Shown here: positions 1-64,000 of the stretch, one piece after another
How the letters are laid out: every line of letters starts with the position of its first letter
How positions within the stretch are numbered: position 1 is the first letter of the stretch
From: Bacteroidales bacterium
GTDB lineage: Bacteria > Bacteroidota > Bacteroidia > Bacteroidales > UBA932
NCBI GenBank assembly: GCA_017459075.1
Contig: JAFUDQ010000025.1
Coordinates: 1 to 64,000, forward strand
Length of the DNA: 64,000 nt
Direction of reading: 5' to 3'
Position numbers and translations under genes: made by a program
Notes under the pieces: model-generated
The model's input: the letters and a program-made list of their open reading frames with translations, nothing else
The model's database searches: none
What the model was told of the DNA's origin: nothing

Positions 1-303
1 AAAATATCTACCTTTACGCCAGAAGAAAAGGCCAAATACGAAAGCGATATGACAACTGAGCGTGATATAAGAAATTACATTTCCTTTGCGGAGGAAAAGG
101 GTGAAAAACGTGGGCGTGAAGAAGGGCTCAAAGAAGGTCTTAAAGAAGGTCTTGAGGCTGGGAAAAAGGAAGGTATCAAAGAAGGTGCCATTAATGCAAA
201 GATTGAAATTGCCAGAAACATGCTTGTAAAAGGTCTTGATGTGGAGACAATAGCAAGTTATACAAGCTTATCCGTTGATAAGATAGAAGAGTTGAATAAG
301 TAG
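1..303 (+). CDS. Rpn-family nuclease, C-terminal part (runs off left edge)
   Basis: The reading frame is open from base 1, so this is the 3' end of a longer gene. The first residues match the C-terminal third of the complete copy at 7420-8346, including the EEKAKYE and MTTERDIRNYIS segments. They are followed by a Lys/Glu/Gly-rich repeat (KEGLKEGL, EAGKKEGIKEG) likely to form a charged helix, and a tail resembling DVETIASYTSLSVDKIEEL. The family (PD-(D/E)XK nuclease transposase-like, recombination-promoting nuclease) carries its active site in the N-terminal half, which lies outside this window, so activity cannot be judged. The tail differs from the other copies here. Confidence 0.7.
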   Translation, partial: KISTFTPEEKAKYESDMTTERDIRNYISFAEEKGEKRGREEGLKEGLKEGLEAGKKEGIKEGAINAKIEIARNMLVKGLDVETIASYTSLSVDKIEELNK

Positions 304-524
304 GCCATCTGCAGTATATTTTCTTGGAACTGCCAAACAGCAAAAATGCCCTGACTCCACAGACCACTGTGCTGGAAAACTTCTGCTTCGCCCTTCATAA
401 CATGGAACACATGAAGAACATGCCGTCGCAACTTAAGGAAGAAATCTTCAAACTCTTGTTTGAATCGGCGGAAATTGCTATTTTTACGCCGGAAGAAAAA
501 GCAAAGTACGAAAGGAAAAAATGA
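304..524 (+). pseudogene. rpn fragment (middle section only)
   Basis: Homology to the complete rpn gene starts directly after the stop codon of the preceding copy (HLQYIFLELPN) and runs through LKEEIFKLLFESAEIA to KYER. It then breaks off into KK and a stop. Nothing of the nuclease core remains. The stop codon overlaps the ATG of the following restriction enzyme gene (ATGA), so the fragment's break point coincides with the start of the restriction-modification pair. It is a recombination remnant rather than a gene, although ribosomes finishing it could re-start on the downstream gene. Confidence 0.75.
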
Positions 525-1222
525 AAAGACAACACAAAGGTCTCATTAAGGCTGCGATCAAGTTTTTTTGGGAGACCAAAAATAAACAACTGTCAGCGAG
601 CAGAGACTCCTCCAATAGAGGTGCCGTTGTTGGTGGCAAACAACTTGATGCCTTTGCAGAACTTCTCAAAACCATAGCTATAGAAAATGGTGTTCCTGAG
701 AATTGTATCTATACATCACAAGCCTATCTTCCAGGATTCTTCCGTTCCTCTAAGAATTGGGACTTTCTGATTATTGCACCTAACAAGAAACTTATTGCTG
801 CGATTGAACTTAAATCTCAAATTGGTTCATACAGCAATAATTTCAATAACAGGGCAGAAGAAGCCCTTGGCGATGCTGTTGACTTGTGGACCGCATTCCG
901 TGAAAATCAATTCCCCGGCCAGGGCGCTCCATGGGTCGGTTATCTGACAGTAGTCGGAAAAGATGAAGGCTCAACCTCGCCGGTTCGTAACAACGAGCCC
1001 CATTACCCGGTTTTGCCCGAATTCCGAGATGCCACCTATTTGGACCGTTACCGGATTCTTTGCCAGAAGTTGATTCTGGAGCGCCACTATTCTATGGCCG
1101 CCCTCATTTGCACCAGCGGTCCTCAGCACTACGAAGATGTCTCGGAAGACACCTCTATCGACAGATTCCTCCAATCCTTTATCGGCCATCTGATAGGCAA
1201 TCTCCATGAGTTCCAGCAATAA
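521..1222 (+). CDS. Type II restriction endonuclease, XhoI/PaeR7I-like
   Basis: A 233-residue protein resembling the XhoI/PaeR7I endonuclease family over most of its length: FFWETKN near the start, GAVVGGKQLDAF at 34-45, LPGFFR at 70-75, NNFNNRAEEALG at 106-117 and DLWTAFRE after it. The PD-(D/E)XK site is visible as D81 in NWDFLII with E96 and K98 in IELKS. Known members cut CTCGAG; that specificity is inferred here. The start was taken at the ATG overlapping the stop of the rpn fragment. The 3' end overlaps the methyltransferase gene by 17 bases in another frame, so the two are co-transcribed. Confidence 0.85.
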   Translation: MKRQHKGLIKAAIKFFWETKNKQLSASRDSSNRGAVVGGKQLDAFAELLKTIAIENGVPENCIYTSQAYLPGFFRSSKNWDFLIIAPNKKLIAAIELKSQIGSYSNNFNNRAEEALGDAVDLWTAFRENQFPGQGAPWVGYLTVVGKDEGSTSPVRNNEPHYPVLPEFRDATYLDRYRILCQKLILERHYSMAALICTSGPQHYEDVSEDTSIDRFLQSFIGHLIGNLHEFQQ

Positions 1223-2804
1223 CAGATACGGCTTGCGCCGCTCCGGCGGGCAGCACGGAGATGTATTCACATCCCCGGAAGTCGTTTCGTATATGCTGGA
1301 TCTTGTCGGATACACGGCCGATAAAGATTTGTCAAAAGTCAAGATTCTGGAGCCGTCCTGCGGCGAAGGAGAATTTGTCCTTGAAATTGTCCGTCGCCTC
1401 CGGGATTCGTCCCGGAGGTACGGATTTGATTTCGGGAAAGCCCTGCTGGACAATGTCTTTGCCTACGACATTGACGAAAAGAAGATAGAGACTTGCAAAG
1501 CCAGGCTTGCTCAAGACGATATTCATGTTTCTTTGGATGCCAACATCCGTCAGGGTGATTTCCTGACGCAGCAAATACCTGCTGTCGATGTGGTTGTAGG
1601 GAATCCTCCCTATATTCGTTACGAGCAGATACCGCAAGACCAACTCTCCAACTACAAGCAGCTGTTCCACACCTTCCATTACAGGGCCGATTTGTATATC
1701 CTGTTCTTTGAAAAGACACTAAGAAGCCTGCGCCCGGGCGGACGGCATTGTTTCATCTGCTCCAACAGGTGGCTGAAGAATGAGTATGGAAAGAAACTCC
1801 GAGCCTGGATAGCAGAGTCGTTCTGTCTGCAAACCATCCTGTCCCTTGAAAAAGCACCTGACGCCTTCCAGGAAGAAGTTCTGGCTTTCCCGGCCATAAC
1901 ACTGATAAGCAACGCCTCCCCGGCAGCATCCTTCACCTTCGCAGAAGTAACATCCATCCAGCAGTTGGAGAATGTTCGAGGTAAGAAATTACCTTCGCCA
2001 CAATCATCAGACTGGAGCGGTGTCTTCAATTCCATTGGCAGCGACGACACCTTGCTCACCATCGAGGAGATGGGCTTTATGGTCGGAATCGGTGTAGCCA
2101 CTGGTGCGGATTCCATTTTTATTGCAAAGGATCTTCCTGGTCGGGTAGAGAAAGAGTTACTACTGCCGGCCTTGAATGCCAGGGATATGTCCGGAAACCG
2201 GTTGCATTGGTCTGGTAAATACTTGCTAAATCCATACAAGCCCAACGGAGAACTCATCAGCCTTGATGATTTTCCCATGGCGGCAGAATACCTTCTCTTT
2301 CACAGGGAGGCTCTCCAGAATAGATATGTTGCCCGCAAGAACCCCGGGAAATGGTACAAGACCATTGACAGGATTGTCCCTTCACTCAAAGACTCTCCAA
2401 AAATCCTACTACCAGACATTTCCGGTAATCAACTAATCTTTGTTGACGAGGGCAAGTACTATCCGCAGCACAACCTCTACTACATTACGGGCGGCACCAT
2501 CCGTCAGCTTCAGTTGCTAAGCGCATTGCTGATGTCCGACTATGTAAAAAACCAGCTATTAAATATCACCAATTGCATGAACGGCGGATATCCAAGATGG
2601 CAGAGCCAGTATTTACGCAAGCTCCTGATGCCAGATATCAATGCCATTAAGGAAGATCTTGCCAACCGCCTTTTATCTGCTTACCATAAATTCGATCTCA
2701 ATAGCCTCAATGATGTTGTTGATACAATCGTCTCTTATCCCCGACAAAAAAGCCTGCGGAAACGCACCTCTGTTCACCAATTGGAATTCGACTTCTCAAT
2801 TTAG
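1206..2804 (+). CDS. Adenine-specific DNA methyltransferase, PaeR7I/XhoI-like
   Basis: A 532-residue gamma-class N6-adenine methyltransferase. The AdoMet-binding motif EPSCGEGEF lies at 49-57 and the catalytic motif NPPYIRY at 133-139. A long C-terminal part should form the target-recognition domain. Length and arrangement fit the methylase partner of PaeR7I-type systems. It should protect the host against the overlapping upstream endonuclease, presumably by methylating the A in CTCGAG. No separate promoter or controller gene was seen, and expression probably comes from upstream. The pair sits between pieces of broken rpn genes, consistent with horizontal acquisition at a recombination-prone site. 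Confidence 0.9.
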   Translation: MSSSNNRYGLRRSGGQHGDVFTSPEVVSYMLDLVGYTADKDLSKVKILEPSCGEGEFVLEIVRRLRDSSRRYGFDFGKALLDNVFAYDIDEKKIETCKARLAQDDIHVSLDANIRQGDFLTQQIPAVDVVVGNPPYIRYEQIPQDQLSNYKQLFHTFHYRADLYILFFEKTLRSLRPGGRHCFICSNRWLKNEYGKKLRAWIAESFCLQTILSLEKAPDAFQEEVLAFPAITLISNASPAASFTFAEVTSIQQLENVRGKKLPSPQSSDWSGVFNSIGSDDTLLTIEEMGFMVGIGVATGADSIFIAKDLPGRVEKELLLPALNARDMSGNRLHWSGKYLLNPYKPNGELISLDDFPMAAEYLLFHREALQNRYVARKNPGKWYKTIDRIVPSLKDSPKILLPDISGNQLIFVDEGKYYPQHNLYYITGGTIRQLQLLSALLMSDYVKNQLLNITNCMNGGYPRWQSQYLRKLLMPDINAIKEDLANRLLSAYHKFDLNSLNDVVDTIVSYPRQKSLRKRTSVHQLEFDFSI

Positions 2805-2825
2805 AGATGTCTAAAGAGAACTTAT

Positions 2826-3060
2826 GCTGGCCCAATAGAAATTCCAGTGCTCAAAGAATGTGATTAGGACGCCAAAATTTGGTGTCTCTTTTGCCGTTTC
2901 ATAAGATTCGTAAAAATCTTCATAAGAATCGTAAAAACTTTGTTCAGTCGAGACACTTTTGACGTATTTACAAATCTTTGTTACATATATTTGTATCCGG
3001 CTTTTCAAATGGACCTTTTTGACTATGACACAAGAAGAAGCAAGTTTTACAACATATGTA
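2826..3060 (+). pseudogene. rpn 5' relic: upstream region, promoter and degraded start
   Basis: Bases 2826-2942 nearly match the region upstream of the complete rpn gene (8411-8528 on the other strand), including its two 21-bp direct repeats. Similarity then weakens but continues through a -7 box (TATATTTG, 2986-2993) to a degraded start codon at 3009, whose frame stops after about 22 codons. This is the 5' end of a former rpn copy on the plus strand. Its 3' end may be the fragment at 3617-3929, with unrelated sequence in between. Confidence 0.65.
2900..2941 (+). repeat. Two 21-bp direct repeats upstream of rpn relic
   Basis: The unit CATAAGATTCGTAAAAATCT plus one T occurs at 2900-2920 and again, with three changes, at 2921-2941. 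The same pair precedes the complete rpn gene at 8413-8454. Confidence 0.8.
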
Positions 3061-3174
3061 ACGCAAATAATGATTAATCCTGGATGATTGGGTATAAGAA
3101 TTGGTGGTGGAGATCATTGCCAGTTGAAACAGATGAGACAGAAATGCTGAAGTAGTTTTTATTACCGGAACACT

Positions 3175-3205
3175 TTTGGTAAATCAAAAATAGTCCTTAT
3201 ATTTG
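3175..3205 (+). promoter_or_regulatory. Bacteroidetes-type promoter
   Basis: TTTG at 3175-3178, a 19-base spacer, and TATATTTG at 3198-3205: an exact match to the Bacteroidetes -33/-7 consensus. Transcription should start near 3212. Confidence 0.7.
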
Positions 3206-3211
3206 CATCAG

Positions 3212-3290
3212 AATATAATGGTTTTGCCGCTTCTGCGGAATTGAAGCTACCATTTTAAAGCATTTCAGCCCAAACTGAAATGCTTTTTTA
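3212..3290 (+). ncRNA. Candidate structured small RNA or leader RNA
   Basis: A consensus promoter would start a transcript near 3212, and an intrinsic terminator ends it about 79 bases later. Between them is a nested stem: AATGGT (3217-3222) pairs with ACCATT (3249-3254), enclosing CCGC/GCGG (3227-3230 with 3235-3238). No ORF fits inside. It may be a stand-alone small RNA, or an attenuator-like leader for the small protein at 3376. Confidence 0.45.
3259..3290 (+). terminator. Rho-independent terminator
   Basis: A perfect 10-bp stem, AGCATTTCAG (3259-3268) with CTGAAATGCT (3275-3284), a 6-base loop and a following T run. Confidence 0.75.
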
Positions 3291-3375
3291 TACCAGTACA
3301 GATAGAAAGATAGGGGCCGAAGGAGTACTTGCTACACTCTCCCTGAAATCTTTTCCAAGCTTCAATTATCATTAT

Positions 3376-3522
3376 ATGAACAAGATTTTCCACCTGGAGG
3401 TGAGTCTGTACTTAGAGTGCGAGGCTCCCAAACTTGTCAGAGTGAAGGCGTATAAACGCAATCAACATGGCAAGGTAGTGAAGGTCCGCTCATACTATCG
3501 CCGCATTTGGGAACGGCAATAG
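3376..3522 (+). CDS. Small basic protein of unknown function
   Basis: A 48-residue ORF from ATG 3376, with GGAGGTG just inside the coding region. The product is strongly basic and ends in VRVKAYKRNQHGKVVKVRS followed by Tyr and Arg residues, a pattern that suggests nucleic-acid binding. The frame stays open upstream to 3280, but the earlier residues look non-coding. An intrinsic terminator follows at 3573-3598, supporting a real transcription unit. I do not recognise the family well enough to name it, and it could be the end of a larger lost gene. Confidence 0.4.
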   Translation: MNKIFHLEVSLYLECEAPKLVRVKAYKRNQHGKVVKVRSYYRRIWERQ

Positions 3523-3572
3523 TTGCTGAACGGTTCATCCTATAAGAACTTCTTATCCGACCGGAGGCCCCG

Positions 3573-3598
3573 GGGAGAGTTTCGACTCTCCCTTTTTT
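3573..3598 (+). terminator. Rho-independent terminator
   Basis: An 8-bp stem GGGAGAGT/ACTCTCCC with a TTCG tetraloop and six T residues. Confidence 0.85.
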
Positions 3599-3616
3599 CA
3601 TAAACACTCGCATGTA

Positions 3617-3929
3617 ACATATGAAGAACAGACCGCCACAACTAAAGGAAGAAATCTTCAAACTCTTGTTTGAATCGGCGGAAATTGCTAATTTTCCGCC
3701 GGAAGAAAAAGCAAAGTACGAAAGGGACATGACAACGGAACGAGATATACGTAATTACATCTCCTGCGCCAGACAGGAAGGGCGTGAAGAAGGGCTTGAG
3801 GCTGGCAAAAAAGAGGGCGCAATTAATGCAAAGATTGAAATTGCCAAAAACATGTTTGCAAAAGGCATCGACTTGAATACTATCGCCAGTTGTACTGGAC
3901 TTTCTATTGAAGAAATAGAGAAAAGTTGA
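3617..3929 (+). pseudogene. rpn fragment (C-terminal third)
   Basis: Homology to the complete rpn gene begins abruptly at the HMKNRPPQLKEEIF segment and continues to the natural stop, giving about 102 codons. The nuclease domain is absent. The charged Gly/Glu/Lys linker is shorter than in the other copies and the tail reads IDLNTIASCTGLSIEEIEK. With the relic at 2826-3060 it could represent one ancestral gene whose middle was replaced by 3061-3614. A short truncated peptide might still be made. Confidence 0.75.
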
Positions 3930-3969
3930 AGCATTAATACTTTGGCTAATACTATTACTTGGTGAACCT

Positions 3970-4248
3970 ATGATTTCAATTACTGTATTCCCTATCATGC
4001 GGGACAACAACTACCCTACAGCCGGAGAGGTCCTTTATGGGATAATCATGAAGGACATAGATTCCGCAGACAAGATTATTCTAGACATGAAAGGAATTTC
4101 CTTAATCCCTTCTATGTTCCTAAACACTTCTCTCGGAAGAATCATCAATGAGCGAGGAGTGGATTTTGTTAAATCAAAATTAGGATTTTCAAACATTAAA
4201 TCTAGCGACGCTACTCGAATCCGCGAATATGTTGGACGATTCCAATAA
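3970..4248 (+). CDS. STAS-like domain protein (DUF4325-like)
   Basis: A 92-residue protein covering a single STAS-like fold of the DUF4325 type: an N-terminal strand, then helix (GEVLYGIIMKDI), strand (KIILDMKG), SMFLNTSLGRII and a final helical segment. Members of this family often sit beside histidine-kinase-type ATPases or other regulators, but no partner is present here. It lies 40 bases after an rpn fragment and ends before a strong hairpin at 4292-4321. A regulatory or protein-interaction role is inferred only. Confidence 0.65.
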   Translation: MISITVFPIMRDNNYPTAGEVLYGIIMKDIDSADKIILDMKGISLIPSMFLNTSLGRIINERGVDFVKSKLGFSNIKSSDATRIREYVGRFQ

Positions 4249-4291
4249 AGTATTTCGCATGTCTTAACATACATACAGACCATCAACCAAT

Positions 4292-4321
4292 AATGGCAGC
4301 CACGATGAGGTGGCTGCCATT
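4292..4321 (+). terminator. Hairpin, probable terminator
   Basis: A perfect 12-bp stem, AATGGCAGCCAC with GTGGCTGCCATT, around a 6-base loop. The T run is weak (TATTTC). Confidence 0.6.
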
Positions 4322-4422
4322 ATTTCACTACAGATGTATATCTCGTACATTATCTAAACGTTCTATGAATGATCAAAATAAAAAGTAGCACAAATAGGGG
4401 TTTCTTTTTAGAAGCATTTTTA

Positions 4423-4453
4423 TTGTTATTACCGCCCAAAATAACTAAATTCG
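4423..4453 (+). promoter_or_regulatory. Probable promoter of the nuclease unit
   Basis: TTGT at 4423-4426, a 19-base spacer and TAAATTCG at 4446-4453 (one mismatch to TAnnTTTG), 28 bases ahead of the first ATG. Confidence 0.45.
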
Positions 4454-4480
4454 TGGCTCAGTTTTCTCAAACATAAAGTT

Positions 4481-4621
4481 ATGATTATGAAGATTTACAC
4501 CGCACCAGAGACGGAGCTTATTAAGATACACTTTGAAGGAGTTTTCCTTTATTCTCCCAATAGCAGTTCAAACTCTGACAACAACGAGACACCCAACGAT
4601 GGCGGCGAGGAAGGTTTTTAA
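4481..4621 (+). CDS. Short leader peptide of surface-protein unit 1
   Basis: A 46-residue ORF, missed by usual length cut-offs, ending 11 bases before the nuclease lipoprotein. It begins MIMKIYTAPETELIKIHFEG and shares with the peptides at 8616 and 16105 the order Tyr-x-Ala-Pro near residue 7-11, a Glu, an Ile/Val-rich stretch, Phe-Glu and then Ser-Pro. The C-terminal half is rich in Ser, Asn, Asp and Glu. It has no signal peptide. Bacteroidales genomes contain many such tiny proteins upstream of exported proteins; their role is unknown to me. Confidence 0.6.
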   Translation: MIMKIYTAPETELIKIHFEGVFLYSPNSSSNSDNNETPNDGGEEGF

Positions 4622-4632
4622 TTCACGGAGCT

Positions 4633-7377
4633 ATGAGAAACCTTATCAAGTCATGTGCACTCTGTGCTATTTTTACTGCGTCAGTCATATCCTGCGCCAA
4701 ACACGAGTTGGAGCCCCTTCCAACACCGGAGATTCCAGACGATAAACCTTTGGTCCTTACCGACTACACATTTGACATATCCGAAGATATCACCCGTGCT
4801 ACCTTGGACAATAACGGTGTATTTTGGGAGGACGGAGACATCGTGGGTATCTACCTTGATGCCCAAGGGCTTGGTAACGATGAGGCCGGAATCGATACGG
4901 AAAGCACACCCAAGAAGGTAACTCTCCGCAGCGCAAGTGACATACCTGAAGGAACCAGGGCATATGCTTACTATCCTTTCAACGAGAATAATACTAACCT
5001 GAACGCCATGGCCTTCACTATCCCTCACCTGCAGGGCGGCGGAGACATTTCGGCCATGCCTATGGCCGGTATCCCGTTTACGGTAGAGGCTGGCGGCACT
5101 ACTTCCACCAACGGCCAGATTTATTTCCTTAACCTGGCCTCCATCATCGACTTTAAAGTTTATTCATCTTCATATGCAGGTGAAACCGTCCAGTCCGTAA
5201 CATTCCAGTCCTACGGCAATACAATCGCCGGAGATGCAACGCTGGACCTTTCTGCCATTGACCCGGATGACGAGGAAACGATGACCTTCTCTTCCTGGAG
5301 CCAGACGTATGATTACGTAACTGTCCGCCAGAACGCCACGGTATCTACCACTAAAGAGAACGCTAGTTCAATTTACATGGTACTTGCGCCCGGAACTTAC
5401 GTATCCGGCACCATCACCATTGTCACCGACCAGGCCACGTACTCGTTCCCCTTCAGCAACAAAGCCCTTGCCCGCAATGAGCTGAAGCATTATACCATGA
5501 ACCTCAATAACGCTACTCGTCAGGCGCTTGCAGAAGTGAGCACCTTCCCGTACTCGGAAACTTTCTTTTCCGGCAAAGGGCAGTTTGTGATTGAGGGCGG
5601 TACCGGCAATGAGTGGAAATACCAGAACACCTATGGAGCCAAGGTCAGTGGCTATTACAGCGGAAGCAGTCATAATGTAACAACATCCCTCGTTTCCCCT
5701 TGGATTAACCTTGGCGGCATTGAAGGTGCTACACTTGCGTTTGAGCACGCCTATAATGGCTACCTTAATTCGGAGAGCGATGCTGCTGTCTACATCATGT
5801 CGGAAGACGATGTAACCTGGACCAAACTGAATGTCGATTTTGCGGACGCCCCTGCCACACAGTCTGGTTATTCAGATTTCAAGTCTATATCTGAGGATAT
5901 ATCTGCATATGTCGGACACAGGATTCGAATCAAGTTCGAGTATAAGTCAACGACAGGCAATGCCGGCACTTGGGAAATCCGGAACTTCGTCCTGAACTCT
6001 TACATACCCAAGAAAATTTATGCCCAGTACAGCGGCACCATCACCGAGGGTGATTACATCATCTATTATAACGGCAAGGCCTTAAAGAACACTGTTTCAA
6101 GCAATAGACTGGAATATGAAGAAATAACGCCTTTCAATAATCAGATTGAAGATCCTGACGCATCAATCATCTGGCACATCGCCAAGAGCGGAAACTACTG
6201 GACTATTTTTAATGCCGATGTAGAGAAATACGCTGCCTCAACCGGAACGAAGAACCAGGCACAACTGCTAGCAGACGGCTCAGCAGATAAGAGCCTCTGG
6301 ACCGTCAGCGGTTCTTCTACTTATGAGTTTGTAAATAAAAATAACGAAGCAGCAGGCGTAAATGCCACATTACGCAATAACGGCACTTATGGATTCGCCT
6401 GCTATTCTACTTCAACCGGAGGAGCACTTACCCTTTACAAATTAGGCTTCAATGCATCCTCCGGAAGCGGAAATGGCAGCGGTGGCTCTACTCCAACATC
6501 CGACCTGCCCGGATATCTGGGCTGTTATGAGATTCCGGGAGTTAGTGGCGTTTCCTTCAGCGCGTCCGGGAATGAGGTCCTTCCAACGACCAATCCTACG
6601 CTTTGGCACCGCTACGACACCGACAATACCAACCAAAAGATTGTGACGCATACGTTCAAGAATACCACTGTATCGCCTAACCGGTCGATGCGAAGCTATA
6701 CTCTTCTTCAGGATTATAACAAGAAGTGTGCGCTTTGGGTGGCCTGCGCCATGAATAATGACGTTTATCCGCAGGCCGTTTCAAGAACTGAGAAATGGTG
6801 CTATGACCCGGCCCTTCCCACCAACTGGCAGCCCAATCTTACAAAGTCTTATCCCAATAAAGGAGGTTACAGCTATGACCGTGGCCACCAGCTGGCCGCC
6901 TCTTATCGTGAAACAACTGCTGACCAGGTGAAGATGACCTGTTATTTCACCAATATGACGCCCCAGCTCTCCGGCCTTAATCAAGGCAAATGGAATAGTA
7001 CAGTGGAGGCCAATGTGCGAAATCTGGGTGAGAATACGAGCGGAAGGGACACGCTATATGTCGTGTCCGGACCTCTGTTTGTGGGCGACTATGACACGGT
7101 TGAGGATAAGGACGGGCTTTCCTGTGCACGTCCTACGCACTATTTCCAGTGCTTCATGAAGGTGAGCTTCAACTCAAGTGGTGTCCCCACCTCCGCCAAG
7201 GGTGCGGCTTACCTGGTAGAACACGTTTCTTCACCGACAGTTCAGTATGTGACAATCGACTACGTGGAGAACTTAACGAACGACGGTTCCGGCAATCACT
7301 TCGATTTCTTTGCCAACGTTCCCACTGAAATACAGAATACAGCAGAAGCAACGGCCACTCCGCTGGCAAACTTCTAG
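4633..7377 (+). CDS. Surface lipoprotein with fimbrillin-like head and DNA/RNA non-specific endonuclease
   Basis: A 914-residue exported protein. Residues 1-21 form a lipoprotein signal ending at Cys21 (VISC). Residues about 35-300 resemble a fimbrillin-type domain. About 305-455 look like a cleaved-adhesin or choice-of-anchor J sandwich (YSETFFSGKGQF, TTSLVSPWINLGG). About 460-610 form a beta-rich module also present in the other two surface proteins here. A Gly/Ser linker leads to a His-Me finger nuclease of the DNA/RNA non-specific endonuclease family at about 620-905. The catalytic motif DRGHQ is at 749-753 (His752), with TNMTPQ and NQGKW after it supplying the metal-binding Asn. It is probably outer-membrane anchored and digests extracellular nucleic acid. 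Confidence 0.85.
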   Translation: MRNLIKSCALCAIFTASVISCAKHELEPLPTPEIPDDKPLVLTDYTFDISEDITRATLDNNGVFWEDGDIVGIYLDAQGLGNDEAGIDTESTPKKVTLRSASDIPEGTRAYAYYPFNENNTNLNAMAFTIPHLQGGGDISAMPMAGIPFTVEAGGTTSTNGQIYFLNLASIIDFKVYSSSYAGETVQSVTFQSYGNTIAGDATLDLSAIDPDDEETMTFSSWSQTYDYVTVRQNATVSTTKENASSIYMVLAPGTYVSGTITIVTDQATYSFPFSNKALARNELKHYTMNLNNATRQALAEVSTFPYSETFFSGKGQFVIEGGTGNEWKYQNTYGAKVSGYYSGSSHNVTTSLVSPWINLGGIEGATLAFEHAYNGYLNSESDAAVYIMSEDDVTWTKLNVDFADAPATQSGYSDFKSISEDISAYVGHRIRIKFEYKSTTGNAGTWEIRNFVLNSYIPKKIYAQYSGTITEGDYIIYYNGKALKNTVSSNRLEYEEITPFNNQIEDPDASIIWHIAKSGNYWTIFNADVEKYAASTGTKNQAQLLADGSADKSLWTVSGSSTYEFVNKNNEAAGVNATLRNNGTYGFACYSTSTGGALTLYKLGFNASSGSGNGSGGSTPTSDLPGYLGCYEIPGVSGVSFSASGNEVLPTTNPTLWHRYDTDNTNQKIVTHTFKNTTVSPNRSMRSYTLLQDYNKKCALWVACAMNNDVYPQAVSRTEKWCYDPALPTNWQPNLTKSYPNKGGYSYDRGHQLAASYRETTADQVKMTCYFTNMTPQLSGLNQGKWNSTVEANVRNLGENTSGRDTLYVVSGPLFVGDYDTVEDKDGLSCARPTHYFQCFMKVSFNSSGVPTSAKGAAYLVEHVSSPTVQYVTIDYVENLTNDGSGNHFDFFANVPTEIQNTAEATATPLANF

Positions 7378-7419
7378 GAGACCTTACATAGCAATATACT
7401 ATACAAGAATAATCGACAG

Positions 7420-8346
7420 CTACTTCAACTTTTCTATTTCGTCAATTGAAAGTCCTGTACAACTGGCAACCGTCTCGGGAGCGATACCTTTTTCAAGGAA
7501 TGCTTTTGCAATTTCAATCTTTGCATTAATTGCACCTTCTTTGATACCTTCCTTTTTCCCAGCCTCAAGTCCTTCTTCACGCCCTTCCTGTCTGGCGCAG
7601 GAGATGTAATTACGTATATCTCGTTCCGTTGTCATGTCTCTTTCGTACTTTGCTTTTTCTTCCGGCGTAAAATTAGCAATTTCCGCCGATTCAAACAAGA
7701 GTTTGAAGATTTCTTCCTTAAGTTGTGGAGGTCTGTTCTTCATATGTTCCATGTTATGAAGGGCGTAGCAGAAGTTTTCCAGCACAGTGGCCTGTGGAGT
7801 CAGGGCATTTTTGCAGTTAGGCAGTTCCAGGAAAATGTATTGCAGATGGTCTGTCATTATTTCATCAGAGCAATCCCGTTTCAGCAGATACCTGTACTTA
7901 ACTTCATCGGAGCCTTTATGAAAGGAGAAATCCATTAGACCAATGAAGTAGACCGTGGGAAAAGCATAGTCATCCGAGTCCCCACCACTACGTAATTGTT
8001 TTTGCACCCCGAAAGTGGAATAATAAACAGCTCTTGAATAGAAACTTGTCTGTTTTGCAATCTGCATTTCTACAATGAAACGCACTCCGTCTTCATCAGT
8101 ACACTCGACATCTATCCTGACGTTTCGGTTGTCAGGAAGAGGATTGATATGTTCAGTATTGACGAGTGTAAGTTGAGTGATTTTGCGCTCTGGAATAAGC
8201 TCTTCCAGAAAGAGTTGAAGTAGTCGCTTTCTTGACTCGTCACCAAAGGTCCTTTTGAACCAGTCATCCATAATGATTCTGGCGTACCGCCCGATAAGTG
8301 GGCTTTTTTGTTGTTGATATTCATTCATAAAAGTCTCAAACCTCAT
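7420..8346 (-). CDS. Rpn-family recombination-promoting nuclease (complete copy)
   Basis: The only complete copy here, 308 residues from the chosen start. The frame extends 43 codons further upstream, but that part translates the 21-bp repeats and lies before the -7 box at 8361-8368, so ATG 8346 (MRFETFMNEY) is preferred; ATG 8328 is possible. Residues 10-230 match the PD-(D/E)XK nuclease transposase-like family, with D79 (RIDVE) and E93-x-Q95 (VEMQ) as candidate active-site residues and YYSTFGVQKQL afterwards. A charged Gly/Glu/Lys linker and a short helical tail follow. Family members are Mg-dependent DNA endonucleases linked to recombination. It faces the nuclease lipoprotein tail to tail. 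Confidence 0.85.
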   Translation of the reverse strand: MRFETFMNEYQQQKSPLIGRYARIIMDDWFKRTFGDESRKRLLQLFLEELIPERKITQLTLVNTEHINPLPDNRNVRIDVECTDEDGVRFIVEMQIAKQTSFYSRAVYYSTFGVQKQLRSGGDSDDYAFPTVYFIGLMDFSFHKGSDEVKYRYLLKRDCSDEIMTDHLQYIFLELPNCKNALTPQATVLENFCYALHNMEHMKNRPPQLKEEIFKLLFESAEIANFTPEEKAKYERDMTTERDIRNYISCARQEGREEGLEAGKKEGIKEGAINAKIEIAKAFLEKGIAPETVASCTGLSIDEIEKLK

Positions 8347-8360
8347 CTGAGAGGCGGACA

Positions 8361-8368
8361 CAAAGATA
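8361..8368 (-). promoter_or_regulatory. -7 box of rpn
   Basis: TATCTTTG on the minus strand, 15 bases upstream of ATG 8346. No clear -33 element was seen at the usual distance. Confidence 0.5.
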
Positions 8369-8412
8369 TGTAGCAAATAATTGTAAAAACGGGAAAGGTG
8401 GCTCGACTGAAC

Positions 8413-8454
8413 AAAGTTTTTACGATTCTTATGAAGATTTTTACGAATCTTATG
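8413..8454 (-). repeat. Two 21-bp direct repeats upstream of rpn
   Basis: The same repeat pair as at 2900-2941, in the same position relative to the gene. Being close to the promoter, it could be an operator or a site the nuclease itself recognises. Confidence 0.7.
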
Positions 8455-8520
8455 AAACGGCAAAAGAGACACCAAATTTTGGCGTCCTAATCATATTCTT
8501 TGGGCACTGGAATTTCTATT

Positions 8521-8678
8521 GGGCCAGCTAAAGCACGCTGACAACCCCCACCAACCGTCGGGGCCATCCGCAACAACGCTCCAGCGAAATACAAACCTAT
8601 AAAACCAAAAACATTATGAGAAAAGAAAAACTGGCCTACAAGGCCCCAACCTCTGAAGCCTTCGTGATACGATTCGAA
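8521..8678 (+). repeat. Conserved 158-base leader, copy 1
   Basis: Bases 8521-8678 match 16198-16355 (minus strand) with about five differences. The block comprises an untranslated GC-rich leader of about 95 bases and the first 21 codons of the short peptide gene. Similarity stops abruptly inside the peptide ORF. Confidence 0.85.
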
Positions 8679-8756
8679 GTCAACTTTATGAGTCCCGGTA
8701 CTGTTCAAAAAGTAGATGAAGAAGAAGAATTTGAAGGAAAAGATGATTGGATTTAA
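8616..8756 (+). CDS. Short leader peptide of surface-protein unit 2
   Basis: A 46-residue ORF starting MRKEKLAYKAPTSEAFVIRF, 12 bases upstream of the next lipoprotein start. Its first 21 residues are nearly identical to the peptide at 16105-16260; the C-terminal half diverges and is very acidic (DEEEEFEG). Synonymous and conservative changes between the copies suggest the reading frame is kept. No signal peptide is seen. It overlaps the end of the conserved leader repeat, so translation may also matter for expression of the downstream gene. Confidence 0.6.
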   Translation: MRKEKLAYKAPTSEAFVIRFEVNFMSPGTVQKVDEEEEFEGKDDWI

Positions 8757-8768
8757 GGAGGATAGTCT

Positions 8769-11315
8769 ATGAAAACAGGATTAAAAATCTTTATCTCTGC
8801 TGTCGTTGCTTTGGCAGCATTTTCTTGTGCAAAGGAAACTGAGGTTAATTCCGAAGTTGTTTCCACAAAGAAAACCGTTACCATCACAGCATCTACTGAT
8901 AATGGTTTGGCTGATGCAATTCAAACTAAAACATTTCTTGATGGCAGGAATATATTATGGTCAGGGGATGAAACTGTAAGAGCTTATGGCTTAATTAATT
9001 ATGACAGTAAGACTATAAGTGTTTCAAAGGATAAAAGAACTGCAGATTTTACATTTGATGTAGATCCGGAAGACGAAATTCTCTATGCAATTTATCCCGC
9101 CTCAAATGCTGGAAACACTGATGCTGATGCTATGACGATAACTATTCCTACAGAACAAACTGCAACAGCTAATTCTTTCGACCCTGCTGCTATGGCAGCT
9201 ATTGGACGTGTTCAGAATGGTGGAAAAATTGCTTTCATGAATGTTGGCGCCCTTCTTAGCATTGTTATAAATAATGACGACATTGCTTCCGTAGAAATTA
9301 CCGCAACAGAGACAAATACCGAGTCTATGACAGGTGAAGCAATAATTGATATTAATAGCTCTGATGAAATAACTACAGCGACTGATGGTTCATCAACAAG
9401 TGTAAAACTGATCGGCGGGCTTGAGAATGGCGAGAAATAATATTTCGTTGTCTATCCTGGCACATATTCTAATCTTAGGATAGTAGTAACTAACACAGAT
9501 GGAGCAATTGCTGTATATCGCAATAAAACCATCTTCACTGTCGCAAGGAACAAAAACTGGAAGATTGCTGAGTTAACTATTCCAGATAGCAAATGGGTCC
9601 CTGCAACAGAAGAAACACAGTATTTCTATGAGTCGTTTAATAAGTGTGCTGGAACTGGTGGAAATGATGGCAGTTGGAGCGGTTCAATAGCCTCAAGTAC
9701 CGCATCTTATGATAAATCTGGATGGACTGGCACCGGTCTATACGGTGCAAATAAGTGTTTGAAAGCAGGCACTGGAAGTGATAATGGAGTTGCTACAACT
9801 CCTGCTCTTGCAGAAATTCCCGCAAGTTCCACGCTTACGCTACGTTTCAAAGCAGGTGCTTGGAATGCATCAAAAGACGGTACGACACTGAATCTGTCAG
9901 TTTCCGGAGGTGGAACCATTTCTCCAACTTCAGTTACAATGAACAAGGGCGAATTCAAGAACTTCACAGCAACATTATCTAATGCTACCAAGTCTTCCAA
10001 GATTAGCTTTACAGCTACTAATTATCGTTTCTTCCTTGATGAGGTAGAAATTGTTGGCAATGTGGCTCGTGATGATTCCCCTAAGAATTATACTGTATCG
10101 TACAACGCGAATACAGGGTCAGGCGATGCTCCTGTTGATGGTGTAACATACAATGACCAGACTAATTTCATTGTAACGGTTCTTGGACAGGGAGAATTAA
10201 CAAAGACCGGACATAACTTCAGTGGCTGGAATACAGCGGCAGATGGTTCCGGAACTACATACGCTGCTGGCGCCAAATTCGTTATTTCCGCAAATACCAC
10301 TCTCTACGCACAGTGGACACCTATTGACTATGCTATCACGGCCAATACGAATGCAAACGGTACTTATACGGTCAAAATTGGAGGATCAGATGTAACAACT
10401 GGTCAATACGGACAGACTTTGTCTATTGCAACAAGTTCTGTTGCTCCAGGTTATTCGTTTAACAAATTCGTAGTCTCTTATACTGACTCTGAAAGTGTTG
10501 AACATACGGCCAATTTGACTTCCAATCCTGCGGCTTACACTATGCCTGCATTTCCTATCAACATTTCGATGGTTCTTGATGCCGTTACCACCTACACGGT
10601 GACACTTTATAGTAATGGTGCCAAGGTAAAAGATGTGGTTGTTTCTGAAAATACTGCAATTCTTACGGAGATAGATGGTGAAGAGGATGCTCTTACTGGA
10701 CCTGTAGGTAAGTCTTTTCTCGGATGGTCAACGTCAAACGTCTCCGCGAGCATAAGTCTTATTACAGCATCAACTCGTGCCACTGCCGATATTAATCTGT
10801 ATGCCGTATTTGGAACATCCTCCACGTATAATCTTGTGGAGAATGACCTTGATAAATCATGGGCTGGCGACTATTTGGTTGCATATTCTTCAACAGTATT
10901 TGCTGATGGCCGAGTAGGTGGAGAAAGTGGTATGGGAGCTAGTGGAAAAAAAGTTAATCCAGGAACGAAGTTAAGCGGTAAGACCGTTGATGGAACATGG
11001 GGGGATACTTATAATATAACTCTTGAAGAAGTTTCTTCTGGTAGCAATACATATCTAATGCTGACAAAAGATGGTAAGTATAATTACCAGACAAGCAATA
11101 GTAATGGTCTAGCCAGCACTTCGACTAGAGCTACAGCAGCTAATTATCCTCTTTCCGTTACCTTTACATCTGCATCAGATATTGATATTGCAAATGGCTC
11201 AGGAGCTGTTTTCCATTATAACTCCGCTGGTTTCTTCAGATTCTACAAAAATGGTGGACAGAATAATGTTTACCTTTATAAGAAACAAGCTGGCGAACAG
11301 TTATTAACTTGGTAG
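8769..11315 (+). pseudogene. Fimbrillin/Flg_new-repeat lipoprotein interrupted by one in-frame TAA
   Basis: One continuous frame of 849 codons apart from a single TAA at 9438-9440 (codon 224). The frame reads GLENGEK, stop, YFVVYPGTYSNL, where a Tyr would be expected, and stays open without a shift to 11315. The first part has a lipoprotein signal (AAFSC, Cys20) and a fimbrillin-like domain. The second part has a beta-sandwich (about 280-420), a Listeria-Bacteroides (Flg_new) repeat with FSGWNTAADGSGTTYAAG, a second, weaker repeat (FLGWSTSN) and a C-terminal module like those in the neighbouring surface proteins. It may be a recent nonsense allele, a read-through gene or a sequencing error. 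As it stands it yields a 223-residue lipoprotein. Confidence 0.75.
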
Positions 11316-11336
11316 CATTTGCTGAGCTAAAATAGT

Positions 11337-11375
11337 AGGAAAGCTGAGGCCCTAAGACCTTGGCTTTCCTTTTTG
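11337..11375 (+). terminator. Probable terminator of unit 2
   Basis: GGAAAGC and GGCTTTCC arms with internal mismatches around an 8-base loop, then TTTTT, 22 bases after the stop codon. Confidence 0.6.
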
Positions 11376-11469
11376 AAATAACTTGTTATCAGGTAAATAC
11401 TTTAAAAGCACAGCAATAACTTGTATGAGTATTAGACAGAATACCGATTAATATTTAAAAAATATATAA

Positions 11470-11542
11470 GGTGTTTGCTATATAAACTAAAGTAGGAGAT
11501 AAACTAAATTTCTTTCGCTTATATCCTACTTGATTAAACACC
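11470..11542. repeat. Nested inverted repeat
   Basis: Outer arms GGTGTTT (11470-11476) and AAACACC (11536-11542). Inner arms GTAGGAGATA (11492-11501) and TATATCCTAC (11520-11529). It lies in the AT-rich gap between the two opposed units, with no ORF. Function unknown. Confidence 0.5.
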
Positions 11543-11545
11543 AAG

Positions 11546-11591
11546 AATAGTGGCAATTCCATTAAGATGTGCAAATGTGATTGCCACTATT
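11546..11591. terminator. Hairpin near the 3' end of the small minus-strand ORF
   Basis: AATAGTGGCAAT pairs with ATTGCCACTATT. It is placed to end transcription of the 11595-11819 ORF and could also stop plus-strand read-through. Confidence 0.5.
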
Positions 11592-11594
11592 TCA

Positions 11595-11819
11595 TTAAGA
11601 TACATCCATCTTTACCTTCCAGTAAATGAGATAAGTTTCTTCTCCTCTTAGGATTGTATTAAAGACATCTCCATTGATATTATATGGAATACCATAAAGT
11701 AATGTCCTTATTACAGGAATTGCAGAATCATACACAAAACCATGATGTATATATTCCACTGGGATGGACAAAGTCTTGTCCTTAAGAACAGGGTCTGACC
11801 CTTCATAAAAAATTTCCAT
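11595..11819 (-). CDS. Small protein of unknown function
   Basis: A 74-residue ORF (MEIFYEGSDPVLKDKT...) in an AT-rich gap. It is flanked on its 3' side by a hairpin and has a -7-like TATCTTTA about 37 bases upstream of its start. The product is mixed hydrophobic and charged, with no signal peptide, membrane segment or motif I recognise. Codon use is not clearly different from random AT-rich sequence, so it may be spurious. It stands alone between two surface-protein units. Confidence 0.4.
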   Translation of the reverse strand: MEIFYEGSDPVLKDKTLSIPVEYIHHGFVYDSAIPVIRTLLYGIPYNINGDVFNTILRGEETYLIYWKVKMDVS

Positions 11820-11911
11820 AAAAAATCTTTTATTATATAGACTAAAGATAACAAATCTTTTTATTATGCTCAGACTACACTGCTTCTAGCGAGTAACATG
11901 CAACTATACGA

Positions 11912-11956
11912 AAGTAGCAGCAACTTACCGTTACTTCGGAAAAGTTGCTGCTACTT
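11912..11956. terminator. Strong hairpin at the end of unit 3
   Basis: A perfect 15-bp stem AAGTAGCAGCAACTT with its complement around a 15-base loop, 20 bases past the end of the fimbrillin-like gene. No strong T run is present on the minus strand. Confidence 0.6.
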
Positions 11957-11976
11957 GTTTTAAGTGTGCACTCTAT

Positions 11977-12894
11977 TTAAAGCACGGCACTTTCGTTTGA
12001 AATTGCAGTTGCGTCAGGTGCAAAAGTCTTCTTACTGATGCTGATGCTTTTTGCACTCAAGAACTTACCATTACCAAGATGTGCACTGCCGATGGTTTTA
12101 CTTCCTTCGTAAAGTGCATCATCGCTGCCAACAACACTGAAAGTATATGTTTCATCAGCTGTGGTGTTCTCATTACGTATAGCCATGCAATAAAGATTTC
12201 CAGTAGGATTACCTGCAGCTGTCATTGTAAGTATACCATACTCAGAAGCCCAATCACTGCTGTATGTACGGTTTACGACCAGTTTGTTTTGATTGGAAGA
12301 AAGCATGAATGATTTTACAGAGATTGCTTCACCAGTACCTCCTACCTTGAATCCAAAGCGATAAATACTCTGCTGATTGGCGAATTTAGTAGGTGCGGAA
12401 GCTGTTATAGTATGGTTTACTTCATCAAGTGCTGTAACAGAAAGCGTAGATGTGGCATAGTTAAACATTGTTGCCATTGTGCCGGCTTCTGAGGGTTCAG
12501 AGCCATCCTGGCCTGCATATGTCCACTTGTCATCATCTCTTCCGGGAGAAAGAAGCATAAGCTCGCTATTTACCGCCAAGTCATTCGGTTTAGATATCTC
12601 GCCATGAAGGGTAGTTGTTGCGGCTTTGGTCTCTGAAGTAACTTCCAAAGTACCTAGCTTTGTTCCACCAAGATATACAGCTACTTTCTCACCTTTTTTC
12701 CAATAGTTCTTGAGAGTAGTACCGTCAATCTCCATAGCCTTGGTATCAACCGTCTGGACGGTTAGTTTCCAAGTCTGTTCGACAGCTGGTTTATCTTCAG
12801 GCTTCTCTTCAGGGAGAAGTTCCTCTGCTTTCTGGCAACTGGCCAGGGTAGCGCCCAGAAGGGCAGCAATCAAAAATAATCTATTAGTTTTCAT
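11977..12894 (-). CDS. Fimbrillin-like surface lipoprotein
   Basis: A 305-residue protein with a lipoprotein signal ending at Cys20 (LASC), an acidic/Pro linker (EELLPEEKPEDKP) and a fimbrillin-type beta-sandwich. The strand pattern includes KLTVQTVDTKAM, WKKGEKVAVYLGG and YRFGFKVGG. It starts 18 bases after the end of the large secreted protein, so the two are one operon behind the 16105-16260 peptide. It is probably displayed on the outer membrane. Whether it polymerises into a fimbria cannot be told, and no usher or anchor genes are nearby. Confidence 0.75.
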   Translation of the reverse strand: MKTNRLFLIAALLGATLASCQKAEELLPEEKPEDKPAVEQTWKLTVQTVDTKAMEIDGTTLKNYWKKGEKVAVYLGGTKLGTLEVTSETKAATTTLHGEISKPNDLAVNSELMLLSPGRDDDKWTYAGQDGSEPSEAGTMATMFNYATSTLSVTALDEVNHTITASAPTKFANQQSIYRFGFKVGGTGEAISVKSFMLSSNQNKLVVNRTYSSDWASEYGILTMTAAGNPTGNLYCMAIRNENTTADETYTFSVVGSDDALYEGSKTIGSAHLGNGKFLSAKSISISKKTFAPDATAISNESAVL

Positions 12895-12912
12895 ATTGAT
12901 GTCCTCCTTATT

Positions 12913-15900
12913 TTATTCGTTAACAATGTAGTAAGCCTTCGTGGCAGGTATGCTACTACCTGTATATTTATAGAATCCAAGCTTTCCGCCAACAACACCA
13001 AGAACATATGGAGTACCGCTGATACCTGAAACAGTTACAGCTTCATTAGAGCCTACAAGAATGTTAGTGCTTCCGTTAACGGAGGCTTTTCCTGCATTCT
13101 TTAATGTAAGAGTAATAGCGGCTGAATCTGAAATAATTACAACAGCAGTGTTTGCTGGAATAAGTTTTCCATCAGTACCAAGACGATACAGTTCTTTATC
13201 TGAATTCATTGTAAATGCCAGGGCGCCTTCTGGAAGAGCATACTGAGCAGTTCCATTATAGAAAGTAGCCCAATAAAGTCCATCATTCAAAGTGCCTGTC
13301 AGATTGATTGTTGCAGGGGCACCTTCAGGAGCGGCTTTCTTGTAGAAGGAGAAGGTTTCATTTTCAATATTGCCTGTAGTACTGGTGTAGCACCTCCAGT
13401 CACTTGAGTTATAAATACCCACATAACGTGACGTAGCGTTATTCTTTAAATACCCGTCTTCAATTACGAAAGTATTATTCGAATTACTGCCAACACGTAC
13501 ACCATTGTTAGTATTGGTGCAATATAACCATGAATCAGAACCGTTTACATAGAAGGTATATCCATCTTCTGCATTACCGCTTATTGTCCACTGAAGGTTA
13601 TCTGGAATTGCCGCGGTTATTGTATTATTACTAACCGTTACGGACACTGCAGCAGGAGGATTGCTTGTTCCATTGTTGTTGGTCATGGCATAATCAGAAC
13701 CGTTGTTGCCTACAATAAGGAAAACATCGTTGGCTGTAAGCGATGCAAGATCGGCTTTTACCCATGTGGTGGTAGGGACAGGAGCTACATATTCGGCCTG
13801 AGTGATGGTAACCAATTCAGAATAGACATCATTTGCCTCGTCATCAAGAGCGTAAACCTTTAGGTAAGCCGTACGTGCTGCGCCGGTATTAGCTTCGATA
13901 GTATAATAAACATTATTCTCGTTATCGATTTCAGCATCTATCCAGGTATAAGTTGCTGATGTCCCTTCAGAATCACAGAAATAGACTTCTGACTCGATTG
14001 TTGATATATTCTTATAGGTTACTGTAATCGTACCATCGGTTTCTGCAGAAGTTGCTTCAATAGAATTTGTACTTAGCGTAATTGCAGGAGTGGTATCAGG
14101 TTTTTTCAAAGAAATATTGCCAAGGGCTACGTTACCGTTGCTCTTATTAGTGTAAACCCATTTGATGTAGCGAACAGTAGATGCCAAATTATCAATTTCC
14201 TTGCTTTGAGTGTTGCTAAGTGTGGTATATGATGCCAAGTCTGAATAACTTGAGCCGTCAGCTGAAGTCTGAACTTTAAATGTACCACCGCTGAAACTAT
14301 TACCCTTTATATCGAAAGAAAGAATTCCTGGAGTTTCATTTATTTTGAGAATAAGGTAATCCCCTGTATTGTCAAATTTCAAATAAGGGCTGCTGCCATA
14401 GTCATTACCCAGTCCATTTTCAGTCAGACCAGTAGTTGAAGATATTGAATTCTTTCCATTATCGAAGGTGAACGGAAGAGTAGCATAATCAACAACATAT
14501 CCTGCCTGAGTGAAAGTAATTAGCTCTGAGTATACTTCGTTGGACTCATTATCTAGTGCATATACTTTAAGGTAAGCAGTACGTGCTTCGGCATTGTCGT
14601 TTGCATCAATCACATAGTCCAGATTGTTATCGTTATTAATTTCAGCTTCAATCCAGCCATAGTTGGCAGGGGTGATACCGTCTGACTCGTAGAATGCAAC
14701 ATCTGCTACCACTGTCGTAATATTATCGTATGTTACGGTTATCGTACCGTCAACACCGGCTGCAGGAGCCTCGATTGAGTTGGAGCCTACAGTGACCGTT
14801 GGAGTCACATTGATGGTATAAGCAGCGGTGGAAACATTGCTGGTGGTATAACCGTCTTTAACAGCAATTGCCTTAAGTGTAGTGACCGAGGTGATGGAAA
14901 CGGGGGCAGTATAAAGAGTGCTCGAAGAAGTCGGTTCCGTACCGTTTGTGGTATAATAGATATCAGCACCGGTATGAAGGTCACTGATTGTTACTTCTGT
15001 TCCCGAGGTAACTTCACCGGCAGCCGGAGAGAAGGTAGGAGCAACTAATTTAAGGCTTGTTAGCGTACTCCGCGCGGCGAATTGATAGTTTGAATTATAC
15101 TTTGTTAGATCGCCAGATACCACAACGATGTCTCCAGCACGAATGATATCCTCATCATTGCATCTGCCACGGAAAACCTGTAGTACATCACTACCACCTT
15201 CGTCGATGATATTGTAAGAAATGTTGCTGTACTGAGAACTGTATGCTGTTACGATTTCTGAAACAATACCTTTAGCATAGACGCCAGTAATACCAGTTCC
15301 GGCATCAATTGCCACGCGAGCATCTGCCACAGTGTACGGGTCTGCTTCAGTACCTGCATGGTCAAGAGAAACGATTGTGTAAGTTGCGGAAGCAACTGTG
15401 CTATTTTCATATTCAACCTTGGTGGCGATTGCCTTAATAGTTGTGGTAGAACTAACAGGAATGGCAGAGGAGTAAACGCTACTATTGGTTGTCGGGTCGG
15501 TTCCATCAGTGGTGTAATAGATAGTTGCTCCCTCTGTTTCTGTTGTGATTGACACGTTCTGAGCAGAAGTGTATGTACCTGCGGCTGGCGAGAAAGTAGG
15601 GGCTGCACAAGTAGGAGTAGAACTTTCCTCATAAGTGATTACAATTGAAGAAAAAAAGCTTGCTCCAGAAACCTTCAATTGAAAGTATGTATCTCCACTT
15701 TTTGCATTATATGTATTTGTAGAAGTACCTGTTTGACTATTCGTAGTAGGTTTCTCTGAAGTGCCAGTAGTTACTGTATATGTTTTACTTCCACTTGAGA
15801 CATTGATGGTGATTGATTTTAATCCAGAAATAGCAGTTGTATTATAGAGAATACCACTACCTTTCGAACTGTTCATTTGAATCGTATTTCCTGAACCCTT

Positions 15901-16089
15901 ATATCCCTGATCAACAGTAAAACCTATTTTACTTACTGTCGCGGTTTTGTTAGCATAAGAAGTTGTTAAACCGAATGAATTATAATCCAGGGTGATTGTC
16001 TTTTCTTCTCCCCGCGCTGTAAATGAACAAAATACCCCAAACAAAGCTGCAAGGGTACATTGTATAAATAATTTCTTGATGTTTTTCAT
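12913..16089 (-). CDS. Large secreted multi-domain protein (chitobiase-like and BACON-like modules)
   Basis: A 1058-residue protein with an ordinary signal peptide (residues 1 to about 27; no lipobox). Rough order: N-terminal sandwich (30-150); chitobiase/beta-hexosaminidase C-terminal-like module with IYYTTDGTDPT (156-235); OB-fold-like segment (245-350); second chitobiase-like module with IYYTTNGTEPT (352-430); BACON-like repeat (433-535); carbohydrate-binding-like sandwich (540-680); second BACON-like repeat (680-785); the module shared with the other surface proteins (790-925); C-terminal sandwich. No catalytic motif was found, so binding or adhesion is more likely than enzymatic activity. 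It follows the short peptide by 15 bases. Confidence 0.75.
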   Translation of the reverse strand: MKNIKKLFIQCTLAALFGVFCSFTARGEEKTITLDYNSFGLTTSYANKTATVSKIGFTVDQGYKGSGNTIQMNSSKGSGILYNTTAISGLKSITINVSSGSKTYTVTTGTSEKPTTNSQTGTSTNTYNAKSGDTYFQLKVSGASFFSSIVITYEESSTPTCAAPTFSPAAGTYTSAQNVSITTETEGATIYYTTDGTDPTTNSSVYSSAIPVSSTTTIKAIATKVEYENSTVASATYTIVSLDHAGTEADPYTVADARVAIDAGTGITGVYAKGIVSEIVTAYSSQYSNISYNIIDEGGSDVLQVFRGRCNDEDIIRAGDIVVVSGDLTKYNSNYQFAARSTLTSLKLVAPTFSPAAGEVTSGTEVTISDLHTGADIYYTTNGTEPTSSSTLYTAPVSITSVTTLKAIAVKDGYTTSNVSTAAYTINVTPTVTVGSNSIEAPAAGVDGTITVTYDNITTVVADVAFYESDGITPANYGWIEAEINNDNNLDYVIDANDNAEARTAYLKVYALDNESNEVYSELITFTQAGYVVDYATLPFTFDNGKNSISSTTGLTENGLGNDYGSSPYLKFDNTGDYLILKINETPGILSFDIKGNSFSGGTFKVQTSADGSSYSDLASYTTLSNTQSKEIDNLASTVRYIKWVYTNKSNGNVALGNISLKKPDTTPAITLSTNSIEATSAETDGTITVTYKNISTIESEVYFCDSEGTSATYTWIDAEIDNENNVYYTIEANTGAARTAYLKVYALDDEANDVYSELVTITQAEYVAPVPTTTWVKADLASLTANDVFLIVGNNGSDYAMTNNNGTSNPPAAVSVTVSNNTITAAIPDNLQWTISGNAEDGYTFYVNGSDSWLYCTNTNNGVRVGSNSNNTFVIEDGYLKNNATSRYVGIYNSSDWRCYTSTTGNIENETFSFYKKAAPEGAPATINLTGTLNDGLYWATFYNGTAQYALPEGALAFTMNSDKELYRLGTDGKLIPANTAVVIISDSAAITLTLKNAGKASVNGSTNILVGSNEAVTVSGISGTPYVLGVVGGKLGFYKYTGSSIPATKAYYIVNE

Positions 16090-16104
16090 CTTTCAATCCT
16101 CCCG

Positions 16105-16260
16105 TTACAAATCAATTTCATCTCCGTATTCGTCTCTACCATCAGTCATATTTATGTCCAAATCACGTTTCCCACCTGGACTTTGACATAGAGTGCCTTC
16201 GAATCGTATCACGAAGGCTTCAGAGGTTGGGGCCTTGTAGGCCAATTTTTCTTTTTTCAT
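16105..16260 (-). CDS. Short leader peptide of surface-protein unit 3
   Basis: A 51-residue ORF starting MKKEKLAYKAPTSEAFVIRF. Residues 1-21 nearly match the 8616 peptide; the remainder (SPGGKRDLDINMTDGRDEY...) is different but again acidic. It ends 15 bases before the large secreted protein. The order of promoter, conserved leader, peptide and exported protein is the same as in unit 2. Confidence 0.6.
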   Translation of the reverse strand: MKKEKLAYKAPTSEAFVIRFEGTLCQSPGGKRDLDINMTDGRDEYGDEIDL

Positions 16261-16355
16261 AATATTTTTGGTTTTATAGGTTTGTATTTTGCAGGAGCGT
16301 TGTTGCGGATGGCCCCGACGGTTGGTGGGGGTTGTCAGCGTGCTTTAGCTGGCCC
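16198..16355 (-). repeat. Conserved 158-base leader, copy 2
   Basis: The minus-strand counterpart of 8521-8678. The two share GGGCCAGCTAAAGCACGCTG at the start and run to codon 21 of the peptide gene. Confidence 0.85.
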
Positions 16356-16571
16356 ATAAGAGATACTTTTGCCTTAAGTTCTAAACTATATTGCATATTT
16401 ATCCGCATTTTCCATCTACAAAAGTAATCATTCCTGAAGTTATATGCAATAACATTATGAACAAATTTTTGGTTAATTTTTCGCGGCTTTTGGAGCAAAA
16501 AACTAACCAAAAACTTGAACGGCTGGAATCCCAAACCAAAACGGCTTGAATATCAAAAGATTCGGCTAAAA
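16261..16571. other. Intergenic stretch: leader and promoter of unit 3
   Basis: It contains the untranslated part of the conserved leader (to 16355) and the promoter at 16419-16449. Nothing further was recognised between 16450 and the acyl-CoA ligase stop at 16572. Confidence 0.6.
16419..16449 (-). promoter_or_regulatory. Promoter of surface-protein unit 3
   Basis: Minus strand TTGC, a 19-base spacer and TACTTTTG. It should start RNA near 16412, giving a leader of about 150 bases before the short peptide. Confidence 0.7.
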
Positions 16572-18203
16572 TTATTTGTACAGGAAGCGACGGATGCTCA
16601 TTTTGGGAGTCTTCTCAAAAGGCTCCGTGCGGAGTTCTACTTTGTAAAGCTGGCTGTAAGAGGGGAGCAGCCTGTTGGCAGCAGCGCGGAGTTTTTCCGG
16701 CCAGGCGGCTTTGTCCTCAGGAGCAAGGGCCCTGTAAAAATCGGCATCCGGATAAACCAGAAGCACAATCTTACCATCCCTTTCAACGGCAAGGCACTCC
16801 GCCACACCATCTATATACATGGCTACAGCTTCTATCTCTTCAGGATAAATGTTCTGTCCGCTGGCAGAGAGGAACATATTCTTGATTCGGCCGCGGATGA
16901 ATACATTCCCTTCCTTATCCATTACGCCAAGGTCGCCGGTGCGGAACCATCCGTCTTCCGTAACCGATGCCTCATTCGCCTCCGGATTCTTATAATAGCC
17001 TACGGTAATGTTGTCTCCGCGGGCCTGGATTTCTCCCGGAACATTTACGGGGTCTGACGAATCTATCCTTACATCGTGAACAGGTTTTCCGCAGGAGCCG
17101 GGAACAAAAGCCCTCCAATCTTCATAACAGAGAAGGGGACAGGCCTCGGTCATTCCATAGCCTACGGTATAAGGAAGCTTTATCTTTTTGAAGCATCTTT
17201 CAACCTCCGGATTCAGAGCCGCTCCTCCCATGATAAAACTCTGCACCCTGCCTCCGAAGGAGGTAACAAGCTTATCCCTTATCTTTTTGTAAATCAAATT
17301 GTTGACTCCTGGTATAGAAAGCAGTACTTTCATTACGCCCTTTTCCATTGCAGGCTTCAGGGACTTCTTATAAATCTTCTCCATCACCAGCGGCACGGTA
17401 ACAACCATATACGGTTTTACTTCCGCCATCGCCTTAAGAAGGGTCGATGGTGTCGGTGTCTTGCCAAGGAAGGTGACTGATACGCCGTCTACATTCGGAT
17501 GGATGAATTCAATTGCAAGTCCGTACATGTGTGCGAGCGGCAGCATGGAAACCATCGTATCGTCCGGCGTATTCGGGAAGCGGCGGTTTGAGAAGGCGTC
17601 GATGTCGCTGATGGCTTTATAGGTGAGCATCACGCCCTTCGGATCACTGGTTGTGCCTGATGTATAATTGATTATGGCAACGTCGTCCATATTCCCGGTG
17701 GGGTAGTGGATGTCTCCGGGCCTGAGGCCTTCGGGATATTTGCTGTCGAAGAGTTCTTCCTTTGAATTGTATTCGCGGGCGATGTCATCATCGGCGGAAT
17801 AAAGCAGGGAGAAGTCTTTTACGCAGACGGCAGCTTTAAGTTTCGGAAGCTTCGCAGGCTCCAGATTCTTCCAGATGTCGGCATCGGTAAATAGGAGCAC
17901 GCTGTCTGAATGGTCTGTGATGTTTGTTATGCTTGCGGGGGTGAAGTCTGCCAGAATGGGGACGGTGACTGCTTCGTAAGTATTTGAAGACCAGAATGCT
18001 ATGGCCCACCTTGCGGAGTTCCTGGCGCAGATTGCTATCTTTTCTCCTTTCTTTATGCCGATGCTGCCGAATGCGAGGTGCATTTGTTCCACCAGGGTTG
18101 CTACTCTTGCGTAGTTGTATTTTTCTCCTCCGAAATCACAGAGTGAAGGCCTTTCCCAGCAGTTTCTGGTACTTTCCTCCAATGTTTTCAAATAATGCTT
18201 CAT
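16572..18203 (-). CDS. AMP-binding acyl-CoA ligase (long-chain fatty acid type)
   Basis: About 543 residues from the ATG at 18203 (MKHYLKTLEESTRN). The frame continues to a GTG at 18239, which overlaps the -7 box, so that start is rejected. It has the adenylate-forming signature YTSGTTSDPKGVML, then GYGMTEACPLL, and GWFRTGDLG with GNVFIRGRIKNMFLSASG before the C-terminal domain. The family activates fatty acids with ATP and CoA for lipid synthesis or degradation. It appears single-gene, with its own promoter. Confidence 0.85.
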   Translation of the reverse strand: MKHYLKTLEESTRNCWERPSLCDFGGEKYNYARVATLVEQMHLAFGSIGIKKGEKIAICARNSARWAIAFWSSNTYEAVTVPILADFTPASITNITDHSDSVLLFTDADIWKNLEPAKLPKLKAAVCVKDFSLLYSADDDIAREYNSKEELFDSKYPEGLRPGDIHYPTGNMDDVAIINYTSGTTSDPKGVMLTYKAISDIDAFSNRRFPNTPDDTMVSMLPLAHMYGLAIEFIHPNVDGVSVTFLGKTPTPSTLLKAMAEVKPYMVVTVPLVMEKIYKKSLKPAMEKGVMKVLLSIPGVNNLIYKKIRDKLVTSFGGRVQSFIMGGAALNPEVERCFKKIKLPYTVGYGMTEACPLLCYEDWRAFVPGSCGKPVHDVRIDSSDPVNVPGEIQARGDNITVGYYKNPEANEASVTEDGWFRTGDLGVMDKEGNVFIRGRIKNMFLSASGQNIYPEEIEAVAMYIDGVAECLAVERDGKIVLLVYPDADFYRALAPEDKAAWPEKLRAAANRLLPSYSQLYKVELRTEPFEKTPKMSIRRFLYK

Positions 18204-18238
18204 TTCCCGAATCTTTTTACCCAAATGTTTACAAATCA

Positions 18239-18269
18239 CAAATTTAAAAACATTCTACTAAAAAGACAA
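18239..18269 (-). promoter_or_regulatory. Promoter of the acyl-CoA ligase gene
   Basis: Minus strand TTGT, a 19-base spacer and TAAATTTG; predicted start near 18232, about 29 bases ahead of the ATG. Confidence 0.65.
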
Positions 18270-18290
18270 GTGTGCGTTGGCCTTGCGAAG

Positions 18291-18345
18291 CGAAGGAGCC
18301 AAAGTGTTTTGAAGCGTAAGTTTTCAAAACACTTTGGTCCTTTCG
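18291..18345. repeat. Long inverted repeat between divergent genes
   Basis: Perfect 15-bp arms CCAAAGTGTTTTGAA (18299-18313) and complement (18323-18337), extended outward imperfectly by CGAAGGAG and TCCTTTCG. It lies between the divergent promoters, so a terminator role is not obvious. Confidence 0.65.
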
Positions 18346-18478
18346 CGTGTGGTAATCGAAACATTTAAAAAACAAGTGGCAACCTCATAATAAATTGGTA
18401 TTTTTAACAGAAAACAGAACACCATACACAGATTTTGTGTATCTTAGAGCTGTTTTTAAGAAACACCATATAAGAACC

Positions 18479-20485
18479 ATGTCAGAAGAACATATACACT
18501 GCGGATGCTGCCATCATGACCACCATGAACATCACCATGACCATGAACATCACCATGAACATGAGCATCATCATGAACATCACCATGACCATGAAGAAGG
18601 CAGCCTCAAAAAGCAACTTACCATTATAATAACATCAGCCCTGCTGCTTGCAGCTGCGGTAATTATAGAGAAAAACTGCAACCTTGAAACCTGGCAGATG
18701 TTGCTGGTCTACCTTGTCCCTTACCTTGTCGCCGGATGGGACACCCTTAACGAAGCGGCCGAAGGAATCGCCCACGGAGACGTTTTCAACGAACATTTCC
18801 TGATGACAGTGGCAACCATGGGAGCCCTCTGCATAGGCTTCTTGCCCGGCACCGAAACCCAGTTCCCTGAAGCAGTCTTTGTAATGCTCTTCTTCCAGGT
18901 AGGCGAGCTCTTTGAAGGCTATGCCGAGGGCAAGAGCCGCAGAAGCATCGCCCATCTGATGGATATCAGGCCAGATGCCGCAAATGTACTCCGTGACGGA
19001 AAAATCCTCACCATCGCCCCGGAAGAAGTAAAGATAGGAGAGACCATAATGATTACCGCAGGCGGCAAAATTCCCCTTGACGGAATCATAACAGAAGGCA
19101 CATCATCCCTTAACACGGCAGCCCTGACAGGGGAGAGCCTGCCCAGGGAAGTAACTGTGGGTGATGAAGTTATCTCCGGCTGCATCAACCTCTCCGGTGT
19201 AATTTATGTGCGCACAACCAAGAGCTTCGGAGAAAGCACCGTATCAAAAATCATAGAACTTGTAGAAAACTCCGCCCAGCGCAAATCCCGCAGTGAAGCT
19301 TTCATAACCCGCTTCGCCAGGATTTACACGCCGATAGTGGTTTTCGCAGCCCTTGCCCTGGCCTTTATCCCGCCACTTGTATCAGGCGACTTCGCCGCCA
19401 ACTTCCCCCTGTGGCTTAGCCGGGCACTGATATTCCTTGTAGTTTCCTGCCCCTGCGCCCTTGTTATCAGCGTCCCGCTGACATTCTTCGGCGGAATAGG
19501 AGGAGCCTCAAGGCAGGGAATACTGGTCAAGGGAGGCAATTTCATAGACGCCCTTTCCAAGGTAAAGACCGTAGTCTTTGACAAAACCGGAACCCTTACG
19601 GAAGGGAAATTCACCGTTGAAGCCGTTCATCCGGAGCTTTATGACAAGGAACATATACTTCACCTTGCCGCACACGTAGAGCATTTTTCTACCCATCCTA
19701 TTGGAGCGGCCCTGAGGGACGCCTTCCCGGAAGAAGCTACAGACCAGTGCAAAACAGGTGAATATCAGGAGTTTGCAGGCGAAGGTATCACTGCTGTAAT
19801 TGAAGGTCATAAAGTCTTCGTCGGCAACACAAAACTGATGAGCCGAGCCGGCGTCCAGTGGCACGACTGCCACAGCAAAGGCACAATCATCCATGTTGCA
19901 ATAGACGGCCTGTATGCCGGCCATATCGTCATAAATGATAAAATCAAAGACGACAGCGCAGCTGCCATCACCGGCCTGCATGGCAGCGGAATCCGTAAAA
20001 CCGTCATGCTCACCGGAGACAAGGCCGATGTTGCCGGAGACATCGCCGCCAAGCTTGGCATAAACGATTATTATGCAGAACTTCTTCCTGCCGGCAAAGT
20101 CGCCCATGTAGAAGAGCTGCTCTCCAATGACGAAAACCGCCTTCTGGCCTTTGTGGGCGATGGTATCAATGACGCCCCTGTGCTTTCAAGGGCCGATGTC
20201 GGCATAGCGATGGGGGCCCTGGGCTCCGATGCCGCCATAGAAGCCGCAGACATCGTGCTTATGGACGACAAGCCTTCCAAGATAGCATCGGCAATAAAAA
20301 TTGCACGGCATACGATTCGCATCGCAAAGGAGAATGTATGGTTTGCAATAGCTGTGAAGCTGGCCGTCCTGGTGCTGGCCACAATCGGCCTTGCAACAAT
20401 GTGGATGGCTGTTTTTGCCGATGTCGGCGTGACCGTGCTAGCCGTTCTTAACGCTATGCGCGCATATATAACAAAGGATATATAG
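18479..20485 (+). CDS. P1B-type ATPase, Zn/Cd/Co efflux
   Basis: 668 residues from the ATG at 18479. The open frame begins 28 codons earlier, but the His-rich start typical of these exporters follows this Met. The N-terminus has about 20 histidines within residues 6-40 (clusters such as HDHHEHHHDHEHHHEH) in place of a heavy-metal-associated domain. Catalytic features: CPC at 324-326 (VVSCPCALVIS), phosphorylation site DKTGTLT at 368, STHPIG for the HP locus, GDGINDAPVL for the hinge, and the C-terminal Asp in DVGVTVLAVLNA. This combination marks the ZntA/CadA subgroup. It probably exports zinc from the cytoplasm and is followed two bases later by the GSIII gene. Confidence 0.9.
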   Translation: MSEEHIHCGCCHHDHHEHHHDHEHHHEHEHHHEHHHDHEEGSLKKQLTIIITSALLLAAAVIIEKNCNLETWQMLLVYLVPYLVAGWDTLNEAAEGIAHGDVFNEHFLMTVATMGALCIGFLPGTETQFPEAVFVMLFFQVGELFEGYAEGKSRRSIAHLMDIRPDAANVLRDGKILTIAPEEVKIGETIMITAGGKIPLDGIITEGTSSLNTAALTGESLPREVTVGDEVISGCINLSGVIYVRTTKSFGESTVSKIIELVENSAQRKSRSEAFITRFARIYTPIVVFAALALAFIPPLVSGDFAANFPLWLSRALIFLVVSCPCALVISVPLTFFGGIGGASRQGILVKGGNFIDALSKVKTVVFDKTGTLTEGKFTVEAVHPELYDKEHILHLAAHVEHFSTHPIGAALRDAFPEEATDQCKTGEYQEFAGEGITAVIEGHKVFVGNTKLMSRAGVQWHDCHSKGTIIHVAIDGLYAGHIVINDKIKDDSAAAITGLHGSGIRKTVMLTGDKADVAGDIAAKLGINDYYAELLPAGKVAHVEELLSNDENRLLAFVGDGINDAPVLSRADVGIAMGALGSDAAIEAADIVLMDDKPSKIASAIKIARHTIRIAKENVWFAIAVKLAVLVLATIGLATMWMAVFADVGVTVLAVLNAMRAYITKDI

Positions 20486-20487
20486 AA

Positions 20488-22677
20488 ATGAGTAATTCTT
20501 TCCGTTTTCAGCTGGTGAACAAGGCTTTTACAAAGAAGGCTTTGGACATCACGGCCCCCGAGTGCCCTCCTTCAGAGTACTTCGGGGAGCTTGTCTTTGA
20601 CAGGAAAAAGATGTGCAAATACTTGGATGCCAATACTTTGACGGCTATACTGGATTGCATAGACAATGGTGCACCCCTTGACCGTAAAACCGCTGACGGC
20701 GTTGCTGCCGGAATGAAGAAATGGGCTCTGGAGCACCATGTAACCCACGTTACCCACTGGTTCCAGCCTCTTACGGACGGAACCGCGGAAAAGCATGACT
20801 CACTTATAGAGTACGACGGCAACGGGGGAGTGATAGAGACTTTTGACGGAAAGAGTCTTATTCAGCAGGAACCGGACGCATCTTCCTTCCCCAACGGAGG
20901 AATCAGGGCTACATTCGAGGCCCGTGGTTATACGGCCTGGGATCCGACTTCTCCGGTATTCATTCAGGACGATACCCTTTGTATCCCTACCATATTTATA
21001 TCTTATACAGGAGAGGCCCTGGACTACAAGACCCCGCTTATCAAGTCTATCAAGGCAGTAAGCGAGGCCTCCGTCCCAATCTGTAAACTTTTTGACCCCA
21101 AAGTAACCAAGGTGTATTCCTATCTGGGATGGGAGCAGGAGTATTTTCTTGTAGACGAAGACTTGTACTCTGCAAGGCCTGACCTTATGATAACCGGGCG
21201 TACCCTTATGGGGCACGAATCTTCCAAGAGCCAGCAGCTTAACGACCACTACTTTGGAGCCATTCCCCCGCGCGTAGCCGCTTTCATGAGGGACCTGGAG
21301 ATTGCGGGGCACAAACTTGGAATCCCGGTTAAAACCCGTCATAATGAGGCTGCGCCCAATCAGTTTGAGCTGGCTCCGATTTACGGAGAGGCTAATCTGG
21401 CAAATGACCAGAACCAGATGCTGATGAACCTTATGAACCTGACGGCCCGTAAGCATGGCTTCGTGGCACTTCTGCATGAGAAGCCATTCGCCGGAATAAA
21501 TGGCTCCGGAAAGCATAACAACTGGTCCCTTGGAACGGATACCGGAACACCTCTGCTCGCCCCTGGAAAGGATGCAATGGGCAACCTTCAGTTTATAACC
21601 TTCTTTGTAAACGTGCTCGCAGCTGTTCAGAGGCACAATTCAGTGCTTAAAGGCAGCATCGCCTCCGCTACAAACGCCCACCGCCTTGGCGGCTATGAGG
21701 CGCCTCCGGCAATCGTGTCGGCCTTTCTTGGAAAAACCATGACTCAGGTGCTAAGGCAGCTGCTTACTGTTCCGTCCGACACTCCTATTGAAATAGCCGG
21801 CCGCAAAGGTAAAAAACTTGGAATACTGGAGATTCCGGAGATTTTCATAGACAATACAGACAGGAACAGGACCTCTCCCTTTGCCTTTACCGGCAACAGG
21901 TTCGAGTTCAGGGCCGTTGGCTCAAGCGCTAACTGCGCCGGAGCTGTTACTACGCTTAATGCAGCAGTCGCCCAGCAGCTGGTTTCATTCAAGAAGGCCC
22001 TTGACAAAGAGATAGCGAAGGGAAAGAGCCTTAATGTGGCTGTTATGGATACCCTTAAGCCAATCATCGCCTCTGTAATTGACGTAGTTTGCTTTGACGG
22101 CAACGGATATTCAGAAGAATGGCACCAGGAGGCTGTCAGAAGGGGGCTTGACACAACCACCTCCGTACCTGAAATGATTGCTTCTTTCACATCGGCCCCG
22201 GCCGTAGAAATGTTCACTGAAGCCGGCGTTTATACGGAACCTGAACTGCATGCCCGCAACGAAGTAAAGTGGGTTACATATATCAAGAAGGTGCAGATAG
22301 AGGCCCGCGTGATGGGCAGGATGGCTATAAATCATATAATTCCCGCCGCCCTTGAGTACAAGCAGAGGCTTCTGCAAACAGTGACATCGGCCAAAACAGT
22401 ATTCCCGGAAGATTGGGCATCAGTCTGCAATTCTGAAATTGAGGCAATCAGGGAGATATCGGCCTGTATAAAGGAAATCAGGGAAAAGGTGGATGCAATG
22501 ACGGAGGCCCGTAAGGAGGCAAATGTCATTGACGATGCTTATGAGAGGGCACGCTGCTATAGCAAAATTGCGGACTCCCTTCCGGAAATCCGCAAACCTA
22601 TAGATAAGTTGGAAGAACTCGTAGACAACGACCTCTGGCCGCTGCCCAAATACCGGGAACTTCTCTTTATAGCGTAA
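20488..22677 (+). CDS. glnN: Type III glutamine synthetase
   Basis: A 729-residue protein of the large GSIII class typical of Bacteroidetes. It makes glutamine from glutamate, ammonia and ATP. Class-typical stretches include YLGWEQEYFLVDEDLY, RHNEAAPNQFELAPIYGEAN, GINGSGKHNNWSLGTDTG and RNRTSPFAFTGNRFEFRAVG, the last four supplying the ammonium/glutamate and ATP sites. A C-terminal helical region follows. The gene begins two bases after the zinc ATPase stop, which suggests co-transcription, and its 3' end overlaps nagA (convergent) by 11 bases. It matters here because the nearby CarA and PurF have lost glutaminase residues. Confidence 0.95.
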   Translation: MSNSFRFQLVNKAFTKKALDITAPECPPSEYFGELVFDRKKMCKYLDANTLTAILDCIDNGAPLDRKTADGVAAGMKKWALEHHVTHVTHWFQPLTDGTAEKHDSLIEYDGNGGVIETFDGKSLIQQEPDASSFPNGGIRATFEARGYTAWDPTSPVFIQDDTLCIPTIFISYTGEALDYKTPLIKSIKAVSEASVPICKLFDPKVTKVYSYLGWEQEYFLVDEDLYSARPDLMITGRTLMGHESSKSQQLNDHYFGAIPPRVAAFMRDLEIAGHKLGIPVKTRHNEAAPNQFELAPIYGEANLANDQNQMLMNLMNLTARKHGFVALLHEKPFAGINGSGKHNNWSLGTDTGTPLLAPGKDAMGNLQFITFFVNVLAAVQRHNSVLKGSIASATNAHRLGGYEAPPAIVSAFLGKTMTQVLRQLLTVPSDTPIEIAGRKGKKLGILEIPEIFIDNTDRNRTSPFAFTGNRFEFRAVGSSANCAGAVTTLNAAVAQQLVSFKKALDKEIAKGKSLNVAVMDTLKPIIASVIDVVCFDGNGYSEEWHQEAVRRGLDTTTSVPEMIASFTSAPAVEMFTEAGVYTEPELHARNEVKWVTYIKKVQIEARVMGRMAINHIIPAALEYKQRLLQTVTSAKTVFPEDWASVCNSEIEAIREISACIKEIREKVDAMTEARKEANVIDDAYERARCYSKIADSLPEIRKPIDKLEELVDNDLWPLPKYRELLFIA

Positions 22678-23866
22678 CCGGCTTCAGTGTAAAGCCGCCG
22701 GTGTAAAGCTCTCCGGCGGTATAAACCGCCTTTACGTTGATATTGTCGTCAAATACCACGAAGTCTGCATCCTTGCCTATGCGGATGGAGCCTTTGTGAT
22801 GGGCTTTAACCATCTTGGCAGGGGAGAGGGACATCATTTCAACGGCGTCCGGCAGAGGTACAAGGGCTTCTTTGTACATCACGCGCACAAGGCGGTCTGA
22901 TGTTGCCATGCTGCCTGCAAGGGCGGAGTAGTCAAGAAGTTTGCCTACACCGTCGTCAATTATGGATTTTGCTCCGTGAGGCGGGCGGCCGTTGTAGAAA
23001 ATGGTGCCTTCCGGGAGACCGGCGGTAGAAAGGGCGTCCGTGCATAGAGCAGCCCTGTCAGCACCCTTGAATTTCCATACCATCCGAAGAATCTCCTTCG
23101 GCAGATGCTTTCCGTCTGCAATCATTTCAACTGACAGTCCGTCAAGCAGATAACCGGCTTCTACGGCGCCTGCAACGCGGTAGCATCCAACTTTGAAGCA
23201 GGCAGACATTGCAGAATAGAAGTGGGTCATAAGGGAGAATCCGGCGAACATTGCAGCTTCTACCTGGTCAAATGATGCAGCGGTGTGGGCAACGGAACAA
23301 ACGATTCCCTTGTTTGACAGCATCTTTCCAAGGTCAAGGGCGCCTTCAAGTTCAGGTGCTATGCTCCAGCGGACTATGTCACTGGAATGTGCAAGGATTT
23401 CGGAAGCCCTTTTCAAATCCGGAACAGACAGGTAGTTAGGGTCCTGTCCGCCGCATTTTACGGGATTAAGGAAGGGACCTTCCAGGTGCAGTCCCAGCAG
23501 GGAATAAGCCGGGCTCGTGCTTTTAACCTGCCTGAAAGCGTCAAATACCATGTAAAGGTCTTCGTCGGAACTTGTCAGCGTAGTAGGAATAATGGAGGTT
23601 GTACCATGGGCCAGATGGAAGCGGGCAGCTCCGTCAATAGCCTCAGGGGTACCGTCCATGAAACCGTAGCCTCCGCCGCCATGAACGTGGATATCTACAA
23701 AACCGGGTGACAGATAATTGCCTCCAACGTCAATTGTTTCTACATTTTCTCCCAGCTGGGCAGCGGGAAGAATATCTGTTATAACACCGTCTGTGCAGAC
23801 CACAGCCAAACCTTCCCTTATTTCACCGGGGAAGATTACTTTTCCGTTAACAAAAATCCTTGTCAT
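22667..23866 (-). CDS. nagA: N-acetylglucosamine-6-phosphate deacetylase
   Basis: A 399-residue amidohydrolase. Family motifs are DIHVHGGGGYGFMDG, the metal-binding Glu in HLEGPFLNP, SVAHTAASF and THFYSAM (metal His), and the catalytic Asp in CTDALSTAG. It removes acetate from GlcNAc-6-P in amino-sugar and peptidoglycan recycling. THFYSAM differs from the commoner THLFNAM. It has its own promoter, divergent from the LTA-synthase-like gene. Confidence 0.9.
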   Translation of the reverse strand: MTRIFVNGKVIFPGEIREGLAVVCTDGVITDILPAAQLGENVETIDVGGNYLSPGFVDIHVHGGGGYGFMDGTPEAIDGAARFHLAHGTTSIIPTTLTSSDEDLYMVFDAFRQVKSTSPAYSLLGLHLEGPFLNPVKCGGQDPNYLSVPDLKRASEILAHSSDIVRWSIAPELEGALDLGKMLSNKGIVCSVAHTAASFDQVEAAMFAGFSLMTHFYSAMSACFKVGCYRVAGAVEAGYLLDGLSVEMIADGKHLPKEILRMVWKFKGADRAALCTDALSTAGLPEGTIFYNGRPPHGAKSIIDDGVGKLLDYSALAGSMATSDRLVRVMYKEALVPLPDAVEMMSLSPAKMVKAHHKGSIRIGKDADFVVFDDNINVKAVYTAGELYTGGFTLKPVTL

Positions 23867-23889
23867 GATAATGGTTTTAAAACATCAAA

Positions 23890-23897
23890 CAAATTTA
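23890..23897 (-). promoter_or_regulatory. -7 box of nagA
   Basis: Minus strand TAAATTTG, 23 bases upstream of the nagA start. No good -33 match was seen. Confidence 0.5.
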
Positions 23898-23929
23898 GTC
23901 AAATTATAAGAATCTTCATTACTTTTTCT

Positions 23930-23937
23930 TACTTTTG
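23930..23937 (+). promoter_or_regulatory. -7 box of the LTA-synthase-like gene
   Basis: TACTTTTG, 25 bases upstream of the ATG; the -33 position is weak (TAAG). Confidence 0.5.
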
Positions 23938-23962
23938 CGCACATTTCTAAACTATATAATAT

Positions 23963-26011
23963 ATGGTAAAGGTTAAAGACTGGTTCGCTTTTTTTGCACC
24001 GCGCTTCGTGATTCTCACCCTGATTCTCGGTTTTATCATCCGAATTGCGCTCATTCTTCACCCTATGACGGTTGTGGACTGGGGCTTCTGGGATTGGATT
24101 AAGATAGTGGTATTGGGCTTTCTGAACGATGTTGCCTTTTGCTCCATCGCCCTTGTGCCGGCCTTCATTTTCTATACCTTCCTTAATGACGATAAATACA
24201 AAAAGCCATTCGGATACATTTTCTGGGGGCTTCTGGTGCTGCTTACCTTCTATATTGTCTTCTTCAACGATATTACTGACGAGTACGGTGGCCCGCTTCC
24301 AAGGATAGTAAACGGCGTCCTGTTGTTCCTGACAGCATGCTTTACCATAAAGCTATTCGTACCTAAAGTACGCAAATGGTGGCGCTACATTGCCATTTTC
24401 CTCTTCATGATGCTTTACCTCAGCTGCACCATAACCATCGCCTTCAGTGAAGTTGTGTTCTGGAGCGAGTTCGGAGTAAGGTTCAATTTCATAGCCGTAG
24501 ACTATTTGGTCTACACCAATGAAGTCATCGGCAATATAGTGGAATCTTATCCTATTGTGTGGATGGTACTGGCGATGCTGGCAGTAGCCGGAAGCATTTG
24601 CTGGCTCTTTGTCCGTGGCAAAGATCTCAGGGACTGCGGCATGGAAAGCTGGAAGAAATGGGGCATCAGCCTGGCAGTCATGGTACTCTGCTGCTTCGCA
24701 GGCTACAAATGGCTGCATCATGGATATCGCCACTTCGGAAGCGACAATATGTTTGCCACACAGATTCACCAGAACGGCTGCTGGGATTTCCTGGAGGCAT
24801 TCGTGTCAAACGAACTTGACTACGAGCAGTTCTATGCCATGCTCCCGGAGCAGGAGGCTGAAAGCATCAAGCAGCAGCTCTGCAAGCAGGGAGAGGACGG
24901 AATTCATGAGGTGGCGGACAGCCTTCAGCCAATACTTAAGAACGTAGTCCTTATTACCGTGGAAAGCCTTAGTGCAGACTTCCTTACAAGATATGGAAAC
25001 GAGTCGCAGATTACTCCAAACCTTGATTCCCTTATGGGTAAGAGCCTTGTCTTTGACAATCTGTATGCTACCGGAAACCGTACTGTACGCGGCCTGGAGG
25101 CACTTACCCTGAGCCTTCCACCATCTTCCGGCGAGAGCCTTGTGAAGCGCCCAGAGGCTGATGGCTTCTACTCAATCGGAGACGTCTTCCGCAGCTATGG
25201 GTACAGGACCACCTTCATCTACGGAGGCGACAGCTACTTTGACAATATGGGCAGCTTCTACAGCAAATGCGGGTACGATGTCGCAGACAAGGGAACTTAT
25301 GACAAGGACTCCATCGTCTTTTCAAACATCTGGGGCACTTCCGATGAAGATTCATACCGTGAGGCTATCAAGCGGTTTGATGCTTCCTGGGCTGCCGGAG
25401 AGCATTTCTTCGCCCAGATTATGACGATATCCAACCACCGCCCTTATACGTATCCTGAGAATAGGATTGAATATGACGGCAATCCCATGAGCCGTAAAGC
25501 GGCTGTCAAATACACTGACTGGGCGATAGGGAAGTTTATTGCCGATGCTTCTGGGAAGCCCTGGTTCGGTGAAACCGTCTTCATCGTTATTGCCGACCAC
25601 TGTGCATCCTCCGCAGGAAAAACTTCGCTGCCGATTGACGGATATCACATTCCGGCCCTTATCTACGCTCCCGGTTTCATCCAGCCGCAGTTTGTAGAGA
25701 AGACTTGTTCACAGATTGACGTGATGCCTACGCTTCTGTCCATGCTGCATTTTTCATACAAGTCCCCCTTCTACGGCCAGGATATTTTTGCCGATGACTT
25801 TAGGGAAAGGGCCTTTATGGCGACATATCAGGATTTGGGATACTATGCCGATGGTGTCCTGACGGTGCTTTCACCCGTTCGCAAGGTCCAGCAATTCTCA
25901 GTGACCAGTACGGAGGGCTGGGAACATGAAGAAAAGCCCCTTGAAACTATTCAGGAGGCTCTTCTGCGTGAGGCTCAGGCCTGTTACCAGACCGCCAATA
26001 TGAAATATTAG
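23963..26011 (+). CDS. LTA synthase / MdoB-like phosphoglycerol transferase
   Basis: A 682-residue membrane protein. About five hydrophobic helices fill residues 10-260. A periplasmic sulfatase-type domain then runs from NVVLITVESLSADFLTRYG to the end. The presumed nucleophile Thr lies in TGNRTVRGLEA, and metal-binding residues in IYGGDSYFDNMG and the Asp-His of VIADHCASS. The family moves phosphoglycerol or related head groups onto envelope glycans or lipids, or removes phosphoethanolamine-type groups. The substrate cannot be told from sequence. It converges on the DUF1846 gene with a 4-base overlap. Confidence 0.85.
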   Translation: MVKVKDWFAFFAPRFVILTLILGFIIRIALILHPMTVVDWGFWDWIKIVVLGFLNDVAFCSIALVPAFIFYTFLNDDKYKKPFGYIFWGLLVLLTFYIVFFNDITDEYGGPLPRIVNGVLLFLTACFTIKLFVPKVRKWWRYIAIFLFMMLYLSCTITIAFSEVVFWSEFGVRFNFIAVDYLVYTNEVIGNIVESYPIVWMVLAMLAVAGSICWLFVRGKDLRDCGMESWKKWGISLAVMVLCCFAGYKWLHHGYRHFGSDNMFATQIHQNGCWDFLEAFVSNELDYEQFYAMLPEQEAESIKQQLCKQGEDGIHEVADSLQPILKNVVLITVESLSADFLTRYGNESQITPNLDSLMGKSLVFDNLYATGNRTVRGLEALTLSLPPSSGESLVKRPEADGFYSIGDVFRSYGYRTTFIYGGDSYFDNMGSFYSKCGYDVADKGTYDKDSIVFSNIWGTSDEDSYREAIKRFDASWAAGEHFFAQIMTISNHRPYTYPENRIEYDGNPMSRKAAVKYTDWAIGKFIADASGKPWFGETVFIVIADHCASSAGKTSLPIDGYHIPALIYAPGFIQPQFVEKTCSQIDVMPTLLSMLHFSYKSPFYGQDIFADDFRERAFMATYQDLGYYADGVLTVLSPVRKVQQFSVTSTEGWEHEEKPLETIQEALLREAQACYQTANMKY

Positions 26012-27489
26012 CACTGCTTTATTTTCTTGATAGGATCGCAGGTCAGTCCAATACCAAGTTTGTTGAAGGTCTTGCGGTCTACTTCGCTTAGCATTACCGT
26101 GGAATGAACCTGGGCTCCGGCGAGCTTGGGAAGTTGGTCAAGGGCATTCTTGCAATTCTCATCCAGCAGGCTTAGCATTGACAGGGCAACCAGTACCTCG
26201 TCTGTATGAAGGCGGGGGTTGTGGCCGTGAAGATATGTAACCTTGGTCTTCTGGATAGGAGAAATCATTGTCTGCGGAATGAGCTTGACATTATGGGCAA
26301 TTCCAGCAAGGTATTTGGTTGCGTTAAGCAGCAAGGCCGCGCTGGGACCCAGCAGGGGACTGGTCTCTGCGCTGATAATTGCCCCGTCCGGAAGCTCAAT
26401 GGCTGCAGTGGCCACTCCGCTCTTTTCAAGTCTTTCTTTCGCTGCGACAGTGGCTTTGCGGTCTGCTGTTGTGATTTTCGCTCTCTTCATAAGGAGGGAA
26501 ATCTTGTTAACCTCAGCCTCAGTCGCCTTGCCGTCTGCAAAATTGCAAAGGGCCGTGTAATAGCGGCGGATAATCTCCTGCTGGCCGGCTTCGCGGCAGA
26601 CATCGTCATCGCAAATGCAATAGCCTGCCATGTTTACACCCATGTCGGTAGGGGATTTATAAGGATTTTCTCCGTAGATATCGTCAAAAAGGGCGTTCAT
26701 CACAGGGAAGATGTCAATGTCCCTGTTGTAGTTGACCGCAGTCTGCCCGTAGGCGTCAAGATGGAAGGGGTCAATCATGTTGACATCGTCCAAATCAGCC
26801 GTAGCGGCCTCGTATGCAATGTTTACCGGATGAGTCAGGGAAAGGTTCCAGATAGGGAAGGTCTCGAATTTGGCGTATCCGGCCTTTATGCCGCGCTTGT
26901 TCTCCTGGTAAAGCTGGCTAAGGCAAACGGCCATTTTTCCGCTGCCGGGCCCCGGAGCCGTTACAACTACGAGGGGACGGGTTGTTTCTACATAGTCGTT
27001 TTTACCGAAGCCATCTTCAGAGTCAATCAGGGCTACATTGTTAGGATAGCCTTCTATGGTATGGTGATAATAAACCGTTATGCCCATGTTTTCCAGGCGC
27101 TTGCGATAAGCCTCTGCGCTGGACTGTCCGTTGTAATGGGTGATTACCACGCTGTTTACTTTAAGGTCCCTTGCCTGGAATTCGTCCCTCAGGCGCAGTA
27201 CATCCATGTCGTAAGTGATTCCAAGGTCGCTTCTGACCTTGTTCTTCTGGATGTCTACGGCGCTGATTACGATAATTATTTCTGCATCGTCCTTAAGCTG
27301 CATGAGCATCTTAAGCTTGCTGTCCGGTTCAAAGCCGGGGAGCACGCGCGAAGCGTGATAATCATCGAATAATTTGCCGCCGAATTCCATGTAAAGCTTG
27401 TCACCGAACTTGGTGATTCGCTCTTTGATGTGTTCTGATTGAATTTTAAGGTATTTTTCGTTGTCGAATCCGATTTTCCCGTATTTCAT
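26008..27489 (-). CDS. DUF1846 domain protein
   Basis: A 493-residue cytoplasmic protein matching the DUF1846 family from end to end, starting MKYGKIGFDNEKYLKIQSEH. Family members have a nucleotide-binding-like N-terminal domain (TAPGPGSGKMAVCLSQLY resembles a P-loop near residue 180) and a conserved C-terminal half. No biochemical role is established to my knowledge. The gene has its own consensus promoter and no operon partner. Confidence 0.85.
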   Translation of the reverse strand: MKYGKIGFDNEKYLKIQSEHIKERITKFGDKLYMEFGGKLFDDYHASRVLPGFEPDSKLKMLMQLKDDAEIIIVISAVDIQKNKVRSDLGITYDMDVLRLRDEFQARDLKVNSVVITHYNGQSSAEAYRKRLENMGITVYYHHTIEGYPNNVALIDSEDGFGKNDYVETTRPLVVVTAPGPGSGKMAVCLSQLYQENKRGIKAGYAKFETFPIWNLSLTHPVNIAYEAATADLDDVNMIDPFHLDAYGQTAVNYNRDIDIFPVMNALFDDIYGENPYKSPTDMGVNMAGYCICDDDVCREAGQQEIIRRYYTALCNFADGKATEAEVNKISLLMKRAKITTADRKATVAAKERLEKSGVATAAIELPDGAIISAETSPLLGPSAALLLNATKYLAGIAHNVKLIPQTMISPIQKTKVTYLHGHNPRLHTDEVLVALSMLSLLDENCKNALDQLPKLAGAQVHSTVMLSEVDRKTFNKLGIGLTCDPIKKIKQC

Positions 27490-27513
27490 AGTTCCTGATT
27501 TTAATACGGGTTA

Positions 27514-27544
27514 CAAAATTAAGCAGAAATGACGTTTTTTTCAA
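27514..27544 (-). promoter_or_regulatory. Promoter of the DUF1846 gene
   Basis: Minus strand TTGA, a 19-base spacer and TAATTTTG. Confidence 0.65.
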
Positions 27545-27558
27545 ATTTTTTTTGATTT

Positions 27559-27589
27559 TTGCGTGTCCGGATTTTTTATCGTACCTTGG
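27559..27589 (+). promoter_or_regulatory. Promoter of the HAD hydrolase gene
   Basis: TTGC, a 19-base spacer and TACCTTGG (one mismatch), 21 bases ahead of the ATG. Confidence 0.6.
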
Positions 27590-27610
27590 TCCTGTAATAC
27601 TCAATAGGTT

Positions 27611-28306
27611 ATGTTGGAGAATGTAAGCGTACTGGCTTTTGATGCCGATGATACTTTGTGGAACAATGAGACTTTGTTCCGTGAGGCTGAACGTAAATGG
27701 GCTGCTGTAATGTCTGATTACGGCACCCTGGAAGAGCTTTCTGACAAGTTGTATGAGACCGAAGCTGCCAATATGAAGGAGCTGGGCTTTGGCGCAAAAC
27801 CGTATCTTATATCTGTCCTGGAGACCTCAGTGGCCCTTGCCGGGGACGCCCTTACCGGCTCTATGGTGGGAGAAATCATTGCAGCCGGAAGGGAAATCAT
27901 GCGAAATCCTGCAACACCCCTTCCTGGGGTCAGGGAAACCCTTGAGGCCATTCGCGCCCTAAGGCGCTATCGGATGGTTCTTCTTACCAAGGGCGATTTG
28001 CTTGACCAGGAGCATAAACTTGAGCGGAGCGGCCTGGCAGGCTGTTTTGACAGGGTTATGATAACATCGGACAAATCCTGCAAAGAGTATTTGCAGCTCT
28101 GTGAGCTTGAGGGCATCGGGCCGGGAAGCCTCGCAATGGTAGGCAATTCATTTAAATCAGATATCGCACCGGTGCTTGAATTAGGCGGATGGGGAATTCA
28201 TATCCCATCGAGCGTAATGTGGGTGCACGAAAAAACTGAGGAGTTTGAACATCCTCAGTTAATTCGAATAAAGGTATTTTCAGATTTGTTATCCTATGTA
28301 GGATAG
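27611..28306 (+). CDS. HAD-family hydrolase (phosphatase-like)
   Basis: A 231-residue HAD protein. Motif I is FDADDTLWNNE (nucleophile Asp near residue 11), motif II is the Thr of VLLTKGD, and motif III/IV lies in MITSDKSCKEY and MVGNSFKSDIAP. An alpha-helical cap is inserted after motif I, as in YjjG-type nucleotidases and phosphoglycolate-phosphatase relatives. The substrate is not predictable. It ends one base before a palindrome shared with the convergent peptidase gene. Confidence 0.85.
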   Translation: MLENVSVLAFDADDTLWNNETLFREAERKWAAVMSDYGTLEELSDKLYETEAANMKELGFGAKPYLISVLETSVALAGDALTGSMVGEIIAAGREIMRNPATPLPGVRETLEAIRALRRYRMVLLTKGDLLDQEHKLERSGLAGCFDRVMITSDKSCKEYLQLCELEGIGPGSLAMVGNSFKSDIAPVLELGGWGIHIPSSVMWVHEKTEEFEHPQLIRIKVFSDLLSYVG

Positions 28307-28327
28307 ATTCCCGAACAGGTCGGGAAT
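28307..28327. terminator. Palindrome between convergent genes
   Basis: ATTCCCGA (28307-28314) pairs with TCGGGAAT (28320-28327), followed by GAC. It has the form of the GATTCCCG...CGGGAATGAC repeats scattered in Bacteroidetes genomes and probably acts as a two-way terminator. Confidence 0.55.
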
Positions 28328-28334
28328 GACGTAA

Positions 28335-30344
28335 TTACCAAATGTGAACGCGTTCTGATTCGGGACGGAACATCGGGTCGCCTTCCTTAATGTCAAAGGC
28401 ATCGAAGAAGGTCTGGAAGTTACGCAGCGAAACATTCACGCGGTTAACGGCAAGAGAGTGAGGGTCAAGGTTGGTAAGACGGGCCTTCTCCTGGTCTGTA
28501 ATGTTCTGGGCCCAGATTTTACCATAAGAGAGGTAGAAACGCTGGGCGGGGGTGAGTCCGTCAACAAGGCCTGTATTCTTTCCTGCAAGGGCGTTCTCCA
28601 TAGCTGTGTATGCAATTGAAAGACCGCCGTGGTCACCGATATTCTCACCAAGGGTGTATCGTCCGTTGGCATGTACGCCGGGGAGAACCTCTACCTCATC
28701 GAACTGGGCTGCAAGACGGTCGCCAAGGGCGTCGAAGCGGGCCTTATCCTCTGCTGTCCACCAGTTTACCATGTTTCCGAAGGCATCAAACATCGCACCC
28801 TGGTCATCAAAGCCGTGAGACATCTCGTGGCCGATGACTACACCAATGCCGCCGTAGTTCACAGGGTCATCGGCATGAGGATCGAAGAAAGGCTTCTGGA
28901 GGATACCGGCAGGGAAGCAAATTTCATTGGTGGTAGGGTTGTAGTATGCATTGACGGTCTGGGGAGTCATGCCCCACTCGGTCTTGTCAGTGGGCTTTCC
29001 AAGCTTGCTGAGGTTGTCTGCAACATACCAGGCGCTTGCATTGCGGAGGTTCTCATAATATGTGTTCTCCGGGTTGATGTCAAGGCTGCTGTAGTCTTTC
29101 CATTTGTCAGGATATCCGATTTTGACGGTGAAGGCGTTAAGTTTCTCATGGGCCTTTGCCTTAGTGGTGTCGCTCATCCAGTCAAGGGCGTCGATATGCT
29201 GGCCAAGGGCAGTGCGAAGATTCTCTACAAGGGTAATCATCTTCTGCTTTGAACTTTCAGGGAAATAACGCTTTACATACATTTCACCAACCGCTTCTCC
29301 AAGAAGGCTGTTAGGAACGCTCATGGCGCGCTTCCAGCGGGGCTGCTGCTCCTGTGTTCCTGCCATCTGGTGAGAGAAGAATTCCCACTGGGCTGTGTAG
29401 AAGTCATCAGAAAGGGCACCTGCCTGTCCGCTTACGAACTGGGCAAGGACATAGGCCTTAAGGGTCTCCAGGCTGGTGTTTTCAAGAAGGGCGGAAAGTC
29501 CGTCAAAGTAAGAAGGCTGCTCTACAATCACTTTCTCCTGAGGGGCGATGCCGGCTGCTTCACATACCTTGTCAAAGCGCAGGCCGGGCCAGCGGGAGAA
29601 TATTTCTTCGCTGGACATAGGATTATAGATAGCCTGCATGTTACGGTTCTGCTCACGAGACCAGAAAATCTTTGCCATGGCATTTTCTACAGTCACATCT
29701 TGTGCTGCGATTTCCTTGGCATTCTCAAGACCTGCCAGGGTAAGAACTTTCTCAAGGTAAGCCTGATAGCCTTCAAAGAGGGCCTGGTTTTCAGGCTTCA
29801 AATAGTAGTCACGGTCTCCCATTCCAAGGCCGCCCTGGCCAAGGTAGAGAACCTGGTTGTCGCTGTTTGTAAGGTCTGCTTCTACACCTGCGCCAAAGAA
29901 ACCGCCTTCTCCGTAAAGGTTGAGTTTGCCAAGTAGGGTGGCAAGAGCGTCTTTGCTGTCAACTGCCTGAATCTCAGCTATATAAGGGAAGATAGGAGCT
30001 GCACCCAGCTCGTTCCTTGTTGCGGAGTCAAGAGCCATTTTGTAAAGGTCGGAAATCTTCTGCTCTACGGTTCCCTTCTTGGCATCCATTTTTGTCATGC
30101 TCTCAAAGAGGGCGTTCAGGTTCTCGCGGGTTGTCTCTGCAATAACGTCAAAACTGCCGAAGCGTGAGAATTCGGGTTTCAGAGGATTCTTGTCCTGCCA
30201 GCCGCCGGTTGAATAGCGGTAGAAGTCTACCTTTGGGCTTACAGTTGTGTCCAAGTCTGTCAAATCCAGGGCAGGTGCGTGATTCTTGGGACCGCAGGCT
30301 GCCAGTGTAAGAAGTGACATCATAATAGTCATGTACTTTTTCAT
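28335..30344 (-). CDS. M13-family zinc metallopeptidase (PepO-like lipoprotein)
   Basis: A 669-residue exported endopeptidase. Its lipoprotein signal ends at Cys17 (LAAC). The N-terminal M13 domain (about 35-410) is followed by the catalytic domain with HEMSH in VIGHEMSHGFDDQGAMFD, the third zinc ligand and supporting Asp in ENIGDHGGLSIA, and a C-terminal VHIW. The family cleaves oligopeptides, and this one probably works in the periplasm or on the outer membrane. The gene follows pyrB by nine bases on the same strand and may be read through from the pyrE-pyrB unit, though its function is unrelated. Confidence 0.9.
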   Translation of the reverse strand: MKKYMTIMMSLLTLAACGPKNHAPALDLTDLDTTVSPKVDFYRYSTGGWQDKNPLKPEFSRFGSFDVIAETTRENLNALFESMTKMDAKKGTVEQKISDLYKMALDSATRNELGAAPIFPYIAEIQAVDSKDALATLLGKLNLYGEGGFFGAGVEADLTNSDNQVLYLGQGGLGMGDRDYYLKPENQALFEGYQAYLEKVLTLAGLENAKEIAAQDVTVENAMAKIFWSREQNRNMQAIYNPMSSEEIFSRWPGLRFDKVCEAAGIAPQEKVIVEQPSYFDGLSALLENTSLETLKAYVLAQFVSGQAGALSDDFYTAQWEFFSHQMAGTQEQQPRWKRAMSVPNSLLGEAVGEMYVKRYFPESSKQKMITLVENLRTALGQHIDALDWMSDTTKAKAHEKLNAFTVKIGYPDKWKDYSSLDINPENTYYENLRNASAWYVADNLSKLGKPTDKTEWGMTPQTVNAYYNPTTNEICFPAGILQKPFFDPHADDPVNYGGIGVVIGHEMSHGFDDQGAMFDAFGNMVNWWTAEDKARFDALGDRLAAQFDEVEVLPGVHANGRYTLGENIGDHGGLSIAYTAMENALAGKNTGLVDGLTPAQRFYLSYGKIWAQNITDQEKARLTNLDPHSLAVNRVNVSLRNFQTFFDAFDIKEGDPMFRPESERVHIW

Positions 30345-30353
30345 AAATTTATG

Positions 30354-31442
30354 TTATTTGATTTTTGAGTCGCAATAATAGCATCTCAGGGTGCCACCGC
30401 TTGTGCGCACAAAACGTGCCGGAGCGTTTTCATTGTTGCAAATACATTTCGGATTTGTGCAGCGAAGGCCGGAGAGTGAAGGCTCTGATGCTGCTTCAAT
30501 GCACTGTGAAGCAGTGCCGCCTGCCTTGTCTTTCCATTCCAACAGCTTGTAAATCAAGGCCATGCGCACAAACTTTCCGTTTTCTACCTGACGGAAGTAT
30601 GCCGCCCTCGGGTCAGCATCGACCTCTGTCAGTATTTCATTGACGCGTGGCAGCGGGTGAAGGACTGCCATTTTGTCTTTTGCAAGTGACATCTTCTTGC
30701 TGTCAAGGACGAAGCTATCTTTGACCCTGTCGAATTCGTCCATGTCAAGGAAGCGCTCCTGCTGAACCCTGGTCATGTAAAGAACATCCAGTTCCGGCAT
30801 TACCTCCTCCATCGTTTTAACCTCTTTATAACTAATGCCAAGGCGGTCGCAGACATCCTGTTTGATATAGTCCGGCAGCTTAAGTTCGTCGGGAGCTATA
30901 AGCACAACTTTTACGTCTTTGTATCTTGACAGGGCCTTTATGAGGGAATGAACGGTGCGGCCGAATTTGAGGTCTCCGCAAAAACCGATGGTTATGCCGT
31001 CAATGTGCCCGAGTTCGCGGGTAATAGTCAGAAGGTCAGTGAGCGTCTGTGTGGGATGGCTGTGGGAGCCGTCGCCGGCGTTGATAATAGGCACTTTGGA
31101 CACTTCAGAGGCATATAGCTGTGCGCCTTCAATGTGGTGGCGCATTGCAATGACATCGGCAAAACAACCCACGACGCGAACGGTGTCCTGCACCGTTTCG
31201 CCTTTGCTTACGGAGCTGCTTCTTGCGTCGGCAAAGCCAAGGACGTTGCCGCCGAGTTCCATCATCGCAGAGGTGAAACTGAGTCTTGTGCGTGTGCTGG
31301 GCTCATAGAACAGGGTGGCCAGCTTCTTGTGGGCCATTACGTCCTGATACTTTTCCCGGTTGCCGATGATGTCCTGGGCAAGGGCCAGGATTTCGTCAAT
31401 TTCAACCTTGCTAAGGTCCATTGGGTCTATTAAATGTTTCAT
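30354..31442 (-). CDS. pyrB: Aspartate carbamoyltransferase catalytic chain with fused zinc ribbon
   Basis: 362 residues from ATG 31442 ([10 protein letters not shown]); the frame runs 30 codons further upstream into pyrE and is not used. Residues 1-305 are a normal PyrB with the phosphate-binding loop STRTRLSF (49-56), HPTQTLTDL (129-137) and HPLPR (262-266). An added tail of about 55 residues carries C328-x4-C333 and C354-x2-C357, the spacing of the zinc site in the regulatory chain PyrI, but the nucleotide-binding allosteric domain of PyrI is absent. It makes carbamoyl-aspartate. It starts one base after the pyrE stop. Confidence 0.9.
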
Positions 31443-31443
31443 A

Positions 31444-32052
31444 TTACAAACTGTTTCTGAATGCAATGATTTTTTCTTTCCACTGTGGGCCGATGTAGCC
31501 TTCCTGCGCTGCAACTTCCACAAGTGTGTCAAGGTTACTTAGGGAGTGGTTGACGATACCGGCTTCTGCCAGGCGGTCAAGTCCCTTTTGTATTCCGTAT
31601 GTAAAGATACTGATTATTCCCAAAACTTGTGCACCTGCTTCGCGTAAAGCCTGCACAACTTCTATTGCGCTGCCTCCGGTGGAAATCAGGTCTTCTATTA
31701 CGACGACCTTTGTCCCCGGCTCCATTTTGCCTTCTATTCGGTTGGTACGGCCATGGGTTTTGGCTTCTGAGCGCACATAACCCATGGGCATATTCAGTAT
31801 GTTTGCCGTCAATGCCGCATGGGCTATTCCCGCAGTGGACGTTCCCATAAGCATCTGACAGTCAGGGTGATATTTCTTTACAAGCTCGGCCAGTCCGGCT
31901 TCTACCTTATCCCTGGCGGAAGGGGAGGAGAGTATCAGGCGGTTGTCGCAGTAAATCGGGCTTTTGATTCCGCTGGCCCATGTAAACGGCTCTTCCGGCC
32001 TTAAAAACACTGCCCCGATAGACAATAGTTCGTGTGCTATTTCTCTTTCCAT
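31444..32052 (-). CDS. pyrE: Orotate phosphoribosyltransferase
   Basis: A 202-residue type I phosphoribosyltransferase with the PRPP loop [17 protein letters not shown] and an N-terminal hood ([20 protein letters not shown]). It converts orotate and PRPP to OMP. It is the first gene after the inverted-repeat element at 32076-32201 and is co-transcribed with pyrB. Confidence 0.93.
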
Positions 32053-32075
32053 AATTAATCGGTTATTAATATTCG

Positions 32076-32201
32076 GTATAACCTGTGTCTATTCCAAAAC
32101 CCGTGGTCGCCCGTGACCACGTGAACGGGGGGACCATCGGCATTAGCCGATGGTGGGATGAGCACGAAGTGCGAAGGTTTTGGAATGGATACAGGTTATA
32201 C
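32076..32201. repeat. Long inverted-repeat element between pyrF and pyrE
   Basis: The outer arms start GTATAACCTGTGTCTATTCC (32076 onward) and end with the near-perfect complement at 32176-32201, 26 bases with two mismatches. Inside lie CGTGGTC/GACCACG and ACCATCGGC/GCCGATGGT hairpins. No ORF. It divides the pyrC-to-pyrF block from pyrE-pyrB. Confidence 0.75.
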
Positions 32202-32205
32202 GTTA

Positions 32206-32907
32206 TCATATGACAAAATCCTTGATACAACGATGATAAGAATCGACAGGGTCGGTAGCAGCGGTAATGGGGCGGCCAACGACAATAAAGTCAGACCCCA
32301 ACACGCGAGCCTGAGCCGGAGTCGTAATACGAACCTGATCATCCTTAGCGGCATCGGCAAAACGAATCCCCGGAGTAACAGTAATAAAATCCCCACCGCA
32401 GGCCCCCTTCACAAGCCCGGCCTCGCGTGGCGAACAAACAACCCCATCCAGGCCCGCAGCCTTAGCATTTTTGGCATAACTGACGATAGTCTCTTCCATC
32501 CCGGCCTTTATAAGCAATTCTTCTTCAAGCATTTGCGACGATGTCGACGTAAGCTGCGTAACCGCAATGCAAAGCGGCCTGCTGCCATCGGGCCTGGTAA
32601 GCCCCTCAATCGCAGCCCTCATCATCGCAACCCCGCCACCGGCATGAACATTAACCATGTCAATATCAAGGCCGGAGAGTACAGCCATCGCCTTTTTAAC
32701 AGTATTTGGGATATCATGAAGTTTAAGGTCAAGGAAAATCCTGTGGCCGGCAGCCTTAAGTTCCCGCACAATATCGGGGCCGGCGGCATAGAAAAGCTCC
32801 ATGCCGATTTTTACAAAAGGCTTCTCTCCGGCAGGAAACTTCCTCAGAAAATCCATGGCAGCCTCCTTACCGGCAAAATCACAGGCTATGATAACATCTC
32901 TTTTCAT
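32206..32907 (-). CDS. pyrF: Orotidine-5'-phosphate decarboxylase
   Basis: A 233-residue TIM barrel with the catalytic Asp-x-Lys-x-x-Asp motif in [12 protein letters not shown], plus [13 protein letters not shown] at the N-terminus and a C-terminal [11 protein letters not shown] phosphate site. It decarboxylates OMP to UMP. It overlaps pyrD by four bases (ATGA) and ends close to the inverted-repeat element. Confidence 0.93.
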
Positions 32908-33815
32908 ACAATGCCAATTATACTTTTAAGATTCTGAATTCCAAGTCTTTGCATGGTTTCCGGGAGGGCCGATACAATCTCCGGACATGCGAAGGGATTA
33001 CGCAGATTCTCCGCCCCAACCTGAACAGCAGTGGCACCAGCCATCATCATTTCAATGACATCATCGGCACAGGAAACACCTCCGCAGCCCATTACCGGAA
33101 TCTTGCATGCATGCGCCACCTGATAAACCATCCTTAGGGCGATTGGGAAGATGGCTTTTCCTGAAAAACCGCCCATTTTGTTGGCCAGGACCGGCGTCCT
33201 CTTGGCAAGGTCAATCCTCATACCAAGGAAGGTGTTTACAAGGGTAAGGCCGTCCGCCCCAGCATCCTCGCAGGCCCTTGCGATGGAAACAATATCGGTA
33301 ACGTTAGGGCTGAGTTTTATAAAAAGCGGTTTCCTGGATACTTCACGGGCCGCTTTTGTGACCTCGGCCGCTGCTTCCGGGCTGGTTCCGAAGGCCAGTC
33401 CTCCTCCATGAACATTAGGACAGGAAATGTTGACCTCAATTATGTCTATACCCTCGCAGGCATCGGCCTTTGCACAGCAGGTACGGTATTCATCAATGGA
33501 AAAGCCGCTGATATTCGCAATTATGCAGCCGTCGTAAATATCCCTTAAACGAGGCACTTTATCCGTTACAAGCGCCTCAATACCAGGGTTTTGCAGGCCT
33601 ACTGAATTAATCATTCCGGAGGCGCACTCGGCAACCCTTGGGGTAGGATTCCCGTAGCGGGGCTCCAAGGTGGTGCCTTTAAGGGAAATACCTCCAAGAA
33701 CATTCAGGTCAAAGCTGTCACCAAGCTCCAGCCCGAAACCGAAAGTACCGCTGGCGGGGATTACCGGGTTCTTAAGGGTAATCCCGCAAAGGTTTACAGA
33801 AAGGTCTTTTACCAT
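32904..33815 (-). CDS. pyrD: Dihydroorotate dehydrogenase B, catalytic subunit
   Basis: A 303-residue class 1B enzyme binding FMN. Typical segments are [22 protein letters not shown] and [11 protein letters not shown], with FMN phosphate binding near [11 protein letters not shown]. It oxidises dihydroorotate to orotate and passes electrons to PyrK, whose gene overlaps it by seven bases. Confidence 0.92.
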
Positions 33816-34624
33816 ATTATATCCTCCTTCTTGAAAACCGGACCATCTTTACAAACCCGTCTCGGGCCGCCGGTTGTCTGAATACTGCAACAGTAGCAGA
33901 ATCCTGCTCCGCAGCCCATCCTTTCCTCAAGGCTGGCCTCTCCCGGACCTTCGAGTGCAGAACAAACCGCCCGCATCATAACCATCGGCCCGCAGGTGTA
34001 AAAATAGTCCCAGGACGGCTGTAAGGCCGATATTGCATCGGTCACCAGTCCTTTAATGCCGGCGGAGCCGTCCATGGTAGCAATTGCAAAACCGTCGCAA
34101 AGAGACCGGAAATCCTCTTCCAAAACAATCTCGTCAGCCTTATTGAAGCCCAGTATCGCTGTTACCTTCTTACCTTGCGCCTTGAGCTTTTTGCAAAGCA
34201 GGAAGAGGGGAGCCGCGCCAAGGCCGCCGGCAACCAAGAGAGCCTCATTCTTGCAGGCATCGGCATCAAAACCCCGTCCGAGGCCCGTCAGAACGTCAAT
34301 TTCAGAACCAACCGGCATAGTTGACAAAGCCTTCGTCCCGGCACCCACCGTCTTATAGAACAGCGTAAGCTTTCCACCTTCAGCATCGCAAATCGAAATC
34401 GGCCTTCTTAAATAATACCCCGGAATCTCCAGATTCACAAACTCCCCGGTGGAGATTTCTCCACTCGCTCCGCTCGGTCGAAATGACAAAGGGCTATCGC
34501 TCGGTCGAAATGACAAAGGGCTATCGCTCGGTCGAAATGACAAAGGCGCACACTCCAACACTAACCTGTAAGTCTTGAATGCAACTACCTGATTCTCAAC
34601 TATTTTAAACTGCTGCTTAATCAT
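33809..34624 (-). CDS. pyrK: Dihydroorotate dehydrogenase electron-transfer subunit, with repeat insertion
   Basis: A 271-residue flavin and iron-sulfur protein. The FAD part is YYLRRPISICDAEGG, the NAD-binding part LLVAGGLGAAPLFLLCKKL, and the [2Fe-2S] ligands lie in MGCGAGFCYCC and RVCKDGPVF. Between the first strand (VLECAPL) and TGEFVNLEIPG is an extra segment of about 32 residues made of repeated LSFRPSDSP units. It comes from a DNA repeat at 34451-34545 and is in frame. The enzyme probably tolerates it as a surface loop. The gene overlaps carB by four bases. Confidence 0.88.
   Translation of the reverse strand: MIKQQFKIVENQVVAFKTYRLVLECAPLSFRPSDSPLSFRPSDSPLSFRPSGASGEISTGEFVNLEIPGYYLRRPISICDAEGGKLTLFYKTVGAGTKALSTMPVGSEIDVLTGLGRGFDADACKNEALLVAGGLGAAPLFLLCKKLKAQGKKVTAILGFNKADEIVLEEDFRSLCDGFAIATMDGSAGIKGLVTDAISALQPSWDYFYTCGPMVMMRAVCSALEGPGEASLEERMGCGAGFCYCCSIQTTGGPRRVCKDGPVFKKEDIIW
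34451..34545 (-). repeat. Tandem repeat inserted in pyrK
   Basis: Three copies of a 27-base unit built around GTCATTTCGACCGAGC, ending at GGAGAAATCTCC. The purD insertion shares the cores GTCATTTCGACCGA and GGAGAAATCTC but is read in another frame. Confidence 0.8.
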
Positions 34625-37600
34625 TTATACTCCTCATCAATAGTTGAAATACCAAGAGTAATCTCCTCCAACACATCAAGAAGAACCCGAACCGTCTCAA
34701 GCGCCGTAAAAATCGTCACATTATTCTCCACCGCCGTCCGCCTTATCTCATAACCATCCAAATGACTACTCTTCTGATTCAAGTCGATAGTATTGATAAC
34801 ATAAGAAACATGCCCCTTGCGAAGCGCCTGGCAAATCTCATCACTTCCCTCAGATAACTTCCTGAGACTCTTAGTCCTTATACCATTCTCCTTCAGGAAA
34901 GCCGCCGTACCCTTCGTGGCCTCAATATTAAAGCCCAGATTATAGAACCTCCTGATAAGCGGAAGAGCCTCTTGCTTATCCTTATTGGCAATAGTGCAAA
35001 GAATTGTACCATAAGGCTTTACATCCATACCAGAAGCCTGGAGAGACTTATATAAAGCCCTTGTAAGAGAATTATCGTAACCGATAGCCTCACCCGTAGA
35101 CTTCATCTCTGGAGAAAGGTAAGTATCGATACCCTTAATCTTACCGAAAGAGAAAGCCGGCGTCTTCACAAAATGCCGTTTGCGCTCAGGGAAATAAACC
35201 TCGTTTATTCCCTGCTCCTTAAGCGAATGCCCAAGCATAACACGCGTAGCAATCTTCGCCATCGGAATACCCGTAGACTTGGAAATAAACGGCACCGTAC
35301 GCGAAGAACGAGGATTAACCTCAATCACATAAACATCGTCATTGCTGTCAACGATAAACTGAATATTATAAAGGCCGATGATGCCGATTTCCTTACCCAG
35401 CTTAACCGTATCGTCAATAATCTCCTGCTTGACCTTCTGACTCAAACTAAATGAAGGATAGACACTTATACTGTCTCCAGAATGGATACCAGTACGCTCT
35501 ACATGCTCCATGATAGCGGGAATAAACACATCCTCACCGTCGCAGATGGCATCAACCTCAGTCTCCTTGCCCATAATGTACTTATCCACAAGAACAGGGG
35601 ACTTCTCATTGATTTCAACCGCATTGTGAAGATAATGCTTTAGAGTATCGTCATTACCCACAATCATCATCGCACGGCCGCCAAGAACGAAGCTCGGACG
35701 CACCAGCACAGGGTAACCAATATCGTGGGCGGCCTGAAGGCCCTCTTCCACGCTTGTAACTGCATGAGCCTTGGGCTGGCGGATGCCGGTGCGGCGCATA
35801 ATCTCCTCAAAGAGCTTGCGGTCCTCTGCGTTATCGATGGCCTGAAGGCCGGTACCGATAAGCGGAACTCCGAACTCCTCAAGAGGACCTGCCAGGTTGA
35901 TGGCAGTCTGTCCGCCAAGGGTGACAATCACGCCCTCAGGCTGCTCCAGACGAATCACATTCATAACATCCTCAGTCGTAAGCGGCTCAAAATAAAGCTT
36001 ATCGGAAATAGTATAGTCAGTGGAAACAGTCTCAGGGTTATTGTTAATGATAATTGCCTCATATCCGGCCTCGCGGATAGCCCATATAGCATGAACCGTA
36101 GAATAATCGAACTCCACACCCTGGCCTATGCGGATAGGGCCGGAACCAAGGACCAGAATCTTCTTGTTCACGCTCCTGCGGGACTCATTCTCCTGCTCAT
36201 AAGTAGAATAGAAGTAAGGAACATAAGTATCATGTTCACCTGCGCAGGAATCAATCATCTTGTAAACAGGGACGATGTTGTTGGCAAAGCGGAGGCGGAT
36301 GATATCGGCCTCTGAACGGCCCCAAAGCTGGCCGATGAATTTGTCTCCGAAGCCCATCCTTTTGGCTTCTGACAGCACTCCAAGGTCCCCCGGAGTGGCC
36401 TTCACAAGGCGCTCCATCCTTACAATATTGTAAATCTTCTCAAGGAAGAGCATGTCAATCTTGGTCCTGTCATAGATTCGGGACAGGTCAATCCTAAGGC
36501 GAAGCAGCTGGGCAATTGCATGGTAGCGGTCGTCCGTAGGCGTGCTGATGTAGTCAAGAAGCTGCTCCTGGGTCCAATCGTCAAATTTCTTCTTATGAAG
36601 GTGGCAGCATCCGCTTTCAAGTGAACGCATCGCCTTAAGAATACTTTCTTCAAGGGTGCGGCCGATGCTCATGACTTCACCGGTAGCCTTCATCTGTGTG
36701 CCAAGTTCATTTGACGCCTCGCTGAATTTATCAAAGGGGAAGCGGGCCACCTTGGTAACAACATAGTCTATTGCAGGCTCGGTGCATGCAGGGGAGCCGG
36801 CTATGATAATCTCATCCAGAGTAAGTCCTACGGCTATTTTTGCTGTTACGCGGGCAATAGGGAAGCCGCTGGCCTTTGATGCAAGGGCCGATGAACGTGA
36901 GACTCGGGGATTAACCTCAATTATGTAATATTTGAATGAGAGCGGGTCAAGGGCGAACTGGACGTTGCAACCTCCCTCAATGTGCAGTGCGCGGATAAGC
37001 TTGAGCGCACTGGAACGCAGCATTTCAAATTCTTTGTCCGTGAGGGTCTGGGCCGGAGCTACAACCATTGAATCACCGGTGTGGATGCCCACAGGGTCTA
37101 CATTCTCCATTGAGCAGATGGAAATAGCCGTGTCGTTATGGTCACGCATTACCTCAAACTCAATCTCCTTGTAGCCCTTGATGCTCTTCTCAACGAGAAC
37201 CTCATGAACAGGGGAGAGGAAGAGGGCGTTACGCATCATGTCGCGGAGTTCTTCTTCATTGTATGCGAAGCCGCCTCCTGTTCCTCCAAGGGTGAAAGCC
37301 GGACGAAGAATAACAGGATAGCCAATTTTTGCTGCCGCAGCAACCCCCTCTTCTACGCTGTAGCATATTTCAGACGGAATCACCGGTTCATCTATGGAAA
37401 TGCAAAGTTCCTTGAAGAGCTCACGGTCTTCTGCCTTCTCAATATCGGTAAAGTCTGTTCCAAGAATCTCTACGCCGCATTCTTCCAGAATACCTTTCTT
37501 AGCCAGCTGAACGGCCAGGTTAAGGCCTGTCTGGCCTCCAAGGCCGGGAACAAGGGCGTCAGGACGCTCATATCTTATTATTTTGGCGATGTAATCCAGC

Positions 37601-37809
37601 TTCAGGGGTTCCATATACACCTTGTCGGCAATATGGGTATCGGTCATTATGGTGGCAGGGTTTGAGTTCACCAGGATAACCTCATATCCTTCTTCTTTCA
37701 GCGCCAGGCAGGCCTGCGTGCCGGCATAGTCGAACTCTGCTGCCTGACCAATAACGATAGGGCCGGAGCCAATTACCATTACTTTCTTGATATCAGTTCT
37801 TCTAGGCAT
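34621..37809 (-). CDS. carB: Carbamoyl-phosphate synthase large subunit
   Basis: A 1062-residue subunit with the usual duplicated ATP-grasp halves. The carboxyphosphate half starts VMVIGSGPIVIGQAAEFDYAG and the carbamoyl half repeats it as ILVLGSGPIRIGQGVEFDYS (near 555). Glycine loops (GGTGGGFAYNEEE) and VNPRVSRSS/VNPRSSRTV signatures are intact, and an allosteric domain fills about 930-1062. It can bind ammonia and makes carbamoyl phosphate for pyrimidines and arginine. It overlaps carA by eight bases and pyrK by four. Nothing suggests loss of synthetase activity, in contrast to the partner CarA. Confidence 0.94.
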   Translation of the reverse strand: MPRRTDIKKVMVIGSGPIVIGQAAEFDYAGTQACLALKEEGYEVILVNSNPATIMTDTHIADKVYMEPLKLDYIAKIIRYERPDALVPGLGGQTGLNLAVQLAKKGILEECGVEILGTDFTDIEKAEDRELFKELCISIDEPVIPSEICYSVEEGVAAAAKIGYPVILRPAFTLGGTGGGFAYNEEELRDMMRNALFLSPVHEVLVEKSIKGYKEIEFEVMRDHNDTAISICSMENVDPVGIHTGDSMVVAPAQTLTDKEFEMLRSSALKLIRALHIEGGCNVQFALDPLSFKYYIIEVNPRVSRSSALASKASGFPIARVTAKIAVGLTLDEIIIAGSPACTEPAIDYVVTKVARFPFDKFSEASNELGTQMKATGEVMSIGRTLEESILKAMRSLESGCCHLHKKKFDDWTQEQLLDYISTPTDDRYHAIAQLLRLRIDLSRIYDRTKIDMLFLEKIYNIVRMERLVKATPGDLGVLSEAKRMGFGDKFIGQLWGRSEADIIRLRFANNIVPVYKMIDSCAGEHDTYVPYFYSTYEQENESRRSVNKKILVLGSGPIRIGQGVEFDYSTVHAIWAIREAGYEAIIINNNPETVSTDYTISDKLYFEPLTTEDVMNVIRLEQPEGVIVTLGGQTAINLAGPLEEFGVPLIGTGLQAIDNAEDRKLFEEIMRRTGIRQPKAHAVTSVEEGLQAAHDIGYPVLVRPSFVLGGRAMMIVGNDDTLKHYLHNAVEINEKSPVLVDKYIMGKETEVDAICDGEDVFIPAIMEHVERTGIHSGDSISVYPSFSLSQKVKQEIIDDTVKLGKEIGIIGLYNIQFIVDSNDDVYVIEVNPRSSRTVPFISKSTGIPMAKIATRVMLGHSLKEQGINEVYFPERKRHFVKTPAFSFGKIKGIDTYLSPEMKSTGEAIGYDNSLTRALYKSLQASGMDVKPYGTILCTIANKDKQEALPLIRRFYNLGFNIEATKGTAAFLKENGIRTKSLRKLSEGSDEICQALRKGHVSYVINTIDLNQKSSHLDGYEIRRTAVENNVTIFTALETVRVLLDVLEEITLGISTIDEEYK

Positions 37810-38884
37810 TGCTGTTGTCCTCCATCATTTTAATGAACCTGTCAAAAAGTGAGATATTGTCATAAGGGCCGGGGCCGGATTCCGGATGGAATTGTACGCC
37901 CAGCACTTTATCCTTAACATTTTCAAAACCAAGTACATAGCCTTCTGGAACGGCGGTGTGTGTAGGGCTCAGAGTTGTGCCTTCCACTGTTTTGAAGCAG
38001 TGGCTTTGTCCCAGAACGGCAATGTTTATCCTGCCGGAAGCCAATTCGCGGACAGGATGGTCTCCGTGCACGCCGCAGCCCATATCAGAAAGCTTCGCCC
38101 CATATTCAAGGCCGATGGCTTCCATTCCGAGCCCGAGTCCCAGAACGGGCACGCGGCCTTTGATTTCTGCAAAGAGGGCGGGGATTTCCGGTACCTCCGT
38201 TGCTGCTCCGGGGCCGTCAGAGAGCAGGACTCCATCCGGGCTGTAGGCCATGATGTCTTTTGCGGGTGTATTGAACGGGACGATGGTTACGTTGCAGCCC
38301 CTGTTGTTAAGTGCGTGAATTACGCTGTGTTTGATGCCGCAGTCTGCTGCTACGACATGGAACCGATGGTTCGAGGTGCGTGTGACCCATCTTTTTTTGC
38401 AGCTTACGCTGCGGACGAGGTCTTTGGGACGGGATGTGGATGCAATCAGTGCCAGGGCTGCTTCTTTTGGCATTGTGGCGTCTACGATGGCTCCCATCGG
38501 CTTATTGCCTTTTCTTATGATTTTGGTCAGAAGGCGGGTGTCTATGCCGCTGAGACAGGGGATCCCGTGCTCTTCGAGTTCTTCTTCAAGGGTTTTGGCT
38601 GCGCGGAAGTTGCTTGGTGTGTCGCAGCATTCCCTTACTATGAGGCCTCCGATTGCAGGGGTACGGGATTCGTTGTCTTCGTTTGTTATTCCGTAATTTC
38701 CTATGAGTGGGTAGGTCATTACTACGAATTTGCCTGCGTAGCATGGGTCGGAGATTATTTCCTGATATCCTACTACGGAGGTGTTGAAAACTACTTCGCA
38801 GACTCTGGGTTCGCCGGAGCCGAATCCAACTCCGGTAAACTCTTCACCGCTTTCAAGTATTAATTTCTTTTCTGGCCGTTTCAT
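37802..38884 (-). CDS. carA: Carbamoyl-phosphate synthase small subunit lacking the catalytic cysteine
   Basis: A 360-residue CarA with a normal N-terminal domain (GEEFTGVGFGS, SVVGYQEIISDPCYAG) and a class I glutamine amidotransferase domain. The nucleophile elbow, normally GICLGHQ, reads GLGLGME. Codons at 38126-38140 confirm Gly251 where E. coli has Cys269, and Gln273 is replaced by Glu. The NHGF motif is SHCF. The later catalytic pair is kept in QFHPESGPGP. The glutaminase should therefore be dead, while the protein may still dock on CarB. A functional subunit using glutamine is unlikely; a structural partner for ammonia-driven synthesis is more plausible. Confidence 0.92.
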   Translation of the reverse strand: MKRPEKKLILESGEEFTGVGFGSGEPRVCEVVFNTSVVGYQEIISDPCYAGKFVVMTYPLIGNYGITNEDNESRTPAIGGLIVRECCDTPSNFRAAKTLEEELEEHGIPCLSGIDTRLLTKIIRKGNKPMGAIVDATMPKEAALALIASTSRPKDLVRSVSCKKRWVTRTSNHRFHVVAADCGIKHSVIHALNNRGCNVTIVPFNTPAKDIMAYSPDGVLLSDGPGAATEVPEIPALFAEIKGRVPVLGLGLGMEAIGLEYGAKLSDMGCGVHGDHPVRELASGRINIAVLGQSHCFKTVEGTTLSPTHTAVPEGYVLGFENVKDKVLGVQFHPESGPGPYDNISLFDRFIKMMEDNSNA

Positions 38885-38889
38885 AGCTT

Positions 38890-39942
38890 TTATATTTCAA
38901 AAATTGTTTTGCCGTTCATAATTGTTTTGACGATTCTGCCGTAGACTGTCCAGCCGTCGAAAGGAGTTGAACGGCCTTTCGATGCGAATGAACTGCTGTC
39001 TATGACAAAGGGTGTGTCAAGGTCAATGAAAACTCGGTCATCAGGGGTGTCCGGAAGACCGAAAATACGCCTTGGTGCGGTACTCATGGCCTCCACAAGC
39101 CTTTCAAGAGAGATTCTGCCACTGCGCACAAGCTTTGTATAAAGCACAGGAAACGCCGTCTCCATGCCAATGATACCCATAGCGCTGCCCGCAAACCCGC
39201 GCCCCTTCTCAGCCGCCGTATGCGGGGCATGATCGGTAGCAATAACGTCGATGGTGCCGTCTTTTAGCCCCTCAATCAAAGCCTCCCTGTCTGCTGCGGA
39301 CCTAAGCGGCGGATTCATACGGAACCTGCCGTCATCCAAGACATCATCTGCACATAAAGTAAGGTAATGAGGAGCAGTCTCGCAGGTGACGTTTACCCCG
39401 CGAGCCTTGGCCTCACGGATGAGTTGCACACTCTCCTTGGTGGAAATATGGCAGACGTGATAATGACAGCCGGTCTCTGCGCAAAGCTCCAGGTCACGCT
39501 GAATCTGCCCCCACTCGCTCCGAGGGTCTGTGCCCGGCAGGCTGTTATCCTCGCAGTGCGCTGCTATAATGACGCCTTCGCGGGCTGCGGCCTTCATGGC
39601 CTCCCGCATCACATCCTCACTCTGGACACCGGAACCATCGTCCGAAAAAGCGCAGCAGCGGCCCTTAAGTGCCGCAAAATCAACAAGTTCAAGACCTTTG
39701 CGGCCCTTGGTGATGGAACAATAGGGGAGAACGCGAACCACCGCGTCCCTGTCAATGGCGGCCTGCTCAACGGAAAGCGTCTCAAGGCTGTCCGGTACGG
39801 GATTAAGGTTTGGCATCGGGCAGACAATCGTGTATCCGCCACGTGCAGCGGCACGGGTGCCGGTCAGAATGGTCTCCTTGGACGTAAAGCCAGGTTCACG
39901 CAGGTGAACATGGACATCGGCAAAAGAAAGACAGTCAAACAT
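38890..39942 (-). CDS. pyrC: Dihydroorotase
   Basis: About 350 residues from ATG 39942 (MFDCLSF); an upstream start at 39987 would add 15 unlikely residues. The metal-binding HVHLREPG lies at 11-18, so the N-terminal strands found in longer class I enzymes (about 50 residues) are missing. Further ligands are in AAHCEDNS, CHYHVCHISTKES and the catalytic Asp of ATDHAPHTAAEK. It cyclises carbamoyl-aspartate. It is the first gene of the operon, five bases before carA. Confidence 0.9.
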   Translation of the reverse strand: MFDCLSFADVHVHLREPGFTSKETILTGTRAAARGGYTIVCPMPNLNPVPDSLETLSVEQAAIDRDAVVRVLPYCSITKGRKGLELVDFAALKGRCCAFSDDGSGVQSEDVMREAMKAAAREGVIIAAHCEDNSLPGTDPRSEWGQIQRDLELCAETGCHYHVCHISTKESVQLIREAKARGVNVTCETAPHYLTLCADDVLDDGRFRMNPPLRSAADREALIEGLKDGTIDVIATDHAPHTAAEKGRGFAGSAMGIIGMETAFPVLYTKLVRSGRISLERLVEAMSTAPRRIFGLPDTPDDRVFIDLDTPFVIDSSSFASKGRSTPFDGWTVYGRIVKTIMNGKTIFEI

Positions 39943-40032
39943 GGGCCTTATATATAAAAAAAGACAACCCCGAAGGGCTGCCGGCAATTATAGTAAAAAC
40001 GAGGATGAAGAAAGGGGAAGTCTCCCGAACTG

Positions 40033-40063
40033 AGATTCCTCGCTTGCGCTCAGAATGACAGTT
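40033..40063. repeat. Repeat-like sequence of the GAATGAC type
   Basis: GAGATTCCTCGCTTGCGCTC followed by AGAATGAC, similar in style to the elements inside pyrK and purD and to the palindrome at 28307. Confidence 0.45.
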
Positions 40064-40131
40064 GAAGCTTTAAGGTCAGTTGAACCTAAAATTCCCATTT
40101 TTGCTTGCTTCATTGTATCTCGCATTTCGTA

Positions 40132-40139
40132 CAAAGGTA
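40132..40139 (-). promoter_or_regulatory. -7 box of the pyr operon
   Basis: Minus strand TACCTTTG, with a TTTG 21 bases further upstream. It implies a leader of about 180 bases before pyrC. Confidence 0.6.
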
Positions 40140-40232
40140 CAGCGGTTTTTCGCAAACTTCCAAATAAATTTTACAAAATTTTCAAAGAAATTTTATTGAA
40201 ACGATAAAGTGAAAAATTTTTTCAAAAACTGC

Positions 40233-40263
40233 TTGCAAGGTTCATTTTGGTGTCATAACTTTG
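40233..40263 (+). promoter_or_regulatory. Promoter of the pur operon
   Basis: TTGC, a 19-base spacer and TAACTTTG. RNA should start near 40270, about 34 bases ahead of purC1. Confidence 0.75.
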
Positions 40264-40303
40264 TAACCCGTTGTTACTGGAATTCACTTTTAATTCTTTT
40301 AAT

Positions 40304-40984
40304 ATGAAACGTGTTTACACTGGCAAGACCAAAGATGTCTTCGCACTCGACAACGGTCACTATCTCCTCAAATTCAAAGATGACTGCACTGGAAAAGACG
40401 GCGTGTTCGATCCTGGTGAAAACTCTGTAGGCCTCACAATCGAAGGCGTAGGCGACGTAAATCTTCGCATGTCCATTTACTTCTTTGAGAAACTTAATGC
40501 TGCCGGCATAAAGACTCATTATGTAAATGCGAACCTTGATGACACAACAATGGAAGTCCTCCCTGCCAAAGTATTCGGCAAAGGCCTGGAAGTAATCTGC
40601 CGCCACAAGGCAGTAGGCAGCTTCTACCGCCGCTACGGAGAGTACATTGAAGAAGGATCAGACCTTCCTGCTTACGTGGAAACTACATTCAAGAACGATG
40701 CGAAAGGCGACCCCCTTGTAACGAAGGACGGCCTCATCGTGCTGGGAATCATGACAGCAGAGCAGTATGACGCCATCAAAGCCATGACAAAGCAGATTAC
40801 CCAGGTAGTGGCTGACGACCTCAAGGCCAAAGGTCTTGTACTCTATGACATCAAGTTTGAATTCGGTTATGACGCCGACGGCAACGTGATGCTTATTGAT
40901 GAGATCGCCTCCGGAAACATGCGCGTTTACAAGGACGGCAAATACATTGATCCGATGACCCTGTCAAAACTCTTCTTCGCATAA
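40304..40984 (+). CDS. purC: SAICAR synthetase-like protein, first copy
   Basis: 226 residues from ATG 40304 ([13 protein letters not shown]); the frame runs 11 codons upstream, into the predicted transcription start. It keeps the ATP-site [39 protein letters not shown] and the [19 protein letters not shown] segments. The family joins aspartate to CAIR. It is quite different from the second PurC at 45219: shorter, and with [16 protein letters not shown] instead of DEISPDTSRMWD. It overlaps purE by one base. Which copy is the main enzyme cannot be told. Confidence 0.85.
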
Positions 40985-41451
40985 TGAAAGTAGCCGTAAT
41001 CATGGGCAGCGCCAGCGACTGGGACGTAATGTCTGCAGCCTGCACTACGCTGGAAGAATTCGGAATCCCTTATGAGAAGAAGGTTCTCAGCGCCCACCGC
41101 AACCCCGGGCCCCTTGCAGAGTATGTCACTTCTGCGCCCTCCAAAGGTTGCGAGATTATCATCGCGGGAGCGGGCGGAGCAGCACATCTGCCGGGTGTGA
41201 TTGCCGCCCTTACCACTCTTCCTGTAATTGGCATCCCTGTCAAAAGCAAGGCCTTGAACGGCCTGGATTCCCTCCTCTCCATCGTCCAGATGCCATCCGG
41301 GATACCGGTCGCTACAATGGCTATAGACGGTGCCAGGAATGCTGCCTTGTATGCAGTTGCGATTCTGGCCCTGAAAGACCAGGCGCTTGCCGCCCGCCTG
41401 AAGGACTTCCGCCAGCAGCAGAGCGACAAAGTTTTGAATACGGTTTTATAA
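40984..41451 (+). CDS. purE: N5-carboxyaminoimidazole ribonucleotide mutase
   Basis: A 155-residue class I PurE with GSASDWDVM at the N-terminus, the catalytic His in SAHRNPG, and [12 protein letters not shown]. It rearranges N5-CAIR to CAIR. The usual partner PurK is not in the window and would have to be elsewhere. TAA and ATG overlap with purC1. A terminator-like hairpin follows before purL. Confidence 0.92.
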
Positions 41452-41457
41452 CATAAT

Positions 41458-41490
41458 GCCCACCGCGCCTAATTGCGCAGGTGGGCTTTT
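41458..41490 (+). terminator. Terminator-like hairpin between purE and purL
   Basis: GCCCACC (41458-41464) pairs with GGTGGGC (41480-41486), then TTTT. It lies six bases after the purE stop and eight bases before the purL ATG, so partial termination or attenuation is possible. Confidence 0.55.
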
Positions 41491-41498
41491 CAATTGAT

Positions 41499-44400
41499 AT
41501 GAGCAGCAAACGATTGTTCGTAGAAAAAAAGGAAAACTTCCGGGTGGAAGCAGCCAGCCTTCTTGCCGAGCTTGATGAGAATCTTTCACTTGGCCTGAAG
41601 TCCCTGCGCCTACTGAATGTTTATGACCTTTTCGGTTTTTCCGATGAGCTTGTGGAAGAATGCCGCTACCGTGTGTTCGGTGAGCCGGTTACCGATACTG
41701 TTTCTGACAGCATCGACTTAACCGGTAAAAAATATATCGCCGTGGAATATATCCCCGGTCAGTTTGACCAGAGGGCGTCTTCTGCGGTAGACTGCGTGCA
41801 TCTTATAGAGCCTGAGGCCGATGTCACCATAAAAAGTTCCCGTCTCCTTGTTTTCGGGAACGAGGTTTCTGATGCCGATATCGCCAGGATAAAGCATTAT
41901 TTCATAAACCCCGTCGAATGCAGGGAGAAAGACCTTTCTGTCCTTAGCCCCACCGGCATAGCCGAAGTCAAAGCCCTTGAAGACCTGAGCGGATTTACTT
42001 CCATGCAGGAAGCTGATTTAGGGGCTTTCTGCAAGAGTCACGGCCTTGCAATGAACGAGGATGACCTTCGTGAGGTTGTACGGTATTTCAGGGAAGAGGG
42101 CAGGACTCCCACAGAAACAGAGCTAAGGATTCTGGATACATATTGGAGCGATCACTGCCGCCATACCACATTTACCTCTGAATTGGAGGAAATAACTGTA
42201 GACCAGTCATTTATAAAGGAAGATATAGAGTCTTCACTGGACCTTCTAAGGGAAATGCGCTCTGAGCTCGGTCGCAGCGGAAAGCCGCTTTGTCTTATGG
42301 AAATAGCTACCATCGGCGCAAGATGGCTTAAGGCGAAGGGTAAACTTAATGATCTTGAGCAAAGCGAAGAAAACAATGCTTGCAGCATCTATGTCGATGT
42401 TGACGTTGACGGAGAGATTCAGAAATGGCTGCTTCAGTTCAAGAATGAGACGCATAACCATCCGACGGAGATTGAACCCTTCGGCGGAGCGGCAACCTGT
42501 CTTGGCGGAGCCATAAGGGACCCTCTCTCAGGCCGTGCCTATGTTTACCAGGCCATGCGTGTAACGGGAGCAGGAGACATTCTTGCGCAGGTCGCAGACA
42601 CTATTCCCGGAAAGCTTCCTCAAAGAACTATAAGCCGCAAGGCCGCCGCAGGTTATTCCAGCTACGGCAACCAGATTGGCCTTGCCACAACTCATGTAAG
42701 AGAAATATATTCAGCTGGTTACACGGCTAAGAGAATGGAAATCGGAGCCGTCGTGGGTGCCGTCAAGGCCTCGAATGTCCGCCGCGAAAGCCCTGCCCCC
42801 GGAGACGTCATCCTTATGCTTGGAGGAAGAACCGGCCGTGACGGAATAGGTGGAGCCACAGGCTCTTCCAAGGGTCATACTGAAGCCTCGCTTGAGACTT
42901 GCGGAAGCGAGGTGCAGAAAGGAAATGCTCCGGAGGAGCGCCAGCTTCAGAGGCTTTTCCGCCGCCCGGAAGTAACCCGTCTTATAAAGAAATCAAATGA
43001 CTTCGGTGCCGGAGGCGTAAGTGTAGCCATCGGCGAGTTGGCAGATGGCCTGGATATTTACCTGGACCGTGTTCCTGTCAAATATTCCGGCCTGAACGCA
43101 ACTGAGCTTGCAATCAGCGAGTCACAGGAAAGAATGGCCGTGGTCATAGAAGCATCGGATGAAGAGCTCTTCAAGGCCCTTTGCTCTGCCGATAATATTG
43201 AAGTAACCCATGTCGCCGATGTCACAGCTACCGGCCGCATGCGCATGTTCATGGGTGAGAAGACGGTTTGCGACCTCTCACGTGCCTTCATAGACAGCGC
43301 CGGAGCAAAGCATTTTGCCAAGGCAAGCATAGGTGCTGTAAAAGAAATAAATCCATTTGTACGCAAGCCGGAAGGCCTTGACCTTCAGGAGAAAATGGAG
43401 GTTGTAATGTCATCTTCCAACGTGGCTTCACAAAAGGGGCTTGTAGAGATGTTTGACAGCACCATCGGCCGTTCAACCGTTCTGATGCCTTACGGCGGAA
43501 GAAGGCAGGTAACGGAGACTCAGGTATCTGTACAGAAGCTGCCTGTTAACGGAGTTACCAATACAGCCAGTGTGATGGCCTTCGGCTATAATCCTAATAT
43601 CGCACTCTGGAGCCCTTATCATTCAGCTGCTTACGCAGTTGTTGAAGCCTGTGCCAAGGTCGTTTCCTGTGGTGGAGACTGGTCTGGGATGCGCTTCTCT
43701 TACCAGGAATATTTTGAGAGGATGACCTCTGAACCTCATACCTGGGGCAAACCTCTTGCCGCCCTTCTAGGAGCCCTTAAAATGCAGGCTGCCCTTGGTC
43801 TTCCTTCAATCGGTGGAAAAGACTCAATGAGCGGCACTTTTGAGCATATACATGTGCCCCCGACACTCGTGGCCTTTGGTATAACAACTGTTGATGCCCG
43901 CCAGGTTATTTCTCCTGAATTCAAGAAAGCCGGTAACCGTATTTACCTGCTTAAACATACTCCAAAGGCTGATTATATGCCTGATACAGAGCTTCTTAAG
44001 TCTAATTGGAACTGGCTTTGCGGCCAAATCAGGAAGGGGAGTGCAGTGTCTGCCTGGTCTCTTTCTTATGGCGGAGTTGCAGAGGCTCTTGTTAAGATGG
44101 CCATGGGTAACGGCCTTGGCTTTAATGTGAACATCGCAGAAGACGAACTTTTCAACCTTGGGTACGGTTCGATAGTATTTGAGTCCCCTGAAGAGTTGTC
44201 TGTTGAAGGCCTTGTAAAAATAGGCTCCGTAACTTGTCATGGAGCGGCTATTAATGGCGAAGTTCTTGATATGAAAGCCCTTGAGGCTGCTTATGAAGGC
44301 AGATATTCTAAGCTTTATCCTGTAAAGGTCCCGCCCCAGTTTAATGAGCTTGCTCCGGAAATTTCCGGCAAAGCCGGTAATGACTCAGTCATGGCCGGCA

Positions 44401-45206
44401 ACGATCGGCCATCTATTCTGGTGTATCCCGGTGATGCCGTTCAGACACCAATCGTTTGCCTGCCCGTGTTCCCCGGAAGCAACTGCGACTATGATACGGC
44501 TAAAGCCTTCCGTAAAGCCGGAGCTGAGGTTAAGCCATTCATTTTCAGGAATATAACTCCTGCCGCCACCTTGGAATCAATTGACGCTCTTGCAGAAGCC
44601 ATTAATGAAGCTCATATTCTGGCTTTCTGCGGCGGCTTCTCTTCAGGCGACGAGCCGGACGGCAGCGGAAAATTCATTGCCAATGTTATCGGAAACGCCA
44701 AGATAAGTGCTGCGATTTCTGCTTTACAGGCACGCGGCGGCCTTATTCTTGGAATTTGCAACGGCTTCCAGGCCCTTGTTAAGAGCGGCCTCCTGCCTTA
44801 TGGAAAATGCGGGGTTACACCTGCTTCTCCAACCCTTTTCAGGAACGATATCAACCGTCATATTTCACTTATAGCAGAAACAGAGGTAACTTCTGTTAAT
44901 TCCCCATGGCTCAGCAGTTTCAAACTTGGAGAAAAGCATCAGATTGCCTTCAGCCACGGAGAGGGAAAATTCGTTGTTGCACCTGAGCTTGCCCGCCAGC
45001 TGTTTGAAAACGGACAGGTGGCCTTCCGCTATACAGACAATCCCAACGGTTCCTACTATGATATAGAGGGCATCCTCAGCCCGGACGGACACATCCTTGG
45101 AAAGATGGGACATAGCGAGCGCTATGAAGATAATCTTTTCAAAAACATCTCCGGCAACTGCTCCCAGCCCATTTTTGATAATGCAGTCATATATTTCAGA
45201 AAATAA
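41499..45206 (+). CDS. purL: Phosphoribosylformylglycinamidine synthase (single large chain)
   Basis: 1235 residues from ATG 41499 (MSSKRLFVEKK). It has an N-terminal PurS-like part, paired synthetase domains (SDHCRHTTF, FKNETHNHPTEIEPFGGAAT, GGKDSMSG) and a C-terminal glutamine amidotransferase. Unlike CarA and PurF, the amidotransferase keeps its nucleophile: Cys1087 in ILGICNGFQALV, with HSER near the end supplying His and Glu. It converts FGAR and glutamine to FGAM. The GGFSSGDEPDGSGKF form matches PurL of Clostridia and Bacteroidetes. It reads into purC2 after 12 bases. Confidence 0.94.
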   Translation: MSSKRLFVEKKENFRVEAASLLAELDENLSLGLKSLRLLNVYDLFGFSDELVEECRYRVFGEPVTDTVSDSIDLTGKKYIAVEYIPGQFDQRASSAVDCVHLIEPEADVTIKSSRLLVFGNEVSDADIARIKHYFINPVECREKDLSVLSPTGIAEVKALEDLSGFTSMQEADLGAFCKSHGLAMNEDDLREVVRYFREEGRTPTETELRILDTYWSDHCRHTTFTSELEEITVDQSFIKEDIESSLDLLREMRSELGRSGKPLCLMEIATIGARWLKAKGKLNDLEQSEENNACSIYVDVDVDGEIQKWLLQFKNETHNHPTEIEPFGGAATCLGGAIRDPLSGRAYVYQAMRVTGAGDILAQVADTIPGKLPQRTISRKAAAGYSSYGNQIGLATTHVREIYSAGYTAKRMEIGAVVGAVKASNVRRESPAPGDVILMLGGRTGRDGIGGATGSSKGHTEASLETCGSEVQKGNAPEERQLQRLFRRPEVTRLIKKSNDFGAGGVSVAIGELADGLDIYLDRVPVKYSGLNATELAISESQERMAVVIEASDEELFKALCSADNIEVTHVADVTATGRMRMFMGEKTVCDLSRAFIDSAGAKHFAKASIGAVKEINPFVRKPEGLDLQEKMEVVMSSSNVASQKGLVEMFDSTIGRSTVLMPYGGRRQVTETQVSVQKLPVNGVTNTASVMAFGYNPNIALWSPYHSAAYAVVEACAKVVSCGGDWSGMRFSYQEYFERMTSEPHTWGKPLAALLGALKMQAALGLPSIGGKDSMSGTFEHIHVPPTLVAFGITTVDARQVISPEFKKAGNRIYLLKHTPKADYMPDTELLKSNWNWLCGQIRKGSAVSAWSLSYGGVAEALVKMAMGNGLGFNVNIAEDELFNLGYGSIVFESPEELSVEGLVKIGSVTCHGAAINGEVLDMKALEAAYEGRYSKLYPVKVPPQFNELAPEISGKAGNDSVMAGNDRPSILVYPGDAVQTPIVCLPVFPGSNCDYDTAKAFRKAGAEVKPFIFRNITPAATLESIDALAEAINEAHILAFCGGFSSGDEPDGSGKFIANVIGNAKISAAISALQARGGLILGICNGFQALVKSGLLPYGKCGVTPASPTLFRNDINRHISLIAETEVTSVNSPWLSSFKLGEKHQIAFSHGEGKFVVAPELARQLFENGQVAFRYTDNPNGSYYDIEGILSPDGHILGKMGHSERYEDNLFKNISGNCSQPIFDNAVIYFRK

Positions 45207-45218
45207 CGGTATAACAAT

Positions 45219-45941
45219 ATGACAAAGGGTGAAAAAATATTCGACGGAAACGAAAAACAGGTTTTCAATACCGACGATCCTGATAAGGTTATTTTCCGAT
45301 ACAAGGATGTAACCGTAGCCTTCAACAATATAAAACGGGCACGTTTTGTAGGGAAGGGGGCTTTGGACAACCATATCTCCGCAATTCTGCTGGACTACCT
45401 TAACAAAAACGGTGTCAGCACCCATTTCGTGGAAATCTTCGGAGAGAGGGAACAACTTTGCAGAAAGATTGAGATAATCCCTCTTAACGTAATAGTACAC
45501 AACAGGATAGCCGGTACACTTGCACAGCGGCTTGGCCTTGAAGACGGATATCGCCATAACAATACCATCATTGAACTCAGGGTGAACAGCGATGAACTTT
45601 CAGACCCTGTAATCAACGAAGACATAGCCGTAGCAATGGGCCTTTCCACATATGATGAGTTGGAATATATCTATGGCCAGGCCCGAAAAGCCAATGATCT
45701 TCTTACAGCCTATCTGGCAAAAGCCGGCATAGAGCTCATAGATATGAAGCTGGAATTCGGCAGGGCATCGGACAACGGGGAAATCATAATTTCTGATGAG
45801 ATAAGCCCGGATACCAGTCGCATGTGGGACATTGAAACAGGGGAGAGGCTTGACAAAGACCGCTTCCGTTACGACCTTAGCGACGTTGTGGCTTCTTACA
45901 GGACAGTTTTGAACAGGCTTAACAATATTAAGGAAGCATAA
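45219..45941 (+). CDS. purC: SAICAR synthetase, second copy
   Basis: A 240-residue protein closer to the common PurC pattern: RNDSAFNG-like YKDVTVAFNN, CRKIEIIPLNVIVHNRIAGT, DELSDPVINED, IDMKLEFG and DEISPDTSRMWD with LDKDRFRYDL. The usual GKAK at the start reads GNEK, so the first Lys is changed. It lies between purL and purF, three bases before purF. With purC1 it gives the cluster two unlike enzymes for one step. Division of labour or decay of one copy is possible. Confidence 0.88.
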   Translation: MTKGEKIFDGNEKQVFNTDDPDKVIFRYKDVTVAFNNIKRARFVGKGALDNHISAILLDYLNKNGVSTHFVEIFGEREQLCRKIEIIPLNVIVHNRIAGTLAQRLGLEDGYRHNNTIIELRVNSDELSDPVINEDIAVAMGLSTYDELEYIYGQARKANDLLTAYLAKAGIELIDMKLEFGRASDNGEIIISDEISPDTSRMWDIETGERLDKDRFRYDLSDVVASYRTVLNRLNNIKEA

Positions 45942-45944
45942 GTT

Positions 45945-47306
45945 ATGGGACTTCTTGGTGTTTACGGCGTTCCGGACGCATCGACCTACATCTATTACGG
46001 ACTTCATAATCTTCAGCACAGGGGGCAGGAAGGCGGTGGAATCGCCACCTTCGACCACAATGGCGAGTCTTACAGATATCGCGGCCTCGGCCTTCTGAAT
46101 GAGATTTTCAATAACGGGCAGATTGGTAAGCTTAAGGGCAGCATGGGCATTGGTTCCGTAAAGTATTCCAATGTTTCAAAATCCGGACTGGACAATGTGG
46201 ACCCTCTGTTTTTCCGTCACAAGTCCGGAGACTTTGCCATTGCCGGAGAAGGCAATATCATAAATTCACGCCAGATTGCGGACTATCTTGAAAGGAACGG
46301 AATCATCTTCCAGACAGATACTGACAGCGAGCTGCTCGCTCACCTTGTAAAGAAGACCGGCAAGGTAGACAGGATTCAGATGCTTATCAAGGCCCTGAAT
46401 ATGATGGAAGGCGGTTTTACCTTCGTTCTTATGACCAAGAACCGTATATATGCCTGCCGTGACAAATATGGTATCAAGCCTTTGTGCCTTGGCCGGCTGG
46501 GCGATGGTTACGTGGTCAGCAGCGAATCCTGTGCTTTTGAAATCATGGGAGCGGAGTTCATTCGCGACGTGCAGCCTGGAGAAATAGTTTCATTGGACGA
46601 AAAAGGCATCCGCAGCAACTTGTATTCGCGATTCAATCGTCACAGGATGTGTGCGATGGAATATATTTATTTCGCCCGTCCGGACAGCGATATTGACGGT
46701 TGCAACGTGCATGCCTACCGAATGGAGGCAGGCCGCCGCCTGTTCCGTGAATGCCCGGTAGAGGCCGATATCGTTGTAGGTGTGCCGGAGAGCAGCCTCA
46801 GTGCCGCCATGGGTTACAGCGCAGAGAGCGGAATCCCTTATGAAATGGGCCTTGTAAAGCATAAATACGTGGGAAGAACCTTTATCCAGCCTGTTCAGTC
46901 AATGAGGGAGCTGGGTGTTAAGATGAAGTTGTCGCCGGTGCGCAGCATCGTCAAAGGCAAGAGAATAGTGCTTGTGGACGATTCAATCGTCCGTGGAACC
47001 ACTTCCCTCAAGATTGTGAAACTGCTTCGCGATGCCGGTGCAACAGAGGTTCACGTCCGTATTGCGAGCCCGATGATGAAGTACACCTGCCATTATGGCG
47101 TTGATACTTCCACTCCGGAGGAACTCCTTTGCAGCAACCGTACGCTTGAAGAGGCCTGCGCCGCCATCGGGGCTGATTCGCTTGGCTACCTGAGCCCTGA
47201 ATCTACCAGAGATTCTTGTTTTGGCTGTGCAGACCCTTGCCAGGCATGTTTTACAGGGGAATATCCAACCCTTCTTTATGAAAATGAAATAGAAACCAAC
47301 GATTGA
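45945..47306 (+). CDS. purF: Amidophosphoribosyltransferase lacking the N-terminal nucleophile cysteine
   Basis: A 453-residue PurF. The start is fixed by an in-frame TAA one codon upstream. The protein begins [13 protein letters not shown], so Met occupies the place of the catalytic Cys1 of CGIVGI-type enzymes and there is no Cys to expose. Other glutamine-site residues are changed as well: the Arg of HVRYxT is Lys73, its Thr is Asn76, and AHNGN is AGEGN, replacing the oxyanion Asn by Glu. The phosphoribosyltransferase half is normal ([16 protein letters not shown]). It should make phosphoribosylamine from PRPP and ammonia, not from glutamine. Confidence 0.92.
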
Positions 47307-47307
47307 T

Positions 47308-48333
47308 ATGGCTAAGACTTACGAAAATGCAGGCGTTAACCTGGAGGCTGGTTACGAGGTTGTACGCAGAATCAAACAGCATGTTGCGTCTACTTCCAGG
47401 CTTGGAAGCATGGGAAACATAGGCTCTTTTGGCGGGATGTTTGATCTTTCCGCCCTGAATGTCAGGGAGCCGGTGCTTGTGAGTGGTACCGATGGCGTCG
47501 GTACAAAGCTTAAGATTGCTTTTGCGATGGATAAACATGATACCATCGGCATTGATGCTGTGGCGATGTGTGTGAATGATGTGCTTGCCCAGGGTGCTGA
47601 GCCGCTGATTTTCTTGGATTATGTCGCCCTTGGTCACAATGTTCCGGCAAAGGTGGAGGCTATCGTGGCCGGCGTTGCAGAGGGCTGTCGCCAGGCCGGA
47701 TGTGCCCTTGTGGGCGGCGAGACTGCTGAGATGCCTGGTATGTATGCCGATGGTGAATATGATATCGCTGGTTACACTACCGGTTTGGTTGAGAAGTCCA
47801 AACTGATTGACGGAAGCAAAGTTAAGGTGGGCGATGTTCTTGTTGGCGTGGCTTCCAGCGGAGTGCATTCAAACGGCTTCAGCCTTGTCCGCAAAATTGT
47901 TGCCGATGCCGGTCTTTCATATTCCGATGTTATTCCTGAGTTTGGCGGGCGTACCCTTGGTGAGGTGCTTCTTACTCCTACCAAGATTTATGTTAAGCAG
48001 ATGCTTTCTGTGATTCGTGAATGTGATGTTCATGGTATCTGCCATATTACCGGCGGTGGTTTTGATGAGAATATTCCGCGTGTTCTCCAGCCGGGCCAGG
48101 GCCTTGAAATTACTGAGGGCAGCTGGGAGATTTTGCCTGTGTTCAGGATGCTTGAGAAGTGGGGCGGGGTGCCGCACCGCGAGATGTTCAATATCTTCAA
48201 TATGGGTATTGGTATGATTGCGGTTGTTGATGCCGCTGATGCTCCAAGGGCTATTTCTATCCTTGAGGCTGCCGGTGAGCGTGCTTCCGTTATTGGCAAA
48301 GTTACTGATAAAGAGGGTGTTTTAATTAAATAA
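47308..48333 (+). CDS. purM: Phosphoribosylformylglycinamidine cyclo-ligase
   Basis: A 341-residue AIR synthetase with the family segments [46 protein letters not shown] and [12 protein letters not shown]. It closes the imidazole ring. It begins one base after purF. A palindromic repeat element lies between it and purN. Confidence 0.94.
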
Positions 48334-48348
48334 CGATGTTTAATATTT

Positions 48349-48439
48349 ATTCCAGAACCGTCTTGCACGCAAGACCCCTCCCATCGCAAGCGATGGGCCC
48401 CTCCCTCTTACATTGCCGAGGGTGGCATGGGTTCTGGAA
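48349..48439. repeat. Palindromic intergenic element between purM and purN
   Basis: Outer arms ATTCCAGAACC (48349-48359) and GGTTCTGGAA (48430-48439). Inside are CCCATCGCAAGCGATGGG and a 39-base block (48393-48431) that recurs inverted at 51941-51979 with one mismatch. Confidence 0.75.
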
Positions 48440-48474
48440 CAAACACTAAACATCTTATCAATAACATGCAGTTT

Positions 48475-49035
48475 ATGAAACAGTTAGCGGTATTTGCAAG
48501 TGGGACGGGGACGAACTTTGAGGCCATAGCCAAGGCGTGTGCTGAAGGTGTACTGGAGGCGAGGGTGGCCGTTATGGTTTGCGACAAACCGGGGGCTGCC
48601 GTAATTGAGAAGGCGCAGCGGTATGGTGTAAAGACTTTTGTGTTCAATCCTAAGGAGTATTCCGGAAAGGCAGAGTATGAGGCAGAGATAGTTAAAGTCC
48701 TTGATTCTGAGAAGATTGACCTTGTATGCCTTGCCGGATATATGAGGATTGTGGGTGATGTGCTGCTTGATGCTTACGAAGGCAAAATTATCAATATACA
48801 TCCGTCTTTGCTGCCATCGTTCAAAGGCGCCCATGCAGTAGAAGATGCCGTCGCCTATGGCGTCAAGGTATATGGAATCACCATTCACTGGGTCAATTCA
48901 GAACTGGACGGTGGCAAAATCATCGCACAGGAAGCCTTCCCCTACGAAGGTGACGATCCGGCAGAAGTGCATCGCCTCGGACAGAAAATCGAACATCGGC
49001 TTTATATAGAAACAATCAAAAAACTTATAAAATAA
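48475..49035 (+). CDS. purN: Phosphoribosylglycinamide formyltransferase
   Basis: 186 residues from ATG 48475 (MKQLAVFASGTGTNFEAI). The frame is open upstream but lies in the repeat element, and ATG 48466 is the only serious alternative. Catalytic residues appear in IINIHPSLLPSFKGAHAVEDA and the Asp of SELDGGKIIAQ. It transfers formate from 10-formyl-THF to GAR. It is two bases from purH. Confidence 0.92.
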   Translation: MKQLAVFASGTGTNFEAIAKACAEGVLEARVAVMVCDKPGAAVIEKAQRYGVKTFVFNPKEYSGKAEYEAEIVKVLDSEKIDLVCLAGYMRIVGDVLLDAYEGKIINIHPSLLPSFKGAHAVEDAVAYGVKVYGITIHWVNSELDGGKIIAQEAFPYEGDDPAEVHRLGQKIEHRLYIETIKKLIK

Positions 49036-49037
49036 TC

Positions 49038-50567
49038 ATGAGAGCATTAGTCAGCGTAAGTGACAAAACCGGTCTTGTAGAGTTTGTTCAGGGACTCGTA
49101 GACCTTGGATGGGAAATCATTGCTACAGGTGGAACACAGAAACTGCTTGAAAGCAAAGGAGTTAAAACCATCGGCATAAGTGAAGTTACCGGATTTCCGG
49201 AGATTTGCGACGGCCGCGTAAAGACCTTGCATCCCAAGGTGCACGGCGGTATCCTTGCCCGCAGGGATGTTCCCGCCCACATGGAGACCCTCAAAGAGAA
49301 CGGCATCCAGACTATTGAATTGGTTTGCGTGAACCTCTATCCTTTCCGTCAGACTATCGCAAAGGAAGGTGTTACCCTGGAGGATGCGATTGAGAATATC
49401 GACATCGGCGGTCCTTCAATGGTGCGCAGCGCTGCAAAGAACTGGAAGGATGTTACCATTGTTTGCGATCCTTCTGACTATTCCGCTGTGCTTGAGGAAC
49501 TTAAGGCTAATGGCAAGACTTCTGACGAGACTCGCCTGAAGCTCTCTGCCAAGGCTTATACCCATACAGCAGAGTACGATGCCTGCATTGCTACTTACAT
49601 GCGTGCCCAGGCCGGTCTTCCGGAGAAGATCTTCCTTGAGTATGATATCAAGCAGGGTCTCCGTTACGGAGAGAATCCTCACCAGAGTGCGAAGTTCTAT
49701 GCTGCTCAGGAGCCCGCTTCTTATTCTCTTGCCTTTGCCAAGCAGATTCAGGGTAAAGAGTTGTCTTACAATAATATACAGGATGCCAATGCGGCTCTTA
49801 ACGTGCTTCGAGACTTCAAGGAGCCTTTCTGTGTTGCCCTTAAGCATATGAATCCTTGCGGGGCTGCTGTCGGCAATACTATTGAAGAGGCTTGGCAGGC
49901 TGCTTACGAGGCAGACAAGGTCAGCATTTATGGTGGTATTGTTGGTGTGAACCGAGAGCTTACTGCAGAGGTTGCCCGTGGTATGAAGCCTATTTTCCTT
50001 GAAATTGTCATAGCTCCTTCTTATACTCCCGAGGCTCTTGAGATTCTCTCTAGCAAGAAAAATCTTCGCGTTATGCAGGTTGATATGACTCCTTCCGATG
50101 CTCCTATCGCCCAGTATATCAGTGTTAACGGTGGTCTTCTTTCACAGCAGCTTGATACTCAGGTGGAGGAGGTTGTTCCGGGTATGTGTGTTACTGAAAT
50201 TAAGCCTACGGCTGCCCAGCTGGCTGATGCCAACTTTGGCTGGAAGATTGTTAAGCACGTGAAATCCAATGCGATAGCTGTTGTCCGTGATAATCATACC
50301 ATTGGTATTGGTGCCGGTCAGACCAACCGTGTCGGTTCTGCTCTCATCGCCCTTGAAGAGGCTAAGAATGCTGGTTTTACTTCCGGTTTGGTTCTGGCTT
50401 CCGATGGCTTCCTGCCTTTTGATGATACTGTTGCCCTTGCTGCCAAGTATGGTGTTACTACCATTGTTCAGCCTGGCGGTAGCATAAGGGATGCTGATGC
50501 TATTGTCAAGGCCGATGAACTTGGCATCACAATGCTCTTTACCGGAGTTCGTCATTTTAAACATTAG
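49038..50567 (+). CDS. purH: Bifunctional AICAR transformylase / IMP cyclohydrolase
   Basis: 509 residues. The N-terminal cyclohydrolase domain (about 1-190) has ALVSVSDKTGLVEF, GRVKTLHPKVHGG and NLYPFRQT. The transformylase domain has RYGENPHQSAKFY, the catalytic Lys-His pair in ALKHMNPCGAAVG, and the C-terminal DGFLPFDDTV. It performs the last two steps to IMP. Confidence 0.94.
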   Translation: MRALVSVSDKTGLVEFVQGLVDLGWEIIATGGTQKLLESKGVKTIGISEVTGFPEICDGRVKTLHPKVHGGILARRDVPAHMETLKENGIQTIELVCVNLYPFRQTIAKEGVTLEDAIENIDIGGPSMVRSAAKNWKDVTIVCDPSDYSAVLEELKANGKTSDETRLKLSAKAYTHTAEYDACIATYMRAQAGLPEKIFLEYDIKQGLRYGENPHQSAKFYAAQEPASYSLAFAKQIQGKELSYNNIQDANAALNVLRDFKEPFCVALKHMNPCGAAVGNTIEEAWQAAYEADKVSIYGGIVGVNRELTAEVARGMKPIFLEIVIAPSYTPEALEILSSKKNLRVMQVDMTPSDAPIAQYISVNGGLLSQQLDTQVEEVVPGMCVTEIKPTAAQLADANFGWKIVKHVKSNAIAVVRDNHTIGIGAGQTNRVGSALIALEEAKNAGFTSGLVLASDGFLPFDDTVALAAKYGVTTIVQPGGSIRDADAIVKADELGITMLFTGVRHFKH

Positions 50568-50602
50568 AATATCGAATGCCCTATATTGTAAAACATATTA
50601 TT

Positions 50603-51910
50603 ATGTTAAAAAATGTATTAGTAGTTGGTGGAGGTGGAAGGGAGCATGCGATTGTGGATGCGCTTAGCCGGTCAAAGAAGGTTGGCCGTATATATTGTGC
50701 TCCTGGGAATGCGGGGATTGGTGAACAGGCTTTCAATGTTCCGATAAAGGACACCGATGTTAACGGCCTGCTGGAATTCGCATATTCCCATAAGGTAGAC
50801 CTTACGGTAGTTGGCCCGGAGGCCGCGCTTTCGGCCGGCATAGTGGATGCCTTCCGTGCGCACGGATTGGCTATTTTCGGCCATACCGCCGCTGCTACGG
50901 CCATAGAAAGCTCTAAAGAGTTTGCTAAAAAGCTTATGGCCAAATACGGTATTCCAACGGCCTCCTACAACGCCTTTTCCGAATATGAGGAAGCCCTGGA
51001 CTATGTCTCCGGCCGTCCTTTCCCTGCCGTACTTAAATACGACGGACTGGCCGCCGGCAAAGGCGTAGTTATTGCCGCTAATCTGGAAGAAGCCGATGCC
51101 GCCCTTCGCAGCATGCTGCTGGACAAAACGTTCGGACAGGGCAGGGTAGTAGTGGAAGACTTCCTCCAGGGGCCTGAATTCTCCTTCCTATGCTTTGTTA
51201 ACGGTGCCGATGTTTACCCGATGCCCCTCTCGCAGGACCACAAACGCGCCTTCGACGGCGACAAGGGCCCCAATACCGGAGGCATGGGCGCCTATACCGG
51301 CCTGCCATTCATTACAGGGGAAGACAGGGAGTTTGCCCTTGAGAATATCATGAAAAAAGCCGCTGCGGCTATGGTCAGCGAAGGTTTACCCCTTTCCGGA
51401 GTACTTTACGGAGGCCTCATGAAAACCCCTGACGGCATAAAAGTCATTGAATTCAACGCCCGCTTCGGAGACCCGGAGACAGAAGTCGTTCTGCCTCTTC
51501 TTGAAAGCGACATTTACGACATCTTCTACGGCATTGCAACCGGCTCCGCCCTTGACACCCCCAAGTGGTCTTCTGACGTAACCTTGGGTGTTGTACTCGC
51601 ATCAAAGGGCTATCCCGGCGCCTACCAGAAGGGCTTCAAAATCCGCGGCCTTGACAACATCAACTGCCAAGTCTACCACATGGGCACCGCCATTTCAACC
51701 GAACATCCTGTCATTTCGACCGAACATCCTGTCATTTCGACCGAAGCGGAGAAATCTCAATCCATCGTCACCAACGGCGGCCGAGTCCTGATGCTCGTCG
51801 CCCGTGGTACGGATTTAGCAGCAGCCCGTAACACAGTTTACAGCGAAATCGCAAAAATAGACTGCGACAACCTATTTTACAGAAACGATATAGCACATTA
51901 CGCTTTATAA
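50603..51910 (+). CDS. purD: Phosphoribosylamine-glycine ligase, with repeat insertion
   Basis: 435 residues from ATG 50603 (MLKNVLVVGGGGREHA); nine upstream codons are not part of the family. ATP-grasp features include KYDGLAAGKGVVIA and EFNARFGDPETEVVLPLL. Near residue 363 a run of about 24 extra residues of repeated VISTEHP units, ending EAEKSQS, is inserted before VTNGGRVL by a DNA repeat in frame. It uses the phosphoribosylamine made by PurF. Confidence 0.92.
   Translation: MLKNVLVVGGGGREHAIVDALSRSKKVGRIYCAPGNAGIGEQAFNVPIKDTDVNGLLEFAYSHKVDLTVVGPEAALSAGIVDAFRAHGLAIFGHTAAATAIESSKEFAKKLMAKYGIPTASYNAFSEYEEALDYVSGRPFPAVLKYDGLAAGKGVVIAANLEEADAALRSMLLDKTFGQGRVVVEDFLQGPEFSFLCFVNGADVYPMPLSQDHKRAFDGDKGPNTGGMGAYTGLPFITGEDREFALENIMKKAAAAMVSEGLPLSGVLYGGLMKTPDGIKVIEFNARFGDPETEVVLPLLESDIYDIFYGIATGSALDTPKWSSDVTLGVVLASKGYPGAYQKGFKIRGLDNINCQVYHMGTAISTEHPVISTEHPVISTEAEKSQSIVTNGGRVLMLVARGTDLAAARNTVYSEIAKIDCDNLFYRNDIAHYAL
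51690..51760 (+). repeat. Tandem repeat inserted in purD
   Basis: Three 21-base units around CATTTCGACCGAACATCCTG, the last continuing into AGCGGAGAAATCTC. Confidence 0.8.
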
Positions 51911-51919
51911 TGTATTGGG

Positions 51920-52051
51920 ATAACCGTCCTTATTCTAAAACCCATGCCACCCTCGGCATTGTAAGAGGGAGGGGCCCATTTGAGCACTCGAAGAGTGCGA
52001 CAAATGGGAGGGGTCGGCGAAGCCGACGGTTTTAGAATAAGGTTAGGTTAT
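51920..52051. repeat. Palindromic intergenic element between purD and folD
   Basis: Perfect 15-bp arms CCTTATTCTAAAACC (51928-51942) and complement (52028-52042), with outer ATAACC/GGTTAT. Internal hairpins include CATTTGAGCACTC...GTGCGACAAATG and GTCGGCGAAGCCGAC. It shares a 39-base block with 48393-48431. Confidence 0.8.
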
Positions 52052-52069
52052 TTAATAAATTATTAAACT

Positions 52070-52921
52070 ATGGGACAAATAATTGATGGAAAAGCACTTA
52101 GCGTCATTGTAAAAGACGAAGTCAAAGCTCAGGTCCCTGAGCTGGAAGCCAAATACGGACGTAAACCCTGCCTGGTCGTAATCATCGTCGGAGAAAACCC
52201 CGCCAGCCAGGTCTATGTACGAAACAAAGTAAAAGCCGCCGCCTACACCGGCATGGAATCAAAACTAATCGAACTCCCCGCCGACATCTCAGAAGAAACC
52301 CTCCTGAAGCAAATAGAAGACCTTAACAACGACCCCCTCGTCGATGGAATCCTGGTTCAGTTACCCCTTCCCAAACACATCGACGAAGAAAAAGTCATAG
52401 ACACCATATCCCGTGAAAAAGACGTCGACGGCTTCCACCCCGGAAACGTCGCCGGCCTCTGGTTAGGCAAAGACTGCATCGTCCCCTGCACACCAGCCGG
52501 AATAATGCGACTTATAGACAGCATCGGCTATGAACTCAAAGGCAAAAACGCAGTAGTAGTAGGCCGAAGCAACATCGTAGGCAAGCCGGTAGCAAAACTC
52601 CTCCTGGACCGCCACGCAACCGTCACCATCGCCCATTCACGCACAGCAGACCTCGGCGCAGTATGCCGGACAGCAGACGTCCTTATCCTCGCAGTAGGTA
52701 AAGCAGGCCTGGTAGACGGCTCAATGATTAAACCCGGCGCCGTTGTAATCGACGTCGGAATGAACCGCAACGCAGAAGGCAAACTCTGCGGCGATGTTGA
52801 CTTTGCATCAGCCGAACCGATAGCATCATGGATTACCCCCGTTCCCGGTGGAGTAGGCCCCATGACCATAGCCATGCTCATGAAGAACACGGTTCACTGC
52901 TTCCTTTCCCGTCAGAAATAA
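52070..52921 (+). CDS. folD: Methylenetetrahydrofolate dehydrogenase / cyclohydrolase
   Basis: A 283-residue protein with [10 protein letters not shown] (catalytic Lys), [25 protein letters not shown], the NADP-binding [17 protein letters not shown] and [10 protein letters not shown]. It supplies the 10-formyl-THF used by PurN and PurH, which explains its place after the pur genes. It may have its own expression beyond the repeat element. Confidence 0.94.
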
Positions 52922-52932
52922 TTGAAAGCTAA

Positions 52933-53925
52933 CTATTTAGCTGCGGCTATAAGTCTCTTGAAATAGGCAATTGCCTCTTCAAGAGACATGTAGTCTGCGG
53001 CATTGGACGCCTTGTCAAGATTCTTGGTAACCACAACCTCAGGGTGATACTGAACACCAAGGGCAAAATCCTTGTCCGTACGTTCAATAGCCTCTATGAT
53101 ATCAAGACCTGCGGCCGTAGTATACCCCGTAACTTTCAGAGGAGTCCCTTCAACGCTGCCAATAGCCTGGTGATGCCATGACGGAGCGCCCTTGGCCTCT
53201 TTGGCGCCTACAATGCTGTAAAGAATTGACACTGTGTCCTTTACAGTAACGCTGTGAGAAGCATAATCCCTATATTCGTCCCCAACTTTTACGCGGCGGT
53301 GAGTATTGTCATACTCAGCACCCTGGCTGCTGTACCATACAGGAATATCCTGAATAACAGTGGCACCGGAAACAACGCCAAGCATTTGGCTGCCACGACA
53401 AAGGCCAAGTACAGGGATGTTATTGTCAAGGCAATAAGTCATTGTAAGATAATCAGATACATCCCTTGTGGCATTGAAATCCTTTTCCTCCTCTATTCCA
53501 TGCCAAGGCTGAGGCTCCTTGTACAAGGTAGGCGCAATATCCTCACCACCGGTAAAAATAACAGCCTTCACATCGCCTACAACCTCTGCTGCATTGGAGT
53601 TTTTCCACCCGTCATTCTTAACAACATCGGCAAGAGACTGAAGAAGGACATCGTTCTCATCCGTGCAGGCAGCGCTCAGCAGAATGCCGTCATAAGAAAA
53701 GTCGTTTTCACGCACCTGGGCAAGCATAACAGGCTCGCCACCGGCCTCGCGGACAGCCCTGGCAGCATTGCTGAAGAACTCCGAATCAACATCGGCACGC
53801 CATGCAATGCCAATGCGCACGGGAGCATCGGACTTTGAATTGTCGCCGCATCGGACAATAAAAAATACAACAATACCGCAAATGATAAGGAGGACGGCAA
53901 TAAGTCTGCTTTTGGAAGTGCTCAT
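52933..53925 (-). CDS. Membrane-anchored C26-type peptidase (gamma-glutamyl hydrolase-like)
   Basis: 330 residues. One hydrophobic helix (about 9-25) anchors the N-terminus. The remainder is a class I amidotransferase-like hydrolase of the gamma-glutamyl-GABA hydrolase type, with IFTGGEDIAP, the nucleophile Cys in VLGLCRGSQML and the His-Glu pair in GVQYHPEV. It probably acts outside the cytoplasm on gamma-glutamyl compounds. It runs opposite to folD and ends five bases downstream of the MsrA fusion frame. Confidence 0.8.
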   Translation of the reverse strand: MSTSKSRLIAVLLIICGIVVFFIVRCGDNSKSDAPVRIGIAWRADVDSEFFSNAARAVREAGGEPVMLAQVRENDFSYDGILLSAACTDENDVLLQSLADVVKNDGWKNSNAAEVVGDVKAVIFTGGEDIAPTLYKEPQPWHGIEEEKDFNATRDVSDYLTMTYCLDNNIPVLGLCRGSQMLGVVSGATVIQDIPVWYSSQGAEYDNTHRRVKVGDEYRDYASHSVTVKDTVSILYSIVGAKEAKGAPSWHHQAIGSVEGTPLKVTGYTTAAGLDIIEAIERTDKDFALGVQYHPEVVVTKNLDKASNAADYMSLEEAIAYFKRLIAAAK

Positions 53926-53927
53926 AA

Positions 53928-54851
53928 TTATACTAAATCTGCAATTAAACGAAGGAATGATGCATCTGTGCGGTCAAATGTGCCGACGGAGGTGCTGTCT
54001 ATGTCAAGAACGGCAGTAACCTTACCGTCAGCGTCAAAAAGCGGCACAACAATCTCTGAACGGGAAAGGCTGCTGCATGCTATGTGGCCGGGGAATTCTT
54101 CCACATCCGGAACAACGATGGTGCGAGCCTGCTTCCATGAAGTACCGCAGACGCCGCGGCCAAAGCCGATTCTGAGGCAGGCTGCGGGGCCCTGGAAAGG
54201 TCCAAGGACAAGTTCCCGGCCAATTACGCGGTAAAAACCGGTCCAGAAGAACTTCATCCTCTCTGCAATCAAAGCTGCGGCTTCCGACATGCGTGCAACT
54301 GAATCCGTCTCACCCTCAAGAAGAGCCTTAAGGTCTTGATACAGTTGCAGATAGACAAATACCTTGAAATCAAGATGGCAGTATCCGCCGGGATTTTTGT
54401 CAAGATAGTCGTGATGATACTCTTCTGCCGGGAAGAATTTGCTTAAAGGGAGAAGTTCCGTTTGCATTGCTGCCTCCGGCATTTCCTGATGAAGAAGTTC
54501 TTCCTGGCGGGCAAATTCCTGCCTCAGAACGGCCGCATCGTCCTCTGAAGTATAGAATACACCGGTGCGGTAGCGGGTGCCTTCGTCATGCCCCTGCCTG
54601 TTCAGAAGGGAAGGGTCGATGGTGGCGAAAAACAGCCTTGTAAGTTCCTGAAGGCTTATTCTTTCATCGTTATACCTAACACGGACGGTCTCTGCATGCC
54701 CGGTTTTATCTGTGTAAACCTCTTCATAGGAAGGATTGTCAGGAATACCGTTTGCATAGCCGCATCTAACATCTGTTACGCCATGGACACCTTTGAAAAA
54801 GTGTTCTACGCCCCAGAAACAACCACCGGCAAAATAAATTTCTTTCTCCAT
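53928..54851 (-). CDS. Methionine sulfoxide reductase A fused to free-Met-(R)-sulfoxide reductase
   Basis: 307 residues from ATG 54851 (MEKEIYFAGGCFWG). Residues 1-155 are MsrA with the catalytic Cys in GGCFWG and DPSLLNRQGHDEGTRYRTG. About 165-307 form a GAF-type fRMsr domain with FFWTGFYRV, GVCGTSW, DVEEFPGHIACSSLSRSEIVVP and VLDIDS, whose two visible Cys match the reaction site. One protein should therefore reduce S-sulfoxides in proteins and free R-sulfoxide of methionine. It starts a short operon with the C26 peptidase. Confidence 0.88.
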   Translation of the reverse strand: MEKEIYFAGGCFWGVEHFFKGVHGVTDVRCGYANGIPDNPSYEEVYTDKTGHAETVRVRYNDERISLQELTRLFFATIDPSLLNRQGHDEGTRYRTGVFYTSEDDAAVLRQEFARQEELLHQEMPEAAMQTELLPLSKFFPAEEYHHDYLDKNPGGYCHLDFKVFVYLQLYQDLKALLEGETDSVARMSEAAALIAERMKFFWTGFYRVIGRELVLGPFQGPAACLRIGFGRGVCGTSWKQARTIVVPDVEEFPGHIACSSLSRSEIVVPLFDADGKVTAVLDIDSTSVGTFDRTDASFLRLIADLV

Positions 54852-54923
54852 AGTATAAAGCAAATTGCATCGGACTACAAAATTAAGATTATATTTCCAT
54901 AATCAAAAATATTTGTGCCCGTC

Positions 54924-54954
54924 TTGACTTATATAATGTAAAGTATTACATTTG
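54924..54954 (+). promoter_or_regulatory. Promoter of the GH31 gene
   Basis: TTGA, a 19-base spacer and TACATTTG, 24 bases before the ATG. Confidence 0.7.
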
Positions 54955-54978
54955 TAAGACTCATAAAATATCCTCTGT

Positions 54979-57357
54979 ATGAAGAAATTACTGCTTTTCG
55001 CATTCTTGCTGGCCGCATTGCCGCTTGGTGCTCAGAATAACCCGGAAGCGTCGCCGGAGGCACAGGTTATTTCCGGAAACGCACGTTTCACTGTCCTTAC
55101 CGACAGGCTTATTCGGATGGAATGGTCTCCCAGTGCCAAATTTGAAGACCATGCAACCCTTGCAATTGTTAACAGAAACCTTCCTGTGCCAAAATTCTCC
55201 GTCAAAAAAGGAGCCGGTTCCATTGAGGTAAAAACCAGAGCTTTGACCCTGAAGTATTCCGGTATTGATAAATTCAGCGCAGAAAACCTACAGGTGTTTT
55301 TCAGGATGAACGGCAGGAAAGTAACCTGGCAGCCCGGCGCAGATGCATCAGCAAATCTTATGGGAACGGCGCGCACCTTGGACGGCTGCTCCGGCCCTGA
55401 TCATATCAATGGCAGTGATCCGATGGAGCAGGGGCTTGTTTCCCGTGACGGCTGGGCCATTGTAGATGAAAGCAAAAGACATATTCTTGTAAAGGACGAC
55501 AGCGATTGGGGAGAGTGGGTCGATGTGCGCCCGGAAGAAGATGTGCAGGACCTTTATCTCTTCGCCTACGGCCATGATTACAAAGCGGCCCTGGCGGACT
55601 TTACCAAGATTGCCGGCCGCATCCCAATGCCTCCAAAGTACGTTTTTGGCTACTGGTGGAGCAGATACTGGGCATATACTGACGATGAATTCCTGGCCCT
55701 AGGCCGCGAGTTTCGCGAGCGCAAGCTCCCTATTGACGTAATGGTCATAGACATGGACTGGCACGAGACTTGGCCCGGAGCTGCCCGCCGTACACGGGAT
55801 GACAAGGGAGAAGGCCTTGGCTGGACCGGCTACACATGGAACCAGGACCTGATAGGGGACCCGGAAGGCTTCCTGGGCGAGGTCCACAGCATGCACCTTA
55901 AGACTTCACTCAACCTTCATCCGGCCGTAGGAGTCATCGCCAGGGAAAAAGTTTATCCTGCCTTTGTAAAGGATTATCTGGCAAGGACAAACGATTATGA
56001 CGGACCGGAGGGATTCGTTTACAAAGGTGGCGAACCAATTTACGGAGGCCCTGCCAAGCCCGGATACCATGCCACCGTCCCTTATAGGATGGATCAAAAG
56101 GCCTGGGCCGATGCTTACTTCAATTCCATCATTCATCCCCTGGAAGCCCAGGGAGTGGATTTCTGGTGGCTTGACTGGCAGCAGTACAAGGAAAGCCGTT
56201 ACGTGCCGGGCCTAAGCAACACTTTCTGGATTAACCATGTTTTCTTCAATGACAAGGTCCGCAGATATTCAGGGACCGAGCCCTCTGAGGCTCCGAGGCC
56301 TATGATTTATCACCGCTGGGGCGGGCTTGGAAGCCATCGCTACCAGATAGGTTTCTCCGGAGATACTCAGATTAAATGGGAAGTCCTTGGATATCTTCCT
56401 TACTTTACTTCAACAGCTTCAAATGTGCTTTATGGATACTGGGGACATGATTTAGGCGGTCACTGGCTTCCAAAACAGACCCCTACAGAGCCGGAGCTCT
56501 TCACCCGCTGGCTTCAGTATGGCGTTTTCTCACCCATTTTCAAGACACACAGCACTAATTCAAGCCTGCTTGAACGCCGTATCTGGGCTTTCCCGGAGCA
56601 TTATCAGTATATGAAAGAGGCTCTTGAACTGCGTTACGCCCTGAGTCCTTACATTTACGATATGGCAAGGGTGGCTTATGATACGGGAATATCTATCTGC
56701 CGTCCGCTTTACTACGAGTATCCTGAGGAAGAGAAGGCCTACTCCTGGACACAGGAGTACTTCTTTGGCGACAATATCCTTGCTGCTACCATTTGTGAGC
56801 CGATGGATCCGGAAACCGGGCTGTCCAGGCGTGATGTCTGGCTTCCTGCCGGCAACGACTGGTACGATATGGCTCACCATCAGCTGCTTAAAGGCGGAAC
56901 GATTCGTGAACTTCGATACAGCATCGGCCAGAATGCATGGTTTGTAAAGGCAGGAGCAATTATACCGATGGCGGAAGAGGGGATTCAGAATTTGCAGGAG
57001 GCCAGCAATGTGCTGCGGCTTTATATTGCTCCCGGAAAGGGGAGAAGCAGCTATCGGCATTATGAAGATGACGGGGAGAGCCAGGCATATGCAGGGGAGT
57101 TCGCAACAACGGAGATTAGCAAAAATACCGGTTCTACAAGGATGACGGTGGTTGTCGGGGCCAGGGAAGGTTCATACAAGGGTATGCAGGAGACTCGCAA
57201 ACTCAGTCTTGTACTTGGTGGCCTCAGTCGTTCACCCAAGGCTGTCTGCGGCGGTTCCAGCCTTGAAGTATCTTATGACGCGACTACAAAAGAAGCCGTC
57301 GCAGACATCCCGGAGGGGAGTGCCAAGACGGCTTTAAAGATAGAAGTAACTTTCTGA
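54979..57357 (+). CDS. Glycoside hydrolase family 31 enzyme (alpha-glycosidase type)
   Basis: 792 residues with a cleavable signal peptide (LLAALPLGAQ). An N-terminal sandwich is followed by the (beta/alpha)8 domain with DVMVIDMDWHETW, the likely nucleophile Asp399 in FWWLDWQQ, and acid/base Asp462 in FSGDTQIKW. C-terminal sandwiches end the protein. The WWLDW form rather than DMNE points to a GH31 subgroup distinct from classic alpha-glucosidases; the substrate is unknown. It is probably periplasmic. It converges on rhaD. Confidence 0.88.
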   Translation: MKKLLLFAFLLAALPLGAQNNPEASPEAQVISGNARFTVLTDRLIRMEWSPSAKFEDHATLAIVNRNLPVPKFSVKKGAGSIEVKTRALTLKYSGIDKFSAENLQVFFRMNGRKVTWQPGADASANLMGTARTLDGCSGPDHINGSDPMEQGLVSRDGWAIVDESKRHILVKDDSDWGEWVDVRPEEDVQDLYLFAYGHDYKAALADFTKIAGRIPMPPKYVFGYWWSRYWAYTDDEFLALGREFRERKLPIDVMVIDMDWHETWPGAARRTRDDKGEGLGWTGYTWNQDLIGDPEGFLGEVHSMHLKTSLNLHPAVGVIAREKVYPAFVKDYLARTNDYDGPEGFVYKGGEPIYGGPAKPGYHATVPYRMDQKAWADAYFNSIIHPLEAQGVDFWWLDWQQYKESRYVPGLSNTFWINHVFFNDKVRRYSGTEPSEAPRPMIYHRWGGLGSHRYQIGFSGDTQIKWEVLGYLPYFTSTASNVLYGYWGHDLGGHWLPKQTPTEPELFTRWLQYGVFSPIFKTHSTNSSLLERRIWAFPEHYQYMKEALELRYALSPYIYDMARVAYDTGISICRPLYYEYPEEEKAYSWTQEYFFGDNILAATICEPMDPETGLSRRDVWLPAGNDWYDMAHHQLLKGGTIRELRYSIGQNAWFVKAGAIIPMAEEGIQNLQEASNVLRLYIAPGKGRSSYRHYEDDGESQAYAGEFATTEISKNTGSTRMTVVVGAREGSYKGMQETRKLSLVLGGLSRSPKAVCGGSSLEVSYDATTKEAVADIPEGSAKTALKIEVTF

Positions 57358-57364
57358 TTATAAA

Positions 57365-58177
57365 TTATTTGGGTAAGCCAAAAGCTACCGTCATTTCTTT
57401 CATCTGGGCTTCGGTCATGCCTTCGGGCTCGAAGCCCATGTTTTTTGCCGCGATATAAATCTGGGCAGACTTGTTCAGCACGTCAATCTGGTCAAAGGCG
57501 CTCATGACGTCTGTATCGACCGCAAAAACACCGTGTTTTTCCCACATTACAACGTCGTAGTCTTCATCTATCGCCTTAATGGTGGCATCGGCCAGTTCCG
57601 TGCTGGAAGCCATCATATAAGGGACCATTCCAAGGCCGCGGGGGCAGAATGCCTTTGTCTCCGGAATCATGGACCAAAGCATCTTTGTTGCAACGTCCTT
57701 CTTCAGCCATTTTTTACTATGGGTCAGTGCTACTAGTTCAATGGGATGGGTGTGGACAGAGGCCCTGTAAGGGGAGCCTTTTGCGAGCAGGTAGTCGTGT
57801 ACCGCAAGATGAGAGGGGAGTTCAGATGTTGGTGCTACGGGCATATCGGCCACAATTTCATACGTGGAGCAGCCAGGGAGGATGCGTATCACCGAACCGT
57901 TTGCCATTGGCCAGCGGGCAAGGTCGCGCATGCGCTTCCCGGTTCCCTTGCAGTAGAACCAGCAGCCGTCGATGTTAGGTAGGACTTTGCCAATAGACCG
58001 GGGTTCGCAGATGGCAGGCATCGACTTCATTTGCTCATCTACAAATTCTGTAATGTTAACTGTGATATTGCCTCCATTGCGCTCTGCCCATCCTTTTTGC
58101 CAAAGGTACCCGGCAACTTCCGCTATCTGGTCTATCTGGGCCTTAAGAGCAGGCCTGTTGTCTAAAATACTGCTCAT
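57365..58177 (-). CDS. rhaD: L-rhamnulose-1-phosphate aldolase
   Basis: A 270-residue class II aldolase with zinc ligands in SVHTHPIELVALTH and WEKHGVFA, the active-site Glu region in WAERNGGNITVN, and CSTYEIVADMP. It splits rhamnulose-1-P to DHAP and lactaldehyde. Other rhamnose genes are not adjacent. The similarity to RhaD covers the whole length. Confidence 0.88.
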   Translation of the reverse strand: MSSILDNRPALKAQIDQIAEVAGYLWQKGWAERNGGNITVNITEFVDEQMKSMPAICEPRSIGKVLPNIDGCWFYCKGTGKRMRDLARWPMANGSVIRILPGCSTYEIVADMPVAPTSELPSHLAVHDYLLAKGSPYRASVHTHPIELVALTHSKKWLKKDVATKMLWSMIPETKAFCPRGLGMVPYMMASSTELADATIKAIDEDYDVVMWEKHGVFAVDTDVMSAFDQIDVLNKSAQIYIAAKNMGFEPEGMTEAQMKEMTVAFGLPK

Positions 58178-58203
58178 GATTTGTGGTTTGTGGTATTACT
58201 TCG

Positions 58204-58211
58204 CAAATATA
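58204..58211 (-). promoter_or_regulatory. -7 box of rhaD
   Basis: Minus strand TATATTTG, 26 bases upstream of the ATG; no clear -33 element. Confidence 0.5.
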
Positions 58212-58260
58212 ATTAAAAAACATTCAGTTTATTTCACTATTTTGTATTTACTTTGTTCCC

Positions 58261-59589
58261 ATGAAACTTAGTAAAGAAGTTCTACGGCTGGCCGTGCCCA
58301 GTATTTTGGCCAATATTACCGTTCCTTTGGTGGGGATGGTGGATATTGCCATTGCGGGGCATCTTAACTCTGAATACGGTTCTGCTGCCCTGATTGGCGG
58401 CATTTCCCTTGGGACGATGCTTTTTGACCTTCTTTACTGGAACTTCGGCTTCCTGCGTGTCGGGACCGGCGGGCTTACAGCACAGGCCTTTGGACGGGGC
58501 AGGAAAGGAGTCGGAAGCATTCTTAACCGCGCCCTTCGGATTGCTTTGCTCTCCGGGATCATTATGATTGCTTTTCAATTTCTGGTGGTAAAGCTGGCGT
58601 TTATGGTTGTTCCGGCCTCTGAGCAAGTGCAAAGTCTTGCAACTCAATACTTTTACATACGTATTTGGGCCGCTCCGGCAACCTTGTCCCTCTTCGCCCT
58701 CAAAGGCTGGTTCATAGGTATGCAGGATTCAGTAAGGCCGATGGTGTCTGACCTGTTGGTCAACGGAATCAACATAGCCGCATCGGCCCTTCTGGCCCTT
58801 GGACTTCCCGGTGTATTCGACGGGCTGGGGTTTGCTGGCATAGCCATTGGCACCGTGATTGCCCAGTGGAGCGGTTTTACCTATTGCATGATAGCTCTCA
58901 GACGCCGCTACAGGGCAGAAATTGCCAGCCGTGAGAAGCCGGAAGGGGAGAGCCGTTCATTCTTTTCCCTTAACCGGGACCTGTTTTTAAGATCCATCGG
59001 CATGCTGGCGGTTTACATTGGCTTTACCGTTATCAGTGCACATTTCGGAGATTTGATTCTGGCCGTCAGCACAATTCTGATGAAGCTTCTGATGCTTTTC
59101 AGTTATTTTACCGATGGCTTTGCATACGCGGCAGAGGCCCTTACGGGCCGGTTTATTGGTGAGCGTAATGCCGATGGCGTCCGTTCTTCTGTCCGATACA
59201 GCTTTTACTGGAGCGGTTTCGTTGCTGCACTTTTTATGCTGCTGTATGGGGCTGGCGGGTTGTGGCTGTTTTCTCTGATGACGTCGTCACCGGAGGTAAT
59301 TGCAGCAGGACAAGAATACATTCCATGGCTTCTTGTAATGCCTTTAATCGGCTGCCCGGCCTTTGTATGGGATGGCGTTTTCATCGGTGCTACCGCTTCC
59401 CCACAGCTACGGAATTCCACCCTTCTTTGTGCCATCGGCTTCTTTGCCATATGGTTTGCGGGCAGGGTGGCTCTGCCTTCTCCTGCTTTGGCGCTTCACA
59501 TACTTATGGCCGCTTATTTCACACACCTTTTGGTCAGGAGTTTATACCTGACCTTCAGCTATAAAAGGACTTTCAAACAGTATATATAG
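58261..59589 (+). CDS. MATE-family efflux transporter
   Basis: A 442-residue protein with about twelve hydrophobic helices in two halves. It starts VLRLAVPSILANITVPLVGMVDIAIAG-like, with GTGGLTAQAFGRG and a second-half ALTGRFIGERN, typical of the DinF branch. It exports organic cations or drugs using Na+ or H+. The substrate cannot be predicted. It stands alone and converges on the aldo-keto reductase gene. Confidence 0.9.
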   Translation: MKLSKEVLRLAVPSILANITVPLVGMVDIAIAGHLNSEYGSAALIGGISLGTMLFDLLYWNFGFLRVGTGGLTAQAFGRGRKGVGSILNRALRIALLSGIIMIAFQFLVVKLAFMVVPASEQVQSLATQYFYIRIWAAPATLSLFALKGWFIGMQDSVRPMVSDLLVNGINIAASALLALGLPGVFDGLGFAGIAIGTVIAQWSGFTYCMIALRRRYRAEIASREKPEGESRSFFSLNRDLFLRSIGMLAVYIGFTVISAHFGDLILAVSTILMKLLMLFSYFTDGFAYAAEALTGRFIGERNADGVRSSVRYSFYWSGFVAALFMLLYGAGGLWLFSLMTSSPEVIAAGQEYIPWLLVMPLIGCPAFVWDGVFIGATASPQLRNSTLLCAIGFFAIWFAGRVALPSPALALHILMAAYFTHLLVRSLYLTFSYKRTFKQYI

Positions 59590-60612
59590 CTACTTGCTCT
59601 TTAATTGAACGGGCTCTGAAAGCTTTTCAATAAGGGAAAGCTCATCCGCTGTAAAACTGTAGTTTTCAATTGCTTTCAGATTGTCTTCTATCTGCTTTAC
59701 TGAGCTGGCGCCGATGATGACGGAAGAGACTCTGGAGTCATTGAAAAGCCAGGCCAGGGCCATTTGGGCAAGGCTTTGTCCCCTTTGGGCGGCAAGTTCA
59801 TTAAGGCTTGTCAGGGCCTTCAGCATTGCTGGAGTAAGCAATTCTTTTTTAAGGGAAGTCCTTCCTGTAGCCATTCTGGAGTCTTCCGGGATGCCATTAA
59901 GGTACCTGTTCGTAAGCAGGCCCTGCTGAAGGGGAGAGAATGATATAAAACCGGTGCCGGTTTCCTGGCAAAGGTCCAGTAAACCAGCATTTTGTGGTGT
60001 CCGGTCAATGATATTGAACCTGTCCTGGTACAACAGGCAGGGAACATCGTGCTCCGAGAGGTATTTGTAAGCCTCCCTTGCCTTTTCAAGCGGATATCTG
60101 GACAAACCTACATAGAGCGCTTTGCCTTGGCGAACGATGTCAACAAGGGCCTGCATTGTTTCCTCCAGGGGTGTTTCAGGGTCATACCGATGAGAATAAA
60201 AGATATCGACATAATCCAGCTTCATTCGCCTAAGACTCTGGTCAAGGCTTGCCATAAGGTATTTGCGTGAACCCCAGTTGCCATATGGTCCCGGCCACAT
60301 ATCCCAGCCTGCCTTGGTGCTTATTAAAAGCTCATCGCGAAATGGTTTGAATGAGCCTTCCATCAGCCGTCCGAAGTTCTCTTCTGCGGTTCCTGGCTCC
60401 GGCCCGTAGTTATTAGCTAAGTCAAAGTGACATACGCCTTTATCAAAGGCCAACTGAGCCATTGCTTTAATATCCTGCATCGGCTTGTAGGAACCGAAGT
60501 TATTCCATAGGCCAAGGGCCAGAATGGGGAGTTTTATACCGGATTTACCGGCTCTGCGATACTCCATGGTGTCATACCTGCTTTCGGATGCGGCGTAAAT
60601 AGGTTCTATCAT
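59590..60612 (-). CDS. Aldo/keto reductase (YghZ/Kv-beta-like)
   Basis: A 340-residue TIM barrel with the tetrad around FDLANNYGPEPGTAEENFG (Asp and Tyr), Lys in ISTKAGWDMWPG and His in IFYSHRYDPETP. NADPH binding is suggested by VIIGASSVKQIEDNL. It resembles L-glyceraldehyde-3-phosphate reductases. It begins one base after the MATE gene ends, on the opposite strand. Confidence 0.88.
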   Translation of the reverse strand: MIEPIYAASESRYDTMEYRRAGKSGIKLPILALGLWNNFGSYKPMQDIKAMAQLAFDKGVCHFDLANNYGPEPGTAEENFGRLMEGSFKPFRDELLISTKAGWDMWPGPYGNWGSRKYLMASLDQSLRRMKLDYVDIFYSHRYDPETPLEETMQALVDIVRQGKALYVGLSRYPLEKAREAYKYLSEHDVPCLLYQDRFNIIDRTPQNAGLLDLCQETGTGFISFSPLQQGLLTNRYLNGIPEDSRMATGRTSLKKELLTPAMLKALTSLNELAAQRGQSLAQMALAWLFNDSRVSSVIIGASSVKQIEDNLKAIENYSFTADELSLIEKLSEPVQLKSK

Positions 60613-60777
60613 ATCTGTGGTATTATAATTGTTTCATCGTTCCTGTCCTTCTTTTCCGGGGGTAGGGCCGATGGTTTTAAAGAAACCGTCGGACAGGAGC
60701 CGAATACCCCCTTCACGAAATCTCTTCCCGTCAGCTCACCCGCCTCGAAGCCCTCGCCCTGGACAAGAAAAAGTAGC
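60613..60777. other. Intergenic gap with hairpins and a possible gene remnant
   Basis: CCGATGGTTT pairs imperfectly with GAAACCGTCGG near 60671-60695, and GGGGGTA recurs as TACCCCC. On the plus strand one frame from about 60690 reads GAEYPLHEISSRQLTRLEAL to a stop at 60776, which looks protein-like and may be the end of a lost gene. Confidence 0.3.
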
Positions 60778-62193
60778 CTATTTGCCGATGCAATGATGGG
60801 CGAAGATGTGGTGGAGGACGGTGTCGGGGGTGATGTCCTGACCTAGGATGGAAGAGATGTGGGAGATGGCTTCACGAAGGTCTTGGGCCAGAAGGTCGGT
60901 GGGGGAGCCGAGGCTGAGGCCGGTGGCTACGGCTGAGAGGCTGAGCTGAGCTTTTTTGAGAGCTTCCAGGTGTCTTACATTGGTTACAAGAGTGGCGTCT
61001 TCCTGCAAATTCAGACTGCCGAACCACTCTTTCAAACAGTTTTTAAGATCATCGATGCCGATTCTGTTTAAGGCGGAGATATTTATAGCAACTATCTTAT
61101 TTCCAGTGGAAGAAACAAAATTGTTTATAGTAGTAACATTTTTGTTAGCGTCATCAGAGCCCCATTTATTAAGTAAAATTACAAGTTTCTGGGCAGAGAA
61201 ATCTACCTTGGAAACGATTTCCTTGATTGCGGACAAAGACTCTGAAACTGGAGCAGTCAAATCAATCACAGCAAGGACAACATCAGCCTCTGAAAGCTTC
61301 TTCAAAGACCTCTTGATACCGGCACTTTCTACATACTCCGATGTCTCCCTGAGACCGGCGGTATCTATAAATCGAAACAAGATTCCGTCAATGTTGACGG
61401 TCTCTTCAATTGTGTCACGAGTCGTTCCTGCAATGTCAGATACAATTGCACGCTCCTCATTTAACAAAGTATTGAGCAAGGTGCTCTTTCCTGCGTTTAC
61501 CGGACCGACGATTGCTACCGGGATGCCATTCTTGATGGCATTGCCAAGCCTGAAAGAATCAGTCAGCTTGTTAATATGAGAAAGTACTTTATCCAAAAGA
61601 GAAGATAGACCGGACCGGTCTGCAAACTCTACGTCTTCCTCACTGAAGTCTAATTCCAATTCAAGAAGGGAAGCCATTTGCACAAGATCGTCCCGTAAAG
61701 ACTCCAAATCCTTTGAATAGCCACCTCTAAGCTGATTCATAGCGACTCTGTGCGAAGCCTCACTGTTACTTGAAATAACATCTGCAACAGCTTCTGCCTG
61801 AGACAAATCCATCTTTCCGTTAAGGAAGGCTCTTTTTGTAAACTCTCCCGGCCCTGCCAGACGAGCGCCACTGGCGCAGATCATCTCCAGAAGCCTGGAT
61901 ACAATATAAGAAGAGGCATGACAGCTGATTTCAACAGAATCTTCTCCGGTATAAGAATGGGGAGCGCGGAACACGGAAACCACAACAGTATCCAACAATG
62001 AACCATCGGCATTACAAATCTCTCCGTAGCGAAGGCGGCCACCGGGGGTATCAGACAGAGAAGCACCGGAAAATCTTATCACCTTGTCGCAAACAGTGAT
62101 TGCCAAAGGGCCGCTTATGCGTAAAAGCGACAGTGCACCGGTACCTGGAACGGTGGCCGGTGCAACTATCGTATATTCTTCAAGATAATGCAT
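60778..62193 (-). CDS. mnmE: tRNA modification GTPase MnmE
   Basis: 471 residues. The N-terminal folate-binding domain has VPGTGALSLLRISGP and GEFTKRAFLNGKMDLSQAEAV (in part). The inserted G domain has GPVNAGKSTLLN, DIAGTTRD and FIDTAGLRET, and the protein ends in the catalytic CIGK. With MnmG it makes the 5-carboxymethylaminomethyl group on wobble uridine. It follows rho by 26 bases. Confidence 0.95.
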   Translation of the reverse strand: MHYLEEYTIVAPATVPGTGALSLLRISGPLAITVCDKVIRFSGASLSDTPGGRLRYGEICNADGSLLDTVVVSVFRAPHSYTGEDSVEISCHASSYIVSRLLEMICASGARLAGPGEFTKRAFLNGKMDLSQAEAVADVISSNSEASHRVAMNQLRGGYSKDLESLRDDLVQMASLLELELDFSEEDVEFADRSGLSSLLDKVLSHINKLTDSFRLGNAIKNGIPVAIVGPVNAGKSTLLNTLLNEERAIVSDIAGTTRDTIEETVNIDGILFRFIDTAGLRETSEYVESAGIKRSLKKLSEADVVLAVIDLTAPVSESLSAIKEIVSKVDFSAQKLVILLNKWGSDDANKNVTTINNFVSSTGNKIVAINISALNRIGIDDLKNCLKEWFGSLNLQEDATLVTNVRHLEALKKAQLSLSAVATGLSLGSPTDLLAQDLREAISHISSILGQDITPDTVLHHIFAHHCIGK

Positions 62194-62219
62194 TTACGCT
62201 AAAGTATTTAAATTAATAC

Positions 62220-63986
62220 TTAATCTCTTGGACTAACCTTGCTCATATTGTCCAGGAGGTCCTGATTCGTCTTGTAAGTATCCATCAGACCAAGCATGAA
62301 ATTCATAGCTTCAAGAGGATTCATGTCTGCAAGAAGCTTGCGAAGTATCCATATTCTGTTGGCCTGGTCAGGACTGTAAAGGAGGTCGTCGCGACGGGTA
62401 CTTGAAAGAACAACATTAACAGCAGGGAAAATACGCCTGTTGGACAGTGTCCTGTCAAGTTGCAACTCCATGTTACCAGTACCCTTAAACTCCTCAAAGA
62501 TAACGTCATCCATCTTTGAGCCTGTTTCTGTAAGGGCTGTGGCAAGAATGGTCAGCGAACCGCCACCTTCTATGTTACGAGCGGCACCGAAGAACCTCTT
62601 AGGTTTCTGGAGGGCATTAGCATCCACACCACCGGTGAGAACCTTACCTGAAGCGGGCTGAACAGTGTTATAAGCACGAGCAAGACGGGTAATGGAGTCA
62701 AGCAGAATCACAACATCGTGACCGCATTCAACAAGGCGGCGGGCTTTTTCAAGAACCATGTTGGCAACTTTTACATGACGCTCTGCAGGCTCATCGAAGG
62801 TAGAAGCCACAACCTCTGCCTTAACGCTGCGCCTCATGTCAGTAACCTCTTCCGGACGCTCGTCTATAAGAAGAACTATCTCATAAACCTCAGGATGATT
62901 GTCTGCTATTGCATTGGCTATACTCTTGAGCAGCATTGTCTTACCTGTCTTAGGCTGGGCAACGATAAGGCCGCGCTGTCCCTTTCCGATAGGAGTGAAC
63001 ATATCCACAATACGGCAGGATACATCTTTCTCATGACCATGACCAAGAAGGTTGAATTTCTTGTCCGGGAAAAGGGGAGTGAGGAAATCAAAGGGAACCC
63101 TGTCGCGGATAAACTCCGGCCTGCGGCCGTTAATGTATTTGATGCGGACAAGGGGGAAGTATTTGTCACCTTCCTTCGGAGGCTTGATCTCCCCCGTTAC
63201 GGTATCTCCTGTCTTCAGGGCATTCACCTTGATTTGCATCTGCGAAACATAGATATCGTCAGGAGAATTAAGATAGTTGTAGTCCGATGATCTAAGGAAG
63301 CCGTAACCATCCTGCATTATCTCCAAGACGCCTGTGGCCTCTACCGTACCCTCAAACTCCGGATATTTTGGAGCTTTCGGCTGCTCCGATGCCTGACGGA
63401 CAGGTGCTGCCTGCTGCTGTTCTTCCTTGGGTGCCGGAGCCTGCTGAGGCTCCTGAGACTTTGCTTCTGCGGGTGCTTCCACAGGCTGCTGGACAGCTTT
63501 TTTGCGGCCTCTGCGGCCCTTGACCGGCTGCTCTGCCGGTTGTCCCTGCTCTTTGGAAGCAACTTGCTCATTTACGACTGATGCGGGCTGCTCTTTAGGC
63601 TGTCCCTTCGACTGCTCCTGAACCCTTGCAGGCTGTTCTTTTACAGCAGTTTCTGCCAGTTTTTCTGATTTTTTCTTGCGGCCTCTCTTCTTAGGCTGAC
63701 TTTCTGCCGGTGCCTCCTTGGGAGTTTCTTTTACCGGTTTAGGCTGCTCTGCCTGCTGAGGTTCCTGCTGAGCTGCTGCGTCTTTTCTGGGACGGCCTCT
63801 CTTCTTTGCAGGTGCGGGTTTCGGTGCAACGGGCTGTTTACTCTGAATAAGAGCTTCCTGATCCAGGATAGCATAACCCAGCGTCTCTGCTGTCATCTTC
63901 TTGTTCACTTTGATTCCCAGACTGGTGGCAAGTTCTCTTAACTTGTCCTCTGACATGGAATTCAACTCAAATAAGGTATGGGGCAT
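62220..63986 (-). CDS. rho: Transcription termination factor Rho with long N-terminal extension
   Basis: 588 residues. A short SAP/Rho-N helix region (about 1-50) is followed by roughly 160 residues of low-complexity Gln/Pro/Lys/Glu sequence with several KKRGRPRK-like and KRGRKKK basic patches. The RNA-binding cold-shock domain (about 210-285) contains [13 protein letters not shown], and the ATPase has [28 protein letters not shown] and [12 protein letters not shown]. Extended disordered Rho is common in Bacteroidetes. The start lies 14 bases inside the right edge, so its promoter is not seen. Confidence 0.95.
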
Positions 63987-64000
63987 AAAAACTTATTTAA

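Follow-up and report, generated by a model that had tools for sequence, protein, structure and literature searches.

A PurF without its catalytic cysteine in a Bacteroidales purine operon, a probable ammonia-dependent enzyme

Glutamine is the textbook nitrogen donor of the first step of purine biosynthesis, and the PurF that uses it does so through an N-terminal nucleophile, Cys1. The window analyzed here, 64,000 nucleotides of contig JAFUDQ010000025.1 from a Bacteroidales bacterium (assembly GCA_017459075.1, lineage UBA932), carries a purF gene (45945..47306, + strand) whose 453 amino acid product lacks this cysteine. Is the protein still an enzyme, and if so, where does its nitrogen come from?

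The protein as a whole belongs to the PurF family (TIGR01134, 454.6 bits; cut-off 350), with a glutaminase-like domain at residues ~1-225 and a phosphoribosyltransferase domain at residues ~232-445. Its N-terminus is MGLLGVYG. Upstream of the ATG the frame reads ...IKEA-stop-V-M, the stop being the TAA of purC itself (45939-45941) and a single GTT codon separating it from the purF start. With the purC stop two codons 5' of the ATG, neither an in-frame propeptide nor a cysteine can be encoded. Aligned with 37 Cys-bearing PurF proteins from the genus, the protein has its Met1 on the Cys1 column; Arg73 is replaced by Lys and Thr76 by Asn (VKYSN at 46158..46172, + strand; canonical VRYST), and the canonical AHNGN has become AGEGN (46242..46256, + strand), with Gly for His and Glu for the oxyanion Asn (Asn101). 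Arg26, Tyr74, Gly102 and Asp127 are retained. Residue positions follow what we take to be the E. coli numbering, as in the preliminary description of this DNA. The Thr76 to Asn change is also found in 7 of the 37 Cys-bearing sequences of the genus and so is by itself no marker of glutaminase loss. The PRPP-binding motif DDSIVRGTT (46977..47003, + strand) is intact and the loop residues are kept. Cysteines at positions 236, 382, 432 and 435, presumably the ligands of a [4Fe-4S] cluster of the B. subtilis type, occur in 72 of 72 rows, that is, in all PurF of the set. The preliminary description had reported a stop one codon before the ATG, Met in the place of Cys1, the changes at Arg73, Thr76 and the oxyanion Asn, and an intact PRPP half; all of these were recovered.

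Four classes of PurF were distinguished by searching 101 genomes of the genus and then reading the sequences. Class A has the cysteine (37 sequences). Eight of the 37, termed A2, keep it at 48-52% identity to the window's PurF and have no pur genes alongside in the fetched stretch; one of them (L058) groups apart from the other seven in the tree. Class B is Cys-less and comprises 24 sequences in the genus, including that of the window. Class D proteins (~580-660 amino acids) have the cysteine in the four read initially and in 11 more. Class C proteins (~470-520 amino acids, starting with MGGFFG or similar) lack the nucleophile in nine of nine read. They occur both inside and outside the genus (L062, L063, L068, L184-L189), and the sole class-C protein scanned scored 199 bits against the PurF cut-off of 350. 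No class-C row was found beside class B in the 24 class-B genomes of the genus search or in the 46 of a second search.

Class B was originally chosen by a profile match starting at position 2 or later, so the N-terminus partly defines the class, and independent support for it as a real group comes from its clade in the tree of the other domain. It is also found in g4 and g16, two more genera of this family, in which all proteins read (G127, G335, G180, G278, G361, G211 and G326) are Cys-less. Altogether 64 class-B genomes were read, the 24 and 40 more, and the cysteine is missing from every one. Asn101 has given way to Glu or Asp in every one of the 50 loci of a later reading, as in each of the 23 class-B rows used for the tree. 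In these 23 rows Asn101 is never kept, Arg73 is kept in 6 and Asp127 in 21, and Arg26, Gly27, Gln28, Tyr74 and Gly102 are invariant. No PRPP-site residue varies within the tree set; in the outlying G211 and G326 the Ile is Leu or Met. The preliminary description had asked whether the loss is clade-wide and had argued that it is no sequencing error; the 64 genomes and the single clade described below show it to be clade-wide and bear out that argument. A sequencing error or a wrongly chosen start codon is ruled out by the purC stop two codons upstream together with the class-wide loss; three archaeal PurF proteins, according to passages of PMC3261824, appeared to be Cys-less merely because of wrong start sites.

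A class-B query run against public genomes gave 80 loci; being its best matches, they are enriched for class B. They comprise 50 B, 11 of a second Cys-less type (B'), 18 canonical and one intermediate (L174). The cysteine is missing from 61 of the 80 (the 50 B and 11 B'). B' proteins start with MSVLGVYG or MSVLAVYN, and have Leu for Arg73 but keep the oxyanion Asn. These proteins and L174 come from metagenome-assembled genomes labelled Alistipes or Rikenellaceae. L174 (Rikenellaceae) keeps Cys1 but has Leu for Arg73 and the motif ANNGS, and may possibly represent a transitional state. Titles of the 61 Cys-less loci name a ruminant host for 29 and a horse for 3, and give codes only for the rest; these named loci overlap with our genome set, and the two sets of counts are not additive. 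A search at the phylum level found a PurF match in 291 of 392 genomes. Among the matches listed, all begin at profile position 1 like canonical PurF; class B would score lower.

A tree built from the phosphoribosyltransferase half groups all 23 class-B rows in one clade among the canonical sequences with support of 100/100, although the bootstrap had not fully settled. The branch that sets B and B' together apart from the rest is supported at just 24/84, which bears on whether the cysteine was lost once or twice, and L174 joins the canonical sequences apart from B' (91/69). Median dN/dS in class B is 0.20 for the glutaminase half and 0.06 for the other half (111 non-independent pairs), whereas in canonical class A the two values are 0.125 and 0.122 (19 non-independent pairs). 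Protein distances of the glutaminase half relative to those of the other half give slopes of 2.00 for B, 1.37 for B', 1.07 for A and 1.43 for A2; since A2 keeps its cysteine, a raised slope alone is no proof of loss. The class-B gene is under purifying selection, and its glutaminase half is relaxed but still constrained, as would be the case for a scaffold. A pseudogene is ruled out by these dN/dS values and by the intact operon.

The operon of the window has the order purL-purC-purF-purM-purN-purH-purD with purF as third gene, all on the + strand, and the successive gaps are 12, 3, 1, 93, 2 and 8 bases. purL (41481..45206) is of the large type and its C-terminal class-I glutaminase keeps the cysteine (GICNGFQ). 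purC (45219..45941) scores 175.4 bits with TIGR00081, slightly below the cut-off of 189.9, and has the same place in relatives. There follow purM (47308..48333; TIGR00878, 450.5 bits), purN (48427..49035; TIGR00639, 204 bits), purH (49038..50567; TIGR00355, 675.4 bits) and purD (50576..51910; TIGR00877, 461.3 bits), which encodes the consumer of phosphoribosylamine. All 24 of the class-B genes first fetched lie in a purL-C-F-M-(N)-H operon, and purL or purM adjoins 24 of the 29 class-A genes other than A2. Of 71 genomes tested, 66 have purD, among them 42 of 42 with class B, and the five that lack it are those without any PurF match. Loss of PurF goes with loss of the pathway, and genomes with class B as sole PurF retain it. 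The five genomes with neither PurF nor PurD match (G019, G054, G057, G070 and G076; members of the genus, 90-96% complete) are possibly those of purine auxotrophs.

The genome of the window (2.32 Mb in 53 contigs, 98.0% complete, 8.2% contamination) has no PurF-type match other than the purF described here and no further GATase_6 match; the second, Cys-containing PurF that the preliminary description had named as the thing to look for was not found in it at this completeness and contamination. Among 41 good class-B genomes (at least 90% complete, at most 5% contaminated), all Cys-less on reading, 16 metagenome-assembled genomes show no other PurF; G388, whose class-B gene is only partial and lies at the end of a contig, was kept out of the 41. 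Five of these 16 carry a GlmS-like match. The remaining 25 have a second, Cys-bearing type of PurF, which is class D in 10 (one of them with A2 too) and A or A2 in 15 (in pieces only in G022). Each of the 11 B' genomes, the completeness of which is not given, has one PurF.

Of the 18 genomes with class B alone, 17 lack glutamate synthase and the 18th has a fragment of 82 positions at a contig end; the enzyme is present in 10 of 10 genomes with B and D and in 6 of 14 with B and A or A2 (1/18 versus 16/24; Fisher p = 8e-5, uncorrected for kinship). In nine of the ten B and D genomes it lies on the same contig as D and less than 11 kb away, and in several (G370, G387, G401, G374) there are GlmS-like and AsnB-like matches near D. 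Such closeness reflects the linkage of one gene island and provides no independent evidence: D shares an island with glutamate synthase and further glutamine amidotransferases, and the set occurs as a unit or not at all. In the window's genome we found no GlmS (best true match 16 bits), no glutamate-synthase glutaminase, no AsnA and, from the PurF and GATase_6 searches, no AsnB-like match. AsnA was considered as an ammonia-using stand-in for AsnB and was rejected; it is found in 12 of the 18 B-alone genomes and is missing from that of the window. With neither GlmS nor AsnA matched there, no source of glucosamine 6-phosphate or asparagine is apparent.

A second glutaminase without its cysteine is encoded upstream of the purine operon and divergently from it. 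carA (37802..38884, - strand), the small subunit gene of carbamoyl phosphate synthase, reads GLGLGME where Cys-bearing relatives have GICMGNQ or GICLGHL. The large subunit gene carB (34621..37809, - strand) encodes 1062 amino acids (TIGR01369, 1443.6 bits). The glutaminases of CarA and PurF have unrelated folds. carA was present in 13 of 33 stretches fetched 5' of the relatives' purF, and this neighboring CarA is Cys-less in 11 of the 13; the two that keep the cysteine (G390 and G398) also have A2 and glutamate synthase. Among named class-B loci with the CarA motif covered, which overlap the 13, the cysteine is lost in 10 and kept in 3. Cys-less CarA also occurs alongside a second PurF (G003, G350, G374, G073, G290 and G408). 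A CarA located elsewhere could be read in 20 of another 25 stretches. In 18 it has the cysteine, among them the B-alone genomes G095, G382 and G413, for which it is a second CarA; the exceptions are G127 and, in a nearer type, G180. Because PurL keeps its cysteine and some relatives have a Cys-bearing CarA, glutamine use appears to be reduced, not abolished.

From these sequence features, we consider class-B PurF to be probably a maintained, ammonia-dependent PRPP aminotransferase. The start codon occupies the former place of Cys1, so that neither propeptide nor nucleophile is left. Arg73 is likewise altered, and the oxyanion Asn has become Glu or Asp; glutamine could hardly be attacked or held, and we infer that glutaminase activity has been lost. 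The phosphoribosyltransferase half, the PRPP loop and the four cluster cysteines are intact, and the enzyme would most likely convert PRPP and free NH3 to phosphoribosylamine, to be used by the PurD of the same operon. The dead glutaminase domain may be retained as a structural, perhaps regulatory, scaffold, and the extra losses beyond Cys1 make reversion unlikely. An E. coli PurF lacking Cys1 no longer uses glutamine but still uses ammonia (passages of PMC3261824, citing Mei and Zalkin 1989), as the preliminary description had stated, and class B can be regarded, by analogy, as the natural counterpart of that protein. Several points tell against this reading: the coexistence of a Cys-bearing PurF in 25 of 41 good genomes, the retention of Arg73 in 6 and of Asp127 in 21 of 23 rows, the raised slope of Cys-bearing A2, and the retained cysteine of PurL and of the second CarA in three B-alone relatives. 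The absence of another PurF, moreover, is seen in metagenome-assembled genomes, that of the window having 8% contamination.

Ammonia might instead be delivered by a partner. As in two-part amidotransferases, class B could be the phosphoribosyltransferase half of a complex in which a separate protein hydrolyzes glutamine and passes on the ammonia. The invariance of Arg26, Gly27, Gln28, Tyr74 and Gly102, which we take to have a role in inter-domain contact, would fit such an arrangement, and the Cys-bearing A, A2 or D of many class-B genomes could form mixed oligomers with it. We regard this as unlikely, as 16 of the 41 good genomes have no other PurF-type protein, the window's genome has no other match of the GATase_6 fold (the one fold searched), its purL-to-purD stretch holds no extra gene, and a partner would leave the losses of Arg73 and the oxyanion Asn unexplained. 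A canonical PurF that is present but missed, in a genome that is incomplete or mis-binned, is very unlikely: although the assembly is in 53 contigs with 98% completeness and 8% contamination, and 25 of 41 good relatives own a second PurF, the absence is repeated in 16 good genomes and in the 11 B' genomes with one PurF each (completeness not given), and it would not account for why the glutaminase half has eroded. It is also improbable that class B is a pseudoenzyme or regulator, with phosphoribosylamine arising elsewhere, for example from ribose 5-phosphate and ammonia. Salmonella mutants do form phosphoribosylamine independently of PurF, but passages of the same source state that such routes had never met the purine requirement (PMC3485032), and the PRPP site is invariant in the tree set, in a domain with a dN/dS of 0.06.

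Ammonia dependence of class B, if true, would make an in vivo ammonia-driven first purine step directly testable with a natural, ammonia-only PurF. It might also connect the loss of glutamine use with ammonia-rich guts, a tie that we infer for class B. Automatic annotation, in which such genes pass the TIGR01134 cut-off, would then mislabel them as ordinary amidotransferases, very likely wrongly. More tentatively, and with a likelihood that we put a little short of even, a gut Bacteroidales lineage may have shifted the entry reactions of the purine and the pyrimidine pathway, through PurF and the neighboring CarA, from glutamine to ammonia. More widely, Bacteroidales may pair an ammonia-using PurF (B or Cys-less C, never seen together in the genomes examined) with a glutamine-using one (A, A2 or D), the glutamine set having been lost in ammonia-rich lineages.

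Among solved structures, the window's PurF best matches the B. subtilis-type enzyme (EC 2.4.2.14; PDB 1ao0 and 1gph, which we take to be PurF of B. subtilis), with 506 bits over residues 2-448. It resembles that type in its PRPP motif, the four cysteines at the cluster positions and its purine operon, but differs in having neither propeptide nor Cys1 and in the altered Arg73, Thr76 and oxyanion Asn; unlike the B. subtilis type, it is not expected from its sequence to use glutamine. A Cys-less PurF of bacteria was not found described in the titles and abstract openings listed by searches of an open-licence library. Cys-less PurF as such is already known from archaea: passages of Brown et al. 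2011 (PMC3261824) describe PurF' of Crenarchaeota, a PurF homologue without the N-terminal cysteine encoded near purine genes, and put forward its ammonia dependence as a hypothesis. As far as that description allows them to be likened, the window's PurF and PurF' share the absence of Cys1. Each crenarchaeon, however, is there said to have one PurF' and one Cys-bearing PurF, whereas the window's genome has no second PurF match. Class B is thus distinct from PurF' as described: it is bacterial, takes the purF position of the operon and in many cases is the sole PurF found. More distant parallels exist in other enzymes. Vertebrate carbamoyl phosphate synthetase I has lost its glutaminase cysteine (Ser in human CPS1), keeps the domain and uses free ammonia, according to passages of PMC4655335 and PMC7657897, but it is another enzyme with another fold. 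NAD synthetases include ammonia and glutamine users in one family, with evidence for ammonia as the physiological donor; as passages of PMC3376133 have it, the ammonia users are without a glutaminase domain, whereas class-B PurF keeps what is probably a dead one.
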